Shown: positions 1 through 64,000 of the stretch, in pieces
Position numbering within the stretch: the first letter of the stretch is position 1
Layout of the letters: every line of letters starts with the position of its first letter
From: Triatoma infestans
Taxonomy: Eukaryota; Arthropoda; Insecta; Hemiptera; Reduviidae
DNA: 64,000 nucleotides
NCBI GenBank assembly: GCA_011037195.1
Contig: JAAEAF010003344.1
Location: 190,974-254,973 of the forward strand
Reading direction: 5' to 3'
Notes under the pieces: model-generated
Database searches by the model: none
What the model was told of the DNA's origin: nothing
The model's input: the letters and a program-made list of their open reading frames with translations, nothing else
Position numbers and translations under genes: made by a program

Positions 1-538
1 ACCAAAATTGTAATTCAGAAGGCGTGAGTTCAGTCCCAATAACATTTGAAATCTAACGACACAACTGGGGTGGATTATAAAAAAGCACGAATTCATCCAG
101 GTCCCGATGCTTTTTGAATTCTTAAGTTAAATATTTAAGATTTTTTTTTGGCAGAAATGATTGGCACAGATCGTACAAAGTATTGAGAAGGTGGGGGCGA
201 AATCATTTCTTTTATTTATAACTGTACTTTTTTTTTTTTTTTTTTTAAAAAAAAGAAACGTGTTTATTTTATTTTTTCAGAAAAACCTCAGTAAAACTTT
301 AAAATTTGTGGAGAAAATAAAGTTTATTTTTAGGACGTTTTAGAGGAATAAATGTGTGAAAATTGTTTGTTAGGATTTGATGGTGGAAATGGTAAAGAGT
401 TTTTGATAGGGTGACATTTATTGAGTCTTAGAATGTTTGATTTTCAGGAAGGTTTAAATAGCCGGAGATTCTAAACCAACCAATTTCTCCCTTGCTTGCT
501 TTTATATAGTGAGTCTGTGGCGAGCGTTAGTATGTTTG

Positions 539-541
<3 letters not shown>

Positions 542-588
<47 letters not shown>
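542..588. repeat. (GT)n microsatellite
   Basis: About 23 uninterrupted TG units followed by a TATG end. Unlike the GT tracts at 4.9, 7.5, 11.8 and 44.8 kb, I do not see family A sequence around it. Confidence 0.95.
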
Positions 589-590
<2 letters not shown>

Positions 591-1605
591 GAATGTATGT
601 GTTTTTCTCAGTGTGTGTGTGCGATGTTGACTGTTAAAAGAAGGTGGTAGAGATTTGAGAAAGTGGAAGATTTAGTAAGGAACTAAGGTTTTTGAGGGAA
701 AGACTTATTGAGGATCAGAAAGGATGAACTTTATGAACGTGTGAATATGTGTGTGTGTGTCGTGGTGAGTGAGAGAGAATGTACGAGACAGAAAGAGAGT
801 GAGAGTGAGAGATGGGCATTTTTTCATAAAAACCTATTTATATGAAGGATTCATTCAATACCTCCAACCTTTAGTCTTCATTTTATTTCATTTTTTATTT
901 TTTATCTCCATTATTACCATTCATATCAAAAATTGCCTAATAATAAATAAATAATAAAAAAAAAACTTAATTGAATTGCAATTATTCATAGAAATGAAAA
1001 TACATTTTTTTATTAGATTTTGGAAAGTAAACTTCACATTGATATCAATAAATGTTTGAGATGATTCTGTTCCTTAAATAAGTGCTCTGAGTTGTAACAG
1101 AAATTATGCATAATGATTTTTATATTACGAAAAGAAAGCATGATATTGGAAGCGTTGAGGGAACATTGCTCTACTAGATCTTATCTTCAAAGACCGGTGT
1201 GAAGTATTTCGGCAGTCAGTTAAGATAACAAGAGAGTAGAATAAATGAATGAATATCCTTTAGGAAAAGTATATTTCCCCGCTCTAGAAACTAACTATTA
1301 CAAGAAAATGAGACAACCAACGAAGATTAATTTCTACTTAAATTTTCCACGGTTCTTACAATGGGGGGATTGGTATCAGTGGAATTTGAGAAAACAAAGA
1401 TTATTCCATAAAACAAGATATCAGTTTCTAGCTAGTTTTACGAATCCACTATGCCAGTATCAATTGGCTGTGTCCACAAAAATGAAAGGGAAGATCCGGC
1501 TGACAAATTTCGCTTGTAGTTGCTTGTGGTAGATGTTTAGAGAAAGAAATTCAAATTGAGAGATGAACTTCCTTCAACAGATGTTTCAGATTTCTAGCTT
1601 GGATT

Positions 1606-2016
1606 ATGGACAAATGCTTCAAGGGAGAAGTGACCAGCCACTTCTTCAGCAATCTTACCGTCCCTACGTGTATCCCAGACTGTAAAAACGAACAACCCTT
1701 ACACTGGCACGCGTTCAACATTCTCAATAGATGTATGCTACAATTTCGGTTTAGTGAACCCTGCAGGCAAACTCTAGCTCAACCCTCCCCCCATATATAT
1801 ATAAAATTTCGCATTGTACACTCCAGGACACCCGTCTGGGCCCAAGTATTCCCGCGGGACTTAAGAAGGCGACTACAAGTGACCCTCCACAATCTGACCG
1901 GAATCATTTTGGCATTTGTCTCAGGAAGTAGCGGGATCTGGACAATCAAGGTCATTGAAGCGGGAAGACTGGGGTGGCAACCTATACGAGACAGCCCCTT
2001 CAGGCCAATATGCTGA
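1606..2016 (+). other. Unrecognised open reading frame
   Basis: A 136-codon ATG-initiated frame in a locally GC-richer segment. The translation is rich in Pro, Arg and Cys. I see no domain motif, signal peptide or membrane segment. The smaller open frame just upstream (1245-1532) is in a different reading phase. It could be an exon relic or decayed transposon coding sequence, or chance. I do not recognise it. Confidence 0.12.
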
Positions 2017-2204
2017 ATATTTGTGAATTCTAAACAGTTTAAAGGAAATAGAAATCAAAAAGACAGATGGTCATCAAGGTTGAAGACTTGGAGTGGAAAA
2101 GGCTTATTAACTTTTAAAATATGGAATCTTAGAGATTTAAATGGAAAATTTAAATGGAGCTATCGTAATTATTGTAAATAGCCAACTTGGGATAATCCCT
2201 CATA

Positions 2205-2475
2205 ATTCCGGTTGATTGATTTTTAACCAAAAACTTATTATCAGGTCTCTTGGTAGAGCTTGAACGAAATATCAAGTTTTGAATTTTCTTCTTTTTTTTC
2301 TGCTTTTCCACCACAGTCTCATACACATACACACACACAAACCAATTTCTAAAACCCCCTTTTTTTGGACTCAACGTGACCTCAGACCGTGTATGTCCGG
2401 TGAAAACTCCATATCGAGAATTTTATACGGTCGCACTATTTCCTCTAAGAGTTAGAGAAAGGAAATAAAGGACAG
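2205..2475 (-). repeat. Family A repeat, fragment
   Basis: Read on the minus strand it gives the family A head: the TCTCTAACTC..AGAGGAAATA end, then TTTTCACCGGA, GAGTCCAAAAAA and the GT tract (AC tract at 2328-2341 on the plus strand). Divergence is high but the order of blocks matches the full copies at 7.4 and 44.7 kb. Confidence 0.65.
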
Positions 2476-2479
2476 AGTT

Positions 2480-2967
2480 TTCTAAGCCAACAAATTTAGA
2501 TAAAATGTGGGGAAAAATAAAATTCTATTTCCATTAAAGTAGAGAGCTTTTTTGAAACCGAAGAGTACTAAAATGGTGAATATCAATCAAGTTAAGGGGG
2601 TTTAAAGTCTACATTTAGTAACATGATAAGTAGACGTTGCCGCACATCCAGCCTTTACACATGGTGTAGTATATATATATATATATATATACCCTTGTAA
2701 CAAATGTACAGCCTGCCTTGCCTTGCCGGTTAGTATAGCCCTGTCTGGCACTCCATGCTAAGCCTTGTAACATTGAATACTGTTGCTAACGTTCAGTTTA
2801 ACACGTACATATATATATATATATACTAAAACCAAACTGCATGTGGTCATGAGAATGTGGTTTTTAGGTTCCCTGGTATAGTAGTACACTGTAGTGGTAA
2901 ATAACCATCCCTTACTTGTCACTTTACTACTTTTAACTAATAAAATCACATTTATTCACTGTTTACT
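2480..2967. other. No gene; TA microsatellites
   Basis: Contains (TA)n tracts at about 2671-2690 and 2809-2825 with unique-looking sequence between. Nothing coding is supported. Confidence 0.5.
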
Positions 2968-3408
2968 ATTTGTTACTTTCTCTTATTTCCATTAAGTGAA
3001 AGTATTATGAACGTGTTAAATTTTTCCTAATTGAATTTTAATCCGGAAATAAAAATTTGGCAGACTTATCGCCTAAATACGAACAAAAAATTCTGGATCT
3101 GGTTTCCGGAAAAATCAATCAACCGGAAATGCAACTTTACCGACTAGGGTTTTCACTTTTTGTACAATTTTTCTCAAAAATGGTTTCCTGGAGACATTTT
3201 AACCAAATCCATATTATCGTGTCCACTGGGTGAAATTTAAACGACAAATCATGTTGGACCTTTCTGAGATTTTCCGTTTTTATATAATAAACAAGCATAC
3301 CCAGCCAAACAGACTCACCTCACATATTGAGACACAGATCAATTACCATAAATGAAAATTTGACACGATTGTAAAACTTCCTCTTACTAGGAAGACGAGA
3401 AAGTGAGG
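2968..3408 (+). repeat. Compact family A copy with terminal inverted repeats
   Basis: Starts with TTACTTTCTCTTA...AAGTATT and ends with TTGACACGATTG..ACTTCCTCTTACTAGGAAG, which is the reverse complement of the family head. At about 440 bp it keeps only one CCGGAAAT-type monomer (near 3121) and lacks the GT tract. It shows that both inverted ends belong to one unit. Confidence 0.65.
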
Positions 3409-4015
3409 ATGATGAAACTGCATTAAACGTTCCTGGCGATAGAATTATTCAAAATTAATGTAAATTAGATGCGAAAATGGGCCTAGTTTTGAACATATGC
3501 AAATTGTACAGTACACTACATAAGTAAGCATAAAATTTATGACCAGCATATAATTGCTCATTGGAGAAATAAGTTATTAATAAGATCTGGTCTAAAACAG
3601 GCGTTTACAGGCAGATAACTCACCCGGCTGAATGAAGAATTCTCTAGTGGGGCAGTTGCAGAATGTTGGACAAGTAGTTCGTAAATATTGAAAAACCTTA
3701 ATTAAAAACAAAGTTTTTATACTAACGTACTAAGCACTGATCACCAAAATACGTGCGTGCTTATGATTGGTTTTCATTTTATTTGAAGGCGGCTGAATAA
3801 TTCTTTCACTCAAATAACGTTTCTTGAAAATAATTGAGATATTTTGAACCATACAGTAACAGCTGTTAGTATAAATTAGCGTAAACCCTTTATAGGGCCA
3901 AATTTAAGTATTGCAGAATTTACGATTGGAGCCTGTGGTACGTCCATCTTATTTGACTCTTCAAACGACCACTTCTAGCGGATCTAGCAAATAGTAACAA
4001 TTACTTCATATATCG
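3409..4015. other. No gene seen
   Basis: AT-rich sequence without a supported coding region or a repeat that I can match elsewhere in the window. Confidence 0.4.
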
Positions 4016-4720
4016 TCATTTACATTTTGGTAAAGGGCTTGGTCTAAGTTTGTTGGTGCAGTCCACGTCAAAATGTGGACCGGAACAATGGCGGCAAGCC
4101 CTATTCTTTAATACATTAAAAACTCCTAGGGGTGGTAGTAGGTTTTGGTTTCTGATTTTTATTCGATGCGGCCATTCTCTGTGGAAATGCATTTGTCCAC
4201 AGAAACGACAAGGAGATGGGGGTGTGCGAGGATTAGAAGTTTTCGAAGTGACAGCGAAAACTGTGGGGTTTGTTTCAGAAGCCTGTACTTCTTTTAGGGC
4301 ATTGGCATAAGAAAGTGCTTCGTCTAATTTTTGAGGTAGCTTAGTTCGTACCTCATTACGAAGTGGTTGAGGAACTGACTTCAGGAACGCATCAGTGGCC
4401 AGTTTGTCTAAAATAGTTTGTAAGGCCTCGAGTGGGTTAGCTTGGGCTTTTAAATGAATGGCGGATTGGATATGTCTAATTCTATCCGCGAAGGTTTCAG
4501 GAGGCTCTGTGGGTAGACACTGAATATTAGTCATTTGTTGTAAGAGGACTAAGGGGGTTTTCTCTTTTCTAAATCTATTTAGAAGACGTTCTGAGATTAG
4601 AGGATCCGTTATAATTGTACCCTGGCGTTGTAATTCGGCTTTCTGGGTGTCGTAAAATATTTTTGCAGAACCTGAGAGCCTAAGTGCATAGACAGCGTAT
4701 ATACAATTTTGTGTGCCGCC
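4016..4720 (-). pseudogene. gag: LTR-retrotransposon gag relic with two zinc knuckles
   Basis: The minus-strand frame is open from an in-frame stop at 4721-4723 down to the terminal stop at 4016, so it is longer than its first ATG (4534) suggests. The upstream part reads as capsid-like sequence containing the motif LRLSGSAKIFYDT. It is followed by a helical region (residues 20-90 from the ATG) and two C-terminal CCHC-type knuckles. The second, CRHCSGPHFDVDC, has all metal ligands; the first, CRFCGQMHFHREW, has Trp where the last Cys should be. Gag of Ty3/gypsy or BEL/Pao type packages element RNA. No protease or RT follows, and the frame stops soon after the second knuckle, so this is a relic. 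The clade is uncertain. Confidence 0.7.
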
Positions 4721-4789
4721 CTATATTCTGCACGAAACATCCAAAAAAACTCACACCAGATTTCTGTTTTCTCTTACAATTATAAAAAA

Positions 4790-4901
4790 AAAAGTCTTGA
4801 GGTCGTGTCAAATGTTGGATATAGCGAATATTGACCGGAAATACCCATTTTGATGACTAATGAGTCCGAAAAAGTGTTTTCTTATTTTATAAAAACTGGC
4901 C

Positions 4902-4939
<38 letters not shown>

Positions 4940-5480
4940 AATGTGAACAGAATGGCTCAAAAACGAAAAATCACATTGGCTCAGAAACTTCAAACTTGAC
5001 ATTCCGATTGGGTATCAATCATCATGGGATCTGTCAAAAAAGGTTTTCTGTCTAAATTCTACAAAACCGCGTAATATCATTTTACTGTGAATGGATTTTT
5101 CAACGGTTTGAATTTTTTATTGAAAACGGTTCCAACGATTTTCTTGATTATGTTTCCCCGCCCCATCTAAAGTGCTATTTAAGTTTAATATATGATTTAT
5201 TCATCTAAATAATATTAATTAGAATTAAATATGTTGTCGAAATATCTAGTTGGGAAAAAAATCGATTGACCGGAAATGCGCTTTTATTGAACAATTTTTT
5301 TCTTCTTTTTTTTCCAGTTTTTCTCCACAAAAACACGCATCATCTAACACGCACTATAAATATAGACAACCATCACTTTAATATGGAACTTTTTTCTGAG
5401 AAAACACGGGTTTCATTTAAGGGTTTTTTTGGGGGGGATGGGGGAAGATTATGGTTTTCCCCAAAAGTTGGTTTTATTAA
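4790..5480 (+). repeat. Family A repeat copy
   Basis: Opens with GAGGTCGTGTCAAAT...GACCGGAAATACCC and GAGTCCGAAAAAGTG, has the GT tract at 4908-4935, then two monomer starts, the second with TTGACCGGAAATGCG near 5273. Ends in the G-rich block GGGGGGGATGGGGGAAG. Confidence 0.7.
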
Positions 5481-6859
5481 GTTTTGTTTCTCCCATTTAT
5501 ATAACATTGTAAATAACTTTAAGATGTCATTTAAATTCCATACTAGATTTTATTTTTTGTTACTAAAAACATCCTACAGCCATGAGTTTTAATAAAAAAA
5601 ATATAATTAATTAACTTAACAAAATTCAGAATATAAAAGTGAAACTTTGTGGTAGATAAAATAATAATAAACTGGGACGACCACGAAATAAAAATAATAT
5701 TTTAGTAAAGCATTTAAATATTTCTAACATTAATGTGTGCTCTAATATTTGAAATATAATGTCCTACATGCCCGTTAGAACAATAAGGTAGAAAAAAATA
5801 AAACGGAAGTATTGTTTGCAATATTAAAATAGTGCCATTGAAATAAAAAACAAAAAAAATACAGCTATAAACCATACGTTTAACTATACATATAAAATAA
5901 TTGTTCAAAAGTTTAGAAATTTGAAACATGTAAAGCAATGAAACTATACATTACGTTGAAAACCGTTATACTAACATACACTATATTTAAAAAAAAAAAA
6001 AAAAAAAATTATATTAGTTAAATATAAAATGAAATTTTTTTTATAAACTTTAATTTTTACACATTTATACTAATATAGACATGGTGGGGATGAGGGACAG
6101 TTATTTAACCAGGCAGTTATAGAAGTGTTTATATTGTAGTGCAGAAGAAAGCGTCAATAACGCATAACTACGTATATAAAAACCGACTTTTATATTCGTG
6201 CAGTAAGCATTCCAAGTTTAAAGGGAAATCATTAACCGTTTTTGAGAACCTCCCCCACCCAAATAATTAACCAATCAGAGTGAAGAAGAGAAGTTGTGAA
6301 ATATGTTGGTGTATGGCCAATCAAAAATTTAGAATTATCATGTTGTCCACGCCCACATTTGACATTAGACCTTCTATGAAAAATCTAGTTCAGAATTTTG
6401 TATTTACTAATTTTCCTTCCTACATAAATAATTATAAAATATCAAATTGTGCAATAAACATTTTTTTATATAAAAATAAAATCACAAAAAATCAAGTCTT
6501 TTCTAACATCTTATTTACTGTTTTAAATAATTTATTAATGTGAGCTATAAAGAAAAAATTCAGAGTTTTCATTTCATTGTTGAAAAAATCAAGGAAATGA
6601 AAATTAGGTGGAAATGCAAAATCCACCATTTCGTATATGACCGCTTATACTAGTGGGATAAAATAAAATTGTTGTTAAATACCCATGAAAATTTCTCCAA
6701 GGAATTCCTAATTTTCAATTAAAAAAAACTTATCTATCCTTAATTTTATTTTGGTAGGCTTTTGGCTCAGTCCGCAAAGTATTGGAAAAGATAGAAATCC
6801 ACGCAAGAGCCAATTGAATCAAAATCTAGTTTCGCATCAACTTAAAAAAAAAATTGACA
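5481..6859. other. No gene; AT-rich, minor family A-like traces
   Basis: Very AT-rich. An A run is at 5990-6008. Around 6170-6260 there is family A-like text (TCGTGCAGTAAGCATTCCAAGTTTAAAG). I see no coding evidence. Confidence 0.45.
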
Positions 6860-7350
6860 AAAAATATGAAAAAACTATTCAGTAAAATCATACTTCCGGT
6901 CAACTGATTTTCTTCAAACTGGGAATTTTGGCAACATATTTAATTCTAATTAATATTATTTAGTTCACAGAATTGTATAGCATATTGTTGAACTGAAATA
7001 GCACATTAGAGGAAATCATAACCTCATCCCTCCCCCAAAAGTCCCCTTAAATTAATTTTCCCGGAGAAAATGTACTAAATATAAGTTGTAGCTCTCTATG
7101 TGTAGTTAATATATACATTCTATAAAAATCTTTGGAGCCTTTTTAGAGAAAATTGCAGAAAACAAAAAAAAAACTTATCAGTAAAGTGGCACTTCCGGTT
7201 GTTGGGGTTTCCCCGAAACCTTCGTGTCTGATGCGGTGGTAGTACCTAAAAGGAATACCAAGTTTGAGTTTACTGCAACGATTCGTTTTTAAGATATCCT
7301 TTTTACAAAAACACACACACATACACACACGCAGACCATTTTCTAAAAAC
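6860..7350 (-). repeat. Family A repeat, inverted copy
   Basis: Minus-strand copy with two ACTTCCGG boxes (6892-6899 and 7191-7198, spacing 299), AATATTATTTAG and CTCCCCCAAAAG blocks, and the AC tract at 7311-7330. It abuts the head of the next copy (7356) in opposite orientation, so the two heads face each other. Confidence 0.75.
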
Positions 7351-7355
7351 CACTT

Positions 7356-7487
7356 TTTACTTTTTCTTACTCACTCCTAGTAAGAGGAAGTATTGTAATC
7401 GTGTCAAATTTTAGATATCGAGTTTTCACCGGAAATATCCGTTTTGAGGAACCCTGAGTCCAAAAAAGTGGTTTTTATCAAATGGTC

Positions 7488-7520
<33 letters not shown>

Positions 7521-8392
7521 ATGTGTACAGCATAGCTCAAAAATGAAAAACCGTAGAAAGTTGAAACTTGATATTCCATTTAGGTATCACAATGGAATCT
7601 GACAGTTACCTGTCAAAATTCCTCAACCGGAAGTACCACTTTACTATTTGATTTCTTTACTTTTTTGCGTTTTTCTCAAAAATGGCTCCGACGATTTTCT
7701 TCACACTTGGTATATCAAATATACATGCAACGAGCTACAACTTTTATTTGAAACATTTCTCTGGGAAAATTCATTTAAGGGCAGTTATTAGGGAGCGGTG
7801 GGGTGAGGTTTTCATCTACACTACTATTTCAGTTTATTAGACAATTCTGTCATCTAAATAATGTTAATTAGAATTAAATATGTTGTTGAAATTCCGAGAT
7901 GGAAAAAAATCGGATAACCGGAAGTGCGTTTACTTTACCACTTTACTAAATGATTTTTTTCACGATTTTCTCAAAAATGTTTCCGACGATTTTCTTGAAA
8001 CATCTTATATAAACTAAACATATAAAGATCTACAACTTTTATTGAAAACATTTCTCTGGGAAAATTCATTTAAGGACAGTTATCTGGTAGGAGTGGGGTT
8101 ACGTTTTTTCTAATGTGGTATCATAGTTGATTATACAATTCTATCATCCAAACAGAATTAATCAGAAAGAAATAGATGGCCAAAATTCGGAGTTTTAAGA
8201 AAATTAATAAACCGGAAGTGCGCTTTCACTGAACGGTTTTTTTCAGTTTTCGACGAATTTCATTAAATTTTGTACACAAACTATAAAATTTCTCTATTAT
8301 AATTTTGAGAACTGGAGTAAGAGAAAGTTTTGTGAGAAAATCTGGCACGATCGCAATACTTCCTCTTACTATTGTTAATAAGATAAAGTAAA
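7356..8392 (+). repeat. Near full-length family A element with terminal inverted repeats
   Basis: Begins TTTACTTTTTCTTACTC..TAGTAAGAGGAAGTATTG and ends GATCGCAATACTTCCTCTTACTA..AAGTAAA, its inverted repeat. It has a GT tract at 7489-7514. Three tandem monomers start at CCGGAAGT boxes at 7627, 7918 and 8212 (spacings 291 and 294). Each continues TTTCTCAAAAATG, CGATTTTCTT, ACAACTTTTATT, TCTCTGGGAAAATTCATTTA, a G-rich block and an AATTAGAA block. No transposase is encoded, so it is non-autonomous. The class is not certain: a MITE-like DNA element fits the inverted ends, though tandem internal monomers are unusual for one. Confidence 0.75.
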
Positions 8393-9689
8393 TATAAATA
8401 AATAAAATATTTCATCGGTCTATATAAACAGTGGTACCCTATTCCTTTAACAACAAACAATAAATTATTGTTTATTACTTTCTCTTATTTTTGTTATAAT
8501 TATAGCTGTAAACTCTGAACAGAAATAAAATTAAAAAAAAAATAATAATAATAAAAATAAATATAATGAGTATAAAAAAGTGAGTCAACTAAATGAAATA
8601 CTGAGATATATGAGGCAGTGGACCTTAAAATGAAGTACAAGAGGGAAAAAAAAATTCATTAAAGTTCTTGTGAGTTGTTAAATGTAAGTCAAAGAATGAA
8701 AAACTCGTTAATTAGAAGAACAGACAGAATGAGTTGCGTGAAAAGTTGTTATAATTTAATTCAATTTAGAAAAATAGAATAAAGAATTGGTGAGGAGTTA
8801 TTATTTTTATTAATTTTTTTATTTTTATTTTTAAATCTCAAGTTTGCATTTCGATTAATAGTCATGAATCAAGATCTACAATAAGCCTGCATTGGCTGCA
8901 ATGCCTGGAATCGGGACCCACCCCAATGAATCAATCCACCAATTGATCTGACCATGTCAGATCAGAAGATTTATTATTAATTTGATTTAATTTCAAACTA
9001 CATATATCTTATATGATTGTTGATTTAGCTTTCTATTAATAATTTTTCTATCTGTAGCCACTATCACTCTGCTGTATGTTTTTTTTTTTTTTTTTATCTC
9101 TCCAATTAAAATATAATCTCATTTATCCAATTTGATTAACAATAATATAGTTTTAATCTGGTTAACTAAAATATTAAGTTCATTTTGTCCCCCCCCCAAA
9201 AAAAAAATTAATTAAAAAAAAGTTTTAATAAGATTAAAAAACAAGATCTTTTCGCTTCAACAGAAGAAAGACGTGGACCCAATTGAAGTTTATTACCTTC
9301 TCTGTCTAAGTGATAAACTTTACCATTATTGCACTTAGCTAAGCAGACATCAGTTTTCCCTCTAAGGTTTAACTACTTCAGAGATAGTTATCTAGTTATA
9401 GCAAGCAGTCTCTACAGCTACTTCCCTAATTTCCAAGATTCCACTGTCTTCAAACCTGTTCACCTTCCCTGGTTCACTATTATTATAATAAGGACAAGAT
9501 CTGTCTACAAGAAGATCAATGTAATCCACCCCTGCATTCTATTACATTTTTTTTTTTATTAATAAATCTGCTATGTAACACACCTGATATGTATAATGAA
9601 ATACTGAGATATATGAGGCAGTGGACGATAAAATGAAGTTACAAGAGCAATAAAAAAAACTCCATATGGAGTTAAATATATATATAAAT
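8393..9689. other. No gene; paired short direct repeats
   Basis: AT-rich. A block of about 65 bp (GAAATACTGAGATATATGAG then GCAGTGGAC) at about 8596-8660 recurs at about 9596-9660 in the same orientation, roughly 1 kb apart. The open frame at 9329-9562 has no recognisable content. Confidence 0.45.
8862..8950 (-). repeat. Short interspersed repeat, copy 1
   Basis: Shares CTACAATAAGCCTGCATTG and AATGCCTGGAATCGGGACCC with 10003-10092. On the minus strand the GGTCCCGATTCC string resembles an RNA polymerase III B box (GGTTCGANTCC) with changes, so a tRNA-derived origin is possible but not shown. Confidence 0.5.
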
Positions 9690-9990
9690 AAGTTAACGCT
9701 AAAAATCCCGCAAAACTATTTAAAATAATTTGGGGGGGAGGGGGGAGTTTATAGTAAAAAGTGATAGGATATCTGTGCAGTTAGCATTCCCAAGTTTAGA
9801 GTATATTCTTATAGTTATTTGCGAGATAGTTTCAAAACACTCAGAACCCTATTGTGTAATGTTGCTTCTGGTTAACCGATATTCTTTTAATAAATATTTA
9901 TATGTAGGCCGTAGAACCATATATTGAACGGAAGTAATACTTTAATAATACTGTTCCTTCAGAAACCTCCCAAAAAATCAATTTTTGAAT
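9690..9990 (-). repeat. Family A-related fragment
   Basis: Contains the C-rich/G-rich block (GGGGGGGAGGGGGGAG at about 9733) and the ATCTGTGCAGTTAGCATT and AACCGATATTCTTTTAA blocks seen in the minus-strand copies at 16.4 and 41.9 kb. It is diverged. Confidence 0.5.
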
Positions 9991-10002
9991 TTCTCTAAAA
10001 AA

Positions 10003-10092
10003 ACTGTTAATAGTCGTGAATCCAAGACCTACAATAAGCCTGCATTGCTTATAATGCCTGGAATCGGGACCCACCCGAATGGATCAGTCTAA
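10003..10092 (-). repeat. Short interspersed repeat, copy 2
   Basis: Same unit as 8862-8950, about 85% alike by eye over roughly 80 bp, with divergent flanks. Confidence 0.5.
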
Positions 10093-10339
10093 TCTAAGTG
10101 AACCGTTTGTTCACGATTGTTCTATTATAAGCAAGTCTGAGTGTGAAAAAGAAATCTGGGCAAATGTTTCAAATAAAAGTAATTTGGTCATAATAATAAT
10201 AATAATTACAATAGTACTTTATTAATTAAATGATTACAATTCATACATAGGAAAAAAACATTAACAAGAGTACTTATCGCATGGATAAACATCCGTCAGC
10301 CGGATTTGGTCATGTGTGGAAATCGTTGGAGCGAAAACT

Positions 10340-10795
10340 TGAAAAAAATAAAATAAAATAAAATTAAAAAACAGTAAAGTCGCATTTCAGGTTGATAGAG
10401 ATTTTGTCCAAAAGTTTCGTGTCAGATTCGGTAGTAGTACACAAACAGAATACCAAATATGAGGTTCTTGCGACTTTTCCTTTTTGAAATATTTTGTTCA
10501 AACACACACAGAGAAAAGGGATTAGCTTAGTGGTTAGCGCACTGGACTGCCACGCGGAGGTCCCAGGTTCGAGTCCACTAGCTATGTTGCCCTTAGATTT
10601 TTATTTTCTTCCTAGTAGCTTCTACTGCTCATTGTTCGGTGATGGACAGTGTTGTATGTAACGAGAGACCACTGTCCGAAGGCCGGCACTGAATAAGCTC
10701 CGGGCGCCAGTAACCATAGATGTTGACGAGCCTTAAATTAAGAAAAAAACCGCACTCACATACACTCACACCCAGATACTATTCGCTGAAAATGA
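10340..10795 (-). repeat. Family A fragment interrupted by a SINE
   Basis: Left part (10350-10510) reads AACAGTAAAGTCGCATTTC, GTTTCGTGTCAGATTCGG, GAATACCAAATATGAG, i.e. the minus-strand family A segment leading into its AC tract. The tract is interrupted at 10518 by a SINE and resumes at about 10750 with CACTCACATACACTCACACC. Confidence 0.65.
10518..10749 (+). repeat. tRNA-derived SINE, copy 1 (most complete)
   Basis: A tRNA-like head carries a pol III A box TAGCTTAGTGG (10523-10533) and a perfect B box GGTTCGAGTCC (10566-10576), 32 bp between them. It is followed by a unique body with GATGGACAGTGTTGTATGTA, ACGAGAGACCACTGTCCG and GGCCGGCACTG, then CATAGATGTTGACGAGCC and an A tail at 10743-10749. 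The same body occurs at 12.7, 14.2 and 38.3 kb, which makes this a family rather than a tRNA gene. It would need LINE machinery in trans. The parent tRNA could not be assigned. Confidence 0.85.
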
Positions 10796-10799
10796 TTAC

Positions 10800-11705
10800 G
10801 TAATAAAACTGATAACATTGTAATCTAGAAGAGAACACCAATTCCTATATAACTGAAATGTGATTGGTGTTGTAGTGTTGTTGTACGTTTGTAGTATTGT
10901 GTAACACGAGCGGTTTTGTAAGGGGGGGCTTGTGAGTATGTATGTTTTAAAGAGAGAATGAAGTTTAAGAAATAGGTAGAGTCACTGCAGATTAAAATAA
11001 ATAAATCAACTTTAAATGAATTCATTCTATAACGAGGTCCTTTACCTGAAGAGGCCGTAATAGTTCCTTTCACTACACTATACACTTTAAGCTAAAAATT
11101 CACTTATCTATTTTTCCAAAATTATTTCCATTTTTCCGAATCGCTACTTCCACTACATATTGAAATGTAATTTTACAAAAATGCGCAGAGTTATCTAAAA
11201 TTAATTTTTTCAGAAAAATTGATGCAAATAAAAGTGATGAAATGTCATACCGAATGCTGTTCAAAAACTAAAAAAAGTATTTATAAACAAGCCAAATAAT
11301 AAAACACTGTTATGGACGCCAGAGTCTCTCGTAACTGAAATGTGGATGCTTTCACTTGAATAGTAAAATCGTTAATTTTTTAAAATATTTATTTCACTTT
11401 TTCTTTTTCTTTTTTTTCTTTGTTCAAACTAAAACGGAAAAAATAATAAACCAGAAACGAGAACATGTAAACGAGACTGAATTTCATTCTGTTACTTTTC
11501 CTCTCTGTTTCCTATTGAAATAAACGAGAGCTGCTTTTCTGCAGAAACAAAAGGATGGCCCACCTGTTGATGAATGGAACCTAATTTTTCTTTTTTGCCA
11601 AATATATATATGTATATATTTGCTAAATAATAATGTATAGAATATTGTAATAATTTTTTTTATTTTTTAAATTTATTTGTTAGGGTACATTAAGAGATTC
11701 ACAAT
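10800..11705. other. No gene seen
   Basis: AT-rich. A diverged family A-like trace may lie at 11095-11260 (the cloverleaf-free open frame at 10825-11085 has no recognisable content). Confidence 0.4.
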
Positions 11706-11707
11706 TC

Positions 11708-11806
11708 ATAGATTTTTTTACTTTCTCTTACACCTTAGTAAAAAGAGGAAGTATTGTGGCCGTAGCAAAATTTCGAAATTGAGTTTTCACCGGAAATATA
11801 TGTTTG

Positions 11807-11841
<35 letters not shown>

Positions 11842-12628
11842 TGCGCGTGTGCATGGATGTAAACAAAATATCTTAAAAACGAAAAGTCGTAGGAAGCTCA
11901 AACTTGGTATTCCGTTTACACACTAACCACAGTCACTGACACGAAAGGTTTCGGGCAAAATCCATATTTCCGGAAGTGCCAATCTATAAGAATGATTATT
12001 TTGTTTTTTTGTCTCGATTTTCTCGAAAGTAGCCACAGTTATTTTCTTTAAACTTTATACATTATCTATTACACACATAAATACCTATCACTTTTATTTG
12101 AAGTACGAGTATTTTCCGGGAAATTGATTTTTGGGGTTCTGGGGGGGAACAGTAGAGTTCAGCTTTCCTTTTAAGTACTTCTACATTACAATGTATGTTT
12201 TTCAGCCACCTAGATAGTATTAATTTACATTAGAAGCATTGATAGGATTTCCGATTTCAAGAAGGTGCGACTTTACAAGAATAGGTTATTGAGTTTTTTT
12301 TGGGAGGAATTTTTCTCGAAAACGGCTACACAGATTTTCTTTAAACTTGAAATGATTCCAGTACAAATATAAACGTATCACTTTTATTTGAAATATTTCT
12401 ACAAAAAAAAAAAAAAATGGATTTTTATAAAATTGTGAGGATTTTATGGCAATAAAGTTCGAATGTTTATATGGAGTTGGTCCAACTTTATTAGTGCGTT
12501 TTTGCCCCATTTTTATGTTATGACAAATATGTAAATTGGAAGTTTAAAGAAAAATTTGTTATTTTATATGTAAGTGTGCTAACAAGGAGCAAGGGAGAGC
12601 CGAGTGAGTGTTTCTCACCAGATTTTTT
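11708..12628 (+). repeat. Family A repeat copy
   Basis: Head TTTACTTTCTCTTACACC..AAAGAGGAAGTATTG, GAGTTTTCACCGGAAATATA, GT tract at 11812-11837, CCGGAAGT at 11970-11977, then two monomers. It ends with GAGTGTTTCTCACCAGATTTTT, the same 3' signature as at 19.3 and 45.7 kb. Confidence 0.75.
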
Positions 12629-12716
12629 TTTACTTAAGAGATAATTTATTTTCCCATGTTATTTATAACATATTGTAAGATTTGAATAAATTATTAATTC
12701 GTTTATTTTCCGGGAA

Positions 12717-12898
12717 AGGATTAGCGCACTAGTCTCGGGTACTGTCCTTAAATTTTCTGTTCCTAGGACTTCTACAGCTCGCTGTCCGGTGGCGGGCAGT
12801 GTTGTTTGTAACGAGAGAACACTATCCGGAGGCCGGCAGTGCACTTAGAAAGCTTCGGACGGGAATGGCCATAGATGTTGACGCGCCCTAATTTAAAA
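12717..12898 (+). repeat. tRNA-derived SINE, copy 2
   Basis: The head is internally deleted: GGATTAGC is joined directly to CGCACTAGTC, removing the A box, and the B box is lost. The body is well kept (CTGTCCGGTGGCGGGCAGTG, AACGAGAGAACACTATCCGG, AGGCCGGCAGTGCA, CATAGATGTTGACGCGCC) and ends in an A-rich tail. Confidence 0.8.
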
Positions 12899-12899
12899 A

Positions 12900-13635
12900 T
12901 ACCCCTCCTCCCACACACGACAAGTTATTAACGTTTAATAATAGGAAATATTAATGTTTTATTTTATAAGATGATATCGAAATAAATAAACGACACTAAA
13001 GAAACCTTTATACTTTATTATAACATAAAAAAATAAGAAGAAAATAATAAGGAAAGAAAATCTAATACATAAATCCAAAGAGGTTTTATCTCCTCGGTTG
13101 TCCTCCTTTTAGTTTATACTTATTTTTAGAAAATAATTCTATTTAAGTTATTATTGTTGTTCGTTTTCTTTGTATGAGTTAAAACTTCCTTTTTTTCCCC
13201 GAAATAAATGTTTTAATAAAAATAATGTGAAGATTTTTCCTTTTTATTTATTTATCATGATTAAAATCTACATTTTCCCTCCTTTTTAACGAACCTTTTT
13301 CCTTTTTCATTTTAAAAAAATTTTCATCTACTGAATACTCGAATGGAAGGAATTTAGACACTTCATCTTTCTAATAATTGGACACAAATCGATCTACAGG
13401 TTGAGGCCGCGTCATTGGTTTGGTCATTGGCAATACCCAACCGAGTATTGCAATAGCCTTCTTTAGGATAGTAGTTGCCTTGATTATTAGATGTATAGAT
13501 TGGCAACATAGTTGTGAAATCTGTGGGCAGAGTTAAATGACTTTACAGCTAGTAGAAAACTTTGAAGATGTACATGCCACACCTATGTTGCCGCTAGCAA
13601 GAATCAGAGTTGATAGTTGCAAAAACAAAGCAGTG
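12900..13635. other. No gene seen
   Basis: AT-rich DNA up to about 13380, then a more balanced stretch (13380-13635) that may be the decayed 5' part of the non-LTR relic that follows. I could not support this by motifs. Confidence 0.4.
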
Positions 13636-13639
13636 GGAG

Positions 13640-14034
13640 GAAGGTTCTGGAATTACCATTAAAGAGAACGCAGATTATATCTGTTTGGCAAAACGAAAGA
13701 CGAGCTATAAAGAATCACTACCCCGGTCATTGGGCACTACTTTTTAAAAGAAACCTCTACCCAGCATAGGTTTTTGTTGTAGACCATCGTTTTATCTTCT
13801 TGGGGAGTGCGAGCACTATTTTCGCAGACAATTCCTGAAGAGTTTAGCACATGCAAAATTGGTGTTGAAAATCTGGGATCATCAGACAGGTATCTCGCCT
13901 CCAGCTCTGGTTTATTTAAATGATAGTGAGTTGATATGAGATGTATTCGTGGAAGGCATTATGTGGCCCATCGGTGGCCTAAGTGTATCTACTTATGAAA
14001 GGCTCTGGAGCTCTAGATTAGATTAGAAGTAATT
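13640..14034 (+). pseudogene. 3' end of a non-LTR retrotransposon with (TTAGA)n tail
   Basis: The last 70 bp (TGGCCCATCGGTGGCCTAAG ... CTCTAGATTAGATTAGAAG) match the end of the relic at 47.95-48.33 kb, which carries recognisable C-terminal retrotransposon coding sequence. Upstream here only short frames remain, one containing ECEHYFRRQFLKSL, which fits the His/Cys-bearing tail of such proteins but is weak alone. The 3' terminus is a short TTAGA-type tandem, as non-LTR elements often have. It is degenerate and 5' truncated. Confidence 0.45.
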
Positions 14035-14208
14035 AGTAATTGGAATTGAATGTCAGTATGGCTTATCTTTAAGAATTTTAACTATGGTTTAATAGAATTT
14101 TTATTATAAATAGATAAACGGATAATGTCATAGTTTCTATGATTCTTTTATGATTACTATTTTCTTTTGGAAGGCTAAAGATAAGTATGTTTTATACGAT
14201 GGAAGAAA

Positions 14209-14432
14209 GGGATTATCTCAGTTATAGCGCGCTGGACACGCACGCACAGGTCCAGCATTCGAGTCCAGGCAGTGCTGCTCTTAGATATTCTCTTCGTAGG
14301 AGCCTCGCTAGCTCACTGTTCGATGTAACGAGAGAACAATGCATAGAGATAGGCAGGCATTGAGATGGCTTCCGATGCCATTGACCACAGGTATTAACGC
14401 GTCTTTATTTAAAAAAAAAAAAAATAAAAATA
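14209..14432 (+). repeat. tRNA-derived SINE, copy 3
   Basis: Head GGGATTATCTCAGTTATAGC (diverged A box), B box CATTCGAGTCC at 14256-14266, body with CTCACTGTTCGATGTAACG, AGAGAACAATG and CAGGCATTGAGA (partly deleted relative to copy 1), then GGTATTAACGCGTC and a long A tail from 14411. This is the oldest-looking full copy. Confidence 0.75.
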
Positions 14433-14524
14433 AATGTATTCGATGGAAAGGAAGACCAAGTTTAAAAAGGAAGAGTTGCAATTTATACAATTATTTGAAT
14501 GATTAAAATAATATTTTTTGTTTT

Positions 14525-14544
14525 TGTTTTTTTCCTGTTAACAG
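14525..14544 (+). promoter_or_regulatory. Candidate 3' splice acceptor
   Basis: A T-rich tract (TGTTTTTTTCCTG) runs into TTAACAG ending at 14544, then GGAGTC. This is a good polypyrimidine-AG acceptor directly upstream of the Q-rich open frame at 14673. No cDNA evidence is available. Confidence 0.35.
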
Positions 14545-14672
14545 GGAGTCTTCAGTTTAGTGGAAGTGTTTTCATAGAAACTGTTTGAAGAAACATGGAA
14601 TTGTGGTGGGAAAGAGGTGTAAAATTAAATAAATGATAAAGATTTAAATTAATAGAGTGATGAGGACGTACA

Positions 14673-15011
14673 ATGCAGTTGATGGTACTCAATTCTTTAC
14701 TCATGTTCGATTTAGTGTTCATGTTCTTCTTATTTTTGGTCGGTGTATCTTGTGTATTATATTATGTACCACCGCGTACTCATCAACAGATAATACAACA
14801 AGAACAACAATTATTAGAAGAAGAAGAACAACAACAGAAATCTACACAGCAACAACAACAACAACAACCGCCTCTAGTAACGGTGCCATCTATAAATCAA
14901 TATCAACATCACCTGTTACACCACCATCAACATCGAGAAGAACAACAGACCACACTGCAGTATGTTCTGTGCTGTACTAGGACTGCTTCTACACCGCCAC
15001 AATTAGTCTAG
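14673..15011 (+). CDS. Candidate host exon: small membrane-anchored, glutamine-rich protein
   Basis: A 112-codon frame opens with a hydrophobic segment (about residues 8-31, containing VFMFFLFLVGVSCVLYYV) that would be a signal anchor. It is followed by a low-complexity Q/E/H-rich tail (QQEQQLLEEEEQQQ, then QQQQQQQ, then HHLLHHHQH). A plausible splice acceptor lies 128 bp upstream and an AATAAA signal 59 bp downstream (15070-15075), so it could be a terminal exon with 5' UTR. Another ATG two codons' distance upstream (14660) opens a different, Thr-rich frame, so the start is not certain. The glutamine tract comes from CAA/CAG repeats, which can also keep a frame open by chance. No family is recognised and no neighbouring exon was found, so a spurious frame remains possible. 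Confidence 0.35.
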   Translation: MQLMVLNSLLMFDLVFMFFLFLVGVSCVLYYVPPRTHQQIIQQEQQLLEEEEQQQKSTQQQQQQQPPLVTVPSINQYQHHLLHHHQHREEQQTTLQYVLCCTRTASTPPQLV

Positions 15012-15069
15012 CCCTGTCAGTATTCAATTTGTTTTTATTCTTACTTTTGAACTATGCCATTTCTCTTGT

Positions 15070-15075
15070 AATAAA
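15070..15075 (+). terminator. Candidate polyadenylation signal
   Basis: AATAAA followed 7 bp later by a GT-rich stretch (TGTGTTGCAG). It is placed just after the Q-rich frame ending at 15011. Confidence 0.3.
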
Positions 15076-15439
15076 TGTGTTGCAGCTATGTCTTTGTTCA
15101 AGTTAAGTTAGGATTTAGTATATCGTTGTGTAAGGGGATTTTTGATAGGTCGGAAGCAGAGAAAAAGGAGAGAATTGGAACACTACAATGGTACAATTAA
15201 ATATTAAACTTATAATTTTACAGCAAGGAATTAGTATAAGGATAGAGTAAAACGTGTAATTAGAAATTAGCAATTTAGAGCGAGAGCAGATCGTAGCTTA
15301 GAGCGTGATATAGACTAATAATGTGAACTCGTAGAATGGTCCGTGTTGAGCACTCTTATTCTTCTAATCCATCTCCGGTTAATAGATCATTATGTTTTAT
15401 TTGTCATCCTAAGTTAAAAAAAAAGAAAAGTTGTGGTTT
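15076..15439. other. No gene seen
   Basis: AT-rich, no repeat match or coding signal that I can support. Confidence 0.4.
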
Positions 15440-15710
15440 TGTCGAGAAAATCGTGAAAAACTGAAGATAACTTTTCGGTAAAGACGCACTTTCGGCAGAT
15501 GGATTTTGGCCAAAACATTGCTGCCAGATACCATCGCACCCTAGTAGTATTTGAACGAAATAGCAGATTTGAATTACGTGTGATTTCTGTTTTGAGATAT
15601 TTTTTTCGATTCAGGGAATCTCAGTGCAATACATTTCCGGTGAATATTCAATTTTCTAAATTTTGGACACTATTGCAATACTTCCTGTGTTACATAACCA
15701 GTAAGGAGGG
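15440..15710 (-). repeat. Family A repeat, fragment
   Basis: Minus-strand order: GAGAAAATCGTGAAAAACTG, GGTAAAGACGCACTTTCGG, GGATTTTGGCCAAAAC, TTTCCGGTGAATATTCAA, then ATTGCAATACTTCCTGTGTTA. The GT tract is lost. The open frame 15499-15732 is only this repeat read through. Confidence 0.65.
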
Positions 15711-16149
15711 GGGGAGTAATAAAATAAAATAAATAATATTGCACATCTTATAAGGCTATTAAAATAATTATATCGTCGCAGAGATACAAGTACATTCATT
15801 GGCCTGTGTCTAGTTAAAACGAGTTAGAAGTTAACCCTGGTACCCGCATGTTACTTAATGCTACTAATAATTGCATTGTCAGTAGAATTTGCCTAACTGT
15901 TAAACCAACATTGTAAGCAATTAAATTTACTGTTTTAGTCGTCCCTAGGGTGGCGGTTGGACGAACTTACTTGTTTGAACACGTTGATAGTAAATTACAT
16001 CAATCTGGTTTACTTGAACATCTTACTTTATTTTGTATATATTTGAACATTTGGTAATTTTTTTTTTTTACTTTCTCTTCCCCTAGAAAATTTTCCAAAA
16101 TTCCGGAAATAGATATTTTTAATGAAACGTCTCTAGAATATGAAAAAAT
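15711..16149. other. No gene seen
   Basis: AT-rich. A short family A-end trace (TTACTTTCTCTTCCCCTAG) is at about 16069-16087. Confidence 0.4.
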
Positions 16150-16960
16150 ATTTGGAACACGCACACGACTTTCTCTTACTCCAAATTAATACAATTTAAT
16201 TAAAAAAAAAATTCTTTGAAATTGCAATGTTTACAAAGGTTTAAGTGCTGGCCATAAAAAAATGGTGGTAGGGATTGTAGCTGAGTGGATACTGTGAACG
16301 CCCGGCAGTTTAAATTTTAACCTAACTGAGAGGACCCCAAAAACCCCTGTAAAGTAATTAAAAAAAAAAAAAAATATTTCAAAGAAAAGTGGTTACGTTC
16401 TATCTGTGCAGTGAACATTTCAAGTAATCGTTTTCGAGAAAACTCCATAAACCTCAAAAACCTGTTCTATAAAGTTGTATTTCTGTTTAACCGATTTTCT
16501 TTAAATTTGAAATTCAATCAATGCTTCTTATGGTACATTAATATTATATTAGTGGTAGAACTTCATATTGTACTCAAGTGGTATTTAAGGGAAAAGCTTT
16601 ACCCTATTGTTCCTCTCAAAACCCTTAAAAAAATATATTTTTCCAAGTAATGTTTAAAATAAAACTGATAGGCATCTATGAATGACTATAGGTATTGTAC
16701 GAAGTTGAAAGAAAATTGTGAGAGGCTTTTTCGCAAAAAAATTACGCAAAACTGAAAAAAATTCTTTAAAATCCAACTTCCGGTTGTAAATTTTGCCCAA
16801 AATCTTCATGTCAGGTGCGGTAGTAGTCTTTAAACGGAACTTGCCGCGAGTTTTTTTTTTGCTAAAGGATAATTTGTTCATATACACACATTTCCAATCG
16901 CTAAAAACATTTTTACATACTCAGCGGACCTCAAAATATCTATTTCCAGTGAATACTTAA
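16150..16960 (-). repeat. Family A repeat, inverted copy with variant 3' end
   Basis: Starts with the reversed 3' signature (AACACGCACACGACTTTCTC), contains TAGCTGAGTGG-like text shared with the copy at 41.8 kb, then AAAGTTGTATTTCTGTTTAA, ACTTCCGG at 16776-16783 and an AC-tract remnant at 16880. An LTR-like unit begins right after it. Confidence 0.65.
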
Positions 16961-16961
16961 T

Positions 16962-17345
16962 AATGGATGAGTTAGGTGGAGAGAATTTGTCTGGTTGATG
17001 AAATAAGAAGACTGGATTAACACTGGTTACTTATGTATAATAATAATCCAGTCTGTAATTAATTATAATAATAATAAGACTGCCTGGACTTTACACTTGT
17101 AATGATACTGTATGGTAGAGTGGAAAGTGGGTAATGACACATAGTGATTGGCTGTATGAACTCAGTAGTACGAACTGTATTGAACTGTATCCCTCTGGAC
17201 TGTCCGTCGCTCTCTATATATATATATATTTCTCCCACTCCAGTCCGAGAGAGTGGTTGGGTTCGTTTCTCCTCTCTTTACTCTCTTTGGTTGCTTCTCT
17301 TTACTCTCTCTGCTGATCTCTCTTTGGTTGTGTATTGGTATCGTT
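16962..17345 (+). repeat. TATA-bearing LTR-like repeat, copy 1
   Basis: Begins TAATGGATGAGTTAGGTGGA, contains CTGCCTGGACTTTACA, then a TATA stretch (17215-17231) and CTCCCACTCCAGTCCGAGAG, ending in pyrimidine-rich CTCTTTGGTTG text. The same order occurs at 22.6, 37.6 and (reversed) 53.6 kb. TATA followed by a conserved CTCCCACTC block about 20 bp on fits a U3/R junction of a solo LTR, but the ends are not a clean TG..CA and the family is not identified. Confidence 0.5.
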
Positions 17346-17635
17346 TTATGGATACCGGAAGTCGAAGTGAGGAGTAAGTGTTGTTAGTTAGAGAGATTAG
17401 AGAATTGGTATTCGAAATACGAACTACTGATTTATGAAAATAAACTATATTTTAACAAATAATTTAAAGTGTATTGAAACAGAAAAACTAAGATGCACAA
17501 TTGTAAATGAATATAAGAATTATGAAATGAATAGAAAATATTAAAGAAGCAGTGTTAAAACCTTAAATAGGGACGCGCTCGCGATGTGTGATGGTGCTTC
17601 TGATCTGGAACTGATGTGAACTTCTTTCGTACTGG

Positions 17636-17690
17636 TACTTAACTGATTGATAACTCGCACTTAACTGATGGATGACTCGCACTTAACTGA
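17636..17690 (+). repeat. Short tandem repeat, about 22-bp unit
   Basis: ACTTAACTGAT followed by tGATaACTCGC is repeated about two and a half times. Confidence 0.8.
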
Positions 17691-17767
17691 TCTGGCACTC
17701 CAGTGGGGCGACGTTTATATTTGTATCACTCACATATCGGCTGATGTGTAAGTACGTGCCACACTAA

Positions 17768-17985
17768 GACCATCTCTCGTAGTATATTGACCCCTAGGGG
17801 AGGTCGGTAGTTAACAAAGGCTGGTTTGGCCGGGGTGGCGACGCTTTGTTTACAGATGGTGGCCAGGTGGCCTCTTGAGTGTACGTTGACCCTTGTATGA
17901 AGGAAATACAAAAAGGGTTTTGCGGCGGTTCTCTTGACTGTATATTGACCCTTTTTTGAAAGGGTTTTGCCGCGGTTCTTGACCT
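17768..17985 (-). repeat. Imperfect GC-rich minisatellite
   Basis: Three diverged units around TATATTGACCC / TACGTTGACCC, two of them continuing into AGGGTTTTGCGGCGGTTCTC and AGGGTTTTGCCGCGGTTCTT. The local GC content is well above its surroundings. The minus-strand open frames here (17726-18016 and 17794-18027) are the repeat read in two phases and I do not treat them as genes. Confidence 0.6.
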
Positions 17986-18099
17986 GCAGAGAGCGGCTGG
18001 CTGGATCCTTTTCCATTTTCCAACCACTAGTTATAATTTTTAGATTTATTTAAAATTATATCTTCTTTCTTCTTCTTGCCATCACATCACAGTTGCTGT

Positions 18100-19305
18100 A
18101 ACATACTCAATTTCGAAAATTTGACACGATCACACTACTTCCTTTTACTAAGGAGTAAGAGAAGTAAAAAAATGTGCTTGGCGAATGGTCTGTTTATCTG
18201 TCTGTATTAAAACAAGATATTTGAAAAATGAAAAGTCGGAGGATGCACAGACTTGATATTCCAGGTATTACCATCGTATATGACACGATACAATGGGCAT
18301 AATCCATCAACCGGAAGTGCGTTAACAGAATGTTTTTTTCCGCTATTTACTCAAAAATGGCTCCAATGAGTTTTCTTTAAACCTCGCATATTGTCCACTT
18401 TTGGGACACCCATAAAATACAAAGCCTCATAATAATATATATTACTAAAATTACAAATTTATAGAAAAATTGATATAGATAAGTGCTCTCCTTTAAGGAT
18501 TTCATTTTTTAGTTTTTTTTGGAATTTACTTGAAAACGGCTGTACATATATTTTCGGAAAAATTCATTAGGGCTTTCTGGTTTTGCAGTGTTATTGGCGC
18601 TGTTTTCTGACCTATATCAGGTAAAGCGCTATCAGCCTTGGATATGTTATTTAGAATGTTCCTCCCCGTCTTCTCTACATTTTTTATGCTATTAAGTATA
18701 AATTGGAAGTTCTACTTAAATTGAGGTAGAAACTCGTCTCTTTTGCTCTACAATAACAAAATACAATTAACTAGATTAGAAGAAAATGTGACTATTTCAT
18801 ATCAGATTTTTTTCCAGTTGTATTCCATTAACTGGATGTTCTTCAAAACGGACGTTTGTTTTGACACTTTACTAAATGATTCTTTCATTTTTTCGCGATT
18901 TTCTCAAAAACGGCTTCGGCGATTTTCTTGAAACTATGTATACAAAAGAAAAATGCAAAGATCTACATCTTTTATTTAAGACATTTCTCTGGAAAAATTC
19001 ATGTAAACCAGAGAAAATTCATGTTTTAGGGAAGGGGTGGGGTTGCAGGTCCTCCTAAAGTGGTATCATAGTTGATTATACAATTCTATCATCCAAACAA
19101 AATTAATTAGAAATAAACAGATGGCCAAAATTCCAAGTTTTAAGAAAATTGTAAGCCGGAAGTGCGCTTATACTGAACAGCTTTTTCAGTTTTCGACGAA
19201 TTTCGTTATATTTGGTACACAAGCTATAACATTTGTCAATTATAATTTTGAGAACAGGAGTAAGACAAAGTTGTGTGAGTGTTTCACACCAGATTTTTTT
19301 TTTTA
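18100..19305 (+). repeat. Long family A repeat copy
   Basis: Starts with inverted-end text (AAATTTGACACGATCACACT) and AAGGAGTAAGAGAAGTAAAA, has CCGGAAGT boxes at 18311 and 19156 and a degenerate one in between, the TTTCTCAAAAACGGCTTCGG monomer start near 18900, and ends with GTGAGTGTTTCACACCAGAT at about 19277-19296. Confidence 0.7.
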
Positions 19306-20090
19306 AAATAATAGTTAAAAAAAAAAAAATCTTGTATTTAGTTAGAATCAGTTCCGCCAGAGTTGCATACTTGACTTTGACCCTAGAATTTGCTTTGTTC
19401 TGTTTCGGTGTATATGTGCCTCCGCCCCGCGTTCTCTTATCTGCTCATTTTCGATTTAGGTGATTTTTTATACAAAAAAAAAAAAATCATTTTTTTTAAT
19501 TATGATTTAAAATTTATTTAGAAAATAATATCTCTGCGTGGTAGCAACTAATATTATTTAAATGTTCTCTTTTAAGTATTTTAAAATAGTCAGAACAGTT
19601 CGAAGCATGTTTTTCCATTATAGTTACACTATCAACTCTCTTTCTATTTGTACACCATATTGCCTTAATGGCTTTGTGTAAAATAAACACCATTAATTAC
19701 TATCATCACGAAAATTAATTATTATTATTTTTTATAATTAAAAATCGTACAAAATATATATTCAAATAATTAATAATTAATTGTTTTCTCTCTCTCTCTC
19801 GCAATGAAGTAAATATGAATGCAATTAAATTTGATATATAATTATTTATAATGTGAATTAATTAATTTTATCTTTTGCTTTTTTCTGTATATAAATATAT
19901 CAGTGTTTACTTTTATAGAATATGTTGCAACATTTTATTCAATACAACATTATTTTGATTTAGGGTGTGGGACCTTGCATCCTCCCTTGAAGGATCCCGA
20001 GAAGCAGGATTGCTGTTCGGGGGCAGGCCTTCGATTGAGTATGGCAGCCCGAGCTGCTCTGGAAACTTAAGGGCATCCTCCCAGCCACCT
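19306..20090. other. No gene; AT-rich, short GC-rich patch near 19965-20090
   Basis: Mostly AT-rich with a TC run at 19789-19800. The patch at 19965-20090 (GTGGGACCTTGCATCCTCCC...) looks like inserted element DNA, but I could not match it to anything. Confidence 0.4.
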
Positions 20091-20891
20091 ATTATCTTAT
20101 CCCAAAATCCTACTTATCCCATAGGTATTTTCAAGTACAAATAGGATCATCCTTCTGTCCTATCAATCATACCGAAGCTGGAGTGCAGCAAGGCAACATT
20201 CTAGGTCCTATCCTTTACTCAGTATAAACTGCAGACATCCTAACACATCCTGATACTATCCATCTCATCTATGCAGATGATACTGCTTTCCTGCCTACCA
20301 ATAATGATCCCGTAACAGCTCATAGAAATCTACAAACCCATCTCTCCACATTAAAAAATGGATCATTAAACTTAGTGAAAATAAGTCCCAAAACATTACC
20401 TTCACTCTACGTCGCAATCTACCAACTTAATTCCCTTATAAGTGGTCAACGTTGCTCGCTATCTTGGGCTTTACTTAGACCGAAGACTTATCTGGAATCC
20501 TCACACACGACGTAAAAGAATAGAACTAAACATACCCTTTCGACAGCTTAAAAGACTACTGCACAACAGATCTAAACTCTCCCTAGACAACAAAAAACTA
20601 ATTTATACATATATTTTAAAGCCTATCTGGGCCTACGGGATAGAAATATGGGGTTCAGCTAAACGCTCAAATCTACAAAGACTCCAATCCCTACAATCCA
20701 GCATCCTCCCTAACATTGTAAACGCTCCTTTTTTACGTCTCCAACCGAGCCATACACACTGATCTTAATATACTGTTCATTGCTCAAGCTGCCCAAACGC
20801 GTTACAGGATATTCCATATTAAACTATAGACTCACACAAATCCTTTAGTTCAACACCTGTCTTCCCGAACACTTCCTAATAACCCTCCTAG
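20091..20891 (+). pseudogene. Jockey-type non-LTR retrotransposon, reverse transcriptase relic
   Basis: One frame gives AGVQQGNILGPILYSV, an in-frame stop (20225-20227), then HLIYADDTAFLPT, whose YADD (20270-20281) is the RT catalytic box and whose preceding motif is the usual VPQG.VLGP block. After a frame break the frame from 20442 reads ARYLGLYLDRRLIW and YILKPIWAYGIEIWG, typical of the RT thumb region of Jockey-clade ORF2. The endonuclease and the 5' part are missing. The relic is cut at 20891 by another retrotransposon and continues at 21197. RT copies element RNA into target DNA; this copy cannot. Confidence 0.8.
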
Positions 20892-21196
20892 ACTCTGTGG
20901 GGAACTGGAGGAAACTCCATTACATCTCCCAACAGACTCCGAGGCAGCCACTCAGAGAAGATTCAAGAACTTGGGTAACTACCAGGTGGAGGAGAGGGAT
21001 ATACCCTCTCTAGAGCCTGTCAGGGTACTGGAATTCCTCAGGGATCTCAATCTGATTAGGGTTTTGTAGATCGGATGTTCAGCTAGGACATCTGCTCGGG
21101 TGCTGTGGGCAAGCCTGCGGCACCCAGGGGGCACAGCACAATAGAGCGGAAAAGGTCGCAGTGCATTGGCCGCCCCTTCAAAAAAAAAAAAAAAAA
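20892..21196 (+). pseudogene. 5'-truncated non-LTR element inserted in the Jockey relic
   Basis: Reads CGELEETPLHLPTDSEA then FKNLGNYQVEE and a stop at 21067-21069: the C-terminal Cys/His region of an RNase H-type non-LTR ORF2, with the last Cys changed to Ser. A short 3' UTR follows, ending in an A tail (21180-21196). Flanks CCTCCTAG (20884-20891) and CCTTCTAG (21197-21204) look like an 8-bp target-site duplication with one change. It was inserted after the Jockey copy. Confidence 0.7.
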
Positions 21197-21389
21197 CCTT
21201 CTAGACGTCTTAAAAGACAATGGCCTCGTGATCTCTTCTCAAATGAAGAGAGTCAATAGTGATTTTGTATAGTTTTGGAGTATTACCATTGGGTAGCTTC
21301 TCCACTCATTTTGTATTTTATGTTCATTGTATAATGTTACTTATAGCGCTACCGCGCTGATTGTAGCGTGAATAAAGATTAAAAAAAAA
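21197..21389 (+). pseudogene. Jockey-type relic, 3' end
   Basis: Continues the interrupted element: LLDVLKDNGLVISSQ near the ORF2 end, a 3' UTR, AATAAA at 21371-21376 and an A tail at 21381-21389. Together with 20091-20891 it forms one 5'-truncated copy about 1 kb long before the insertion. Confidence 0.7.
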
Positions 21390-21539
21390 GGATGGGAGAC
21401 CGTTTTTGTCTTTAGAATAAAGAAGTTGACTACATTGGTAAGACCTGTTGATAGTGATTGTAACAGTTTCAAGCAAACTTGTAATAGTATTTATAGTTGA
21501 GTCCCTGGACATCATAAAGCATAAAGACTTTCATAAATC

Positions 21540-21790
21540 AGTTTTTACTTTCTTTTAAGAGGAATTATTGCATTCGTGTTAAATTTTCACCTGAAATGTA
21601 TGTTTGAGGTGCCCTGGGTACGAAAAAGATGTTTTAGCGAATAGGCTGTCACAGTGCATATGTATGAAACAAAATATCTGAAACACGAAAAATCACAAAA
21701 GCTAAAACTTGGTATTTCGTTTAGACATTACCACCGCATCTGATCCGAAACTTTCGGGCAAATTATTTGGAAATAAAGGTTTATATTCAA
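21540..21790 (+). repeat. Family A repeat, fragment
   Basis: TTACTTTCTTTTAAGAGGAA, TTTTCACCTGAAATGTATG, GATCCGAAACTTTCGGGCAAA. The GT tract is reduced to GCATATGTATG. Confidence 0.6.
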
Positions 21791-22469
21791 TTAAGACAAA
21801 ATACTTATGGAGAAATAGTAACGGCCATAGATAAACAATTTACTTTTCTCTGCAAGCTTAGTTTTAATTGGTTCTAATTAATGTTTTTTTTTTTCCTAAG
21901 AATTCACATAATAATACAACATAATTTTTAGAAATATAACTAGAAAGTGATTTTTTTAATAGTAATACTGAAAAGCACAAGGTTTTTATGAAGTTTCCAA
22001 AATATTAGGGCAAAGTCATAATCTCTAACGTTTTTCTTTATAAAATATAATAAATATTTTATTTCAATTTACTTTCTCTAATGGTAATGGGTTCCCATTT
22101 TTTATTTTCCCTTACTTTTTATAGCCTTCAGGTGTGTTCATAGCCATATTTTTTTTTTTTTTAAAGAAAACTGTCAAAGTTATAAATCATAAATCCTTTC
22201 ATCCTGTACCTTATTTTTTCTAGAAACGATTTTTATAGGCTGCTCTATTTTACCCTATAAAAAAAATGTTCTGACTTTTCTAAAATTTGGCACTTTACAA
22301 TATAATTAATTACGATTTTCTTTGCAAAATTATCGTGCATTTTGATTAAATATAAAATTATTTAACTCCCCACTTATTTGGAATTACAAAATTTGTATAA
22401 GAATTTCTGAACCGAATTTTTTTTGAAAACGATCAACAAATTTTTTTTAGTATCCTTATTATAATGAAA
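21791..22469. other. No gene seen
   Basis: AT-rich with several T/A homopolymers. No coding or repeat match is supported. Confidence 0.4.
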
Positions 22470-23150
22470 CCCCATTTTGTTTCTCCAATTAGCGAAAATT
22501 GCGGAAAGCTAATTGTTAGTAAAGTCGCACTTCCGGTACACTAAATTTCTTCAAACAAGGAATTTTCGCAACACATTAAATTCTTACTAATATTTGTATT
22601 TAGATGATAGAATCGTATTTCCGGTTGACCGATTTTTTGACTATAATGGGGTTGTTGAGGAGAGAAATTAGATTTGATTAAATGAACGAGATATGAAGAC
22701 ACTAATATGATGTAGCTAAGTTTACACTAACTGCACTGAACTTTATAATGAAAATGATAGAATGAATGGTGAGAATAAAGATATGACACGATGCGATGAC
22801 ATATGGTTGTATCTGATAGATCCTTTAGATAGATTCCCACTGGCTTATATACACACGTTCTCCCACTCTAGCCTGCCTAAGTCAGAGAGTAGTCTCTGTT
22901 AACCAGAGAGGGCCTCTCTTCTCTCTGCTGTGGTTGCATTCTCTTTGCTGTGGATGGGACCTATTACATTGACCAATCTTATTGTTTTGAAACGAAATAG
23001 CAAGTCATAACTTTCTACGATTTTCCCATTTTTAGTTGCTGACCACACACACATACACACACACACACACACAGAGAACATTTTCCACAAATCACTTTTT
23101 CGAATCAACGATTCTCGAAATGTGTATTTCCGCGATAAAAATTAATTATT
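22470..23150 (-). repeat. Family A copy split by an LTR-like insertion
   Basis: The left part has ACTTCCGG at 22529-22536 and TTTCCGGTTGACCGATTTTT. It is interrupted from about 22638 to 22968, and resumes with TTTTGAAACGAAATAGCAAG, the AC tract (23043-23073) and TCTCGAAATGTGTATTTCCG. The two parts join in family order. Confidence 0.65.
22638..22968 (+). repeat. TATA-bearing LTR-like repeat, copy 2
   Basis: TAATGGGGTTGTTGAGGAGAG start, TTATATACAC TATA-like stretch followed by GTTCTCCCACTCTAGCCTG, pyrimidine-rich end. TGAC occurs on both sides (22633-22636 region and 22969-22972 region), a possible 4-bp target duplication. Confidence 0.5.
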
Positions 23151-23329
23151 AATTTTTTTTTTTTTAAATCGTTAATTAATGCATTTCATATTACTCAATA
23201 GAGCAAATATTATATTAGAGCTGAATATAGCTCTAAAGGTAGTATTTTATTAGAATGAACTGGCACTTTACATGAAAAACTTAACGGTGAATTTCCCTCA
23301 GAAAGAAAATAACGAAAGAAAATTATTGC

Positions 23330-23830
23330 CATCATATTTTTGAAACGATTGTGAAAAATAAAAAAAAAACAAAAAAAGAAAATTCAGTAAAGTCGTACTT
23401 CTAGTCAGCGGTAGTGTTTGAACTTCCTGTGGCTCCAGTAAGAGGAAGTATTGCAATCTAATCAGATTTTCGAAATTAACTTTTCACCGGAAATATATGT
23501 TTTGTGGTCCCCTGAATACGAAAAACAAAATTTAGCGTATAATATATATGTGTATGCGTTGTGTGTGTTTTAACAGAATAATATTTCTAAAACGGAAATT
23601 GAAAGGAAGCTCAAATTTAATATACCGTTTAGGTCCTGTCACCACATCAGACACGAAGAACACGCAAGCACATATTGTTAGACTTATATCTATTCACTAA
23701 AACTTTTTTTTGTTTGTTATTCATTGGAATTCAAAACTTATGTTTGGAATAGTGAAAACTGAATTTCGAAAATTTGGCACGAGCCTAATATTTCTTACCA
23801 GCTGATAAGAGAAGGTAAAAGAGGCGCTTT
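23330..23830 (+). repeat. Family A fragments
   Basis: A short minus-oriented start (TTCAGTAAAGTCGTACTTCT) is followed from about 23435 by a plus-oriented head (AGTAAGAGGAAGTATTGCAA, CACCGGAAATATATG), a GT-rich stretch at 23559-23572 and a terminal inverted piece (TTTGGCACGAGCC). Confidence 0.55.
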
Positions 23831-24484
23831 AAAATTATATTAATCTAATTATATCTGTAAATTAAAAAGTTTATTTGCAGAAATTATTAACTTAGTATTC
23901 AGTTTAGTAGCTTAATAGCAAACTTAGCTAATGGAATATTGTTAAAGCTTTTTGAAAGTTTTTCAGAACTTTAATTTTACTTTTAATCCTTTTATAATAA
24001 ATCCATCGTCTTTTTCCATTTAAGCCATCAGTCAATCAATAAATGAAGTTGGTATTTTTAGCAAACCCCCCCCTGGGTTACATGTTCCCCAGAGGGAAGT
24101 TAGACAATTCTGGGATTGTTAAAATGACAGATCACTTTCAATTTTCTTTTGGCTATTCATTAATTTTCATTAAAAAGTTTTTGCAAAAATTATATCTAAG
24201 TTAACAAAATTTAACTTGTTTATAAGATGATTTATCTTATTGCCCGCCGCTTTCTTCTTTGTTCACTAAATAATGTGTTCACACGGTATTAATTAGTGGA
24301 CTAGTTTTAGATGAAAAAGTTTTTTAGTTTTTAGGCGAAAATGTTCTTGGCATCCACTTTTTGCTTTTTTTGTTTTTTTTTTGCTGAAGTAGATTTATTT
24401 TTATATCATGTTTATTAATTAAAAGTGATTCGCAAATTAATTTAGAGTAAGTAAAAAGTTAAAGCAAATAATTATAATTTTATC
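23831..24484. other. No gene seen
   Basis: AT-rich with a CCCCCCCC tract at 24067. No supported feature. Confidence 0.4.
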
Positions 24485-25450
24485 TTGTTTCTCTTTTTCG
24501 TTTTTCTTACTGCTATAAGAGAAATTACAGGTTTTTCAATATTGTATTAGTTGGTAGTAAACGTTTTGAGTATCTAAACGGGCGAAAATGTGTTTTTTCA
24601 CTTGTGTTTTTCATTGATATTAGAGGAACTTTTGTAATCGTGTCAAATTTTCAATATAGAGTTTTTTGTGTGGGTATTACCATGAGATCCGCCGCCAGGA
24701 AACTAACCTGTTAAAACTCCTCAACCGGAAGTACCAATTTACTGAATTGATTTTTTTCAATTTTTCTCAAAATTGGCTGCAATGATTGTCTTTAAATTTG
24801 ATATATTAACTACACATACAATGAGCCATAACTTTTATTTGAAATATTTCTCTGGGAAAATTCATTTAAGGGAACTTTTTTGGCTGTTGGGTGTTATATT
24901 TTCCACTACAGTGCTATTTCTATTTTATTATATACCTAATTGTATCATCTAAATAATATTAAATATTAAATGTGTCTCCAATATTCCGAGTTTTGAAGAA
25001 AAAAAATCGCTTGACCGGAAGAGCCGTTTAACACTGAAGTTATTTCACTTCACTACGATTTTCTTCATAAAAATGGCGACGGATTTCATTAAATTTATTA
25101 CACTAACTATAAAATACAGAGACCTAGCATTTTGATTGAGTACTTTTTCCCGAGAAATTTCATTTAAAGAAATTTGGGAGGAGGAGGAGGGATATGGTTT
25201 CCTCAAAAAAGTTATTTTTACTCAACTTTAGCTTTCCTAATTTGACTCTCTACATTGCTATTTCTTATTGTATCTTCTAATTAATATTGAATATAATTCT
25301 ATTATGTGGATAAAATTGCGGTACTTTATATATATAAATAATAGTATACCTGTATGTATATAATAGGAAATTATCGATCAAAATCTCGCAACCGGAAGTA
25401 ACTAATTTAATGAATGGCTCTCTCAGGGAAATGATCAGAAATTTTCTTTG
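24485..25450 (+). repeat. Family A repeat copy
   Basis: Head near 24500, CCGGAAGT at 24725-24732, a second monomer start CCGGAAGA near 25015 (spacing about 290), TTTCTCTGGGAAAATTCATT at about 24846, GGAGGAGGAGGGATATGG, and a further CCGGAAGT at 25392-25399. The open frame 25277-25588 is this repeat read through. Confidence 0.65.
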
Positions 25451-25674
25451 AACTGTGTATTCATTACTAGATATTTCTAGGTCATTAACTTTTTTTTCTT
25501 TTTTTTTTCTCTCTGGAATGCTAATCTGTGGAGTTTTTTTTTTTTTTTTCTCTCTAAATGGCCTTAATGTACTGAGCATATTAGCCAATATTTTGATTTA
25601 TATGGTTTTTATAAGGCGGGTAACAAAATTAAAAATTAAATGAAATAAAATAACATGGTGAAGTATCGTTGGAA

Positions 25675-26545
25675 ATTTTGATATGTATTAAATTGTAATA
25701 TTGTTGGACCTGATGTATTTGTACAGGTCTAAGTAGATGTCGGTGTGAAGTGGGAGTGACAGTATAGTAAGTAAGTTAGCTGGTAGAGGACAGTTTGTCT
25801 TGTGTATTGCTTGCCACAGTTGGTCTCTACCGTATGTATATTTGTTGCAGGCTAAGATCAAATGGTATGAGTCGGCTATAGATGCAGTATCGCAAGTACA
25901 TATAGAATTAATTTGTATTCCGATACGGGACAAGTGCTGTGGAGAGTAATTGTGATTAAATCTCAGTATGCATATGAAGCTATAAAAATTTCTATTTTCT
26001 GAATACCTGTCGTACCATGGCTTTATAGGGATCGAGGATTGAATGGAGGAGTAGAATTTGCCTTTCGCACAATTAGTGTAGTTCTGTTCCCACTTTCTGT
26101 AACAAATTTTCTTGTAGTGAATCTTTGCATCTGAGGGTGCAATAAGATTGGACGGTGGTAATTCGGAACGAGCTGCCTCTTTGGCTCCGGCATCAGGCCT
26201 TCTCATTCCCTGCCAATCCACAATGACTTCTCATCATATCAAAAATACTGATTTACCATTACTAAGTAGTTTGTAGAGCAGATTTAAGGAGTTTAGAACA
26301 AGGAAGGACGGGTTTTTCGTAGGGTTTTTAAGCTTTTGGAGTACCCTTTTACTATCGGTTAAAACAATGGAGTGCCGCAAACCAGATGAAAGAATATTAG
26401 AAAGGCATTTATTAATGGCTATTAATTCAGCTGTATATATTGAAGCATTACTATTAATCTGTGGAGTTGATTCTAGAGTGATTTTGTGATGGAGTTGTGT
26501 TAAGATTCCCACTAAGTTTTCATTCAGTCTGTTCTATGATTATAC
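25675..26545 (-). pseudogene. Non-LTR retrotransposon tail: RNase H and CCHC finger, frameshifted
   Basis: The upstream frame (26234-26512) reads SIYTAELIAINKCL and SIVLTDSKRVLQKL, the Glu and Asp blocks of a retrotransposon RNase H. After a frame break near 26200 the second frame (25688-26221) gives AGAKEAARSEL, WYDRYSENRNFYSF and the finger CTCDTASIADSYHLILAC (C-x-C-x9-H-x4-C). The RNase H first Asp block (DGS) is missing because the copy is truncated just upstream. The function would be removal of RNA from RNA:DNA hybrids during target-primed reverse transcription. The protein pattern fits the Jockey/I-type clades; I cannot place it better. Confidence 0.75.
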
Positions 26546-26559
26546 TACTATGGGAACAT

Positions 26560-27424
26560 TAATGTAAATAAGTGGCTAAATTTTTGTATTTTAAAAAAAA
26601 CCAAAAAAAAAAACCGGACATGTGAATTTTATTGTTCCGTTTCCAGCAATTTATTTTTATGTTAGAGAATGTTCTTAAGATTTATTTGTTATGATTTTTT
26701 AAAAATATTTTTCGCTCAAAATATTGTTTTCAGAAATATAGATAAAATGTTTTTACATTTGATGGAGAAAAAAAAAACCAATGCATGTTTTGTTTGCATG
26801 TGGGGTTTTTATGCACAATATACTGGATTGAAGAAATCCATCAGTATGTAAAGAGCCATGCTGCCCTAGGATTTGCAATCTCCGTAATGGAATGCTCTTA
26901 TATATATTTATATAAAAAAAAGAATGAAAAGAAAATGACATCCTTTTTACTGGAGATGTTAATACATTTCGGACATTTCATTTTTTTTTTTTTAAACTTT
27001 TCCTTTAAAATTTTCACTGTACGAGAAAATAATTCGTGTGAAATTTTTATAAATTACATTTTTATGTAAACAAAATATGTAAAAAAAAAAAAACACGCAA
27101 ACACGCATTATTTCTGAGCGTCCTGCAAAATTCTATAAGTTAGGTTTCATCTTACGCTTAGTTTTTCTGTGGGCTGACTGATGTGCACTGACATACAATA
27201 TAAACAAATATTTAACAGGTAAAAAAATCTACGTAACATCCCTAATATTCAAAAAAATTGTAATTCCCATCATCTATTTTTTTTTTAAATATCAAGCCAC
27301 GACCAAGCTACGTTAAGTAGAAATTCTAAGATTGAAGGCAATTTGCCATTTAAAATTGTAATTAGTACGTTATAATAAAATTATTAATATTCATTAATTA
27401 CAAGTCTTTTGAATTAATATTATT
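26560..27424. other. No gene seen
   Basis: AT-rich with A/T homopolymers. The overlapping open frames 26669-27069 on both strands have no recognisable content. Confidence 0.4.
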
Positions 27425-27660
27425 GGCTAGGAAGCTCGCCTTTGCGAGTATTCAGGGTTGGGTTCCCGTGAGGGCAAAGGCGATGTTGAACCAGCGTTAT
27501 GAGAAAAAATGGGAATCTACAGTTAGTAGCGAAACAAGACTAACGAAGGCCAGAACATGACTAGCGTCAGTGGGAACCGCGGAGTGCGTACCACAGTCAC
27601 CCCCAAGTAAAAAGCGCCGCTATGCAAGCCTCTATAGACTTATTTTTCGGCCCTGGTGGA
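27425..27660 (+). repeat. Possible second SINE-like unit
   Basis: GGCTAGGAAGCTCGCC ... CAGGGTTGGGTTCCCGTGAG resembles a shortened tRNA head with a two-mismatch B box, followed by a GC-richer body ending with CGGCCCTGGTGG. A related string (GCCTCTATAGACTTACTTCA) recurs at 28382. The second copy is too short to prove a family. Confidence 0.3.
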
Positions 27661-27674
27661 GTTTTTAACTGAAA

Positions 27675-28375
27675 TTTTCGTATCATATTTCATGATGTAT
27701 ATAATGAAATCAAGAGAGAAAATTCAGCTTATTCTCATATTGAGAAAATTCCGTTAAGCCCTGAACGTAGTATCATTAGCGACCGTGCCGATGTGCCACC
27801 ATTGTGCTTCCATGCGCACGCCATCTAAGCATTTCCCTTTTGTCACATATTCACTATACAGAAAGGTATTTCAAGTAGTACAGCCAAACTCCTATCTAGC
27901 TCTCACCAAGAGATAAATAAACGGAAATCTTCCGGCTTGGGAAAGTCGCCAGATAATCTTTGAAGAGAATTAGCAAGTCTCAGGATTTTCGATTCTGCAA
28001 ATAAATTGGTTTGTGTAATAGACATATTCTCATGATGCAAAATGCTGTGCTTTCGGTACTATACGCATCGTGAGAAAGTTCCTCTAGTAGTACCCCTCAT
28101 GCCGCATAGTGTGTCCACTCAAGTTTTGTATCAGGGCGACCCATCTTGGCTAAGTTAGCACGGTGGTTGCAGTATAGAACTTCGCTGGACGAGAGAAAAA
28201 TAAAATATAATAATAATAATAATAATAACAATAATGGCTCTTAAAAATTATATCTTTTAGATCGTGACCGATGAAAGACTACTGTTGATTTTTACAGAAT
28301 AGATTTTCAGTTTTTTCCAATTTTCTTGAAAAATTATATAATGTTTGCTATTAAACCTCAGACAACTATAACTTT
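27675..28375 (+). repeat. Duplicated segment, copy 1
   Basis: Matches 33358-34095 block by block: CATGATGTATATAATG, GAAAATTCCGTTAAGCCCTG, CCGATGTGCCACCATTGTGC, CTCATGATGCAAAATGCTGT, GGTTGCAGTATAG, an (ATA)n stretch (28205-28230), then TTTTAGATCGTGACCGATGA. The match continues past the (ATA)n stretch, so the tail-like tract is internal to the duplicated block. Confidence 0.75.
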
Positions 28376-29699
28376 TTTTTCGGCCTCTATAGACTTACTT
28401 CATCGGCCCTAGATGAAGTACCCTTGTTAACTTGCTTCATCCATCACAAAGCCCAGTGGAGATGGAAGATACGTCTGTTTTTTCCCCAAACCACTGACGC
28501 GATCTCAACTTGATGATCTGTGAATGATATATTAATAACTGCAAAAAACTGAATGATGTGCTCCAGTCTTATTATCTTACTAATATTTCTAAATAGATGC
28601 GCACGTCTCTATCTGTGAAGTGCATCATTACCTTCCCAAACTATTGAAGATACTTCTTCTGTCTTGTATTCGTGTATTTACGCTAATTTAATTTGGTGAT
28701 CTCATGAGGTTGTGGTTGAGTTCATATCTTCTCCAAGAATTCATGAGAAAAAAAACTTCCTGTCTTTTTATATTACTTAAAGATTTTTGAGGGCGTTTCG
28801 GCCATAGTTTTTCCACACTGTCCTAAAAGAATATTTTCGGTAAAGGGCTGCTCGATTTTCTTAAGTAGAAAAAGGTGAGAAACAGCCATGTTAGATTTAT
28901 CCAGGAGACTTGAGCGAACTGGACTAAATTCACCGAAGTGCCCTAGCTGCAGGAATTAATGACCGCTAGGGGATTGAGGTAAGAAACGGAGGCGAGTCTC
29001 AATGTTTCATGCGGACGACCAAGTCCTGACAGAATAAGAACGACCATTTGCTATTGTTTCATTAGTGCTTATTATTTTCATTTTGACAAGTTTATTTTCT
29101 GAATGGTCGCTTAATTAACTGAATAAATGACCAGATGAAATATGGGAGAAATTAAACTTTTATTCTTTATAATTTAATGAGAAAACAGGAAATTACAGTA
29201 GCATTGTGAAGAGGAAGTGCGAATGATATAGAAAACATTTTTTAATACGTAATTCATGAAACTAAACAAAAGTACCAGTGTATTGGAGTGGAAAATATAA
29301 TTATCTATTTGAAATTATTATTAAGAAAATCTTATTTATTTTCTCATCTTTTTTTTTTTTTTTTTTTTTGAATGTTGAATATTAAGTTTGATAAAAAGAA
29401 AAACCCAGCTTTTAGCTTTTAAACTTGGAATTAGATTTTACGCTTGAAATATTTATACTGGGTTTCCATATTTGAGATTTGTTAGAATGAGAAAAAGATT
29501 TTTATTGGACAGAAAGAAGTTTGTTTTTAATTCAGGCTGGTGGACAAGAATATCCCAGCAAGGTTTTCAATATGGAATTCATTATATCGTATATTAAAAA
29601 AAAAACTGGTGTGAAATACTCACACATTTACAGTTATATATAGAATGACAAATTTTCTTTTTTAAAATTCAAATTTGGTCATAACATAAATGTACCAAG
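28376..29699. other. No gene seen
   Basis: Mixed composition to about 29050 without motif support, then AT-rich with a long T run at 29349-29370. A family A-end trace (ACTGGTGTGAAATACTCACA) is at 29606-29625. Confidence 0.4.
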
Positions 29700-30600
29700 T
29701 TTTTTTTTGTTTACAATGCCTCCAAAGCTGCCATTCGGCTACTTGCTGCCCACTAGAGTTTAGATAGTCTTTGTCATCTACTGTTTTCTTCAGTAAAAGA
29801 ATTTCTAATGTCCTCTAGAGCAGGACACCCGTCACGGTGAAGGCCAGTCATGTCTTCTCCATAGCAGAGGCAGCACGTTGGTGAACTGGCCACCCCTATT
29901 CTGGACAGGGCTTCATCAGATAGTTGAGGCCAATTGTGAGTCAGGAGGTTACGTTGGAGGGTGTGTGGAACACATTTCTTGGGGTCTCCTAGATGCTCCC
30001 ACAACTTCCCCTCAGCCTGTTCATGCTGTTCCTCTCTTGCACGACTCTCAATGTTTATGCGGACATTACGCTTCATGGAACTATAACTCAGAGGAACATC
30101 TGGTTATGGTAATCGGGATCCATTTTTTGCCAATTTATCTGCTTCATCATTTCCATGGAGTGGTTCCACAATGTGCTGGAATCCACTGGAAAGCCAACAG
30201 TTTGCCTGAATCTTTAAGATCCAGAATTGCTCCCCTGCATCCAGTATGTCCCAAGAGTCCGTATTGCTGGAACTTAAACCAGCTTTAATGGCCGACTGGG
30301 AATCAACAAAGAGTACAACCTTCATTTCGGAGAGTGTCCTATTCTCATTTAGCGCTGCCCTAATGGCCTTAATCTCACCGTCAAAGTTGGTACCACCTTA
30401 CCAACTGGGATAGACAAGTTAAAGGCAGCGGAATACACGTGGCCCCCGCATACCTGGTCACCTCTCGGCCGACCCATCAATAAAGACGTGTAGCCATGGA
30501 GAGGAAGGAAATCTGGAGTGAATTGTCTTTAACGCTATAACTTATAATTCAGCGTGGGGAGTTGTACTCACAATAAAAATACCAAGTTGGTGGTAAAAAT
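29700..30600 (-). pseudogene. Non-LTR retrotransposon tail: RNase H domain and Cys/His finger
   Basis: Reading the minus strand downwards: FIDGSAE near 30470 (first RNase H Asp), FDGEIKAIRAAL near 30380 (Glu), VLFVDSQSAIKA at about 30280-30315 (second Asp), NDEADKLAKNGS near 30115-30150 (last Asp), then after a frame change LTHNWPQLSDEALSRIG and the finger CCLCYGEDMTGLHRDGC near 29840-29890. The 3' UTR ends in an A tail (T run at 29701-29709 on the plus strand). Stops and frame changes break the first third. The upstream end abuts a palindromic hammerhead element at 30601. Confidence 0.75.
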
Positions 30601-30985
30601 CTGGCATTATATTCATCGTAGCATGCATACATTGTTCCTGTCCGGTTTCGGATTTTCATCCATCGTCAAAGCAAATTCACCAAGTTCGTGTAGAGAGTTC
30701 ACTTCAACATGATGTTTCTGTTACTTGTCACTCACACTTGTTGGTTGTATATATGTGGGGAGGTTATAACTTTATGTTCATAACCTTATAACCTCCCTAC
30801 ATATATACAACCAACAAGTGTGAGTGTAACAGAAACATTAAGTTGAAGTAAACTCTCTACACGAACTTGGTGAATTTGCTCTGACGAAGAATGAAAATCC
30901 GAATTAGGATTTATAATTAGGATTATATTGTCAGGAACAATATAAAAAATATACATGCTACGACGGATAAAATGCCAGATGTTAT
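30601..30985. mobile_element. Palindromic hammerhead element, family 2
   Basis: Two arms of about 170-200 bp are inverted around 30774-30783: CTGGCATTATATTCATCGTA on the left pairs with TGCTACGACGG..AAAATGCCAG on the right, and TTGGTTGTATATATGTGG pairs with CTACATATATACAACCAA. Each arm carries a hammerhead-like core with its 3' side outward, like the 48.7 and 52.4 kb elements, but the sequence is otherwise different. No protein is encoded; the minus-strand open frame 30786-30992 is part of the palindrome. The target duplication is not clear. Confidence 0.75.
30881..30940 (+). ncRNA. Hammerhead-like core, family 2, right arm
   Basis: CTGACGA at 30881-30887, stem II GAAT-GAAA-ATCC (one mismatch), then GAA and, after an insertion, TTGTCAGGAAC near 30930. 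The left arm has on the minus strand TTGACGA, T, GGAT-GAAA-ATCC, GAAAC, CGGAC (30636-30669). Each arm carries different changes, and the shared pattern is CTGACGA-stem-GAAAC-CGGTC. Probably neither is intact. Confidence 0.5.
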
Positions 30986-31014
30986 CCAGCATTGCGGCGG
31001 ACCCATCCTCATAT

Positions 31015-31560
31015 TCAACTAAAAAAAATATTCTGTAAAATCCTACTTTCGGTTAATCGTTTTTCTTCAAATTTGGAATTCTACCAATATTTCTGATGTT
31101 TATTAATATTATAGACATGGCAGAACCATACACTGTGCTAAAATGGTACTTTAGAGGATAGCATAACACTGCTGTTCCCTTAAAATCGCTAAAAAAAATC
31201 CCTTAAAATATGCTAAAAATTTTTGCGGGAAAAATGCTCCAAATAAAAGTGAGAAATATTTATGAGTGTAGATCGTAAACGAAGTTCAATGAAAATACGG
31301 TGGTTTCTGATAAAATCTCGAAAAACTTAGGAAAAAAAAAACATTCATTAAAATTGATGATGGATTTTGTCAGAAAACTTGGTGGCAGATGCGATATTAG
31401 TACGTAAATGATACCAAGTTTGAACTTCCTGCGATTTTTCATTTTTGAGATATTTCTTAAACACACACATGCGCACAGAAACACACAGACACAGAGCGAA
31501 ATACATACACACACGCTACATATGCCCTCATACAAATACGCTAAAAAAATGGTATCGTTC
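31015..31560 (-). repeat. Family A repeat fragments, inverted
   Basis: AAAATCCTACTTTCGGTTAA, TGGAATTCTACCAATATTTC, a second start at 31330 and GTACGTAAATGATACCAAGT, then an AC-rich tract at 31459-31515. The minus-strand open frame 31260-31652 lies within it. Confidence 0.55.
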
Positions 31561-31659
31561 TCAAAATAAAGTATGTTTGTGATCCGCCTGCGGCCATGAC
31601 ATCTGATCGTGACTTCCAGGAGTTTAGAAACTGACAAACTTTTATATTTCATTTCTTAG

Positions 31660-32800
31660 TTCTTAGCATAATAGAAGCTACATAATTACATATTATGTAT
31701 TCTTGGCAGGAACTATATCAATCCTCCGCCCTCCCAAAAGAAACTTAATAGTTTGGAGTCACAGTTCTAATGTATTCACTACAACAGGAGAAGGTCGTGT
31801 TTCGATTTTTTTTTTTTTACATTGTGAAAATTAAATTTAATATAAAATTTCCAAAGTAAGTATTTTCGTGGGAGGAAATTGAAAATGAGGTACCGTAGGG
31901 GACTATTTTGTTGTTTTTACTATAAGAGAAAAGTTATGTGAATAGTATGGCGGACTAAATCCAATCAACTCTTGTTTACGGTCACTCTCTCTCTCTCTCT
32001 GCATGTCTTGTTTCAGCTGTACTAGGGGTAAAAGGGATAGGGCAGAGTGGCGGGAAGGATGGGCCCTATGTTAGTAGATGTCAGCATTGAATCACAATAA
32101 TAGAATTTCATAACCAAATAGTAGCAAACAGAGAGAGAGAGATTGAGTGAGAAGGATGCAAGGTCCCTTACTGTGCATCCTTCATCAGTTAACGACAAAA
32201 GGAATTTGTTTGTACAACGTAGCGTCAAATATTCAAATTGCCCACTGATTGTGCGATCACTACTACTCACAAGTCACACAGACACACACACACACACACA
32301 CAAACAAACACACAAAACGAGCCAGTGCGAAATAAATCGATGCAATGGATTCAAAATATTCTGATTCTGTGTTGTAGTTAAAGATATCGCTAGAAGTTGT
32401 TTTACAAATTTATACATAGCTGTCGCTACAACACTATGCTACAAAATAGTCGGATTTTTTTGTTTAGCTTCTGTTTCACAAGTTGTTGACTATTTTGTTA
32501 TTCAGCTGTTGTTCCCTCCTTCTTTTCTATTAGATCATCTTCGATCTTTTTTTTTTAGATTTTTGTAGCAGGAAATTTCAGAATAAAAAAATAATTGTAT
32601 CGATGTTTAATATTAGATGAATTTCGGGGATTGGAAAAAGCGGAGCGGCGGGAGTTCTGTCCAAGACAAAATTCGTAACCAAGACCGAACAAAGGCAGTA
32701 ATCTTGAAGCATTTCAGTTTATCGCGGTACCACTCAAGGATTTATAAAAGATAAGCCAGAAAGGGGACTTGAATTAACTTTATCTGAATAGGATACAGTT
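31660..32800. other. No gene; simple repeats
   Basis: (TC)n at 31986-31999 and (CA)n at 32276-32302; the rest is AT-rich without coding support. Confidence 0.45.
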
Positions 32801-32804
32801 GAGG

Positions 32805-33145
32805 TTTCTGGTAGGTGTACTACCTGGACACGATTGGGTAGCCAGTAAGTTAAACCAAATAGACTGGAAGTCTAGTCCTTTGTGTCAGAATCATAACGAT
32901 ATATCATGGTCACTTCTCCCGTTTCGCCAATACTAGGCAGTGCATATTTTTGAGGGCAACACTCTCATGGTTGGGGGAGTTGAAGATTAAAGATATCTTA
33001 AGATATTGCAGTGAGGGGTTGAGGTCCCCTTAGGACTATCATCTTTTACTTCTTTGTTTTTTTTTGTGGTTGTGGTGGTGGTGGGGGGGGGGGGATAAGA
33101 GCCATATTGGCTTAGGATGCCGCATCTTCGGGCACCATTGATGAT
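32805..33145 (+). pseudogene. Highly decayed non-LTR retrotransposon C-terminus
   Basis: The frame around 32810-32945 reads RFLVGVLPGHDWVASKLNQI then SSPLCQNHND, which keeps the spacing of the RRLVGLLTGH..L..HL..IGL..SPLC segment near the end of RNase H-type ORF2. The 3' part ends at ATGATAATAATAATAC, a (TAA)n-type tail like that at 43262. The match is by pattern only. Confidence 0.35.
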
Positions 33146-33357
33146 AATAATAATACATCGTTTATGCTGTTAATATTCCAAGTTTTTAGAAAACTCTTTT
33201 TTCAATCATTTTCCATAAAATCCTGAAAATGTCATATTTGGTAAAATTTGGCACTTTCACTTAATTTTGGTTTTTCTTCAAATTTATCTTTTGGAAAATT
33301 AGTAATGAATTTATGATTGACATTTGCATGTTGGTGGATTTATTAACTGATTGATTT

Positions 33358-34095
33358 TTATATCATATTCCATGATGTATGTAATGGAATCAAGAGAGAA
33401 AATTCAGAAAATTCCCATATTGAGAAAATTCCGTTAAGCCCTGAACTCAGTAGTACCATTAGTAGCCGTGCCGATGTGCCACCATTGTGCTTCCATGCGC
33501 ACTTCAATATAAGCATTACTCCTTCTGTCACGTCTAGTGCAATGTATTCACTAATGCAGAAAGGTATTTCAAGTAGTTCAGCTAAACACCTATCTAAACG
33601 TTGTATCTAGCTCTCACCAAGTGACATATAGACGGCAATCTTCCAGCTTGGGAAATCGCCAGATAAACTTTGAAGAGAATTAGCAAGTCCCAAGATCTTC
33701 GATTATTCAAATAAATTGGTTTGTCTAAGAGGCATATTCTCATGATGCAAAATGCTGTGCTTTTTGGTACTAAACGTATCGTGAGAAAGTTCCCCAACAC
33801 ATAGGTTTTGTAATACCCCTCATGCCGCATAATGTGTCCACTCAAGTTTTGTGGCAGGGCGATCCATTTTGGCTAAGTAAGCCCGGTGGTTGCAGTATAG
33901 CACTTCGCTGGGCGAAAGAAAAATAAAATGTATTAATAATAATGTTTTATTGCTCTTAAGAATTATATCTTTTAGATCGTGACCGATGAAGGGACTCATG
34001 TTGAATTTTACAGAACAAATTTTTCAGTTTTTCGAATTTTCTTGAAAAATTACTATAATGTTTTCTATTAAACCTGGGACAACTATAACGGCACA
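33358..34095 (+). repeat. Duplicated segment, copy 2
   Basis: Second copy of 27675-28375, about 80-85% identical by eye, with a small (TAATAA) tract at 33931-33944 where copy 1 has (ATA)n. The minus-strand open frame 33594-33845 is within the repeat. Confidence 0.75.
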
Positions 34096-34099
34096 GATT

Positions 34100-35190
34100 T
34101 AAGCATAACACTTTTATTTTTGCAACTCTTTTTGGGAAGAAATTAATTTGAATAATTTCGACGGGATTTGTGGCATTAAACTTCAAATTACTTTGGGGTT
34201 GGTTGAATGTTTTTTGGCGCGAACTTCTCAACCACATTGTAGTCTAGGAGGACTTACTACATATTAAGGTTTTTACACTAGATAGTGAATGTAACAAATA
34301 AATGTTTACTATAGAAATATTTATCATTTCTGGAAATTGATTTTCTTCGTAACAGGTTACCAACAACGAAAAGTAAATTTTGGTTATAAATTTTCCAAAT
34401 AATTTATTATGAGTTTTCATTTGAAAAATGAAAATAGGAAATGATATATAGTTTTCCAACATTACGTACATAAAATGTTGAAATTTATTTTTATTGCACA
34501 TTTGTGCGTCAGTGAATAAAGTTTTTTTTGATAGATAACCTAGAAAAATATAGATATACTCCTCTCTTTTTTTATTTTATCGATAGTTGTTATATATTCA
34601 CCTTTGGGAGATATTTGTGGGTGTAGCAGTAGTATATGTGCACGTGGAAGAAGAGTCAAAGATTGCCTTAACTTAGTCACCCTTTTACCTTCTATTTATA
34701 TTTACTGAAGTTCCCACAGGAATATCTTCCCACTTTATTTCTCCACACTTCCACTTTATATATATATATATAATATCCATGTAATGTTCATTCCTCACAT
34801 ACTGGTGACATTTTCTCACTTTTATTCTATTCAATCTTGCTTCTACCTATTTTTAGTACCACTCACCCACATACATACACTGTTTCAGGTTACTATTTCT
34901 ATTTCATACTATTATTTGTCCACTCGATGAACATTTATTTTATTATTGTTAGTTTTATTGACGATAATATTATTTATTGACTTCAATTGTTTCTATCTTT
35001 TGTTGGCCGCTTGTTTGGCCATTGCCATTGTTTGGATATTCTCTTAAAATTGTGGTAGTAATGTTGTAAATAGTGTTTGTTGATGAAGTCCTGCAAAAAT
35101 AAGAAATCTCAACTATGTATATATATATATATATCAGTATGTATTGAGTAATGGAAGATAGTAAAGATCAAATTAATTAAATTAACATTC
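34100..35190. other. No gene; AT-rich with (TA)n
   Basis: (TA)n at 34758-34773 and 35117-35135. The two minus-strand open frames at 33956-34501 have no recognisable content. Confidence 0.4.
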
Positions 35191-35196
35191 AAATAA

Positions 35197-35830
35197 TGGG
35201 GTGTATAAAAAAATAACTTCCTTTCTTCAATAAAAAATCAATAATTTTTCATTATCTTTTATGAATTTTGTTATTAATGTTCAAAATATAGCCCGTGGTG
35301 AATGATTGTTGTAAGTTAGCTGTTGGTAAGTCCTCATTGATACCGGTTTGGAATCAAAAGAACTTCTGCAGTTCAATTTAAATTTCGGTAAAGTTATTAA
35401 ATTTTCTCCCCCCCCCCCCCAAGAGGTAACATATACTAAAAAATGTGTAGTCGGATGGAGCTTAGTCAGGACTGTAGAGAGGGTGGATGGGTGTAAAAGT
35501 AGTTCAATGCCATCAAGTTCTTCAATTTTATCCTGTGGTCGGATTGGAGGTGTGCTGCCGTGCGTTACCTTGCTGGAAGAAAACTTAATTGCTATTGAGC
35601 AAAGGTGGATAACGTTGGCCCATTTTTGCGTACACTCTATTCTAGTTGTTGTCGCAGAAAAGATCGAAAATCGTGGAAATTCCATCAGGAACGAATTCTT
35701 CATAGTATCCAGAAAATGCACAACATAAACTTTTTCACAAATTCCTCTCTTGCCCTAAATGGAAATGCCGTTTGACCGCAATCCAATCATTGACCACCTG
35801 TCTCAGGATTTTGCAGAATATTGTTAAATT
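35197..35830 (-). pseudogene. Mariner-type transposase relic, C-terminal half
   Basis: The minus strand gives, over several frames, KKFMLCIFW near 35715, then FFQQGNARQHTSNPT near 35560 (mariner consensus has a QDNARPHTS block here, so the catalytic Asp reads Gly), DKIEELDGIELL, and finally LPKFKL..FFDSKP..R, which is the mariner C-terminus, ending near 35281. Beyond it GGGGTGTATAAAAAAATAAC (from 35198) looks like the terminal repeat. The N-terminal DNA-binding domain is missing. Mariner transposase would cut and paste the element at TA; this copy is dead. The plus-strand frame 35348-35728 is a shadow. Confidence 0.75.
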
Positions 35831-35859
35831 GACAAAACTGAATGGAACGTCGTGTCATT

Positions 35860-36250
35860 GCCCGTAGAAATGTATAGTACTAGTACAATATTGTCTAGAG
35901 AACTGCCGGATATGATGTTTACGTGAGTGTAGTAAAAGGAAACGTTTGTGGATTAGGATTAGGTTACTCGCCAGGCCGGCGTACTCACAAAGAAAGTGTA
36001 TATATCGGGGTTTCTTCCTCAATCTCACAGAATCGGCACATTGTGACCTCTGTAAATAGTAGCTGGTGCATGAGCCGTCCATTCAGCATACAATATTCCG
36101 TCAGTAGACCTACAATTGTCCTTATAACCTTCCGGCTATTGTTAAGTAAGTCCTTGATCTACGAAAATGTTCTTCGAGCCCTCTCTTGCCAGCGTATCTC
36201 TTTTCTTTGCCCAGAGATCCTGCATGTCCCGCTACCCAAGCGAGTATCAG
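35860..36250 (-). pseudogene. Non-LTR retrotransposon tail relic (RNase H end and finger)
   Basis: Downwards on the minus strand: LAWVAGHAGSLGKE near 36200-36245 (the W-PGH-G-GNE block of RNase H; GNE reads GKE), then GRLMHQLLFTEVTMCRFCEIEEETP near 36010-36080, which is the C-terminal finger region (C-x2-C kept, His reads Tyr). Frames change between the blocks. It is closely comparable with the finger of the 42.7 kb relic (CRVCETEEETPMH). Confidence 0.6.
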
Positions 36251-36289
36251 CTTATTCCAAACACCAAATCGGTTAGGGTAGTTAGACAG

Positions 36290-36312
36290 TCTCACACCAA
36301 TTGTGAGACTAT
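36290..36312. repeat. Short perfect inverted repeat
   Basis: AGTCTCACA and TGTGAGACT are separated by 5 bp. No terminator role is implied in a eukaryotic context. Confidence 0.7.
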
Positions 36313-37309
36313 TTGGTGTGACGAAAATGGCTTCAAAGCACCCTAGCTACTCTTCTCCTATTCGCAGCGTTACTGCCTAACACTTTAAACTATGATCTGA
36401 ACATGGGACGTAAATTGCAAGGGGATTTAAAAGGTAATTTATTTTGATATAATTAACGAATAATTTTTTTTTTTTATAAGTTTTTATTGCTCGCCCTAAA
36501 TTTTTGGCACCTTTACTATCCTAGCACAAATTGCACAATCGGCGCAATCCTGGGTTGACATCTCAGAAACACATGTTCGACCATTGTTTAATATTTGTTT
36601 TCTAATATTCAGATATTGCCAGCCACACCTTTATAATGTTCGGGAGTTTTCGGTCATAGTTTTCAAATATTATTTTCTACCACTTAGGAAAAAAAAAACA
36701 GAATATGTGTATAATAAGTAACAGGCAGATTTAATTAGGCAAAAACTTTCCAAACTTTCCTGTGAATTTCCCCCCTCCCTCCCAGCTCTAAAATTTCTGC
36801 TCTTGTGTTTTTAAGTACTTTAGCAACTTGAAAACTTTTTACAACTACCCATACCACTTCTTTTAATTTTGTATTTTTGTCTGCTCTATTTCCGACATTT
36901 TCTTGTTTTATATAAGCTAAGATTAAAATAAGTTTAAAAAATCGATAAAATACTTGTAGAATGTCTATACAATTACAGAAAAGTTAGCCAGGTTAAAATA
37001 AATTCACTTCCAGTAAAACTGGCTTTCTCATAAAATTATCATAAAGACACAAACTTTTAAATAATCAGGAAAAGTGTTGTTTTTTTTATTTTTATTATTA
37101 TTATTATTATTTTTTAATAAAACACAGATGTTTCTTGAAGTTAATGTTCATTTTGCCCTATTGTTTTTTATAGTTCCAAAACTTGGTGTACCACAACTCG
37201 GGGATGGTAGAATTTTAATAATCTGGTTTGGTTTTTATTTTTCTGGCTATAGAAAGTCGAAACGTGAAAATTCACATATAGGAAATTTAGAAATTTAAAT
37301 GGATGTGCA
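36313..37309. other. No gene seen
   Basis: AT-rich. (TTA)n at 37089-37108. The open frame 37074-37298 has no recognisable content. Confidence 0.4.
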
Positions 37310-37520
37310 AGACGAAAACAAATCTGGTGTGAAATACACACACAACTTTCTCTTACTTAAATTACAAAGTTATGACAAATCTTTTTGAAACTTTCTTGAT
37401 GTTTAAGTAGTTTAAATGTTTAGAAGACTGCAATATTTTTTTGAAGTGGAATATACTTCTAGCCTTAAACCTCACTAAAATCACTTTTCTCGGGAAAAAA
37501 AGTTTATATTAGGTTTTAGA
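37310..37520 (-). repeat. Family A end fragment
   Basis: Contains the reversed 3' signature AAATCTGGTGTGAAATACAC then ACAACTTTCTCTTAC and a diverged monomer. Confidence 0.55.
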
Positions 37521-37524
37521 AGGA

Positions 37525-37865
37525 GAGAAAATTAGCGAGAAAGGCTTTTGGAGAAATAAGCTAGAATAAATGCTGAACACTGTATATTAAAAGCGAGACA
37601 CAACACTGCCAGTTGAAGGGTAGTAGTTGGTTGCTGACGCGTTGTAAACTGTTGTAATAACGATCCTTCTGTAGGGCTAGCTCGGCTGCATATTTATTTA
37701 CGGAGTCTCCCACTCTAGTCTGGCCTAAGTAGGAGAGAGATTCCCAATTTTGTGTTTCTCTCTGCTCTTCTCGGATTCTATTCTTTCTGCTCTTCTTCTC
37801 TTTCTACGACAATTTTCAAACAAAAGTGAGAGGGCTCTGTTTGTTTAGTTACTATGTACCCCAAC
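37525..37865 (+). repeat. TATA-bearing LTR-like repeat, copy 3
   Basis: GAGAGAAAATTAGCGAGAAA, then CATATTTATTTAC in the TATA position and GAGTCTCCCACTCTAGTCTG, followed by CTCTCTGCTC pyrimidine-rich text. It is the most diverged of the four copies. Confidence 0.45.
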
Positions 37866-38253
37866 TTTAATGAAACCCTTAGTTGGGTATTATGAAGAAA
37901 ATTGCAGAAAACTGAAAAAAAAAAAAACTGTTCTGTATTGTCGTACCTTCCTCTTCACGAATATAATTATGTGCTGCTATCCTATTCTGCAGATTAATAT
38001 CGTAACTCAAATGACAAATACAGTTTGCTCAACTTCTGTGTTCTGTAACCGTATACATCAGTCAACAATCTCAATACAAACTGAGATTCACGTGTACCTT
38101 ATACAGTCTCATCAACACCAGAGCAATAATTCATTAACACAACAAAACATAAGAAAACCCCTTGTTTTTATTTCTACAACACAATCCTATATTTACTAAC
38201 TAAAAGTCATATCTTTCTCTCCACGTTCTTTCTTCAATTCAATTATTTCAATA

Positions 38254-38408
38254 CCCTTAGATTTTCTCTTCCAAGGAGCCCCTACAGCTCACTGTCCGGT
38301 GAAGGACAGTGTTGTTTGTAGCGAGAGAACACTGTCCGGAGGCCGGCAGTGCACTGAGAAGGCTCCGGGCGCAAATGAATAGATTTAAATAATAAAAAAA
38401 AAATATAT
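38254..38408 (+). repeat. tRNA-derived SINE, copy 4 (body only)
   Basis: 5' truncated: begins at the CCCTTAGATTTTCTC junction and lacks the tRNA head. The body is well preserved (CACTGTCCGGTGAAGGACAG, AGCGAGAGAACACTGTCCGG, AGGCCGGCAGTGCACTGAG) and it ends in an A tail that runs into (TA)n. Confidence 0.8.
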
Positions 38409-38559
38409 ATATATATATATATTTCAAACTAGCCATGTGTATTTTATCCATATGCTTAATAATTTAAATAATTTTTGGCCAGTTTGGCACAATGTTTTAT
38501 AGATATAGAAACGACACCTCTTCATCTCTCCAAAAAAAAACATTAAATGAATTTATGTT

Positions 38560-38792
38560 TAAACCAAAAGTGATAGATCTCTGCATGTATGGTTAGTAAA
38601 CTAAGTTTAATGAAACTCTTTTGTGTCTTTATGGTAAAATTTGCTAAAAAATTGATAAAAGTATTCAGTTGTACTAAAAGTCAGTAAAGTTGTGCGTACT
38701 TCCGGTTAACCAATTTTCTTCAAAAACAAGTAATTTTGGCATCACATTTTATTGTAATTAAAATTATATAAACGATACAATGATACGTATGT
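38560..38792 (-). repeat. Family A fragment, left part of an interrupted copy
   Basis: ACTTCCGG at 38698-38705, then CCAATTTTCTTCAAAAAC and AATTTTGGCATCACATTT. It appears to continue after the two insertions at about 40100 (ATTTCGGAGGAAAATATAAT). Confidence 0.6.
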
Positions 38793-38794
38793 AT

Positions 38795-38937
38795 AAACTA
38801 AATTTGCTCTGTGTAAGTCTGTTTGTTATCATACTGTTTTGACAAAAACATCATTTTGTTACCGGATGGGCGAACGCCCGAAACCGGTCAGTGATCACAA
38901 AAAGAAGCAGGCTATCACGGAAAATATCTCTGATGAA
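38795..38937 (+). mobile_element. Half copy of the hammerhead element, family 1
   Basis: A single unit in plus orientation: TTTGCTCTGTGTAAGTCTG, TTTTGACAAAAACATCA, a damaged CTGATGA position, then GGGCGAACGCCC, GAAAC, CGGTC and the downstream AAAAAGAAGCAGGCTATCAC, AAAATATCTCTGATG. The second arm is absent. A pogo-like element begins six bases further on. Confidence 0.7.
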
Positions 38938-38943
38938 CGATAT

Positions 38944-40096
38944 AGGGGATGGTGGGGCTTGTTACAGGGGCATGTTGTTACAGTGTAATTTTTAAAAACC
39001 GGCTGAGAGAAGCACTTCCTGAGTGGTCAAAGCTGAGAGATATGCGAGTGCTATTTGTTGTAACCAGTTCCCACTAAGATTCTGTTGCATATGGCAGCAT
39101 TGTGTGACTTCCCTCGAAATATCATAGTGAAAGCTACATTTTATTATTGGAACCAAAAGCTCTGATCTGAAAACTACTAAAGGTAACGCTTTCATAATTA
39201 TGCTGTTAATCCATAAATCCTTAACAATAATTTCAATCCAATATGGTTGCGCTAGTATTCTTTGATCTATGTGTTTACGGATTAATTAGTGAAATAGCAC
39301 CAGTGGGGTTAGTTGTTACACTTGGTTGGAGAATGTTGTTACAATGTAACAATTTACCCCACTGCATATCTTAAATCAAATCACGGCAGATTTAAAAGAA
39401 ATGCAAGAAAAACGAGGAAGTTGGCATTTCTAACAAAAAAAAAAAATCTGTCTCTCCAAAGCTGCGAACAAGAATCAAAATATAATTTTCATAATCAAGT
39501 TCCGGCGAAGAAGATGAGGACTGGTTGTGCCTGAAATGTTTAGTAAAACCATGGTCGCAGTCAAAAAGTGGAGAAAATTGGGTTGAATGCATCCAGTGCA
39601 AAAGATGGGCCCATTCAAAACGGGTTAAAAATCACCCTTGATATATTTATCACAATTGTAATTCGGACTTAGAGATGGCTAGTGACAGTGAATAGAAAGA
39701 GAATGAATGTTCAAGCATTTAAGTTTGTAATAATCCATGTTTAGATCATAAACAAGTTGCTATTATTATTAAAATAAAGATCTGATAATTTGTTTATTGA
39801 ACATGTTTCAGTTTTATTTCCTTAAAATAAACACCCAAATGTATTTTATACGCTGTAATGTAACTACAAGCCCCGCCGAAGGGCACGTTGTTACAGTATG
39901 CGCATTTTAATAGTATTTGAATTTTTTAAATGTTACTTCATTTTGTTACATCTCATGTTACAGCTCAAAAAAATATATAATTAGTAGAAATAAATGAGAT
40001 AACAAATTAATCAATTTTCAGCAAATTTTAGTGCAACATACAGCAATTAAAAAAATGTTAACTGAAATTTGTAACAACAAGTCCCACCCTCCCCTA
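38944..40096 (+). mobile_element. Pogo-like DNA transposon, deletion derivative
   Basis: Terminal inverted repeats AGGGGATGGTGGGGCTTGTT (left) and, reversed on the right, AGGGGAGGGTGGGACTTGTT enclose about 1.15 kb. Internal sub-terminal GTTGTTACA motifs repeat in both orientations (38973, 39311, 39341, 39890). The interior keeps only the last part of a transposase, a PHD-like finger (see 39501-39640). It lies inside a family A copy next to a hammerhead half copy. Pogo-type transposases use TA targets; TA/TATA flanks the left end. An AATAAA lies at 39773. Confidence 0.75.
39501..39640 (+). pseudogene. PHD-like finger of a pogo-type transposase
   Basis: The frame reads SGEEDEDWLCLKCLVKPW, then NWVECIQCKRWAHSKRV and a stop, after which YHNCNSD follows. 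The Cys-x2-Cys, Cys-x2-Cys and W-A-H pattern is the C4HC3-type finger found at the C-terminus of many insect pogo-like transposases. Upstream only lysine-rich remnants interrupted by stops are left, and the DDE catalytic core is missing. Such an element could move only if transposase is supplied from elsewhere. Confidence 0.65.
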
Positions 40097-40099
40097 ATA

Positions 40100-40540
40100 A
40101 AATGAAATAACATTTCGGAGGAAAATATAATTCCACAAATCTCCACCAAAACCCCTTTTAAATGAATTTTCCGCAAAGAAATGCTCAAATAAAAGTTGTA
40201 GGTCTTTATATGTGTAGCTAATGAAAACCAAGATTAAAGAAAATCGTTGGAGCTTTTTTGGAGGGGAGAAAATCGCAAGAAAAAAAATCCATTCATGAAA
40301 ATGTCGGAAGTTATAATTTCAGTTAAAAGAAAATGTTTGGAACCAAACTTTAATGCTTCAATTTCTTATGAATTTTGTTTTGTTTTTGAATTATATTGTT
40401 TACATACAAATAAACAGAGTTACACACCGTTATTTTTTGCGTTCTCAATGGGCTTTAAAACATGTATTTCCGGTGAAAATTCAGGTTCTAAAATTTGATT
40501 GGTTCGCAATATTTTCTCGTTTTGGTCGTAAATGAAGAAT
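40100..40540 (-). repeat. Family A fragment, right part of the interrupted copy
   Basis: Minus-oriented monomer text: CCTTTTAAATGAATTTTCCG, AAATAAAAGTTGTAGGTCTT, AAAATCGTTGGAGCTTTTTT. Then TTTCCGGTGAAAATTCAGGT near 40470. The open frame at 40247-40498 is repeat sequence. Confidence 0.55.
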
Positions 40541-41690
40541 TGGTTTTCTAGTATCAGGTAAACTACGTGCTTTATCTAGCTCCCTTGGAAAAAATACTTT
40601 CAATGATGCATGGAAAAGATAAAGCTAATTTTGTTAAAAAGAAAATTGAAAACTTGCTAACCTGAAAACAATTTAGATAAAAATTTCTGTTAGCCCAATA
40701 TCATTTGAGTATCCCTATCTTCTTTTGATTTCTTGGAATATTGCGTGAATTTTCTGCTTCATATAAAAGAGAGGAATATAAAAAAAGAAAGAAGGAAGAG
40801 ATATGGGAATGAATATACCAAACAACAAAGAGGAGTGTTGTATGAGCAGAGTTGACATGACGTCTGTGGGAATAATAAAAAAAAAAATGTGCATTAGGGT
40901 GTGACGTTTGGAAAGAAGGTTAGGAAACTATGACGTCACTTACTTGACAAGAAGTTGAAGAAGTTGATGGTAAAGGAATTGCAGGAGTGTGAGGAGAGAG
41001 AGAAGTGATAGAAAGAACAAGAAATGAGTGGAAGTCATACGTACGAACAAACGCTTGCTCTTCACCTCAATCCTGTTCGTTTATCGGATTTTCCAGAATA
41101 TTTTCCCGTCAAAACAGGATCCAGAGTGTGTATGTGTGTGTTTGTGAATGATTGGGAATATGTGAGTGTATGTGTTTGTAGGTCTATAATGACGCTTTCC
41201 TTTTCAGTAAAGGATACGGGTGCTAGAAGTATGGGGAGAAAGAGATCGGAAAGGAAAGACTTTAGTATCAAGGCCATTTTGAGGAAATGGAGAAGTTTTG
41301 CCATCCATTCCCACTTTTTTTTACAGCTCTGCCCTCTAGCGGTCTTTTTTTTAGTTTTATTTTTTTATTTTTATTTTTTGCCAACCAACTTTATTGAGAG
41401 AGAGAGAGCATATATAAAAAAAAAGGAAGCAGTTTAACGTTCAAATTGAAAATTTCTTCCATTGTTACAGTTGCTATTTCAGAGATAGAAGTAAAAAGAA
41501 GTAGAAAATTGGGACATCTGGGGAGGGGGTGGGTGGTAAAACTTGAAAATGAAAGTTAGTTGAATTTTTCTCCTTAAACCAAAAAAACGAACTCTCCTAA
41601 AAGTTGTAGTTTTTAATTAAATTTGCTTTTAATATAATTATTATGAATTAAGTCCTCTCTTTAATCTTTCTTTTTCCATTAATATATTGA
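40541..41690. other. No gene seen
   Basis: AT-rich to 40900, then a more balanced patch (41000-41310) with an open frame on each strand (41024-41437 plus, 41062-41304 minus). Neither resembles a known protein, and the minus frame is Leu-rich low complexity. Confidence 0.4.
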
Positions 41691-41694
41691 ATCC

Positions 41695-42120
41695 ATTTGG
41701 TGAAAGAATTTTATACGAATACTGTTACTTTCTCTTACTCAAATTAACACAGTTTAATTAAAAAATTTTCTTTCATAGTTGAGGTGGCTATAAAAAGAAA
41801 GTTATTAGGGAGATACTTGAGTATACCTGAGCGGACTTGTGTAGATCGTTCTCTAAATTTGAACCGAACTGAGTGACTCTCAAATCTGCTCTAAAACAAG
41901 TTTTGTTTTTCAGAAAAATGTTTCAATTAAAAGCGATGATCTGTGCCGTGAATATTCAAAGTTTAAATAAAATTATTGTAACCTTTTTTGGGGAAATCCC
42001 CCCCCCCACACACACACACACAAACCAAAAAAAAAACTCGAAAGAACTATTTTGTAAACTTGCACTTCCGGTTAAAAAAACGGAAGATTAAACTAAATTG
42101 CAATATTAAATATTTTTTAA
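41695..42120 (-). repeat. Family A repeat, inverted variant copy
   Basis: TTACTTTCTCTTACTCAAAT end, ACCTGAGCGGACTTGTGTAG (shared with the 16.3 kb copy), CCCCCCC plus a short CA tract at 41999-42022, and ACTTCCGG at 42064-42071. Confidence 0.6.
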
Positions 42121-42590
42121 CTTATAATATTTAATTTAATTGTGTAAAACCAATCAGCGATAAGTTTTACACATCTTTAGAAAGTATTTTTTTAATTTTT
42201 TTTTTGTTTAAAGTGAATCTTATTCGGATACAGTAGTTAGTATTCTTTAAATGTCTTGTTTAATATTATCAAGAACCACAATGGAAGTGTTGAATGCAAA
42301 ATTATCGTGTCACACACATATACAATAAGAGTGAGTGAGAGAGAGTGCTAGTGAGTGAGAGTGTATGCGTGAGAGAGAGAGAGTGACCTATATATATTCA
42401 GGCACTTAGTCTGATGATAGCTTGTCCTACTTGCATTATAGTGTACATATTGTCTGCCTTTTGTTTGTTACACTCTGGCTCTTTGGTCCATCGTTTCTCT
42501 TGTTTTCTAGCGTATTTTTTAAAAGCAAATTGTCACTATGACTATGGCTATTTTTGAATAAGTTGCTCCAAAAATATTTGTTATTTTAAC
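42121..42590. other. No gene; GA-rich microsatellite
   Basis: Imperfect GTGAGAGA repeats at 42328-42387. Otherwise AT-rich. Confidence 0.45.
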
Positions 42591-42591
42591 C

Positions 42592-42655
42592 GTCGTAGCA
42601 TGCATATTTATCTTATTCCTGACTGATTTCGGATATAGAGAATTTACTTCGGATG
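42592..42655 (-). mobile_element. Fragment of hammerhead element, family 2
   Basis: CGTCGTAGCATGCATAT, TTATTCCTGACTGATTTCGGA match the outer part of the 30.6 kb arms. On the minus strand it keeps TCCGAAA and a CAGTCAGGAATAAG end, i.e. GAAA and GTC of the core. It is truncated at the junction with the retrotransposon relic that follows. Confidence 0.55.
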
Positions 42656-43281
42656 TAGAATCTCTGGGAACGAGGAGGTGGATAGGTTTGCCAAATTAGG
42701 CGCCTCTCTCTCTTTCATCAGTCCCGAGCCTGCTGTTCGTGTGTCTTCTGGCACATGTTTGTCAAGCATCCAGACATGGATGACCTCACAGCATTCATCC
42801 TTATGGATGAGTGCAGTGGGTTGTCGGCAGTCTAAGATGTTCATTGGGGGTGCGGACGTAGCTTTGAGTAGCGGGGTCCGATGTGTTTCAGGGACCTCTC
42901 TCAGGCGTCTGGTTGGCTTCCTCACGGGGCATTGTGGCTTAAGGAGACATCTCTATACATGGGACTCATGCCTGACCTCTTTTGTAGAGTTTGTGAGACG
43001 GAGGAGGAAACACCCATGCATCTAATGACGGATTGCTTGGGCTGTGAGGAGATTAGGTTTAGGACCTTCGGCCGGAATAGGATATCGGTAGAGGATCTTA
43101 AGCTATGTCCTTTTAAGGATTTGGTCCGATTTGTTCGGTCTGTGGTGAAACTTGGATGGGTAAAACCTATCCAGACTTTTGTTCCAGACCCAGTAGTTGT
43201 TATTCCTTAGGGGCCCAGGGAGGCTTTGGATAGCGTAGGGTTTTGCCCTCCGCTTCCTTGAATAATAATAATAATAATAAG
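42656..43281 (+). pseudogene. Non-LTR retrotransposon tail with (TAA)n end
   Basis: The first frame begins GNEEVDRFAKLGASLSF, the last RNase H block with its Asp. After a frame break near 42950 the second frame (42881-43210) reads GWLPHGALWL..LYMGLMPDLF and the finger CRVCETEEETPMHLMTDC (C-x2-C-x8-H-x4-C, all ligands kept), ending in VVVIP at 43210. A 50-bp 3' UTR and a (TAA)n tail (43262-43280) follow. The RNase H core before GNE is lost to 5' truncation. The finger spacing equals that of the 54.4 kb element, so they probably belong to related families. Confidence 0.8.
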
Positions 43282-44690
43282 CTACAATCAAGAGACCATA
43301 ATGTTCTCAACGAACTTAGCGATTTAGATGGATACAAAAGATAGAATAGTTGGATAATTTGAATTTCAAATTGCTTTTGTTCTAAGAACATTCTTATTCA
43401 AGAACCGAAAAATGTGATTTATTACTGAGCCATAAAGGAAATGTGAAAGAATCTGGTGTGAAACATGCACACGACTTTCTCTTACACTAGTTAATCTACC
43501 GTTAGTACAAGTAAGAGTTCTAACTAGCTATATCTCTCTTCAGACCATACATATCACCTAGGCTACACTATTATTTATCACGCTACCAAATTCATAACTC
43601 TTCGCTCGAACACTCTTCTCTCACAAAGTTCCCATTACTCACATTAATCCTGCTACAATTACAAAACACAAACCCCATTATTGCACTTATTATACAAATT
43701 CTACTTAAACTTAATTAGAAAGGAGAAGAGAGTATAATATAATGAGATAATAGAGTGATCGACTGACGAGTGATGATGGTTGGTGAACTTAGAAAGAGCG
43801 TTGGATGTATATATATCGCTTGAGGTGGGCACGATTTGGCTAACATCAGCCAACGCTACTATTCTACTACGCTCGCTACCAACAATCATCACCCTCCGTT
43901 CGGTCGCTCTGCCCTTCATTCATTTTTCTCCCTATCCACTTTTACTTGAAATATTTTTCTGGGAAAACAAAATATTTTTTCGGAAAATATTTTGCGGTTT
44001 CAATGACGTTAGGTCTTATACGAGAATTGCCCTTATTAGTTTTACTAAGGACTGACCGAGGCACTGTCTGTGTAGCTCCTTGTATCCCAAAACTAACAGA
44101 TATAGTTACGGTTCCCCGACTACCAATCATTAAAAGTAATATTAAAGTTTATTCCAACTGTACAGAAACTATGAAGAAAATTTGCTACTTACGATTGTAA
44201 TGATTGCGGCAATAAGAAGAATAGTTGTTAATTACTTTATGTGAACGATTGCTTGCATTAAATTTCCATTCACTTACTTAAATTCAGTATTAATGTTAAT
44301 TTTCTGTTCATGTTTGGTTTTTTAAATAAATTATTCAAATAAATAAATTATGGAAGTTAGTAAAAAATATATTATTTATTGATCAAGGTTAGTTTGTAAT
44401 AACTAAAGTTATTTAACTAACCCAACTAAACTACTAAGTGATATGCGATGAAATATAATATAATGGACAAATTCAGTACACCTGGTACATCTATTTTGGG
44501 CCGATTTACAATATATATATATCTTGATCGTTGTTTAATTAATTTCTATTACACCTTTAGAATTAAACAATTTTCTTGTCTTTAGTGTTAAGATGAATAT
44601 GATTAATTCATTTTAACCTTATTTAGAAACAAGTTTTGTAAGATTTAAAAACGTGCTGAAAATTTGAACTTAATTAATTCGCTTCTTTTT
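43282..44690. other. No gene; family A-end trace and TATA-containing stretch
   Basis: A family A 3' signature (GAATCTGGTGTGAAACATGC) is at 43449-43468. The stretch 43700-43920 holds GTATATATATCGC and GGGCACGATTTGGC and could be another LTR, but it has no partner copy here. The open frames on both strands at 43701-44200 overlap each other and have no recognisable content. Confidence 0.4.
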
Positions 44691-44692
44691 TA

Positions 44693-44813
44693 CTTCCTTT
44701 TACTCCTAGTAAGAGGAAGTATTGTAATCGTGTCAAAATTTGGATATTAAGTTTTCACCGGAAATATCCGTTTTAAGGTCCCCTGAGTCCAAAAAAGTGG
44801 TTTTTAGCAAATG

Positions 44814-44856
<43 letters not shown>

Positions 44857-45695
44857 GAGCATTGCTCAAAAACGAAAAATTGTAGAAAGTTCAAACTTGA
44901 TATTCCGTTTACATGTCATCATGTGATCCGACAGTGGATCATCTGTCAAAATTCCTTAACCGGAAGTACCACTTTACTAGTAGTTTTTTTTCCCACGTGT
45001 TTGCGATTTTCTCAAAAATCGCTCCAACGATTTTCTTCAAACTTGGTATATCACTACACATACTAACAGCTACAACTTTTATTTGAAACATTTTCTCTGG
45101 GAAAATTCATTTAAGGGCACTTATGGGGGAGGGGTGGGGTTAGGTTTTCATCTAAAGTGCTATTTCAGTTTATTAGGCAATTCTATCATCTAAATAATGT
45201 TAATTAAAATTAAATATGTTGTTGAAATTCCGAGTTTGAAGAAATCGGATAATCGGAAGTGCGTTTACTTTACCACTTTACCAAATGATTTATTCACTTT
45301 TTCGCGATTTTCTCAAAAATGGCTCCGACGATTTTCTTGAAACAGCGTATATAAACTAAACATACAAAGATCTATAACTTTTATTTTAAACATTTCTCTG
45401 GGAAAATTCATTTAAGGGCATTTTTCGGGGAGCGTCGGGGTTACAGCTTTCTCTAAAGTGGTATCTTAGTTGATTATATATATATAATTCTATCATCAAT
45501 ACATAATTAATCAGAAATAAATAGATAGCTTAAATTCCAAGTTTTAAGAAAATTTGTTAGCCGGAAGTGCGCTTTTACTGAACAGATTTTTCAGTTTTCG
45601 ATGAATTTCGTTATATTTGATACACAAATTATAACCTTTCTCAATTATAATTTTGAGAACAGGATTAAGAGAAAGAGTGTATCATACCAGATATT
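44693..45695 (+). repeat. Near full-length family A element, three tandem monomers
   Basis: Head TTCCTTTTACTCCTAGTAAG then AGGAAGTATTGTAATCG, TTCACCGGAAATATCCG, GT tract 44818-44853, TCAAACTTGATATTCCG. Monomer 1 starts with CCGGAAGT at 44960, monomer 2 with TCGGAAGT at about 45251, monomer 3 with CCGGAAGT at 45561 (spacings about 291 and 310). Each has TTTCTCAAAAATGGCTCC (monomer 3 is shortened) and CTCTGGGAAAATTCATTTAA. It ends TATCATACCAGATATTTTTAC. It is the best reference copy with 7.4 kb. Confidence 0.8.
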
Positions 45696-45696
45696 T

Positions 45697-46060
45697 TTAC
45701 TTTCTTTAACTGCTGTTAAGAGGGAAGTAAATGTGCCAAAATTTTGATATCGAGTTATTCACCGGACAAACACTTTTTGGGGTGCCTTGAATCGGAATAA
45801 AAAGGAGAAAGTAAAAAGTTGTGCGTCTATGTTTTATGATCAGCAGGAAGTTCAAACTTGATATTTCCTTTAAGTTCTACCAGGGAACCTGACAATAAAG
45901 TTTTGATTAAAATCGATCAACCGGAAGTACCACTTTATCAGTACAGACTTTTCTGAGTGGATTTTTTTTTTTTTTTATGGCGATTTACTGGAAAACGTCT
46001 CCAGTAATTTTTTTCAAAAAAAATTGATGCACTAACTACATTTCAAAAAAAATCAATTAT
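45697..46060 (+). repeat. Family A repeat, adjoining second copy
   Basis: A new head (TTTACTTTCTTTAACTGCTG, TTCACCGGACAAACAC) begins immediately at the end of the previous copy in the same orientation. CCGGAAGT is at 45921-45928. It is truncated in the first monomer. Confidence 0.65.
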
Positions 46061-47949
46061 CATTTAAGAATAAAGTTCTAAATCAAAATAACTTCAATCA
46101 TAACGACAACAACATAATAAATTTGAAATAACATTTTATTGAATAGTTGACACCATTTTATTTAGTTGGAAAAAGTTTGAAAAATGATAAAGTATCTGTT
46201 TGTTAAAGGAAGGGAACAAAATGGAGAAGAAAACTCTGATTGGAACTTCTTCTTACTTTTCTTTTTTATGAACTTTTTATTGTTTTTTCAACTTAGTTTT
46301 CCCTTATCTTCTCAATGTTTTCAGTTATTATTGTTTGGTGGATAAAGAATTTGAGTTTCACAAAATACAGATATTATTTATATAAATTCATTTTAATCAA
46401 TATTGATTTAACCTGGAGGAGAAAGTATAATTAACTTTCCTCTTGAGATCAAATTAATGAAAATTTGACAAAGGTAATTATCAGTCAACAATTACACATT
46501 AATAATGAATGGAACTAATTTATTTAACGGGAATACCTGACAGTTCATCAATACCGTTTTGTATTTAACAATTCCTGATTGAATATCTATTTACAAAAAA
46601 AAAAAAAATAAAATAATTTTTGAGAAAAACGCAGAAAACTGATAAGAATTGTTTAGTGGAGTCACCCTTCGGTCCACCAGTTTTCTCCAAACTCGGAATT
46701 TTGGCAATCAATTCCATAGATGATTGGATCAATATAGATGAAAATTTTCCAAATAAAAGTTGTACTTGTTTATACAATAGTTCATAATTACAAATTTGAT
46801 GTTGGTGTTTGGAATTTTTTTCGAAAAAAGAAGCAGAAAAACAAACAAACTATTTCATAAATTTTAGAACATTATTCTATTAAAACGTATTCCACCTTCT
46901 TCCGCTTGTTTGGTTTTTTAAGCAGTGACAATGTTGTAGTAATTGCAATGACAGTAATTGTTTGGATCGTGGAAGGAATCATTGAATTCTGGTTGCTAGC
47001 TAACATTGATTCCGATATTGTTGATGAATGATGAACAAAATTCATTACTTCACTTTTGCGCACGATTATATAATACGTTTGTCTGTATGTGGGAAATGAA
47101 TAAAGAGAAGTTTAGAATAGCCGGGCGAAGAGCGGTTAATGATAGAGTATAGCCAGTTAGAACTCTTGCTTGGTCTAAGGATCGTGTAGCTGGTTAGTTA
47201 GCTTCTAGACAAAAAATTAAATGAAGACTTGTTCTGATTGAATAATTCTTGGAAGTTGAAGACTTCTTGGTAGTTATTTGTACTCTCCTGAATGCTGTTT
47301 GTAGATGAATTTCAAATAGTCTTGTGTTGCTTTTAGATAAAAAAAAACTGCTTGGTGCTCGTACTGTACAGGGCAGAGGATGTAAGATACACTCAAAGTG
47401 GACTGGGAGACAATCTTAGCTCTGCAGTGACAGATGTGGGCAAAGTGTAATAGTCAGCGCTTTTGAGGTGATTTTTCTCAATCCAACGCGTTTATTACAT
47501 TATAATGGGAACTGGGATTAACATTTAAATATAAATATAGCAAGTCACCTTGCGCTCTAGGCTATGTTAAATGCTCTGTCATCGGCATCAGCATATAATT
47601 AGTCTTTTAGGCAATTTCAGCTGTGCCTAATGTTAAGAATAAGGGTATAACGGATAGAAGAATTGCTATCTTTTCAAGACTGCAAGATAAGGGCGCATTA
47701 AAAGCTTGTGAAGATCGTTGAATAATGTAAAGAATTGGAGTCCCTAGCGATCTAGCCTCTGGCGAGATTAGATGCCGGCGTAAAAGGGATCTTCAAGGGA
47801 TCGAAGAGATTGACAGACTGTGGCAAAGGTGGGCGCCTCACGACTGTCCATTGGTCATGAGCCTTTCAGCAGCATCTCGTAAAAAACTGCTTGTGGAGCC
47901 ATTGAGAATTGGCTCACACGGAAACATTTCTCTATTGGAAAAAGTATTT
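46061..47949. other. No gene; minus-oriented family A trace
   Basis: A diverged family A piece lies at about 46600-46800 (GAGAAAAACGCAGAAAACTG, CACCAGTTTTCTCCAAACTC). From 47450 on the composition is balanced and may be the 5' part of the non-LTR relic that follows, but no motif could be fixed. Confidence 0.4.
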
Positions 47950-48332
47950 GCGGGGCAAAGGCTCGCCAAGAGTTTCTTGCAAGGTAATTAAACACGCACA
48001 AGAGAGCTCAGGAAAATCGCTGCCTTAGTCACAGAGCATTGCCTGTTAAGGAAGCACCTTACACAGAATGGGTCTTACTGCGGATCCACTCGGTAAGAAA
48101 TATGGACAGAAGGACGAAACATTGTCAAGCGATTTCAGCAATTAGGTGCTTATAATTGTTGCCGAATCCAGTATCGGGGATTTCTCTCTCCTCAGTCCTG
48201 GTGTTTCTTATTTAGACAGGGCTGATCTGAGCTTTGTACGGGGAGGGGGGAGACTATGGGCCTATCGGTGGTCTAAGTAAATGCATTTTCTTAGGAGGTC
48301 CCGGGCTCTAGATTAGATTAGATTAGATTAGA
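47950..48332 (+). pseudogene. Non-LTR retrotransposon C-terminus with (TTAGA)n tail
   Basis: The frame near 47993-48075 reads TRELRKIAALVTEHCLLRKH, which keeps the RRLVGLLTGHC.LRKHL block that precedes the finger in RNase H-type ORF2 proteins. The finger itself is lost in a frame-broken stretch. The end GGCCTATCGGTGGTCTAAG ... CTCTAGATTAGATTAGATTA matches that at 13.95-14.03 kb, fixing the 3' terminus of a family with a TTAGA-type tail. Confidence 0.55.
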
Positions 48333-48667
48333 AGTTATCTTGAATAAATAGTGTTATATTTATCTTGAAAGAGTATTGTTTTAATATATATTTACAACGC
48401 GCTACTGCTCACAGGCAAAATAATAATAATGAAAAATAAATAAATAAAATAAACTAACAAAAATAAAGTCACTAAACGAATGGAGTAGCTACCCAGTGTA
48501 GGAGCATCCCAAATCATTCACTGTCACTAAATGATCTCTTTAGTCACTGACGTTTTAGACGACGGGTAGGATTGTTCAGAAAAGTTCGAGAGTGGCTAAA
48601 GGATTTGTACGGCAGGATTGGGATTTTATGGAGTTTCTTATGAGAAGAGGAAACCAAGTGGTTCACA
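48333..48667. other. No gene seen
   Basis: AT-rich flank of the palindromic element. The minus-strand open frame 48544-48798 runs from here into the palindrome and is not a gene. Confidence 0.4.
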
Positions 48668-48725
48668 AATGGGTTATTTAACATCAGAGATATTTTCCGT
48701 GATAGCCTGCTTCTTTTTGTGGTTT

Positions 48726-48763
48726 CATCGACCGGTTTCGGGCGATCGCCCATCATCAGGATG
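48726..48763 (-). ncRNA. Candidate hammerhead ribozyme (intact core)
   Basis: On the minus strand: CATC (stem I 5' side), CTGATGA, an extra T, stem-loop II GGGC-GATC-GCCC, GAAA, then C-CG-G as a minimal stem III, TC, and GATG (stem I 3' side, pairing with CATC). All invariant core positions (CTGANGA, GAAA, NUH with H=C) are present; the predicted cut is after GGTC. The very short stem III is known from Penelope-like and retrozyme hammerheads, which are thought to act as dimers. Confidence 0.7.
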
Positions 48764-48896
48764 TTTTTGTCAAACAGTGTAATAACGCAGCCTTCCACAG
48801 AGCAAATTCAGTTGATACACTCAACAATACAATCAGTTGAGTGTGTATCAACTGAATTCGCTCTGTGGCAAGTCTGTATTATTACACTGACAAAAA

Positions 48897-48934
48897 CATG
48901 CTGATGATGGGTGATCGCCCCAAGCCGGTCGATG
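48897..48934 (+). ncRNA. Damaged hammerhead core, right arm
   Basis: CTGATGA is intact (48901-48907) and stem II has a G-U-compatible change (GGGT-GATC-GCCC), but the GAAA box reads CAAG, which should abolish cleavage. CGGTCGATGA follows as in the left arm. Confidence 0.6.
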
Positions 48935-49020
48935 ACCACAAAAAGAAGCAAGCTATCATGGAAAATATCTCTGATGCTTTCCATCTCTGCGGAACCAACC
49001 ACAACAATAATGGGTTATTT

Positions 49021-50322
49021 GAGGAGAGTGTGCAAATTAAGTTTGGTGACAAGTAGTGAGAGAATTTTTGATTAAAAAATTGGTTTCGTTGAAACGCTTA
49101 GCAGAGCCCAAAAGTTCTGTTCCATATGTCCAGAAAATTTTTTAGACTGAGTTGTATATTAATCGCTTATTTTGTAATGTCAGTTTAGATCTGTTGTCAA
49201 TAGTCTTTTAAGCAGCCTAAAGCAGCTGTTCAGTTCTTGTCGTTTCAGTCTAGGATTTTATACTAGGCGTTTGTTTGTTTAGCTTTATTTGCCATTTCTT
49301 AAATTCTTGGTTCCAAAGAAGAAAGATGGATTTAAGGTTTCTTGTTGATGTTACGGGACCTTTGTGAGCGGTAAGTATTGCCAGTATCATCTGCAAAGGC
49401 TGGGTAGGAATGTCCCAGTATTTTTTCTGAAAACATAAACGGAGGACTGTGACGATATTCGTACTTATTTAGGAAATAGTCAGCAGCGTAAGGAGGCCTG
49501 CATTAGGAACTCGCGAATAAAATTCTTAATATCTTCCTCTAGAATTATAAAAAGTTTTGCTGTACATGAAAAACATTTACAGTAAAAAGAAAATACCATA
49601 TGACAGAAAAGATATAGACATTTATTGTGTGGTAGACAGGTGGTGCTGAAATAACGCGAAGTACTATATACCATGGATTAACAATGACAGCTTTGTCACT
49701 AACCATAAACAAATGAAATTGCTATTGCGCATTTTCCATAGTTCTGACATTTAGTTTGAAGCGAATTTAATAGCAAGTTATTTTCATTGTTTATTTTCAA
49801 TAGAAAAGTTAAATTATTTGTTTGGTATTAAAGTTTTCTATAATCATGAAAGTTATTTGTTGTTGTTGTTTAAGGTAGATATTCTGTTATATTCCTTGGG
49901 CATTGTTAATCTTAAGTAAAGTTACCAGGTAAATTGATGTACCGGAAGTTAAAGGGCCCATTAACGTAATAAACTGAAGCTGTATTGATTTCCAGGAAGG
50001 AAAAGGAAATTATTTTCATCTTTTAAACCAATGATTTTTGTAAAAAGATTAATTTAAGGAAAATGCAATTAAATTCATTAATGAATTTGATCAAATTTAA
50101 TTTGAGTTTATGAATTGATCATATTAAATTCATTAATGTGTTAGGTGATTGGTGAACGAAATATTACTATAATGAGACTTAAACCACAAAATTCTGTTAT
50201 TTGGAAGATAGGGCTAAGCAAGAATTAATGCGCAGATGTTACAAGGCTATCCTGGCAAATAATATTCAGCAGACATATACATTCCAAGCTAAATAACCTT
50301 TGTGAACATTGCTCACATTATA
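49021..50322. other. No gene seen
   Basis: No recognisable coding region. A lone CCGGAAGT occurs at 49942-49949 without surrounding family A sequence that I can follow. Confidence 0.4.
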
Positions 50323-50435
50323 ATGGGATGTCTAAAAAAAAAAATGACCGTTTAAAGAAAAAAAATCAACCATTCATCTGTCTCATTGATGTTTATGAAT
50401 TTTGTATCAATGTTTAAAATATAGCCCGTTGTTAA

Positions 50436-51090
50436 TGTGTTGCGTCTTCTTGCCCGGTTATGCCTGTAGAGTAAAACTTCCGCGTGCGCCCACGTCGACC
50501 GACCAGACATCCTGTTTTATTCCACCTTTTTAATTCTCTCCCGCCAATCCTCTGGCGCCTTCTCTCGCGTCTCCGGATGTTGGTTTCCTCTCCACAGCCA
50601 CCCCCTTTTCCCTGATTAATCATCTCTTTTCTTCACTTGTGGTTTGGCTCGCTTCACGCGCATGTGTGTGCATTTGTTCTCTGCATCATCATTTACTGCT
50701 TCATCATTAGATTTCACCGCCTCCCCGGGTGAATTGCGCTTACAGCACAGATCTTTCATCTCTGTCTCCAACAGCTTCCGAGAGGTCTTATTCGCATCAA
50801 CGAACGCACGCTTCCGTTCCGCTTCATTCATTAATTACCTTTCCCGCAACTTCCTTTCATACACACCCATATACGAACATATTTACACATGTACGCAGCC
50901 TCCTTTGTACCCTTTTACGCTTCCTAGCGTCTTTCACAGCTTCTCTGGCTCAACATACGCTTCTCATTCATATAACCGCATCTTCAAGGTGAGCCAATTA
51001 AAACTTTATTGCCCTGTTAATTTTCATAATTGCGTGCTTCATTAAGCCCCTCTAACGCTTCCGAGTTCACGCCTACGCATGTACAGGTTG
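50436..51090. other. GC-rich insert inside the mariner relic
   Basis: Much richer in G+C than the rest of the window. Minus-strand frames 50616-50831 (containing EAERKRAFVDANKTSRKLLE) and 50432-50623 (Arg-rich) are consecutive in different phases and might be one frameshifted coding relic. No family is recognised. The boundaries are approximate; it could be another element or a captured host segment. Confidence 0.4.
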
Positions 51091-51211
51091 ATCCAGATGT
51101 TTGGATCCCTCGCTTATACCATTCCTTGGGATTGGATTAAAAAAAAACTCCTGTACTCCAGGTTCATCTTTGACGAAGTTATTAAATTTCCTACCGCAAA
51201 GAAAGAGTGTC

Positions 51212-51259
51212 ATGGACCGAAACAAATGGTAGTAGATTCTACCATTTGTTTCGGTCCAT
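51212..51259. repeat. Perfect 21-bp inverted repeat (hairpin, 6-nt loop)
   Basis: Arm 51212-51232 (starting ATGGACCGAAACAAAT) is exactly complementary to 51239-51259, with loop TAGATT. One arm encodes the conserved YHLFRSM part of mariner; the other sits where unrelated coding should be. It therefore looks like a rearrangement scar rather than an evolved hairpin. Confidence 0.85.
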
Positions 51260-51490
51260 TTTTCAGTACATTCTATCTAGTTGTTGGCGATAAAGGTCGG
51301 AATTCATGGAAAGTCCATCAGGAACGAATTCTTGATGAATTCTTTTTTCATAGTATCCAGAAAAACGCACTACATTAACTTTTTTCATATAGCCTACTTG
51401 CTTCTTGCACCGGAAATACCGTTGACCGCGATCAAATCATTGACCACCACCTTCGTCAGGATTTCGTCAGAAAATTCACTTTTCGTCACA

Positions 51491-51935
51491 TGCCACATTC
51501 ATTCTTTTGTAGAAATTCAAGGGAAAGATGGTTTTTTACTTTCTCTTCTATTTTTAGACAACTTAGCAAGTATCCATTCTCCTGGCGGCTTCATGCGACG
51601 TTATCCTACATGTCCTTTTTTACCTTTCCCATACAACAGAGTTGGCGGTTTTAGACACTGCCAGTTCTACAGTTAGTGCACTAGTACTTGTGAATGGATT
51701 TGACTCGGCATCTTTCCCTAAAACCTCATTAACGTCACAAGATTAACTTTTTTAAAAAGTTTAGTACGTGGATCAAGAACATCTTCTCCTATGTACAAAC
51801 ATACTTCCCCTTCATATACCTATGTATACATGTACCTATCCGGGCAGCTAGTGAATGATTTACATTGAGTTCAGAAGAGAGAGCCAATAAACATTGAACT
51901 AAATTCATAACTGTAACATTTAAAATTTAACGCCA
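51491..51935. other. No gene seen
   Basis: Balanced composition, possibly still N-terminal mariner relic up to about 51600, but no motif could be fixed. Confidence 0.35.
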
Positions 51936-51939
51936 TTAA

Positions 51940-52310
51940 TTTTGCAAAACTACCTAAAATCAACTTGGGGGGGGGGGATTTTCTCAATAAAAGTGTTAGG
52001 TTTATATCGATGCATTTAACATTTCAAATTTAAAGGAAATCGTTATAATCAATTTCGAGAAAATTGAAAAAAAAAACTTCGAAAACTTGTTGCGTAAAGT
52101 TGCATTTGCGGTTACATGATTTTCCAATACATTGCTGAGCTGAAGTGGATACTTTAGTACAAAGGTGAACGCTACTGTTTCCTCAGAAATCCCCTCCCTA
52201 AGAATTACAATTTTTTCGGGGAAATGGTTCAAATAAAAGTAATAGCTATTTATATGATTAAAGTGTACGTGTTCGGTTTTTAATATAAATTCAAATTTAC
52301 CGCCAATGGC
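51940..52310 (-). repeat. Family A-related fragment
   Basis: GGGGGGGGGG block at 51967, TTTCGAGAAAATTG, AAAGTTGCATTTGCGGTTAC (degenerate ACTTCCGG), and AAATAAAAGTAATAGC, the minus-strand order of the variant copies at 9.7 and 16.4 kb. Confidence 0.55.
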
Positions 52311-52441
52311 GTACAATAATTTTATTTCGGGAGGGTATTGTATTACCTTAATAATAATTTACTAATTTGTTGTGGTGGTTGGTTCCGCAGAGCTGGAAAG
52401 CATCTGAGACATTTTCTGTGGTAGCCTGCTTCATTTGTGGT

Positions 52442-52478
52442 CATCGACCGTTTCGGGCGTTCGCCCATCTTCAGGATG
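52442..52478 (-). ncRNA. Candidate hammerhead core, left arm (stem III base lost)
   Basis: CATC, CTGAAGA, T, GGGC-GAAC-GCCC, GAAAC, GGTC, GATG. It lacks one C between GAAAC and GGTC compared with the right arm, so stem III is further reduced. Confidence 0.6.
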
Positions 52479-52632
52479 CGTTTTTCAGACAGTGTGGCAA
52501 CAAAGACTTGCGCAGAGCAAATTCAGTTTTACACACTGACTGGTGTTTTTAACTTTATTTAAACTTGAGTTAGCTCTGTTTTAACTGAATTAGCTCTGTG
52601 CAAGTCTGCGTTGCCACACTGTCTGAAAAACG

Positions 52633-52670
52633 CATCCTGAAGATGGGCGAACGCCCGAAACCGGTCGATG
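52633..52670 (+). ncRNA. Candidate hammerhead ribozyme (intact core)
   Basis: CATC, CTGAAGA, T, GGGC-GAAC-GCCC, GAAA, C-CG-G, TC, then GATG pairing with the first CATC. CTGAAGA fits CTGANGA with N=A. Stem II is four perfect G-C pairs with a GAAC loop. The predicted cut is after GGTC at 52666. Confidence 0.72.
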
Positions 52671-52723
52671 ACCACAAAATGAAGCAGGCTACCACGGAAA
52701 ATGTCTCTGATATTTACTAATTT

Positions 52724-53575
52724 ATTACGCTGTGCCCAAAGCATAGAGAGGGGGTAACCTATGCATTTTCTCTCCTCTCAGTCAGTTACCATTTTAAGCT
52801 CGAAGAAGTAAGTCGTTATGCTACATTTACTTGAATAGTTCGCAGTGTAATACCTATACCATTCATGCCAGTTCGGTTGCCCTTAATTGTTAAAACCCAA
52901 ATTTGTTACTTCTGGTATTCCTGGGTAGTATTAATAAACTAGTCCTTTTGTCGACTTAGCGGCTCGGTTCTCTCGGCTTACATAGGTTAGTGTGAAATCA
53001 CATGGTTGTTACTTCCGACTTCATGGTTTCCTACTGTGCAGCCTCTGGGAGCTCATTTAATTATTATCTACAATTAGCGGCCAAGCAGCAGTGTATGGAT
53101 CAAGACTCACGAGTTACAGGCACATAAGCTTTATTCCTATTTCTCTTCTCCCATTACCACGATATGGGCTAAGGACACATGAGTGGGTCTTCCTGCACTG
53201 GTAACAGGATTCTGCGTTTCAAGATAAGCGCCATTCATTTGGCTATTGAAAGTGATAAATAATATTTGCTCCCCACTTTTTAAGTTTAATTTGTAAATTC
53301 ATTTTTGTCCATATAATAACAAATTTTCATTTCCCATTTTATTCACCATTATATTATATTATATACAGTCCACTCAATATTTTCACTACAATTTATATTT
53401 GGCTGTTTTCCATTAATCAGAACCCACCCCAGGTATCTCACCTTAATAAATATTATTAATTATCTTTGCTGTATTTACTGTACAGAGTCTACCAGAAGTT
53501 GAGATAATAGGGTGTAAAAAGTGCTCGGTTTTATTATTTTTTTTTAAATTTCTCGTTATTTATTGTACAATACGA
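52724..53575. other. No gene seen
   Basis: Balanced composition between 52740 and 53240, then AT-rich. No repeat partner or protein motif was recognised. Confidence 0.4.
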
Positions 53576-53579
53576 GTTT

Positions 53580-54066
53580 TAAAGAATAATATTGGAGCCT
53601 TTTTCGAGAAAATCACGAAAAACTGGAAAAGATTCAATAATTTTGTAACAGCAACCAAAGAGAGCAAGAGAAGCTCAACCACTCTTTCGGACTGGAGTGG
53701 GAGAAGCTGTATAAATATAACGACGGACAATCCATAAAAACACAGTTGAATTCAGTTCAATACATCCTATCGCCACGTGTCATTTCAATACTCTACCTTA
53801 AACATTTCTCTATTGTAAAGTCCAGGCGGTCTGTGTCTATTTATTAATATATCAGTTAACCAGTATTAAACCAAGTCTTCTTCTTAACTCATCAAACAAA
53901 ACCAATTCTCTCAATACAACACATCCATTATAATGTCGCATTTTCAATAGGATGGATTTTGTCGGGAACTTCCTTATGAGATTTGGTTATATAGTACCTT
54001 AAACGGAATACCAATTTTGAACTTGTGGTTATTCGTTTGCAATTTTTGAGATATTTTGTTTTCTCC

Positions 54067-54107
<41 letters not shown>

Positions 54108-54185
54108 TTCCTGTAAAATCTTAATTTCGAAAATTTGACACGGTTGCCGTATTTCTTCTTACTTAGGGGTTTGGGAGAGAGAAAA
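53580..54185 (-). repeat. Family A copy split by an LTR-like insertion
   Basis: Left part GAGAAAATCACGAAAAACTG..AAAGATTCAATAA; right part GTCGCATTTTCAATAGGATG, ACGGAATACCAATTTTGAAC, (TC)n/(AC)n at 54067-54108, and the inverted end AATTTGACACGGTTGCCG. The parts join in family order around 53643-53934. Confidence 0.65.
53643..53934 (-). repeat. TATA-bearing LTR-like repeat, copy 4
   Basis: Reverse orientation of the 17.0 kb unit: on the minus strand TAATGGATGTGTTGTATTGA, GCCTGGACTTTAC, TTATATTTATACAGC, TTCTCCCACTCCAGTCCG, CTCTTTGGTTGCTG. It interrupts a family A copy; ATTA or ATAAT on both sides is a possible target duplication. Confidence 0.55.
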
Positions 54186-54374
54186 CTGCTAGGATTTAAT
54201 CTATGATTTGGGCAGTCCCAGTAAGTAACTTGGACTTTGAATTTCTTTCTATTGTCCCATTTGGTTAAACAGTTTTATTTGTCTTATTGGTTTAAAAGGA
54301 AACATTTTCGGTCACCCAATTTTGCTTACTAAATGATCATATATATATATATATATATTTTTAAAACTCAATCT

Positions 54375-55627
54375 AGTCTACCTATTAGAATTTAGAATTA
54401 GAATGATGCAGGGGGGGGACTAAGACCCAGACACTGCAGCCTCCCATTGAGGCTTATTGTGCCAACCCCTCAAACCTAGTAGTGGAAGCCCTCCCTCTTC
54501 ATGAGGTCCAAAAGCTTCCCCACCAGTCCCTCCTGGAGCACGATTACCTCCGGTCTCAACGTGCCGAAGATCTCGTACCTCAGTCTGCCGATTGCAACGC
54601 AATCAAACAACAGGTGAGATGCCGTTTCCTCCTCCTCCTGACACAGTCTGCACAAGGGCTCTACATCCACCAACCCCACCTTGTGTAGATGTTTTTTGAA
54701 CCTGCCATGCCTAGTAAACAGGCCCGTTATCAGAGAAATCTGATACCTGCTTAGACCCAGGATGTATCTGGTCCTTCTTTCACACAGCTCAGGCATGACC
54801 ATTTTGCCGTGCTTCGCCCCAGTACTCAGCCTCCAGTATCGGTTATGTTCCCTCCGAGTCCAGTTTCTCAGAGCAGCTCTCACCATACTTTTGGCCACCC
54901 CTAGAGCAGGTTCCGGCCCAGGGAAGGGAGTATTCGCTCCCTCCCTGGCCAGTTGGTCGGCTATTTCATTTCCCATGATCCCCTTATGCCCCGGCACCCA
55001 TACTAGCCGCACTTTGTTGTGCCGGGATAATGCCTCCAGGGAGTCTCTACACTCCCTGACCAAAGGGGAGGTGATTCTGAACGCCCGAAGAGCGTTCAGC
55101 GCAGCCTGGCTGTCCGAGAAGATGCATATCTCTCTATTTCTAGAGTCCATACGCAGGTTCTCCTCAGCACAGATCTTTATTGCATAAACTTCAGCCTGGA
55201 ACACTGTGGAGTAACCACCGAGAGGCCTCGCAATACGTACCTCCGGCTTGACCCCATAAATCCCGGCTCCAGTTCCGCAGGCCATTTTGGACCCATCCGT
55301 AAACCAGGATCCCCCAATCCGGCCCCGTTTCTCCCAGCTTTTAGCCCACTCCGACCGTGACGTTACTATCACTTGGAAGGGGAGCTCAAAGTGGAATGTT
55401 GGACAACTCACATCCCCAGCCATCCTAAGGATAGGGCCAGGGTCTACCTTCTGAATAATGCCCAAGTGCTTGGCTAGGGAGCTTCTATACTTCCATTGGC
55501 CATTGTTCATTAGTCTGTAAGCACTGGCCCTCGCCTCCGCCTGTATCAAAAGATGAAGAGGAGGCAACCCCAGCAGAACCTCTAATGTAGTCGTTGGGGC
55601 ACTACAAAACGCCCAGTCTACTTATTA
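54375..55627 (-). mobile_element. 5'-truncated non-LTR retrotransposon with 13-bp target duplication
   Basis: AGTCTACCTATTA (54375-54387) and AGTCTACTTATTA (55615-55627) flank the copy and differ at one base. The minus-strand 3' end is a short UTR after the stop (GAGGGGTTGGCACAATAAGC ...) ending in TTCTAATTCTAAATTCTAA. The 5' end cuts into the RT thumb region. It is the best preserved non-LTR copy in the window and probably the youngest. Confidence 0.8.
54476..55614 (-). CDS. Non-LTR retrotransposon ORF2 C-terminus: RNase H and CCHC finger
   Basis: One uninterrupted frame runs from the truncation point to the stop. The first residues (about LEVLLGLPPLHLLIQAEARA) are the end of the RT region. 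An RNase H domain follows with all four acidic residues: TDGS, QAEVYAIKI, FSDSQAALNAL and GNEIADQLA (residues 91, 126, 152 and 204 counting from 55567), plus the VWVPGHKG block. After LSRYQISLITGLFTRHGRFK comes the finger CRLCQEEEETASHLLFDC (C-x2-C-x8-H-x4-C). It would degrade RNA in the RNA:DNA hybrid during target-primed reverse transcription, but without RT the copy is not autonomous. The intact frame implies recent insertion. The clade is among those with RNase H (I/LOA/Outcast-like). Confidence 0.85.
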
Positions 55628-57148
55628 AATTATGTATTCGAAACAAAATCATGTATATAAACATAGGGGCTTATTTTAATATATGTAGTAGTTTTTACTC
55701 AAATATGTTCGAGTAAAAAATACTTACATAACAAGTTTTAGCATTTTGAAATGTAAGAATGATACTGTTAGCGTTCATATGAAGGAGTGCGGAGAATTTT
55801 ATTGAAGGAAGAAGAGAACAGAAGAAAGAATTCGACGATATATATACTGAGGGACTGTATGATGGACTAAAGTTAAGAAGCAAGAAGAAAAAGAAGATGC
55901 TTTGTTCTTGTTAAATCTGCTTAAAAAAGAAGAGTTCTCAGTATCCTACCAGCTGTGAAGATGCAGCATCACAGCTGTTCTCTGCCACTATTACCCAACC
56001 CTAAACTGGAAAAAACTTAGTCGCAGACTGTAACAGTTTTACTAGAAGAAGAAAAAGGTATTACAAGAATTTTACTTGTTGATTCTCTACCGCAGCTTCC
56101 TCTCTTGTCTTCTGTTTTTAAATTCTTTATACTTAGAGATATGGAAAAGAGGAGCTTTAACTGCTAGCAAAAATTTAATATTAGTTTATATTTTTTCCAA
56201 AATTATTTATTTTTATATATATATATATATATTTTGGTAATAAGACACTCATACTATACGTATATTATTGTTAAGACACTCATAGTATATTATTGTTACT
56301 GCATTCTTTACAATTCTGACATAACAAGATTTTCTTCATCTGGAGTTTTTGCTAAATCTTTGGTTATCCATACATAATATACAGTGATGGTGGGGAAGTA
56401 TTGCATTTCATTTGTTGGTTCTTGATATACAAAAATTTCCCCGAATGTGAAAACATTGTAGTCTATTCGACAGCATCTCTAACATCTCTAATAAAAATGA
56501 AAATATTTCAATAGATAATCTCTGTAATATGATCATATCTAAAACAAGTTTTATTCAAAACTTAGTAATTATTAATTATTTGGGGGTTCACTCAAAATGT
56601 TCCATATTACATTTTTTTTTTCTACAATCGTTTCAGTAATTTAGAAGATAAATAATTTAGACATATTTAGAAAACTGTTGCCATAGTTTAACATAAACAG
56701 TGTTTTAAATCATCTAAAACTGGTTTAAAATATGGAGTAATCTCTCCTCATCCCTATAATAATACTCCGTGTTATTACATCATTTTGAAGATCTCGTCAG
56801 TAGCAAATATCGCCTTTCCAGGGTCGGGGAGTCGAGAGAGAGCCCAATTTAACTACGACTCATCATTATTCTCAAGATATTTAGGAAAATATAAAAAAAA
56901 AAAATGGTAACAGAACTAAACCTTCCTGTTAGTTCCTCTCTTTATATGAAACGGATGAACGGAAAATCAAGTTACAGCGTCATGGTTTTATTTGTGCTGT
57001 TTCTCCCAAAACAAAAACAAACACACACAAACCAATAGATTATATTATTTATTGTTGTGTGTTGTTTTGGGGGAAAAACAGAATACACTAACCCAAAGGT
57101 TATGTTAGAACCGACATTTTACTTTTTAAAAGATTTATTTTGAAATAA
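55628..57148. other. No gene; imperfect hairpin and small tandem repeat
   Basis: A direct repeat around AAGACACTCATA (56245 and 56273), (TA)n at 56214-56232, and an imperfect inverted repeat 56990-57090 (GTTTCTCCCAAAACAAAAAC against TTGTTTTGGGGGAAAAACAG). No coding evidence. Confidence 0.45.
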
Positions 57149-57337
57149 AGTTACAATAATTGTTTAAACACCATACCCCAGTTTACTAATAAAGCACTGA
57201 ATACTTGTAAGACGTAGATGGTGACCGGTACTGAGTGAGCTTGGAACTGCCTGCCTGCTGGCCGGTGGGAGTATTTATATGTTGTCAGCTCCTGCTGACG
57301 TAGCAGTGGTAATTTTCCTAGAGGTAGTGTTATAACT
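57149..57337 (-). repeat. 3' LTR of the errantivirus-like element
   Basis: On the minus strand it starts AGTTATAACACTACC and ends TTATTGTAACT, so the termini are the AGTTA..TAACT type usual in gypsy-like errantiviruses. At 189 bp it is short for that group. ACATATAAATACTCC is a possible TATA region. A polypurine tract borders its start. The 5' LTR is outside the window, so the pair cannot be compared for age. Confidence 0.75.
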
Positions 57338-57348
57338 CCTCCCTCCTC
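57338..57348 (-). other. Polypurine tract
   Basis: GAGGAGGGAGG on the minus strand, directly before the LTR start, is the expected plus-strand primer of reverse transcription. It overlaps the last env codons. Confidence 0.7.
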
Positions 57349-58942
57349 AAGTTTGGAGCTCCTGCGACAATTGGCACGGAAGTCCAGGGTAGATATGTCG
57401 AGGTGTGGGTTGTAGTTGGTCTCCTTCTGTTGCGCCCGGATTCGCCTTCTTTCTACAGACATAGTAAACATACAAAGGGGGCAACAGGAGTAGAAGTATT
57501 GGAATGATAATAAAATAGTAGAGATGTGCCGAGTCCCTGGGTGTTTCCTCTAGTAACTCCAGTGGTTCCATCTTTAGGTTGATTTTGTGCAGATTTTCAA
57601 AAGATATGTTTATGTTGGTGTGAGTGAACACTTGTGTAGTTGTCACTATGCCTTTGGAATCCTTGTATATGGGTATGGCTTTGCTGTCTAGTAGAGTTTC
57701 GTCTTTGTTTAATTTTATGAGGCTAGTGTTGGTCAAGAATATAGTGTCATTATGGTTGTCTTTTCTTATTACAATTCTATTGGTCCTGAAAGTTAAAAAG
57801 TGGTCCACAAAAGGGATGTATTTGATAAATGGTGCACTTGATGTGTATACCGTCTTGCATGCTACGGGGTTGATGTTGGTGATGAGTTGGCGAAAACAAT
57901 CGTTTTGGATGCTGGTTTTGTTGCGGCAGTACATAGCGCTGTTGATTTCCTCACAGGTGGCTGTAAATAACTCATCTTGGATTTTTAGGATCAAAGGTGG
58001 ATGGACATGAATTGTGAGGAGGTGGTTGTCTCTCTCTATAGGATAGGATAAGAGGAAGTACGTCTCAAAGGAAGGGGTTTTTGGGGGAACGCTAATAAAA
58101 TAGTAGACGTTCCAATTTTTTATTGAGCAGTGTACCCTGCTTAATTGCCAAAGTGCTTCTATGTCAGGGGTTATGAAGCTTACATTGTGAGATCGTTGTA
58201 GTGACTCAAGATCTTTGAGAAGAAAGATGCTAGAATGGATAGTGTTTAATCTACAGAATTCTAGAGAGTTTTCCATGTCGTCAATTTTGTTTGCGATAAG
58301 GACCAGGTTAAAGAGGATAGAATTGAATTGCTGATTTAGCTCAATCTGGCTAACTACAGGGTTGGAGAAGAAGGTTGTCATTTTGTCATTGTTGGTTCGT
58401 ATAATCTGTATATCGTGATTGAACTCTTCAATTACTCGCCTGTTTATTGCCATTTGGGTTTTTAGGTTATTTTGGAGGTGAAAACTGTTTCGTTCAATAG
58501 TGTTAATAACTTTGTCGTATCGTTCCTTGTCGTCACTGTCCATGTTTCCGGTTAACCAGGAAATGGCTTTGCCTAGGCCATTAATGAGTCCCCGTTTAGG
58601 TCTGGATTTGTTAAGGGTTAAATGGTCTAACTTATTACGAAGGTAATAATAATATTTAAAGAGTGATTTTATTTGGTTCGTCTTGTTGAGTTGGTACGTG
58701 GTGCTGATAACGGTAAAAGTCTTATCTAATTCTATGTCAATTAATTGCACGTCAGCGATATGTATAAACGTATAGTATCTATCTAGGACGTAAGCTGGGC
58801 GGAAGGCAATAGGCAACATTCCAGAGCCGGATGTGAAGTCTGTTATCTCTAAGGTGGTGGTTAGATTACTCATTGCTATCAGTTGCAATATGTGCAGGAT
58901 TGCTAGGTTCCCCATTGTCAGCGATTGTGATATGTGCATCAT
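57347..58942 (-). CDS. env: Errantivirus-type envelope protein (baculovirus F-like)
   Basis: A 531-codon open frame with the layout of a class I fusion protein: a hydrophobic N-terminal stretch (residues about 11-25), a basic RPKR furin-type site at residues 114-117 (58592-58603), a Gly-rich hydrophobic segment right after it (GLINGLGKAISWL), a long helical region with heptad-like Leu/Ile/Asn spacing, a Cys-containing ectodomain, a transmembrane segment at about residues 475-495 and a 36-residue cytoplasmic tail. N-glycosylation sequons are frequent. Env of this group is normally made from a spliced RNA; the frame overlaps the end of pol by 77 bp and ends at the polypurine tract. It is open throughout, unlike pol. 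Whether the protein works cannot be judged here. The plus-strand frame 57624-58010 is a shadow. Confidence 0.85.
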   Translation of the reverse strand: MMHISQSLTMGNLAILHILQLIAMSNLTTTLEITDFTSGSGMLPIAFRPAYVLDRYYTFIHIADVQLIDIELDKTFTVISTTYQLNKTNQIKSLFKYYYYLRNKLDHLTLNKSRPKRGLINGLGKAISWLTGNMDSDDKERYDKVINTIERNSFHLQNNLKTQMAINRRVIEEFNHDIQIIRTNNDKMTTFFSNPVVSQIELNQQFNSILFNLVLIANKIDDMENSLEFCRLNTIHSSIFLLKDLESLQRSHNVSFITPDIEALWQLSRVHCSIKNWNVYYFISVPPKTPSFETYFLLSYPIERDNHLLTIHVHPPLILKIQDELFTATCEEINSAMYCRNKTSIQNDCFRQLITNINPVACKTVYTSSAPFIKYIPFVDHFLTFRTNRIVIRKDNHNDTIFLTNTSLIKLNKDETLLDSKAIPIYKDSKGIVTTTQVFTHTNINISFENLHKINLKMEPLELLEETPRDSAHLYYFIIIPILLLLLPPLYVYYVCRKKANPGATEGDQLQPTPRHIYPGLPCQLSQELQT

Positions 58943-59610
58943 TGCTTGCCCCTGCGTCTGTAACAGAGATAAGTTGCTGTGTGAATTTTCTCGGTCTTTT
59001 TAATAGATTAGGATGCACATTAAAAGATTTCCTCTGAGTGGTTACTAATTTAGTTTTTTGAGAATAGTTTCCCCTTTTAAATTTTGGCTTGGCTTTGCCA
59101 TATTGTTTGTCTCGTATGTAAATTTCGCCTTCCGGAATTTCGATATTTTCTCTGGTCTGGTTTAGTCTATTAGTCCGTGTTTCTTTTTCTTTTTCGATAA
59201 TTTCTTTAATAGCGCGGGCTACCAATTCCCTGTCTTCATGGTATTCTTTAACTTTCTGTTCTAAAACCAGGTCTTGCGCGTAAGTGGTAGTTTGTATTCC
59301 GAAGGTGATGTCGTTTGGTGCCATTTTGAGGTTAGAAACTATGGCGTTGTTGTAGGCTATTAGTCCTAGTCTTAGAATTTTATTGAGGGTGTAGTCTTTT
59401 CCGTGTTTGATTATATTTAGAATTTCAATTAGTGTTGAATGGGCTCGGTTTATTAGTCCGTTGGAGTCTGAATGGTTTGGGGTAGTAAAGTGGGTGTCTA
59501 TGTTATTGTATTTTAGAAAGTTTTCAACTAGTCCGTTTTTAAATTCTGTTCCGTTGTCAAATTGAATTGTCTTAGGGCAAGGGAATAGAATAGATAGTGT
59601 TCTAAGGAAG
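58866..59610 (-). pseudogene. pol: Pol, integrase second half (after a frame break)
   Basis: The frame is open from about 59610 to the stop at 58866, so the first Met (59324) is not its start. It begins with the integrase second catalytic Asp block (FDNGTEF), then FTTPNHSDSNG, where the residue usually Glu (the G-x-x-E position) reads Asn, followed by HSTLIEIL. Later it has MAPNDITFGIQTT, typical of gypsy-type integrases, and a basic C-terminal tail (GKAKPKFKRG, LLKRPRKF). It overlaps env. Integrase inserts the cDNA; a missing catalytic Glu plus the frame break argues that this copy cannot. Confidence 0.75.
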
Positions 59611-61543
59611 TGACGATTTCGTGGGCAGAGGAGGTTCTAATTGGATAACCGTATAGTTTTTTGGAGAAACAGTCAATGAGTGTAAAGATTTGCTTCCCGT
59701 TGTAGTGTAGTATGTCGCCTTGTAGTCTCTCGAAAGGTTTGGAAGGAGTAGGGGTAATTTCATAAATTTGTCGTATCGGTCTACGCTCGTATTTTACCTC
59801 CTTACAAAGGGAACAGTTGTTGATTACTTTTGTTATCTGTTCTAGCATTTTTGGCCAGTAGTAACGTTTAGTTAGGGTTCTGTACACTTCATGTATACCA
59901 CGGTGTGCGGTTTTGCCGACATGATAATTTTGAATAGTTTCTTCTTGTTCCGAGGAGTCTGTTATGTCTAGTCTTTTGGTGTAGTAGCGTTTGAGTTTGA
60001 CTGTTGGAAATTTGTCTTTTATTATGTTGGACAGGTGAACAAAGATTTGGTCATATATCTGTTCGTCAATGGAGTTTTCTATAGGAGGTGAGCACAGGAC
60101 GCCGTACGTATGGTTCGGTTGTAAGTACTCTAGGCAGTATTCGTCTATGTCGTTAGAGTATGGGTACCTGGTGTACCAGTTGTACCGTGTTTTGTTAAAC
60201 GGTCTGTCGATTGGAATTTTCGTCTCGGGGTTGCCTCGGGTTAGAACAATTTTGAATTTTTCCACGTTAATGCAGCGTGTTTTGTCGTCAATTATTTTAA
60301 TTTGGCTGTTAGAGGATTCTTGGGAGTGTTGCGTTTGTAGGCTTTCATTGTCGTCTTCGGCAGTAATGTTTTCATTGTCGTCTTCGGCGGTAATGTTTAG
60401 GGCTCTGGCTAAGTCTTCTAGGATGTCGTCACTATTCTCAGGTGAAGGGGCCGAGAGGAATTCGTCCAGGACTTCGTCTGGATTTGGACTTGGGGACGAG
60501 GTCTCTAGGGCATTTAGGTCTTTTTCTTCTGGCGGGTTTCGTGATAGTGCGTCTGCTACTACGTTAGTCTTTCCCTGTACGTACTTGACGTCAAAGTCAA
60601 AGTCAGCTAATTGTAATTTCCATCGGATGAGTTTAGCGTTTGGCTCTTTTAAGTTGTGTAACCATTGTAATGGTCTGTGGTCTGTCTGTATTGTAAATTT
60701 GCGTCCGTAAATGTATGGTCTAAAGTGTTTGCAGGCCCAAACTATGGCCAGTAGTTCTTTTTCTATAGTGGAGTAATTCTCCTCCTGTCTATTTAGTGTG
60801 CGAGAGGCAAAGGAAATAGGGAGGTCTTTTCCGTCTATGTTCTGGGATAGGACGGCTCCGATAGCATAATTGGAGGCGTCTGTTGTGAGGATAAAGGGTT
60901 TCTCGAAGTTAGGCAGTTGCAGGATGGGACTATTCTGTAGGAGGGATTTCAACGTCTCAAAGGCTTGTTTATAGCTGTCGTCAATTATGATGTCTTTGTC
61001 TTTTCTTAGTGAGAGGGTTAGAGGTCTGGCTATCTTGGCATAGTTTTTGATCATTTTTCGGTAGTAGCCTGTAAGTCCGAGAAATTGTTTGATTTGTTTC
61101 TGTGTCTTGGGAAGTGGAAATTTAGCAATAGCGTCTAGTTTTGCCGGGTTAGGTTGTATGCCTTTGTCGGAGATGATGTGTCCTAAAAAGAGAAGTTCGC
61201 GTTTGAAGAATTCCGTCTTGTCAAGCTGAATTTTTAGATTATGTTGCCTAAGTTTGTCAAAGACCGTCTTGAGGTGTTTTATGTGCTCTTCCAAGCTGTC
61301 CGAAAAAATGATAATGTCGTCCATGTATACTAGTACGTTAGGGATCCTAGAAAAGATGGAATTCATCGCCCTTTGCAAAGTGGGGGGGGGGGCGTTCTTA
61401 AGACCGAAGGGCATGCGTAGGAATTCGTAGTGTCCGTTTTCAGTGGAGAATGCTGTCTTGGGGACTGATTCGGGGTCCATCTCGATTTGATGGAACCCTG
61501 ACGCTAAGTCGATCGCGGAGAAGTAAGTCGCGCGTCCTATTTA
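59528..61543 (-). pseudogene. pol: Pol: RT palm, RNase H and integrase first half
   Basis: The frame is open from about 61543. It has RT blocks MPFGLKNAP, VLVYMDDIIIFS (catalytic YMDD near 61320) and FLGHIISDKG. Then the RNase H: LTTDASNYAIGAVLSQ, YSTIEKELLAIVWA and QTDHRPLQWL, with YVQGKTNVVADALSRNP at the end. An acidic spacer contains a 9-residue tandem duplication (ITAEDDNEN/ITAEDDNES). The integrase part has H-x-G-I-H..., NNCSLCKEVKYERRP (zinc-binding) and GDILHYNGKQIFTLID (first catalytic Asp). It then breaks frame near 59610. A run of eleven G at 61382-61392 (plus strand) falls in the RT fingers (NAPPPT), where an insertion or assembly error is possible. Confidence 0.85.
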
Positions 61544-62195
61544 CCGAATAAGTCTTCATTATTAGGAAGGGGGAATTTGTCTTCGACTGTCTTGTTATTA
61601 AGTTTGCGGTAGTCTATAACCATTCGTATTTTCTTTTTACCTGAGGCGTCTGGTTTTTTTGGTACTACCCAAATTGGGCTGTTATAGGGGGAGTTAGAAT
61701 GTTGTATTACTTTGTTTTCCAGTAGTTTGTCAATTTCCGTTTGTACGTCTTTTCGATAGATTTCCGGGTATCTATAGTTTCGAGTGTAAACTGGGTTTTC
61801 GTCAGTGGTTCGAATTTTATGTTTCAGTAAATCGGTACAGCTTAGTCTGTCGTGCTCTCTTTTAATTATTTGGGGGTAGTTTCTTACTAATTCTATTATT
61901 TTATTTTTCTCGTCTGAGTTCATGTGCTCCGTTCTAATTAACCTAGGGACTTCCTTTTTTATTTCTCTTAATCTAGTATCGTCAGACATTTCGGGACAAT
62001 TGGTCACTACTACGTCTGGTATATTTATGCTAATTTCCTGTGGTTCGTCGATATCCATAGGTTCGGGGCAAATGGCCATGACTTCCTTGGATTCAACTTC
62101 GCACAAGATTTTATTATTCCTAATGCTATAAAGGCCTTCTTTTATTGTGACCTTATCGTTTATTTCTATATTCTGATTAATTAATCCGTTTTTAA
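61537..62195 (-). pseudogene. pol: Pol: RT N-terminal part, between two frame breaks
   Basis: Open from about 62195 to a stop at 61537. It reads linker sequence (GLYSIRNNKILCEVE), then RT fingers: YRYPEIYRKDVQTEIDKLL, SPYNSPIWVVPKKPDASGK and RMVIDYRKLNNKT. The frame ends early in the palm, at LPNNEDLFGK; the next RT block continues in another phase at about 61543. The first Met (62106) is internal. RT copies genomic RNA to cDNA in the particle. Confidence 0.8.
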
Positions 62196-62690
62196 TTCTT
62201 TATTTTTTACCGGAAGTTCTATAAAATTAACTCCCTGTTCTAATTTTATTACGTTTAAGTTATTTTCAGGGATATCAAGTGTAAATTTTAAGGGGATTAT
62301 ACCCTGAGGGTAAGAAAGGATGTTCTTATTTAAGTCTATGCTCATTCCTAGTGCCTGCATAGTTTTGTGTCCTAAGAGTATGTCGTATTTGTCAGAAAAG
62401 GGGAATACATGGAATTTAGTTTCTAAGTTTACGTGAAATGTGTCTTGTATGCTGAGGGTGCAAGATTGTTCTCCATTCTTCTTTCCAGCGGGTGTAGTTA
62501 TTATGAATGGGTCGTTGGATAGTGTTATGTCAGTCGGGACAACGTTGGGATTTATGTAGTTTTCCGCTGATCCGGTCTCGATGAGCCAATTCAGTCCGTA
62601 TCTGTCCTCAAAGTGTGGGAGAGACTTGTCTACTAGGTTTAGGTTGAATTCGGGAGGCCTTCTTGGCTCCCGTGGCCAACGTCTAAAAAA
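62181..62690 (-). pseudogene. pol: Pol: aspartic protease region
   Basis: In the -1 frame relative to gag, open from the slippery site to a stop at 62181. LIETGSAENYI sits where retroviral proteases have LIDTGS/A, so the catalytic Asp reads Glu. DILLGHKTMQALGMSI, a normal flap-to-C-terminal protease block, follows. A frame break at about 62185-62195 separates it from RT. The protease would mature Gag and Pol by cleavage; the Asp-to-Glu change would be expected to impair it, if it is not an individual mutation or a sequencing error. Confidence 0.7.
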
Positions 62691-63943
62691 TGATCGAACT
62701 TTTCAGTTATTTTGTCTAGTGAGTTCTCTAAGCGGGAAAGTCTGTTTTCGTAAGCTTTGTCTGGTTCAGAGTACTTTTCAGGTTGCTCGTCATTTTGGCA
62801 ATGCGTCAGTTCGTGAGGAGAAATGTAATCTTTGAACCTGGGTCTGCCTGCAGTACGCATAGACACCGTATTTTGGGAAAAGTAACCAGGAGGTAATCTG
62901 GGTCGATTAAAAGGATGGTTAGGGTTATTCGGGTTATTGGGATTGTTTGGATTTATAGATTGTCCAAAATTTGATCGTTGAGGTTGTTGCAGTTGTGGTT
63001 GCGGTTGTTGTCGGTAAAGAGAAGTTTGAGGTCTTTGTTCCATAGGCCTGGGATTATATTCAATTGGTTGGTACTGGTAGTTAGGGGTCTGATTCATTGG
63101 GACGTATTGTGGATTCGGTCTATAAGAGTATTGGGTATTCGGTCTGTAAGGCTGCTGGTATTGGTTTGGTTTCCGAAATGGTTGGTTGGGCCTCTTAGGA
63201 CCGTGAGAGGAGTTTAAATTAGCTACAATGAACGAACATTTGTTGTAGATAATGTTTCGTATCTCGTCTAGTGTGCTAGGATCAAAAATCATAATGTGGT
63301 TGCTTAATGTCGGGGGCAGGCATTTATAGATGTGGAAGATTATTTCCCGGTCGACTCGGGTTATTAATTGTTTCAGGGCGTCTGCTGTGAGTCCGTCTAG
63401 TTTTAGTCTAATATAAACTAAATTTCGCAACTCCTGTACCCTATTGACGAAGTCAATGGGAGACTCTCTAGCATGCATTTTAGTTTGTAGGATTTCATCT
63501 TTGAGGATCTCGTAAGATCTCGAGTCAGCGAAACTCTCTTTCAAGTATTTTAATAAATTTAATAAATGGTCCACGTTATGTGAAAGAAGTATATTTCTAG
63601 CGGGCCCTAGCAGTCTACTCTTAACTTTTATAAAAAGGATGTTGTGGTTGTAATCTCGTTCAATTATATTTTCTGCGCAGACTGTGGCGAAAGCACTTTC
63701 GACAATCTCGCAGAAGAACGCTAGCTCGGAAGGGTTTCCGTCAAAGTAGGGGATGTGGTCATAGTCTTCTTTGGAGATTTTGTAATTTATTTGGGCCATT
63801 TCAGGGATAGTTTCTTTGGGGAGAACTAGTTTAGAGGGTTTAAGGACAGATGAGCTACTTACAGTTTTTAAGCGTTGTTGTTGGCTCGCCAGCTTATCGT
63901 CTGAGGATGTTCCGGGTTCCTGTAGGTTGAGTACTGCGAACAA
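62639..63943 (-). CDS. gag: Errantivirus Gag polyprotein
   Basis: A 434-codon intact frame. The middle (residues about 60-230) is the capsid region of gypsy-like Gag: YDHIPYFDGNPSELAFFCEI, HNVDHLLNLLKYLKESF, ILQTKMHARESPIDFVNRVQ and KQLITRVDREIIFHIYKCLP. The C-terminal third is a Pro/Gln/Asn/Arg-rich nucleocapsid-like region (QYQQPYRPN, NPNNPNNPNNPNHPFNRPR) without a CCHC knuckle, as is usual in errantiviruses. It ends in a short helical segment LSRLENSLDKITEKFDHFL. Gag forms the particle and binds RNA. It carries the frameshift site for Pol at its 3' end. The start ATG at 63943 leaves room upstream for the leader. The plus-strand frames here are shadows. Confidence 0.85.
   Translation of the reverse strand: MFAVLNLQEPGTSSDDKLASQQQRLKTVSSSSVLKPSKLVLPKETIPEMAQINYKISKEDYDHIPYFDGNPSELAFFCEIVESAFATVCAENIIERDYNHNILFIKVKSRLLGPARNILLSHNVDHLLNLLKYLKESFADSRSYEILKDEILQTKMHARESPIDFVNRVQELRNLVYIRLKLDGLTADALKQLITRVDREIIFHIYKCLPPTLSNHIMIFDPSTLDEIRNIIYNKCSFIVANLNSSHGPKRPNQPFRKPNQYQQPYRPNTQYSYRPNPQYVPMNQTPNYQYQPIEYNPRPMEQRPQTSLYRQQPQPQLQQPQRSNFGQSINPNNPNNPNNPNHPFNRPRLPPGYFSQNTVSMRTAGRPRFKDYISPHELTHCQNDEQPEKYSEPDKAYENRLSRLENSLDKITEKFDHFLDVGHGSQEGLPNST
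62684..62690 (-). promoter_or_regulatory. Programmed -1 frameshift site (gag-pol)
   Basis: TTTTTTA on the minus strand is in the phase T TTT TTA of gag (codons CAT TTT TTA), the canonical X XXY YYZ heptamer. Eleven bases later CGGGAG..CTCCCG (with CC/GG extending it) can form a hairpin. The -1 frame is open across the junction and gag stops 45 bp downstream. Confidence 0.8.
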
Positions 63944-64000
63944 GCCATTGATGTGGGAGCTTCAAGTTTTCCTTGGATTTGGTGAGACAAATGGTCGCAC
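63944..64000 (-). other. Start of the errantivirus leader
   Basis: The 57 bp between gag and the window edge should be part of the untranslated leader. The primer-binding site and 5' LTR lie beyond the edge. Confidence 0.5.

Follow-up and report, generated by a model that had tools for sequence, protein, structure and literature searches.

A head-to-head pair of pLTR-like units in Triatoma infestans that looks like an ORF-less insertion derived from Penelope-like elements

The window analysed here, a stretch of 64,000 nucleotides of the Triatoma infestans genome, holds between two perfect copies of the 12-bp AATGGGTTATTT a palindrome whose arms carry hammerhead ribozyme motifs, and it raises the question of what kind of element leaves two such units facing each other at one target site. 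An earlier note, made from the letters alone, described an inverted dimer with a 12-bp duplication and a hammerhead core in each unit, and took it for a non-autonomous Penelope-type or retrozyme-like element. Minimal type I hammerheads of Penelope-like elements (PLEs) were reportedly treated by Cervera and de la Pena in 2014 and by Lunse in 2017. Here we describe the palindrome and its relatives in the 941-Mb assembly that contains the window, to which the genome searches were applied, and weigh the ways in which it could have arisen.

The palindrome and its perfect duplication are borne out by a self-comparison (85% identity, 305 columns) and by inverted arm pairs I1 (48716-48772/48888-48944) and I2 (48682-48723/48935-48976), together with I3 and I4, all lying between the AATGGGTTATTT copies. 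In left-to-right order, an inverted unit is followed by a short centre, a direct unit and a 32-nt A/C-rich tail (Table 1). No RT or GIY-YIG match lies between its two pLTRs, and tblastn with P0001 gave no match within the 64-kb window.

Table 1. The palindrome at 48668-49020 and related copies of its unit in the window
Feature	Position	Strand	Remark
Left target-site duplication AATGGGTTATTT	48668..48679	+	Perfect match to right copy
Inverted pLTR-like unit, tail-less	48682..48829	-	Outer end CTCTGATG, the short end point
Minimal type I hammerhead motif, core intact	48726..48763	-	Predicted cut after GGTC
Direct pLTR-like unit	48831..48976	+	Self-match and inverted-arm pairing
Degenerate hammerhead	48897..48934	+	GAAA -> CAAG, one stem I mismatch
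AC-rich 32-nt tail, one side only	48977..49008	+	Ending AACCAACCACAACAAT
Right target-site duplication AATGGGTTATTT	49009..49020	+	Perfect match to left copy
Second dimer c2	52357..52723	-	Same anatomy as the palindrome
Single unit c3, tail-less	38778..38935	+	Hammerhead core damaged

The left-arm motif reads CATC CTGATGA T GGGCGATCGCCC GAAA CCGGTC GATG on the minus strand, with a stem I of 4 bp, a stem II of 4 bp (5 bp if a G-to-T or T-A pair is counted, as in our scan), an almost absent stem III and an extra T after A9. The minus-strand core that the earlier note had pieced together from CTGATGA, stem II, GAAA, GGTC and the CATC/GATG stem I is thus present, and the claim of a core in each unit holds for this arm but fails for the right one, where CATG CTGATGA TGGGTGATCGCCC CAAG CCGGTC GATG has lost GAAA and the stem I pair adjoining the core is mismatched. 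The bare pattern CTGATGA..GAAA is commonplace, occurring at least twice in 31 of 100 shuffles. A structured scan (CTGANGA, stem II of at least 4 bp, GAAA, UH, stem I of at least 3 bp) found three sites in the 64-kb window, namely the left arm of the palindrome and both arms of c2, against a mean of 0.015 sites in shuffled windows, any site being present in 2 of 200. Pattern scans gave 0 matches in viral contigs; the one match in genome contigs, from a Bacteroidia MAG, we take as chance, with no palindrome in the surrounding 251 bases.

The dimer c2 has its own perfect 12-bp duplication (52357-52368/52712-52723), a tail at 52369-52400 and intact hammerhead cores in both arms (52633-52670 on the plus strand, 52442-52478 on the minus strand), and the single unit c3 is flanked by the 7-bp repeat AACGATA (38771, 38936). 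In the genome at large, the unit is present in thousands of copies at least: its outer-end 18-mer has 6,864 exact occurrences (reversed control, 0), a 34-residue reading of it gives 62,581 unverified candidates, and the top 40 matches scored, from 7,922 first-look candidates, are dimers some 330 bp long. The first 100 places listed for the 18-mer include 13 close neighbour pairs (<700 bp), 12 of them head-to-head, none tail-to-tail and one direct, the members of the last lying 652 bp apart. At one further place (L117, C9:24780-25600) the direct arm of a dimer is interrupted by about 150 bp of other DNA.

Two samples of dimers were compared. One, of 39, was picked by similarity to the query and comprises 41 matches less two duplicates: L030, identical to L029, and L040, whose printed ends are those of L014 and for which the test of identity over 100-bp flanks came out false. 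The other was drawn from the first 100 places listed for the 18-mer and consists of the 12 pairs there that stand head-to-head; 74 of the 100 places, which have no close intact partner, are not part of it. In the 39 similarity-chosen dimers, left ends start near ATCAG and right ends close in the AC-rich tail. A flanking direct repeat of at least 7 bp is found in 26 of them, as against 4.7% of mismatched flank pairs, and one of at least 9 bp in 14, as against 0.13%; with a wider search range, a perfect repeat, 8-14 bp long and 75% A+T, flanks 23 of the 39. Among the 12 dimers, 8 have a flanking repeat of at least 8 bp, the flank control having been run for the 39-dimer sample only. In 11 of these 12, the outer end falls at unit position 140-142 in one arm and at 169-173 in its partner, so that there are two fixed outer end points, 31-32 nt apart; the tail is on one side only in 11 of 12 and on both sides in the remaining dimer (L124).

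The inner junctions show no such regularity. The centres of the 39 dimers measure 2-33 bp and differ between copies, and in the 12 dimers the inner ends span unit positions 1-123, all 12 inner-end pairs are different, and the markers lie 148 to 426 bp apart. The arms do not fall into a left and a right lineage: between copies, identity is 85.5% for left with left, 86.3% for right with right and 85.5% for left with right, and the majority base differs between sides in 3 of 148 columns (one of them at the outer edge and two at the inner). Arms belonging to the same copy are 87.6% identical and have rare variants in common more often than expected (25 vs 4.9; 0 of 20,000 permutations), and the sharing of rare variants between copies is equally low in all combinations (left-left 0.14, right-right 0.13, left-right 0.11). 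At subfamily site 15, own arms agree in 38 of 38 cases, at site 130 in 37 of 39, and at three further sites in 34/37, 31/36 and 35/39; concordance was absent at a CpG site (23/37, p = 1) and at one inner-edge site (p = 0.08). The nearest of the 77 other arms is the arm's own partner in just 7 of 78 cases (median rank 16), and the within-copy signal is therefore real but small. Since the junctions are new, left and right lineages are lacking and the arms of a copy share marks, each palindrome was probably formed individually at insertion, between two fixed outer end points.

The structure of the unit links it to PLEs of the same genome. GIY-YIG matches over the cut-off occupy at least 38 genome places (150 of 1,157 candidates scored). 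One intact PLE locus (L080, C1030:7500-11500) has an 809-aa frame with RT and GIY-YIG, the RT at 29.0 bits falling just below the Pfam cut-off of 29.6 and GIY-YIG lying above its own; its ORF has at least 56 matches in the genome (56 of 7,025 scored). The locus contains two direct pLTRs, an inverted 5' pLTR that lacks a tail of roughly 38 nt, and, by visual reading, a low-complexity flanking repeat of 13 bp. Its hammerhead is GGTA CTGAGGA A GATTATGAAATATAATC GAAA CGTT TACC, and its pLTR differs from the window unit's. Three more hammerheads of the window design were found, two beside PLE coding sequence (L093, L105) and one, L055 (D), placed by a GIY-YIG match only. The four PLE-adjacent motifs, which accompany coding sequence of four kinds of PLE, and the window units have in common one extra base after A9 and a near-absent stem III. 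When these four, picked by core letters and not by pairing, were aligned with two window motifs, 98% of 50 cells in stems I and II were paired and 8 of 10 pairs had changed on both sides; covariation was 0.640 vs 0.204 in shuffled alignments (0 of 500 shuffles), and further pair types numbered 10 vs 7.3 (34 of 500 shuffles).

The window palindrome therefore has a minimal type I hammerhead in its pLTR that covaries with those of other PLEs and, like L080, the PLE anatomy of a tail-less inverted pLTR, a direct pLTR with a 30-40-nt tail and a short target duplication. An RT and GIY-YIG ORF of its own is lacking, and because this RT ORF is a defining feature of PLEs we file it as a PLE-derived insertion and not as a PLE: it looks like an ORF-less insertion in which an inverted pLTR abuts a direct pLTR with its tail. 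The kind is already known, and the palindrome is a useful record of PLE integration. The description as Penelope-type and non-autonomous is in this respect well supported: the design of the hammerhead, the anatomy of inverted pLTR plus tail and the shortness of the target duplications all speak for it. A palindrome of 96% identity at another locus (L059, 540-870) has, in both orientations, the hammerhead of a third PLE family, so the window unit may not be alone in forming bare inverted pairs.

The search with Rfam has to be read in this light. It gave no hammerhead family match above the gathering score on the palindrome, the best score (HH10) being 21.1 bits of the 75 required and spanning the wrong stretch; its other matches there are microRNA-like chance matches to the long hairpin. 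The earlier note had named a missing covariance match, together with a lack of cleavage, as grounds for abandoning its reading, but at gathering scores Rfam equally finds nothing on five loci of the same genome with PLE coding sequence and hammerheads, so its silence on the palindrome says little; the Rfam hammerhead models at these scores overlook the PLE ribozyme design seen here.

The majority sequence of the 78 arms of the 39 dimers has an intact hammerhead core, which individual arms keep in 52 of 78 cases by pattern and, judged more strictly by the structured scan, in 24 of 78. Core bases are 97.6% conserved, as compared with 91.7% on the 5' side of the motif and 94.7% on the 3' side, a difference so mild that we do not count it as proof of function. 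A transcript of the whole palindrome is predicted to fold at -214 kcal/mol (-71 for shuffles), and since it would form one long hairpin the ribozyme is unlikely to act on the dimer. The hammerhead would instead be inherited from the pLTR RNA and any activity it has is probably directed at the source transcript. An ATG inside the hammerhead opens a 34-codon frame, which may mark where a lost PLE ORF began; as 27% of shuffles keep such a frame open, it is by itself no evidence. Counted from this ATG, the predicted cut falls at +24 and the end points at +70 and at +87 to +102.

A PLE whose ORF carries the window pLTR was not found among the fetched GIY-YIG and L080-ORF loci, and this missing source counts against a PLE explanation, to the extent that each genome search scored part of the repeats. 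Only one fetched PLE-match place (L068/L090, the same place) matches the window unit. There (L068/L090; L079, C6861:8000-12500) a unit dimer is separated by ~260 bp of unrelated DNA from a truncated RT-EN ORF of another PLE family that lies downstream of it. We rejected this dimer as a missing link, its direct unit stopping at GGAAAAT before unrelated DNA begins. Among 150 scored of the 62,581 unit-peptide candidates no frame exceeds 228 aa, and three long-frame places matching the unit peptide proved, when opened, all to be dimers.

Taking these observations together, we regard a bare inverted pLTR pair of PLE origin, joined anew at insertion, as the best explanation and a highly probable one. 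More tentatively, and with rather less than even confidence, we propose that most unit copies are born head-to-head, one PLE complex copying the same RNA from both sides of the break with two fixed starts. From the observed anatomy, recurrence, outer ends, junctions, duplications, lack of arm lineages and shared marks we infer the enzymes and the order of steps as follows. PLE enzymes acting in trans would make a staggered cut in AT-rich DNA; RT on the unit RNA would use the AC-rich site as its start at one side of the break and a second site, 31-32 nt upstream, at the other; both cDNAs would end at variable 5' stops, and joining of their free ends would yield the palindrome.

A close biochemical parallel is PAc, the Poseidon element of Anolis carolinensis, whose protein cleaves and extends both DNA strands at AT-rich targets (PMC11167929). 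Its ATG lies in the hammerhead (A9-U-G), cleavage occurs 26 nt after the ATG, the RT start lies at +111 to +118, within an AC-rich stem-loop, or else upstream of the tail, and the hammerhead is inactive without the protein (PMC11167929). The window unit resembles it in the position of the ATG, in the distance to the predicted cut (+24), in an AC-rich end at +87 to +102, in a tail that corresponds to the interval between two RT starts, and in AT-rich targets; it differs in that no linked RT ORF was found. The start site of PAc is, moreover, no different between strands (PMC11167929), whereas the two ends of a dimer here nearly always use different starts, which leaves the one-tail rule (11 of 12 dimers) without explanation and counts against the proposed model. 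If the model is true, thousands of independent junctions would document in vivo the bilateral target-primed reverse transcription that until now has been observed only in vitro, for PAc (PMC11167929), and the unit, a bare pLTR, would parasitize PLE enzymes in the manner of a SINE, at very high abundance.

The main rival to such two-sided synthesis is self-priming, put forward for rotifer Penelopes in the portions of PMC3846280 available to us, in which a single cDNA, started at the AC-rich tail, loops back on its 3' end and serves as its own template for the second arm. It would account for the subfamily marks common to both arms; the fold-back point allows unequal inner ends, and palindromes would be expected often, as the authors argue in those portions (PMC3846280). 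Under this scheme, however, the second arm should reach the outer end of the first, tail included, or be trimmed at random, and instead, in 11 of 12 dimers, it comes to an end at unit position 140-142, where the single unit c3 ends as well. This fixed end speaks against self-priming, which we consider unlikely. A family of palindromes copied as dimers, another way of reading a recurrent inverted dimer, might be suggested by the 39 best matches, which are alike in length and have the same ends, but these were picked by similarity to the query and their centres still differ; left arms resemble one another no more than they resemble right arms, and the spread of marker spacing in the 12 dimers picked otherwise goes against a fixed dimer. 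With junctions differing between copies in both samples there is no fixed unit, and we find this reading very improbable.

The retrozyme half of the earlier description, in which a small circular hammerhead RNA is inserted as direct tandem repeats, fares no better. A type I hammerhead, a non-autonomous habit and a unit size within the 170-400 nt given for animal retrozymes in the portions consulted of PMC7229834 would all fit, but units hardly ever neighbour each other in direct tandem (1 of 13 close pairs, the other 12 being head-to-head), and the unit ends at points like RT starts and not at the ribozyme cut. We give this origin even less credence than a fixed palindromic family. A fold-back DNA transposon or MITE with long terminal inverted repeats would agree with the inverted arms, target duplication and high copy number; the arms, however, fall short of one end by the 32-nt one-sided tail, so that they are not terminal repeats, the duplications vary from 8 to 14 bp (23 of 39 dimers with a perfect repeat of at least 8 bp), the centre is new each time, the single unit c3 exists and the ends match PLE ends. 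Such a transposon is the least probable origin of those considered.

The explanation by a bare pLTR pair agrees with what is described of the Adineta vaga Penelopes Pen2 and Pen3a in the portions of PMC3846280 at hand: a shorter inverted 5' pLTR, an optional 31-bp tail on one pLTR, target duplications of 8-10 bp in the cases quoted, and head-to-head palindromes, in all of which the window palindrome is similar. The same portions state that the pLTR includes the first ORF codons, and the copies they describe hold an ORF or captured host sequence between the pLTRs, whereas the window pLTRs abut directly and the copy number of the window unit is far above that of the Adineta vaga Penelopes (PMC3846280). 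Whether the inverted pLTR and tail of PLEs originate by self-priming or by synthesis from both ends is testable by counting bare pairs here. Minimal type I hammerheads are dispersed in thousands in metazoan genomes, some in PLE pLTRs, according to the sections of PMC7761336 accessible to us; the window motif shares with these the near-absent helix III and the thousands of dispersed copies, and differs in that its head-to-head arrangement never places two ribozymes on one strand of a dimer. No family of bare inverted pLTRs appeared in the literature searched, the main hammerhead-PLE papers lying outside it, and we make no claim of first description.

Other mobile elements occupy the same window. 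A Gypsy-like retroelement lies in several frames at 57347-63961 on the minus strand, with Pfam matches to RT, RNase H and integrase domains in 59528-61540 and a 550-aa frame at 57347-58999 that has no Pfam match. On the same strand, a 381-aa frame at 54476-55621 with an RNase H match and a weak zf-RVT match is probably the end of a non-LTR retrotransposon.
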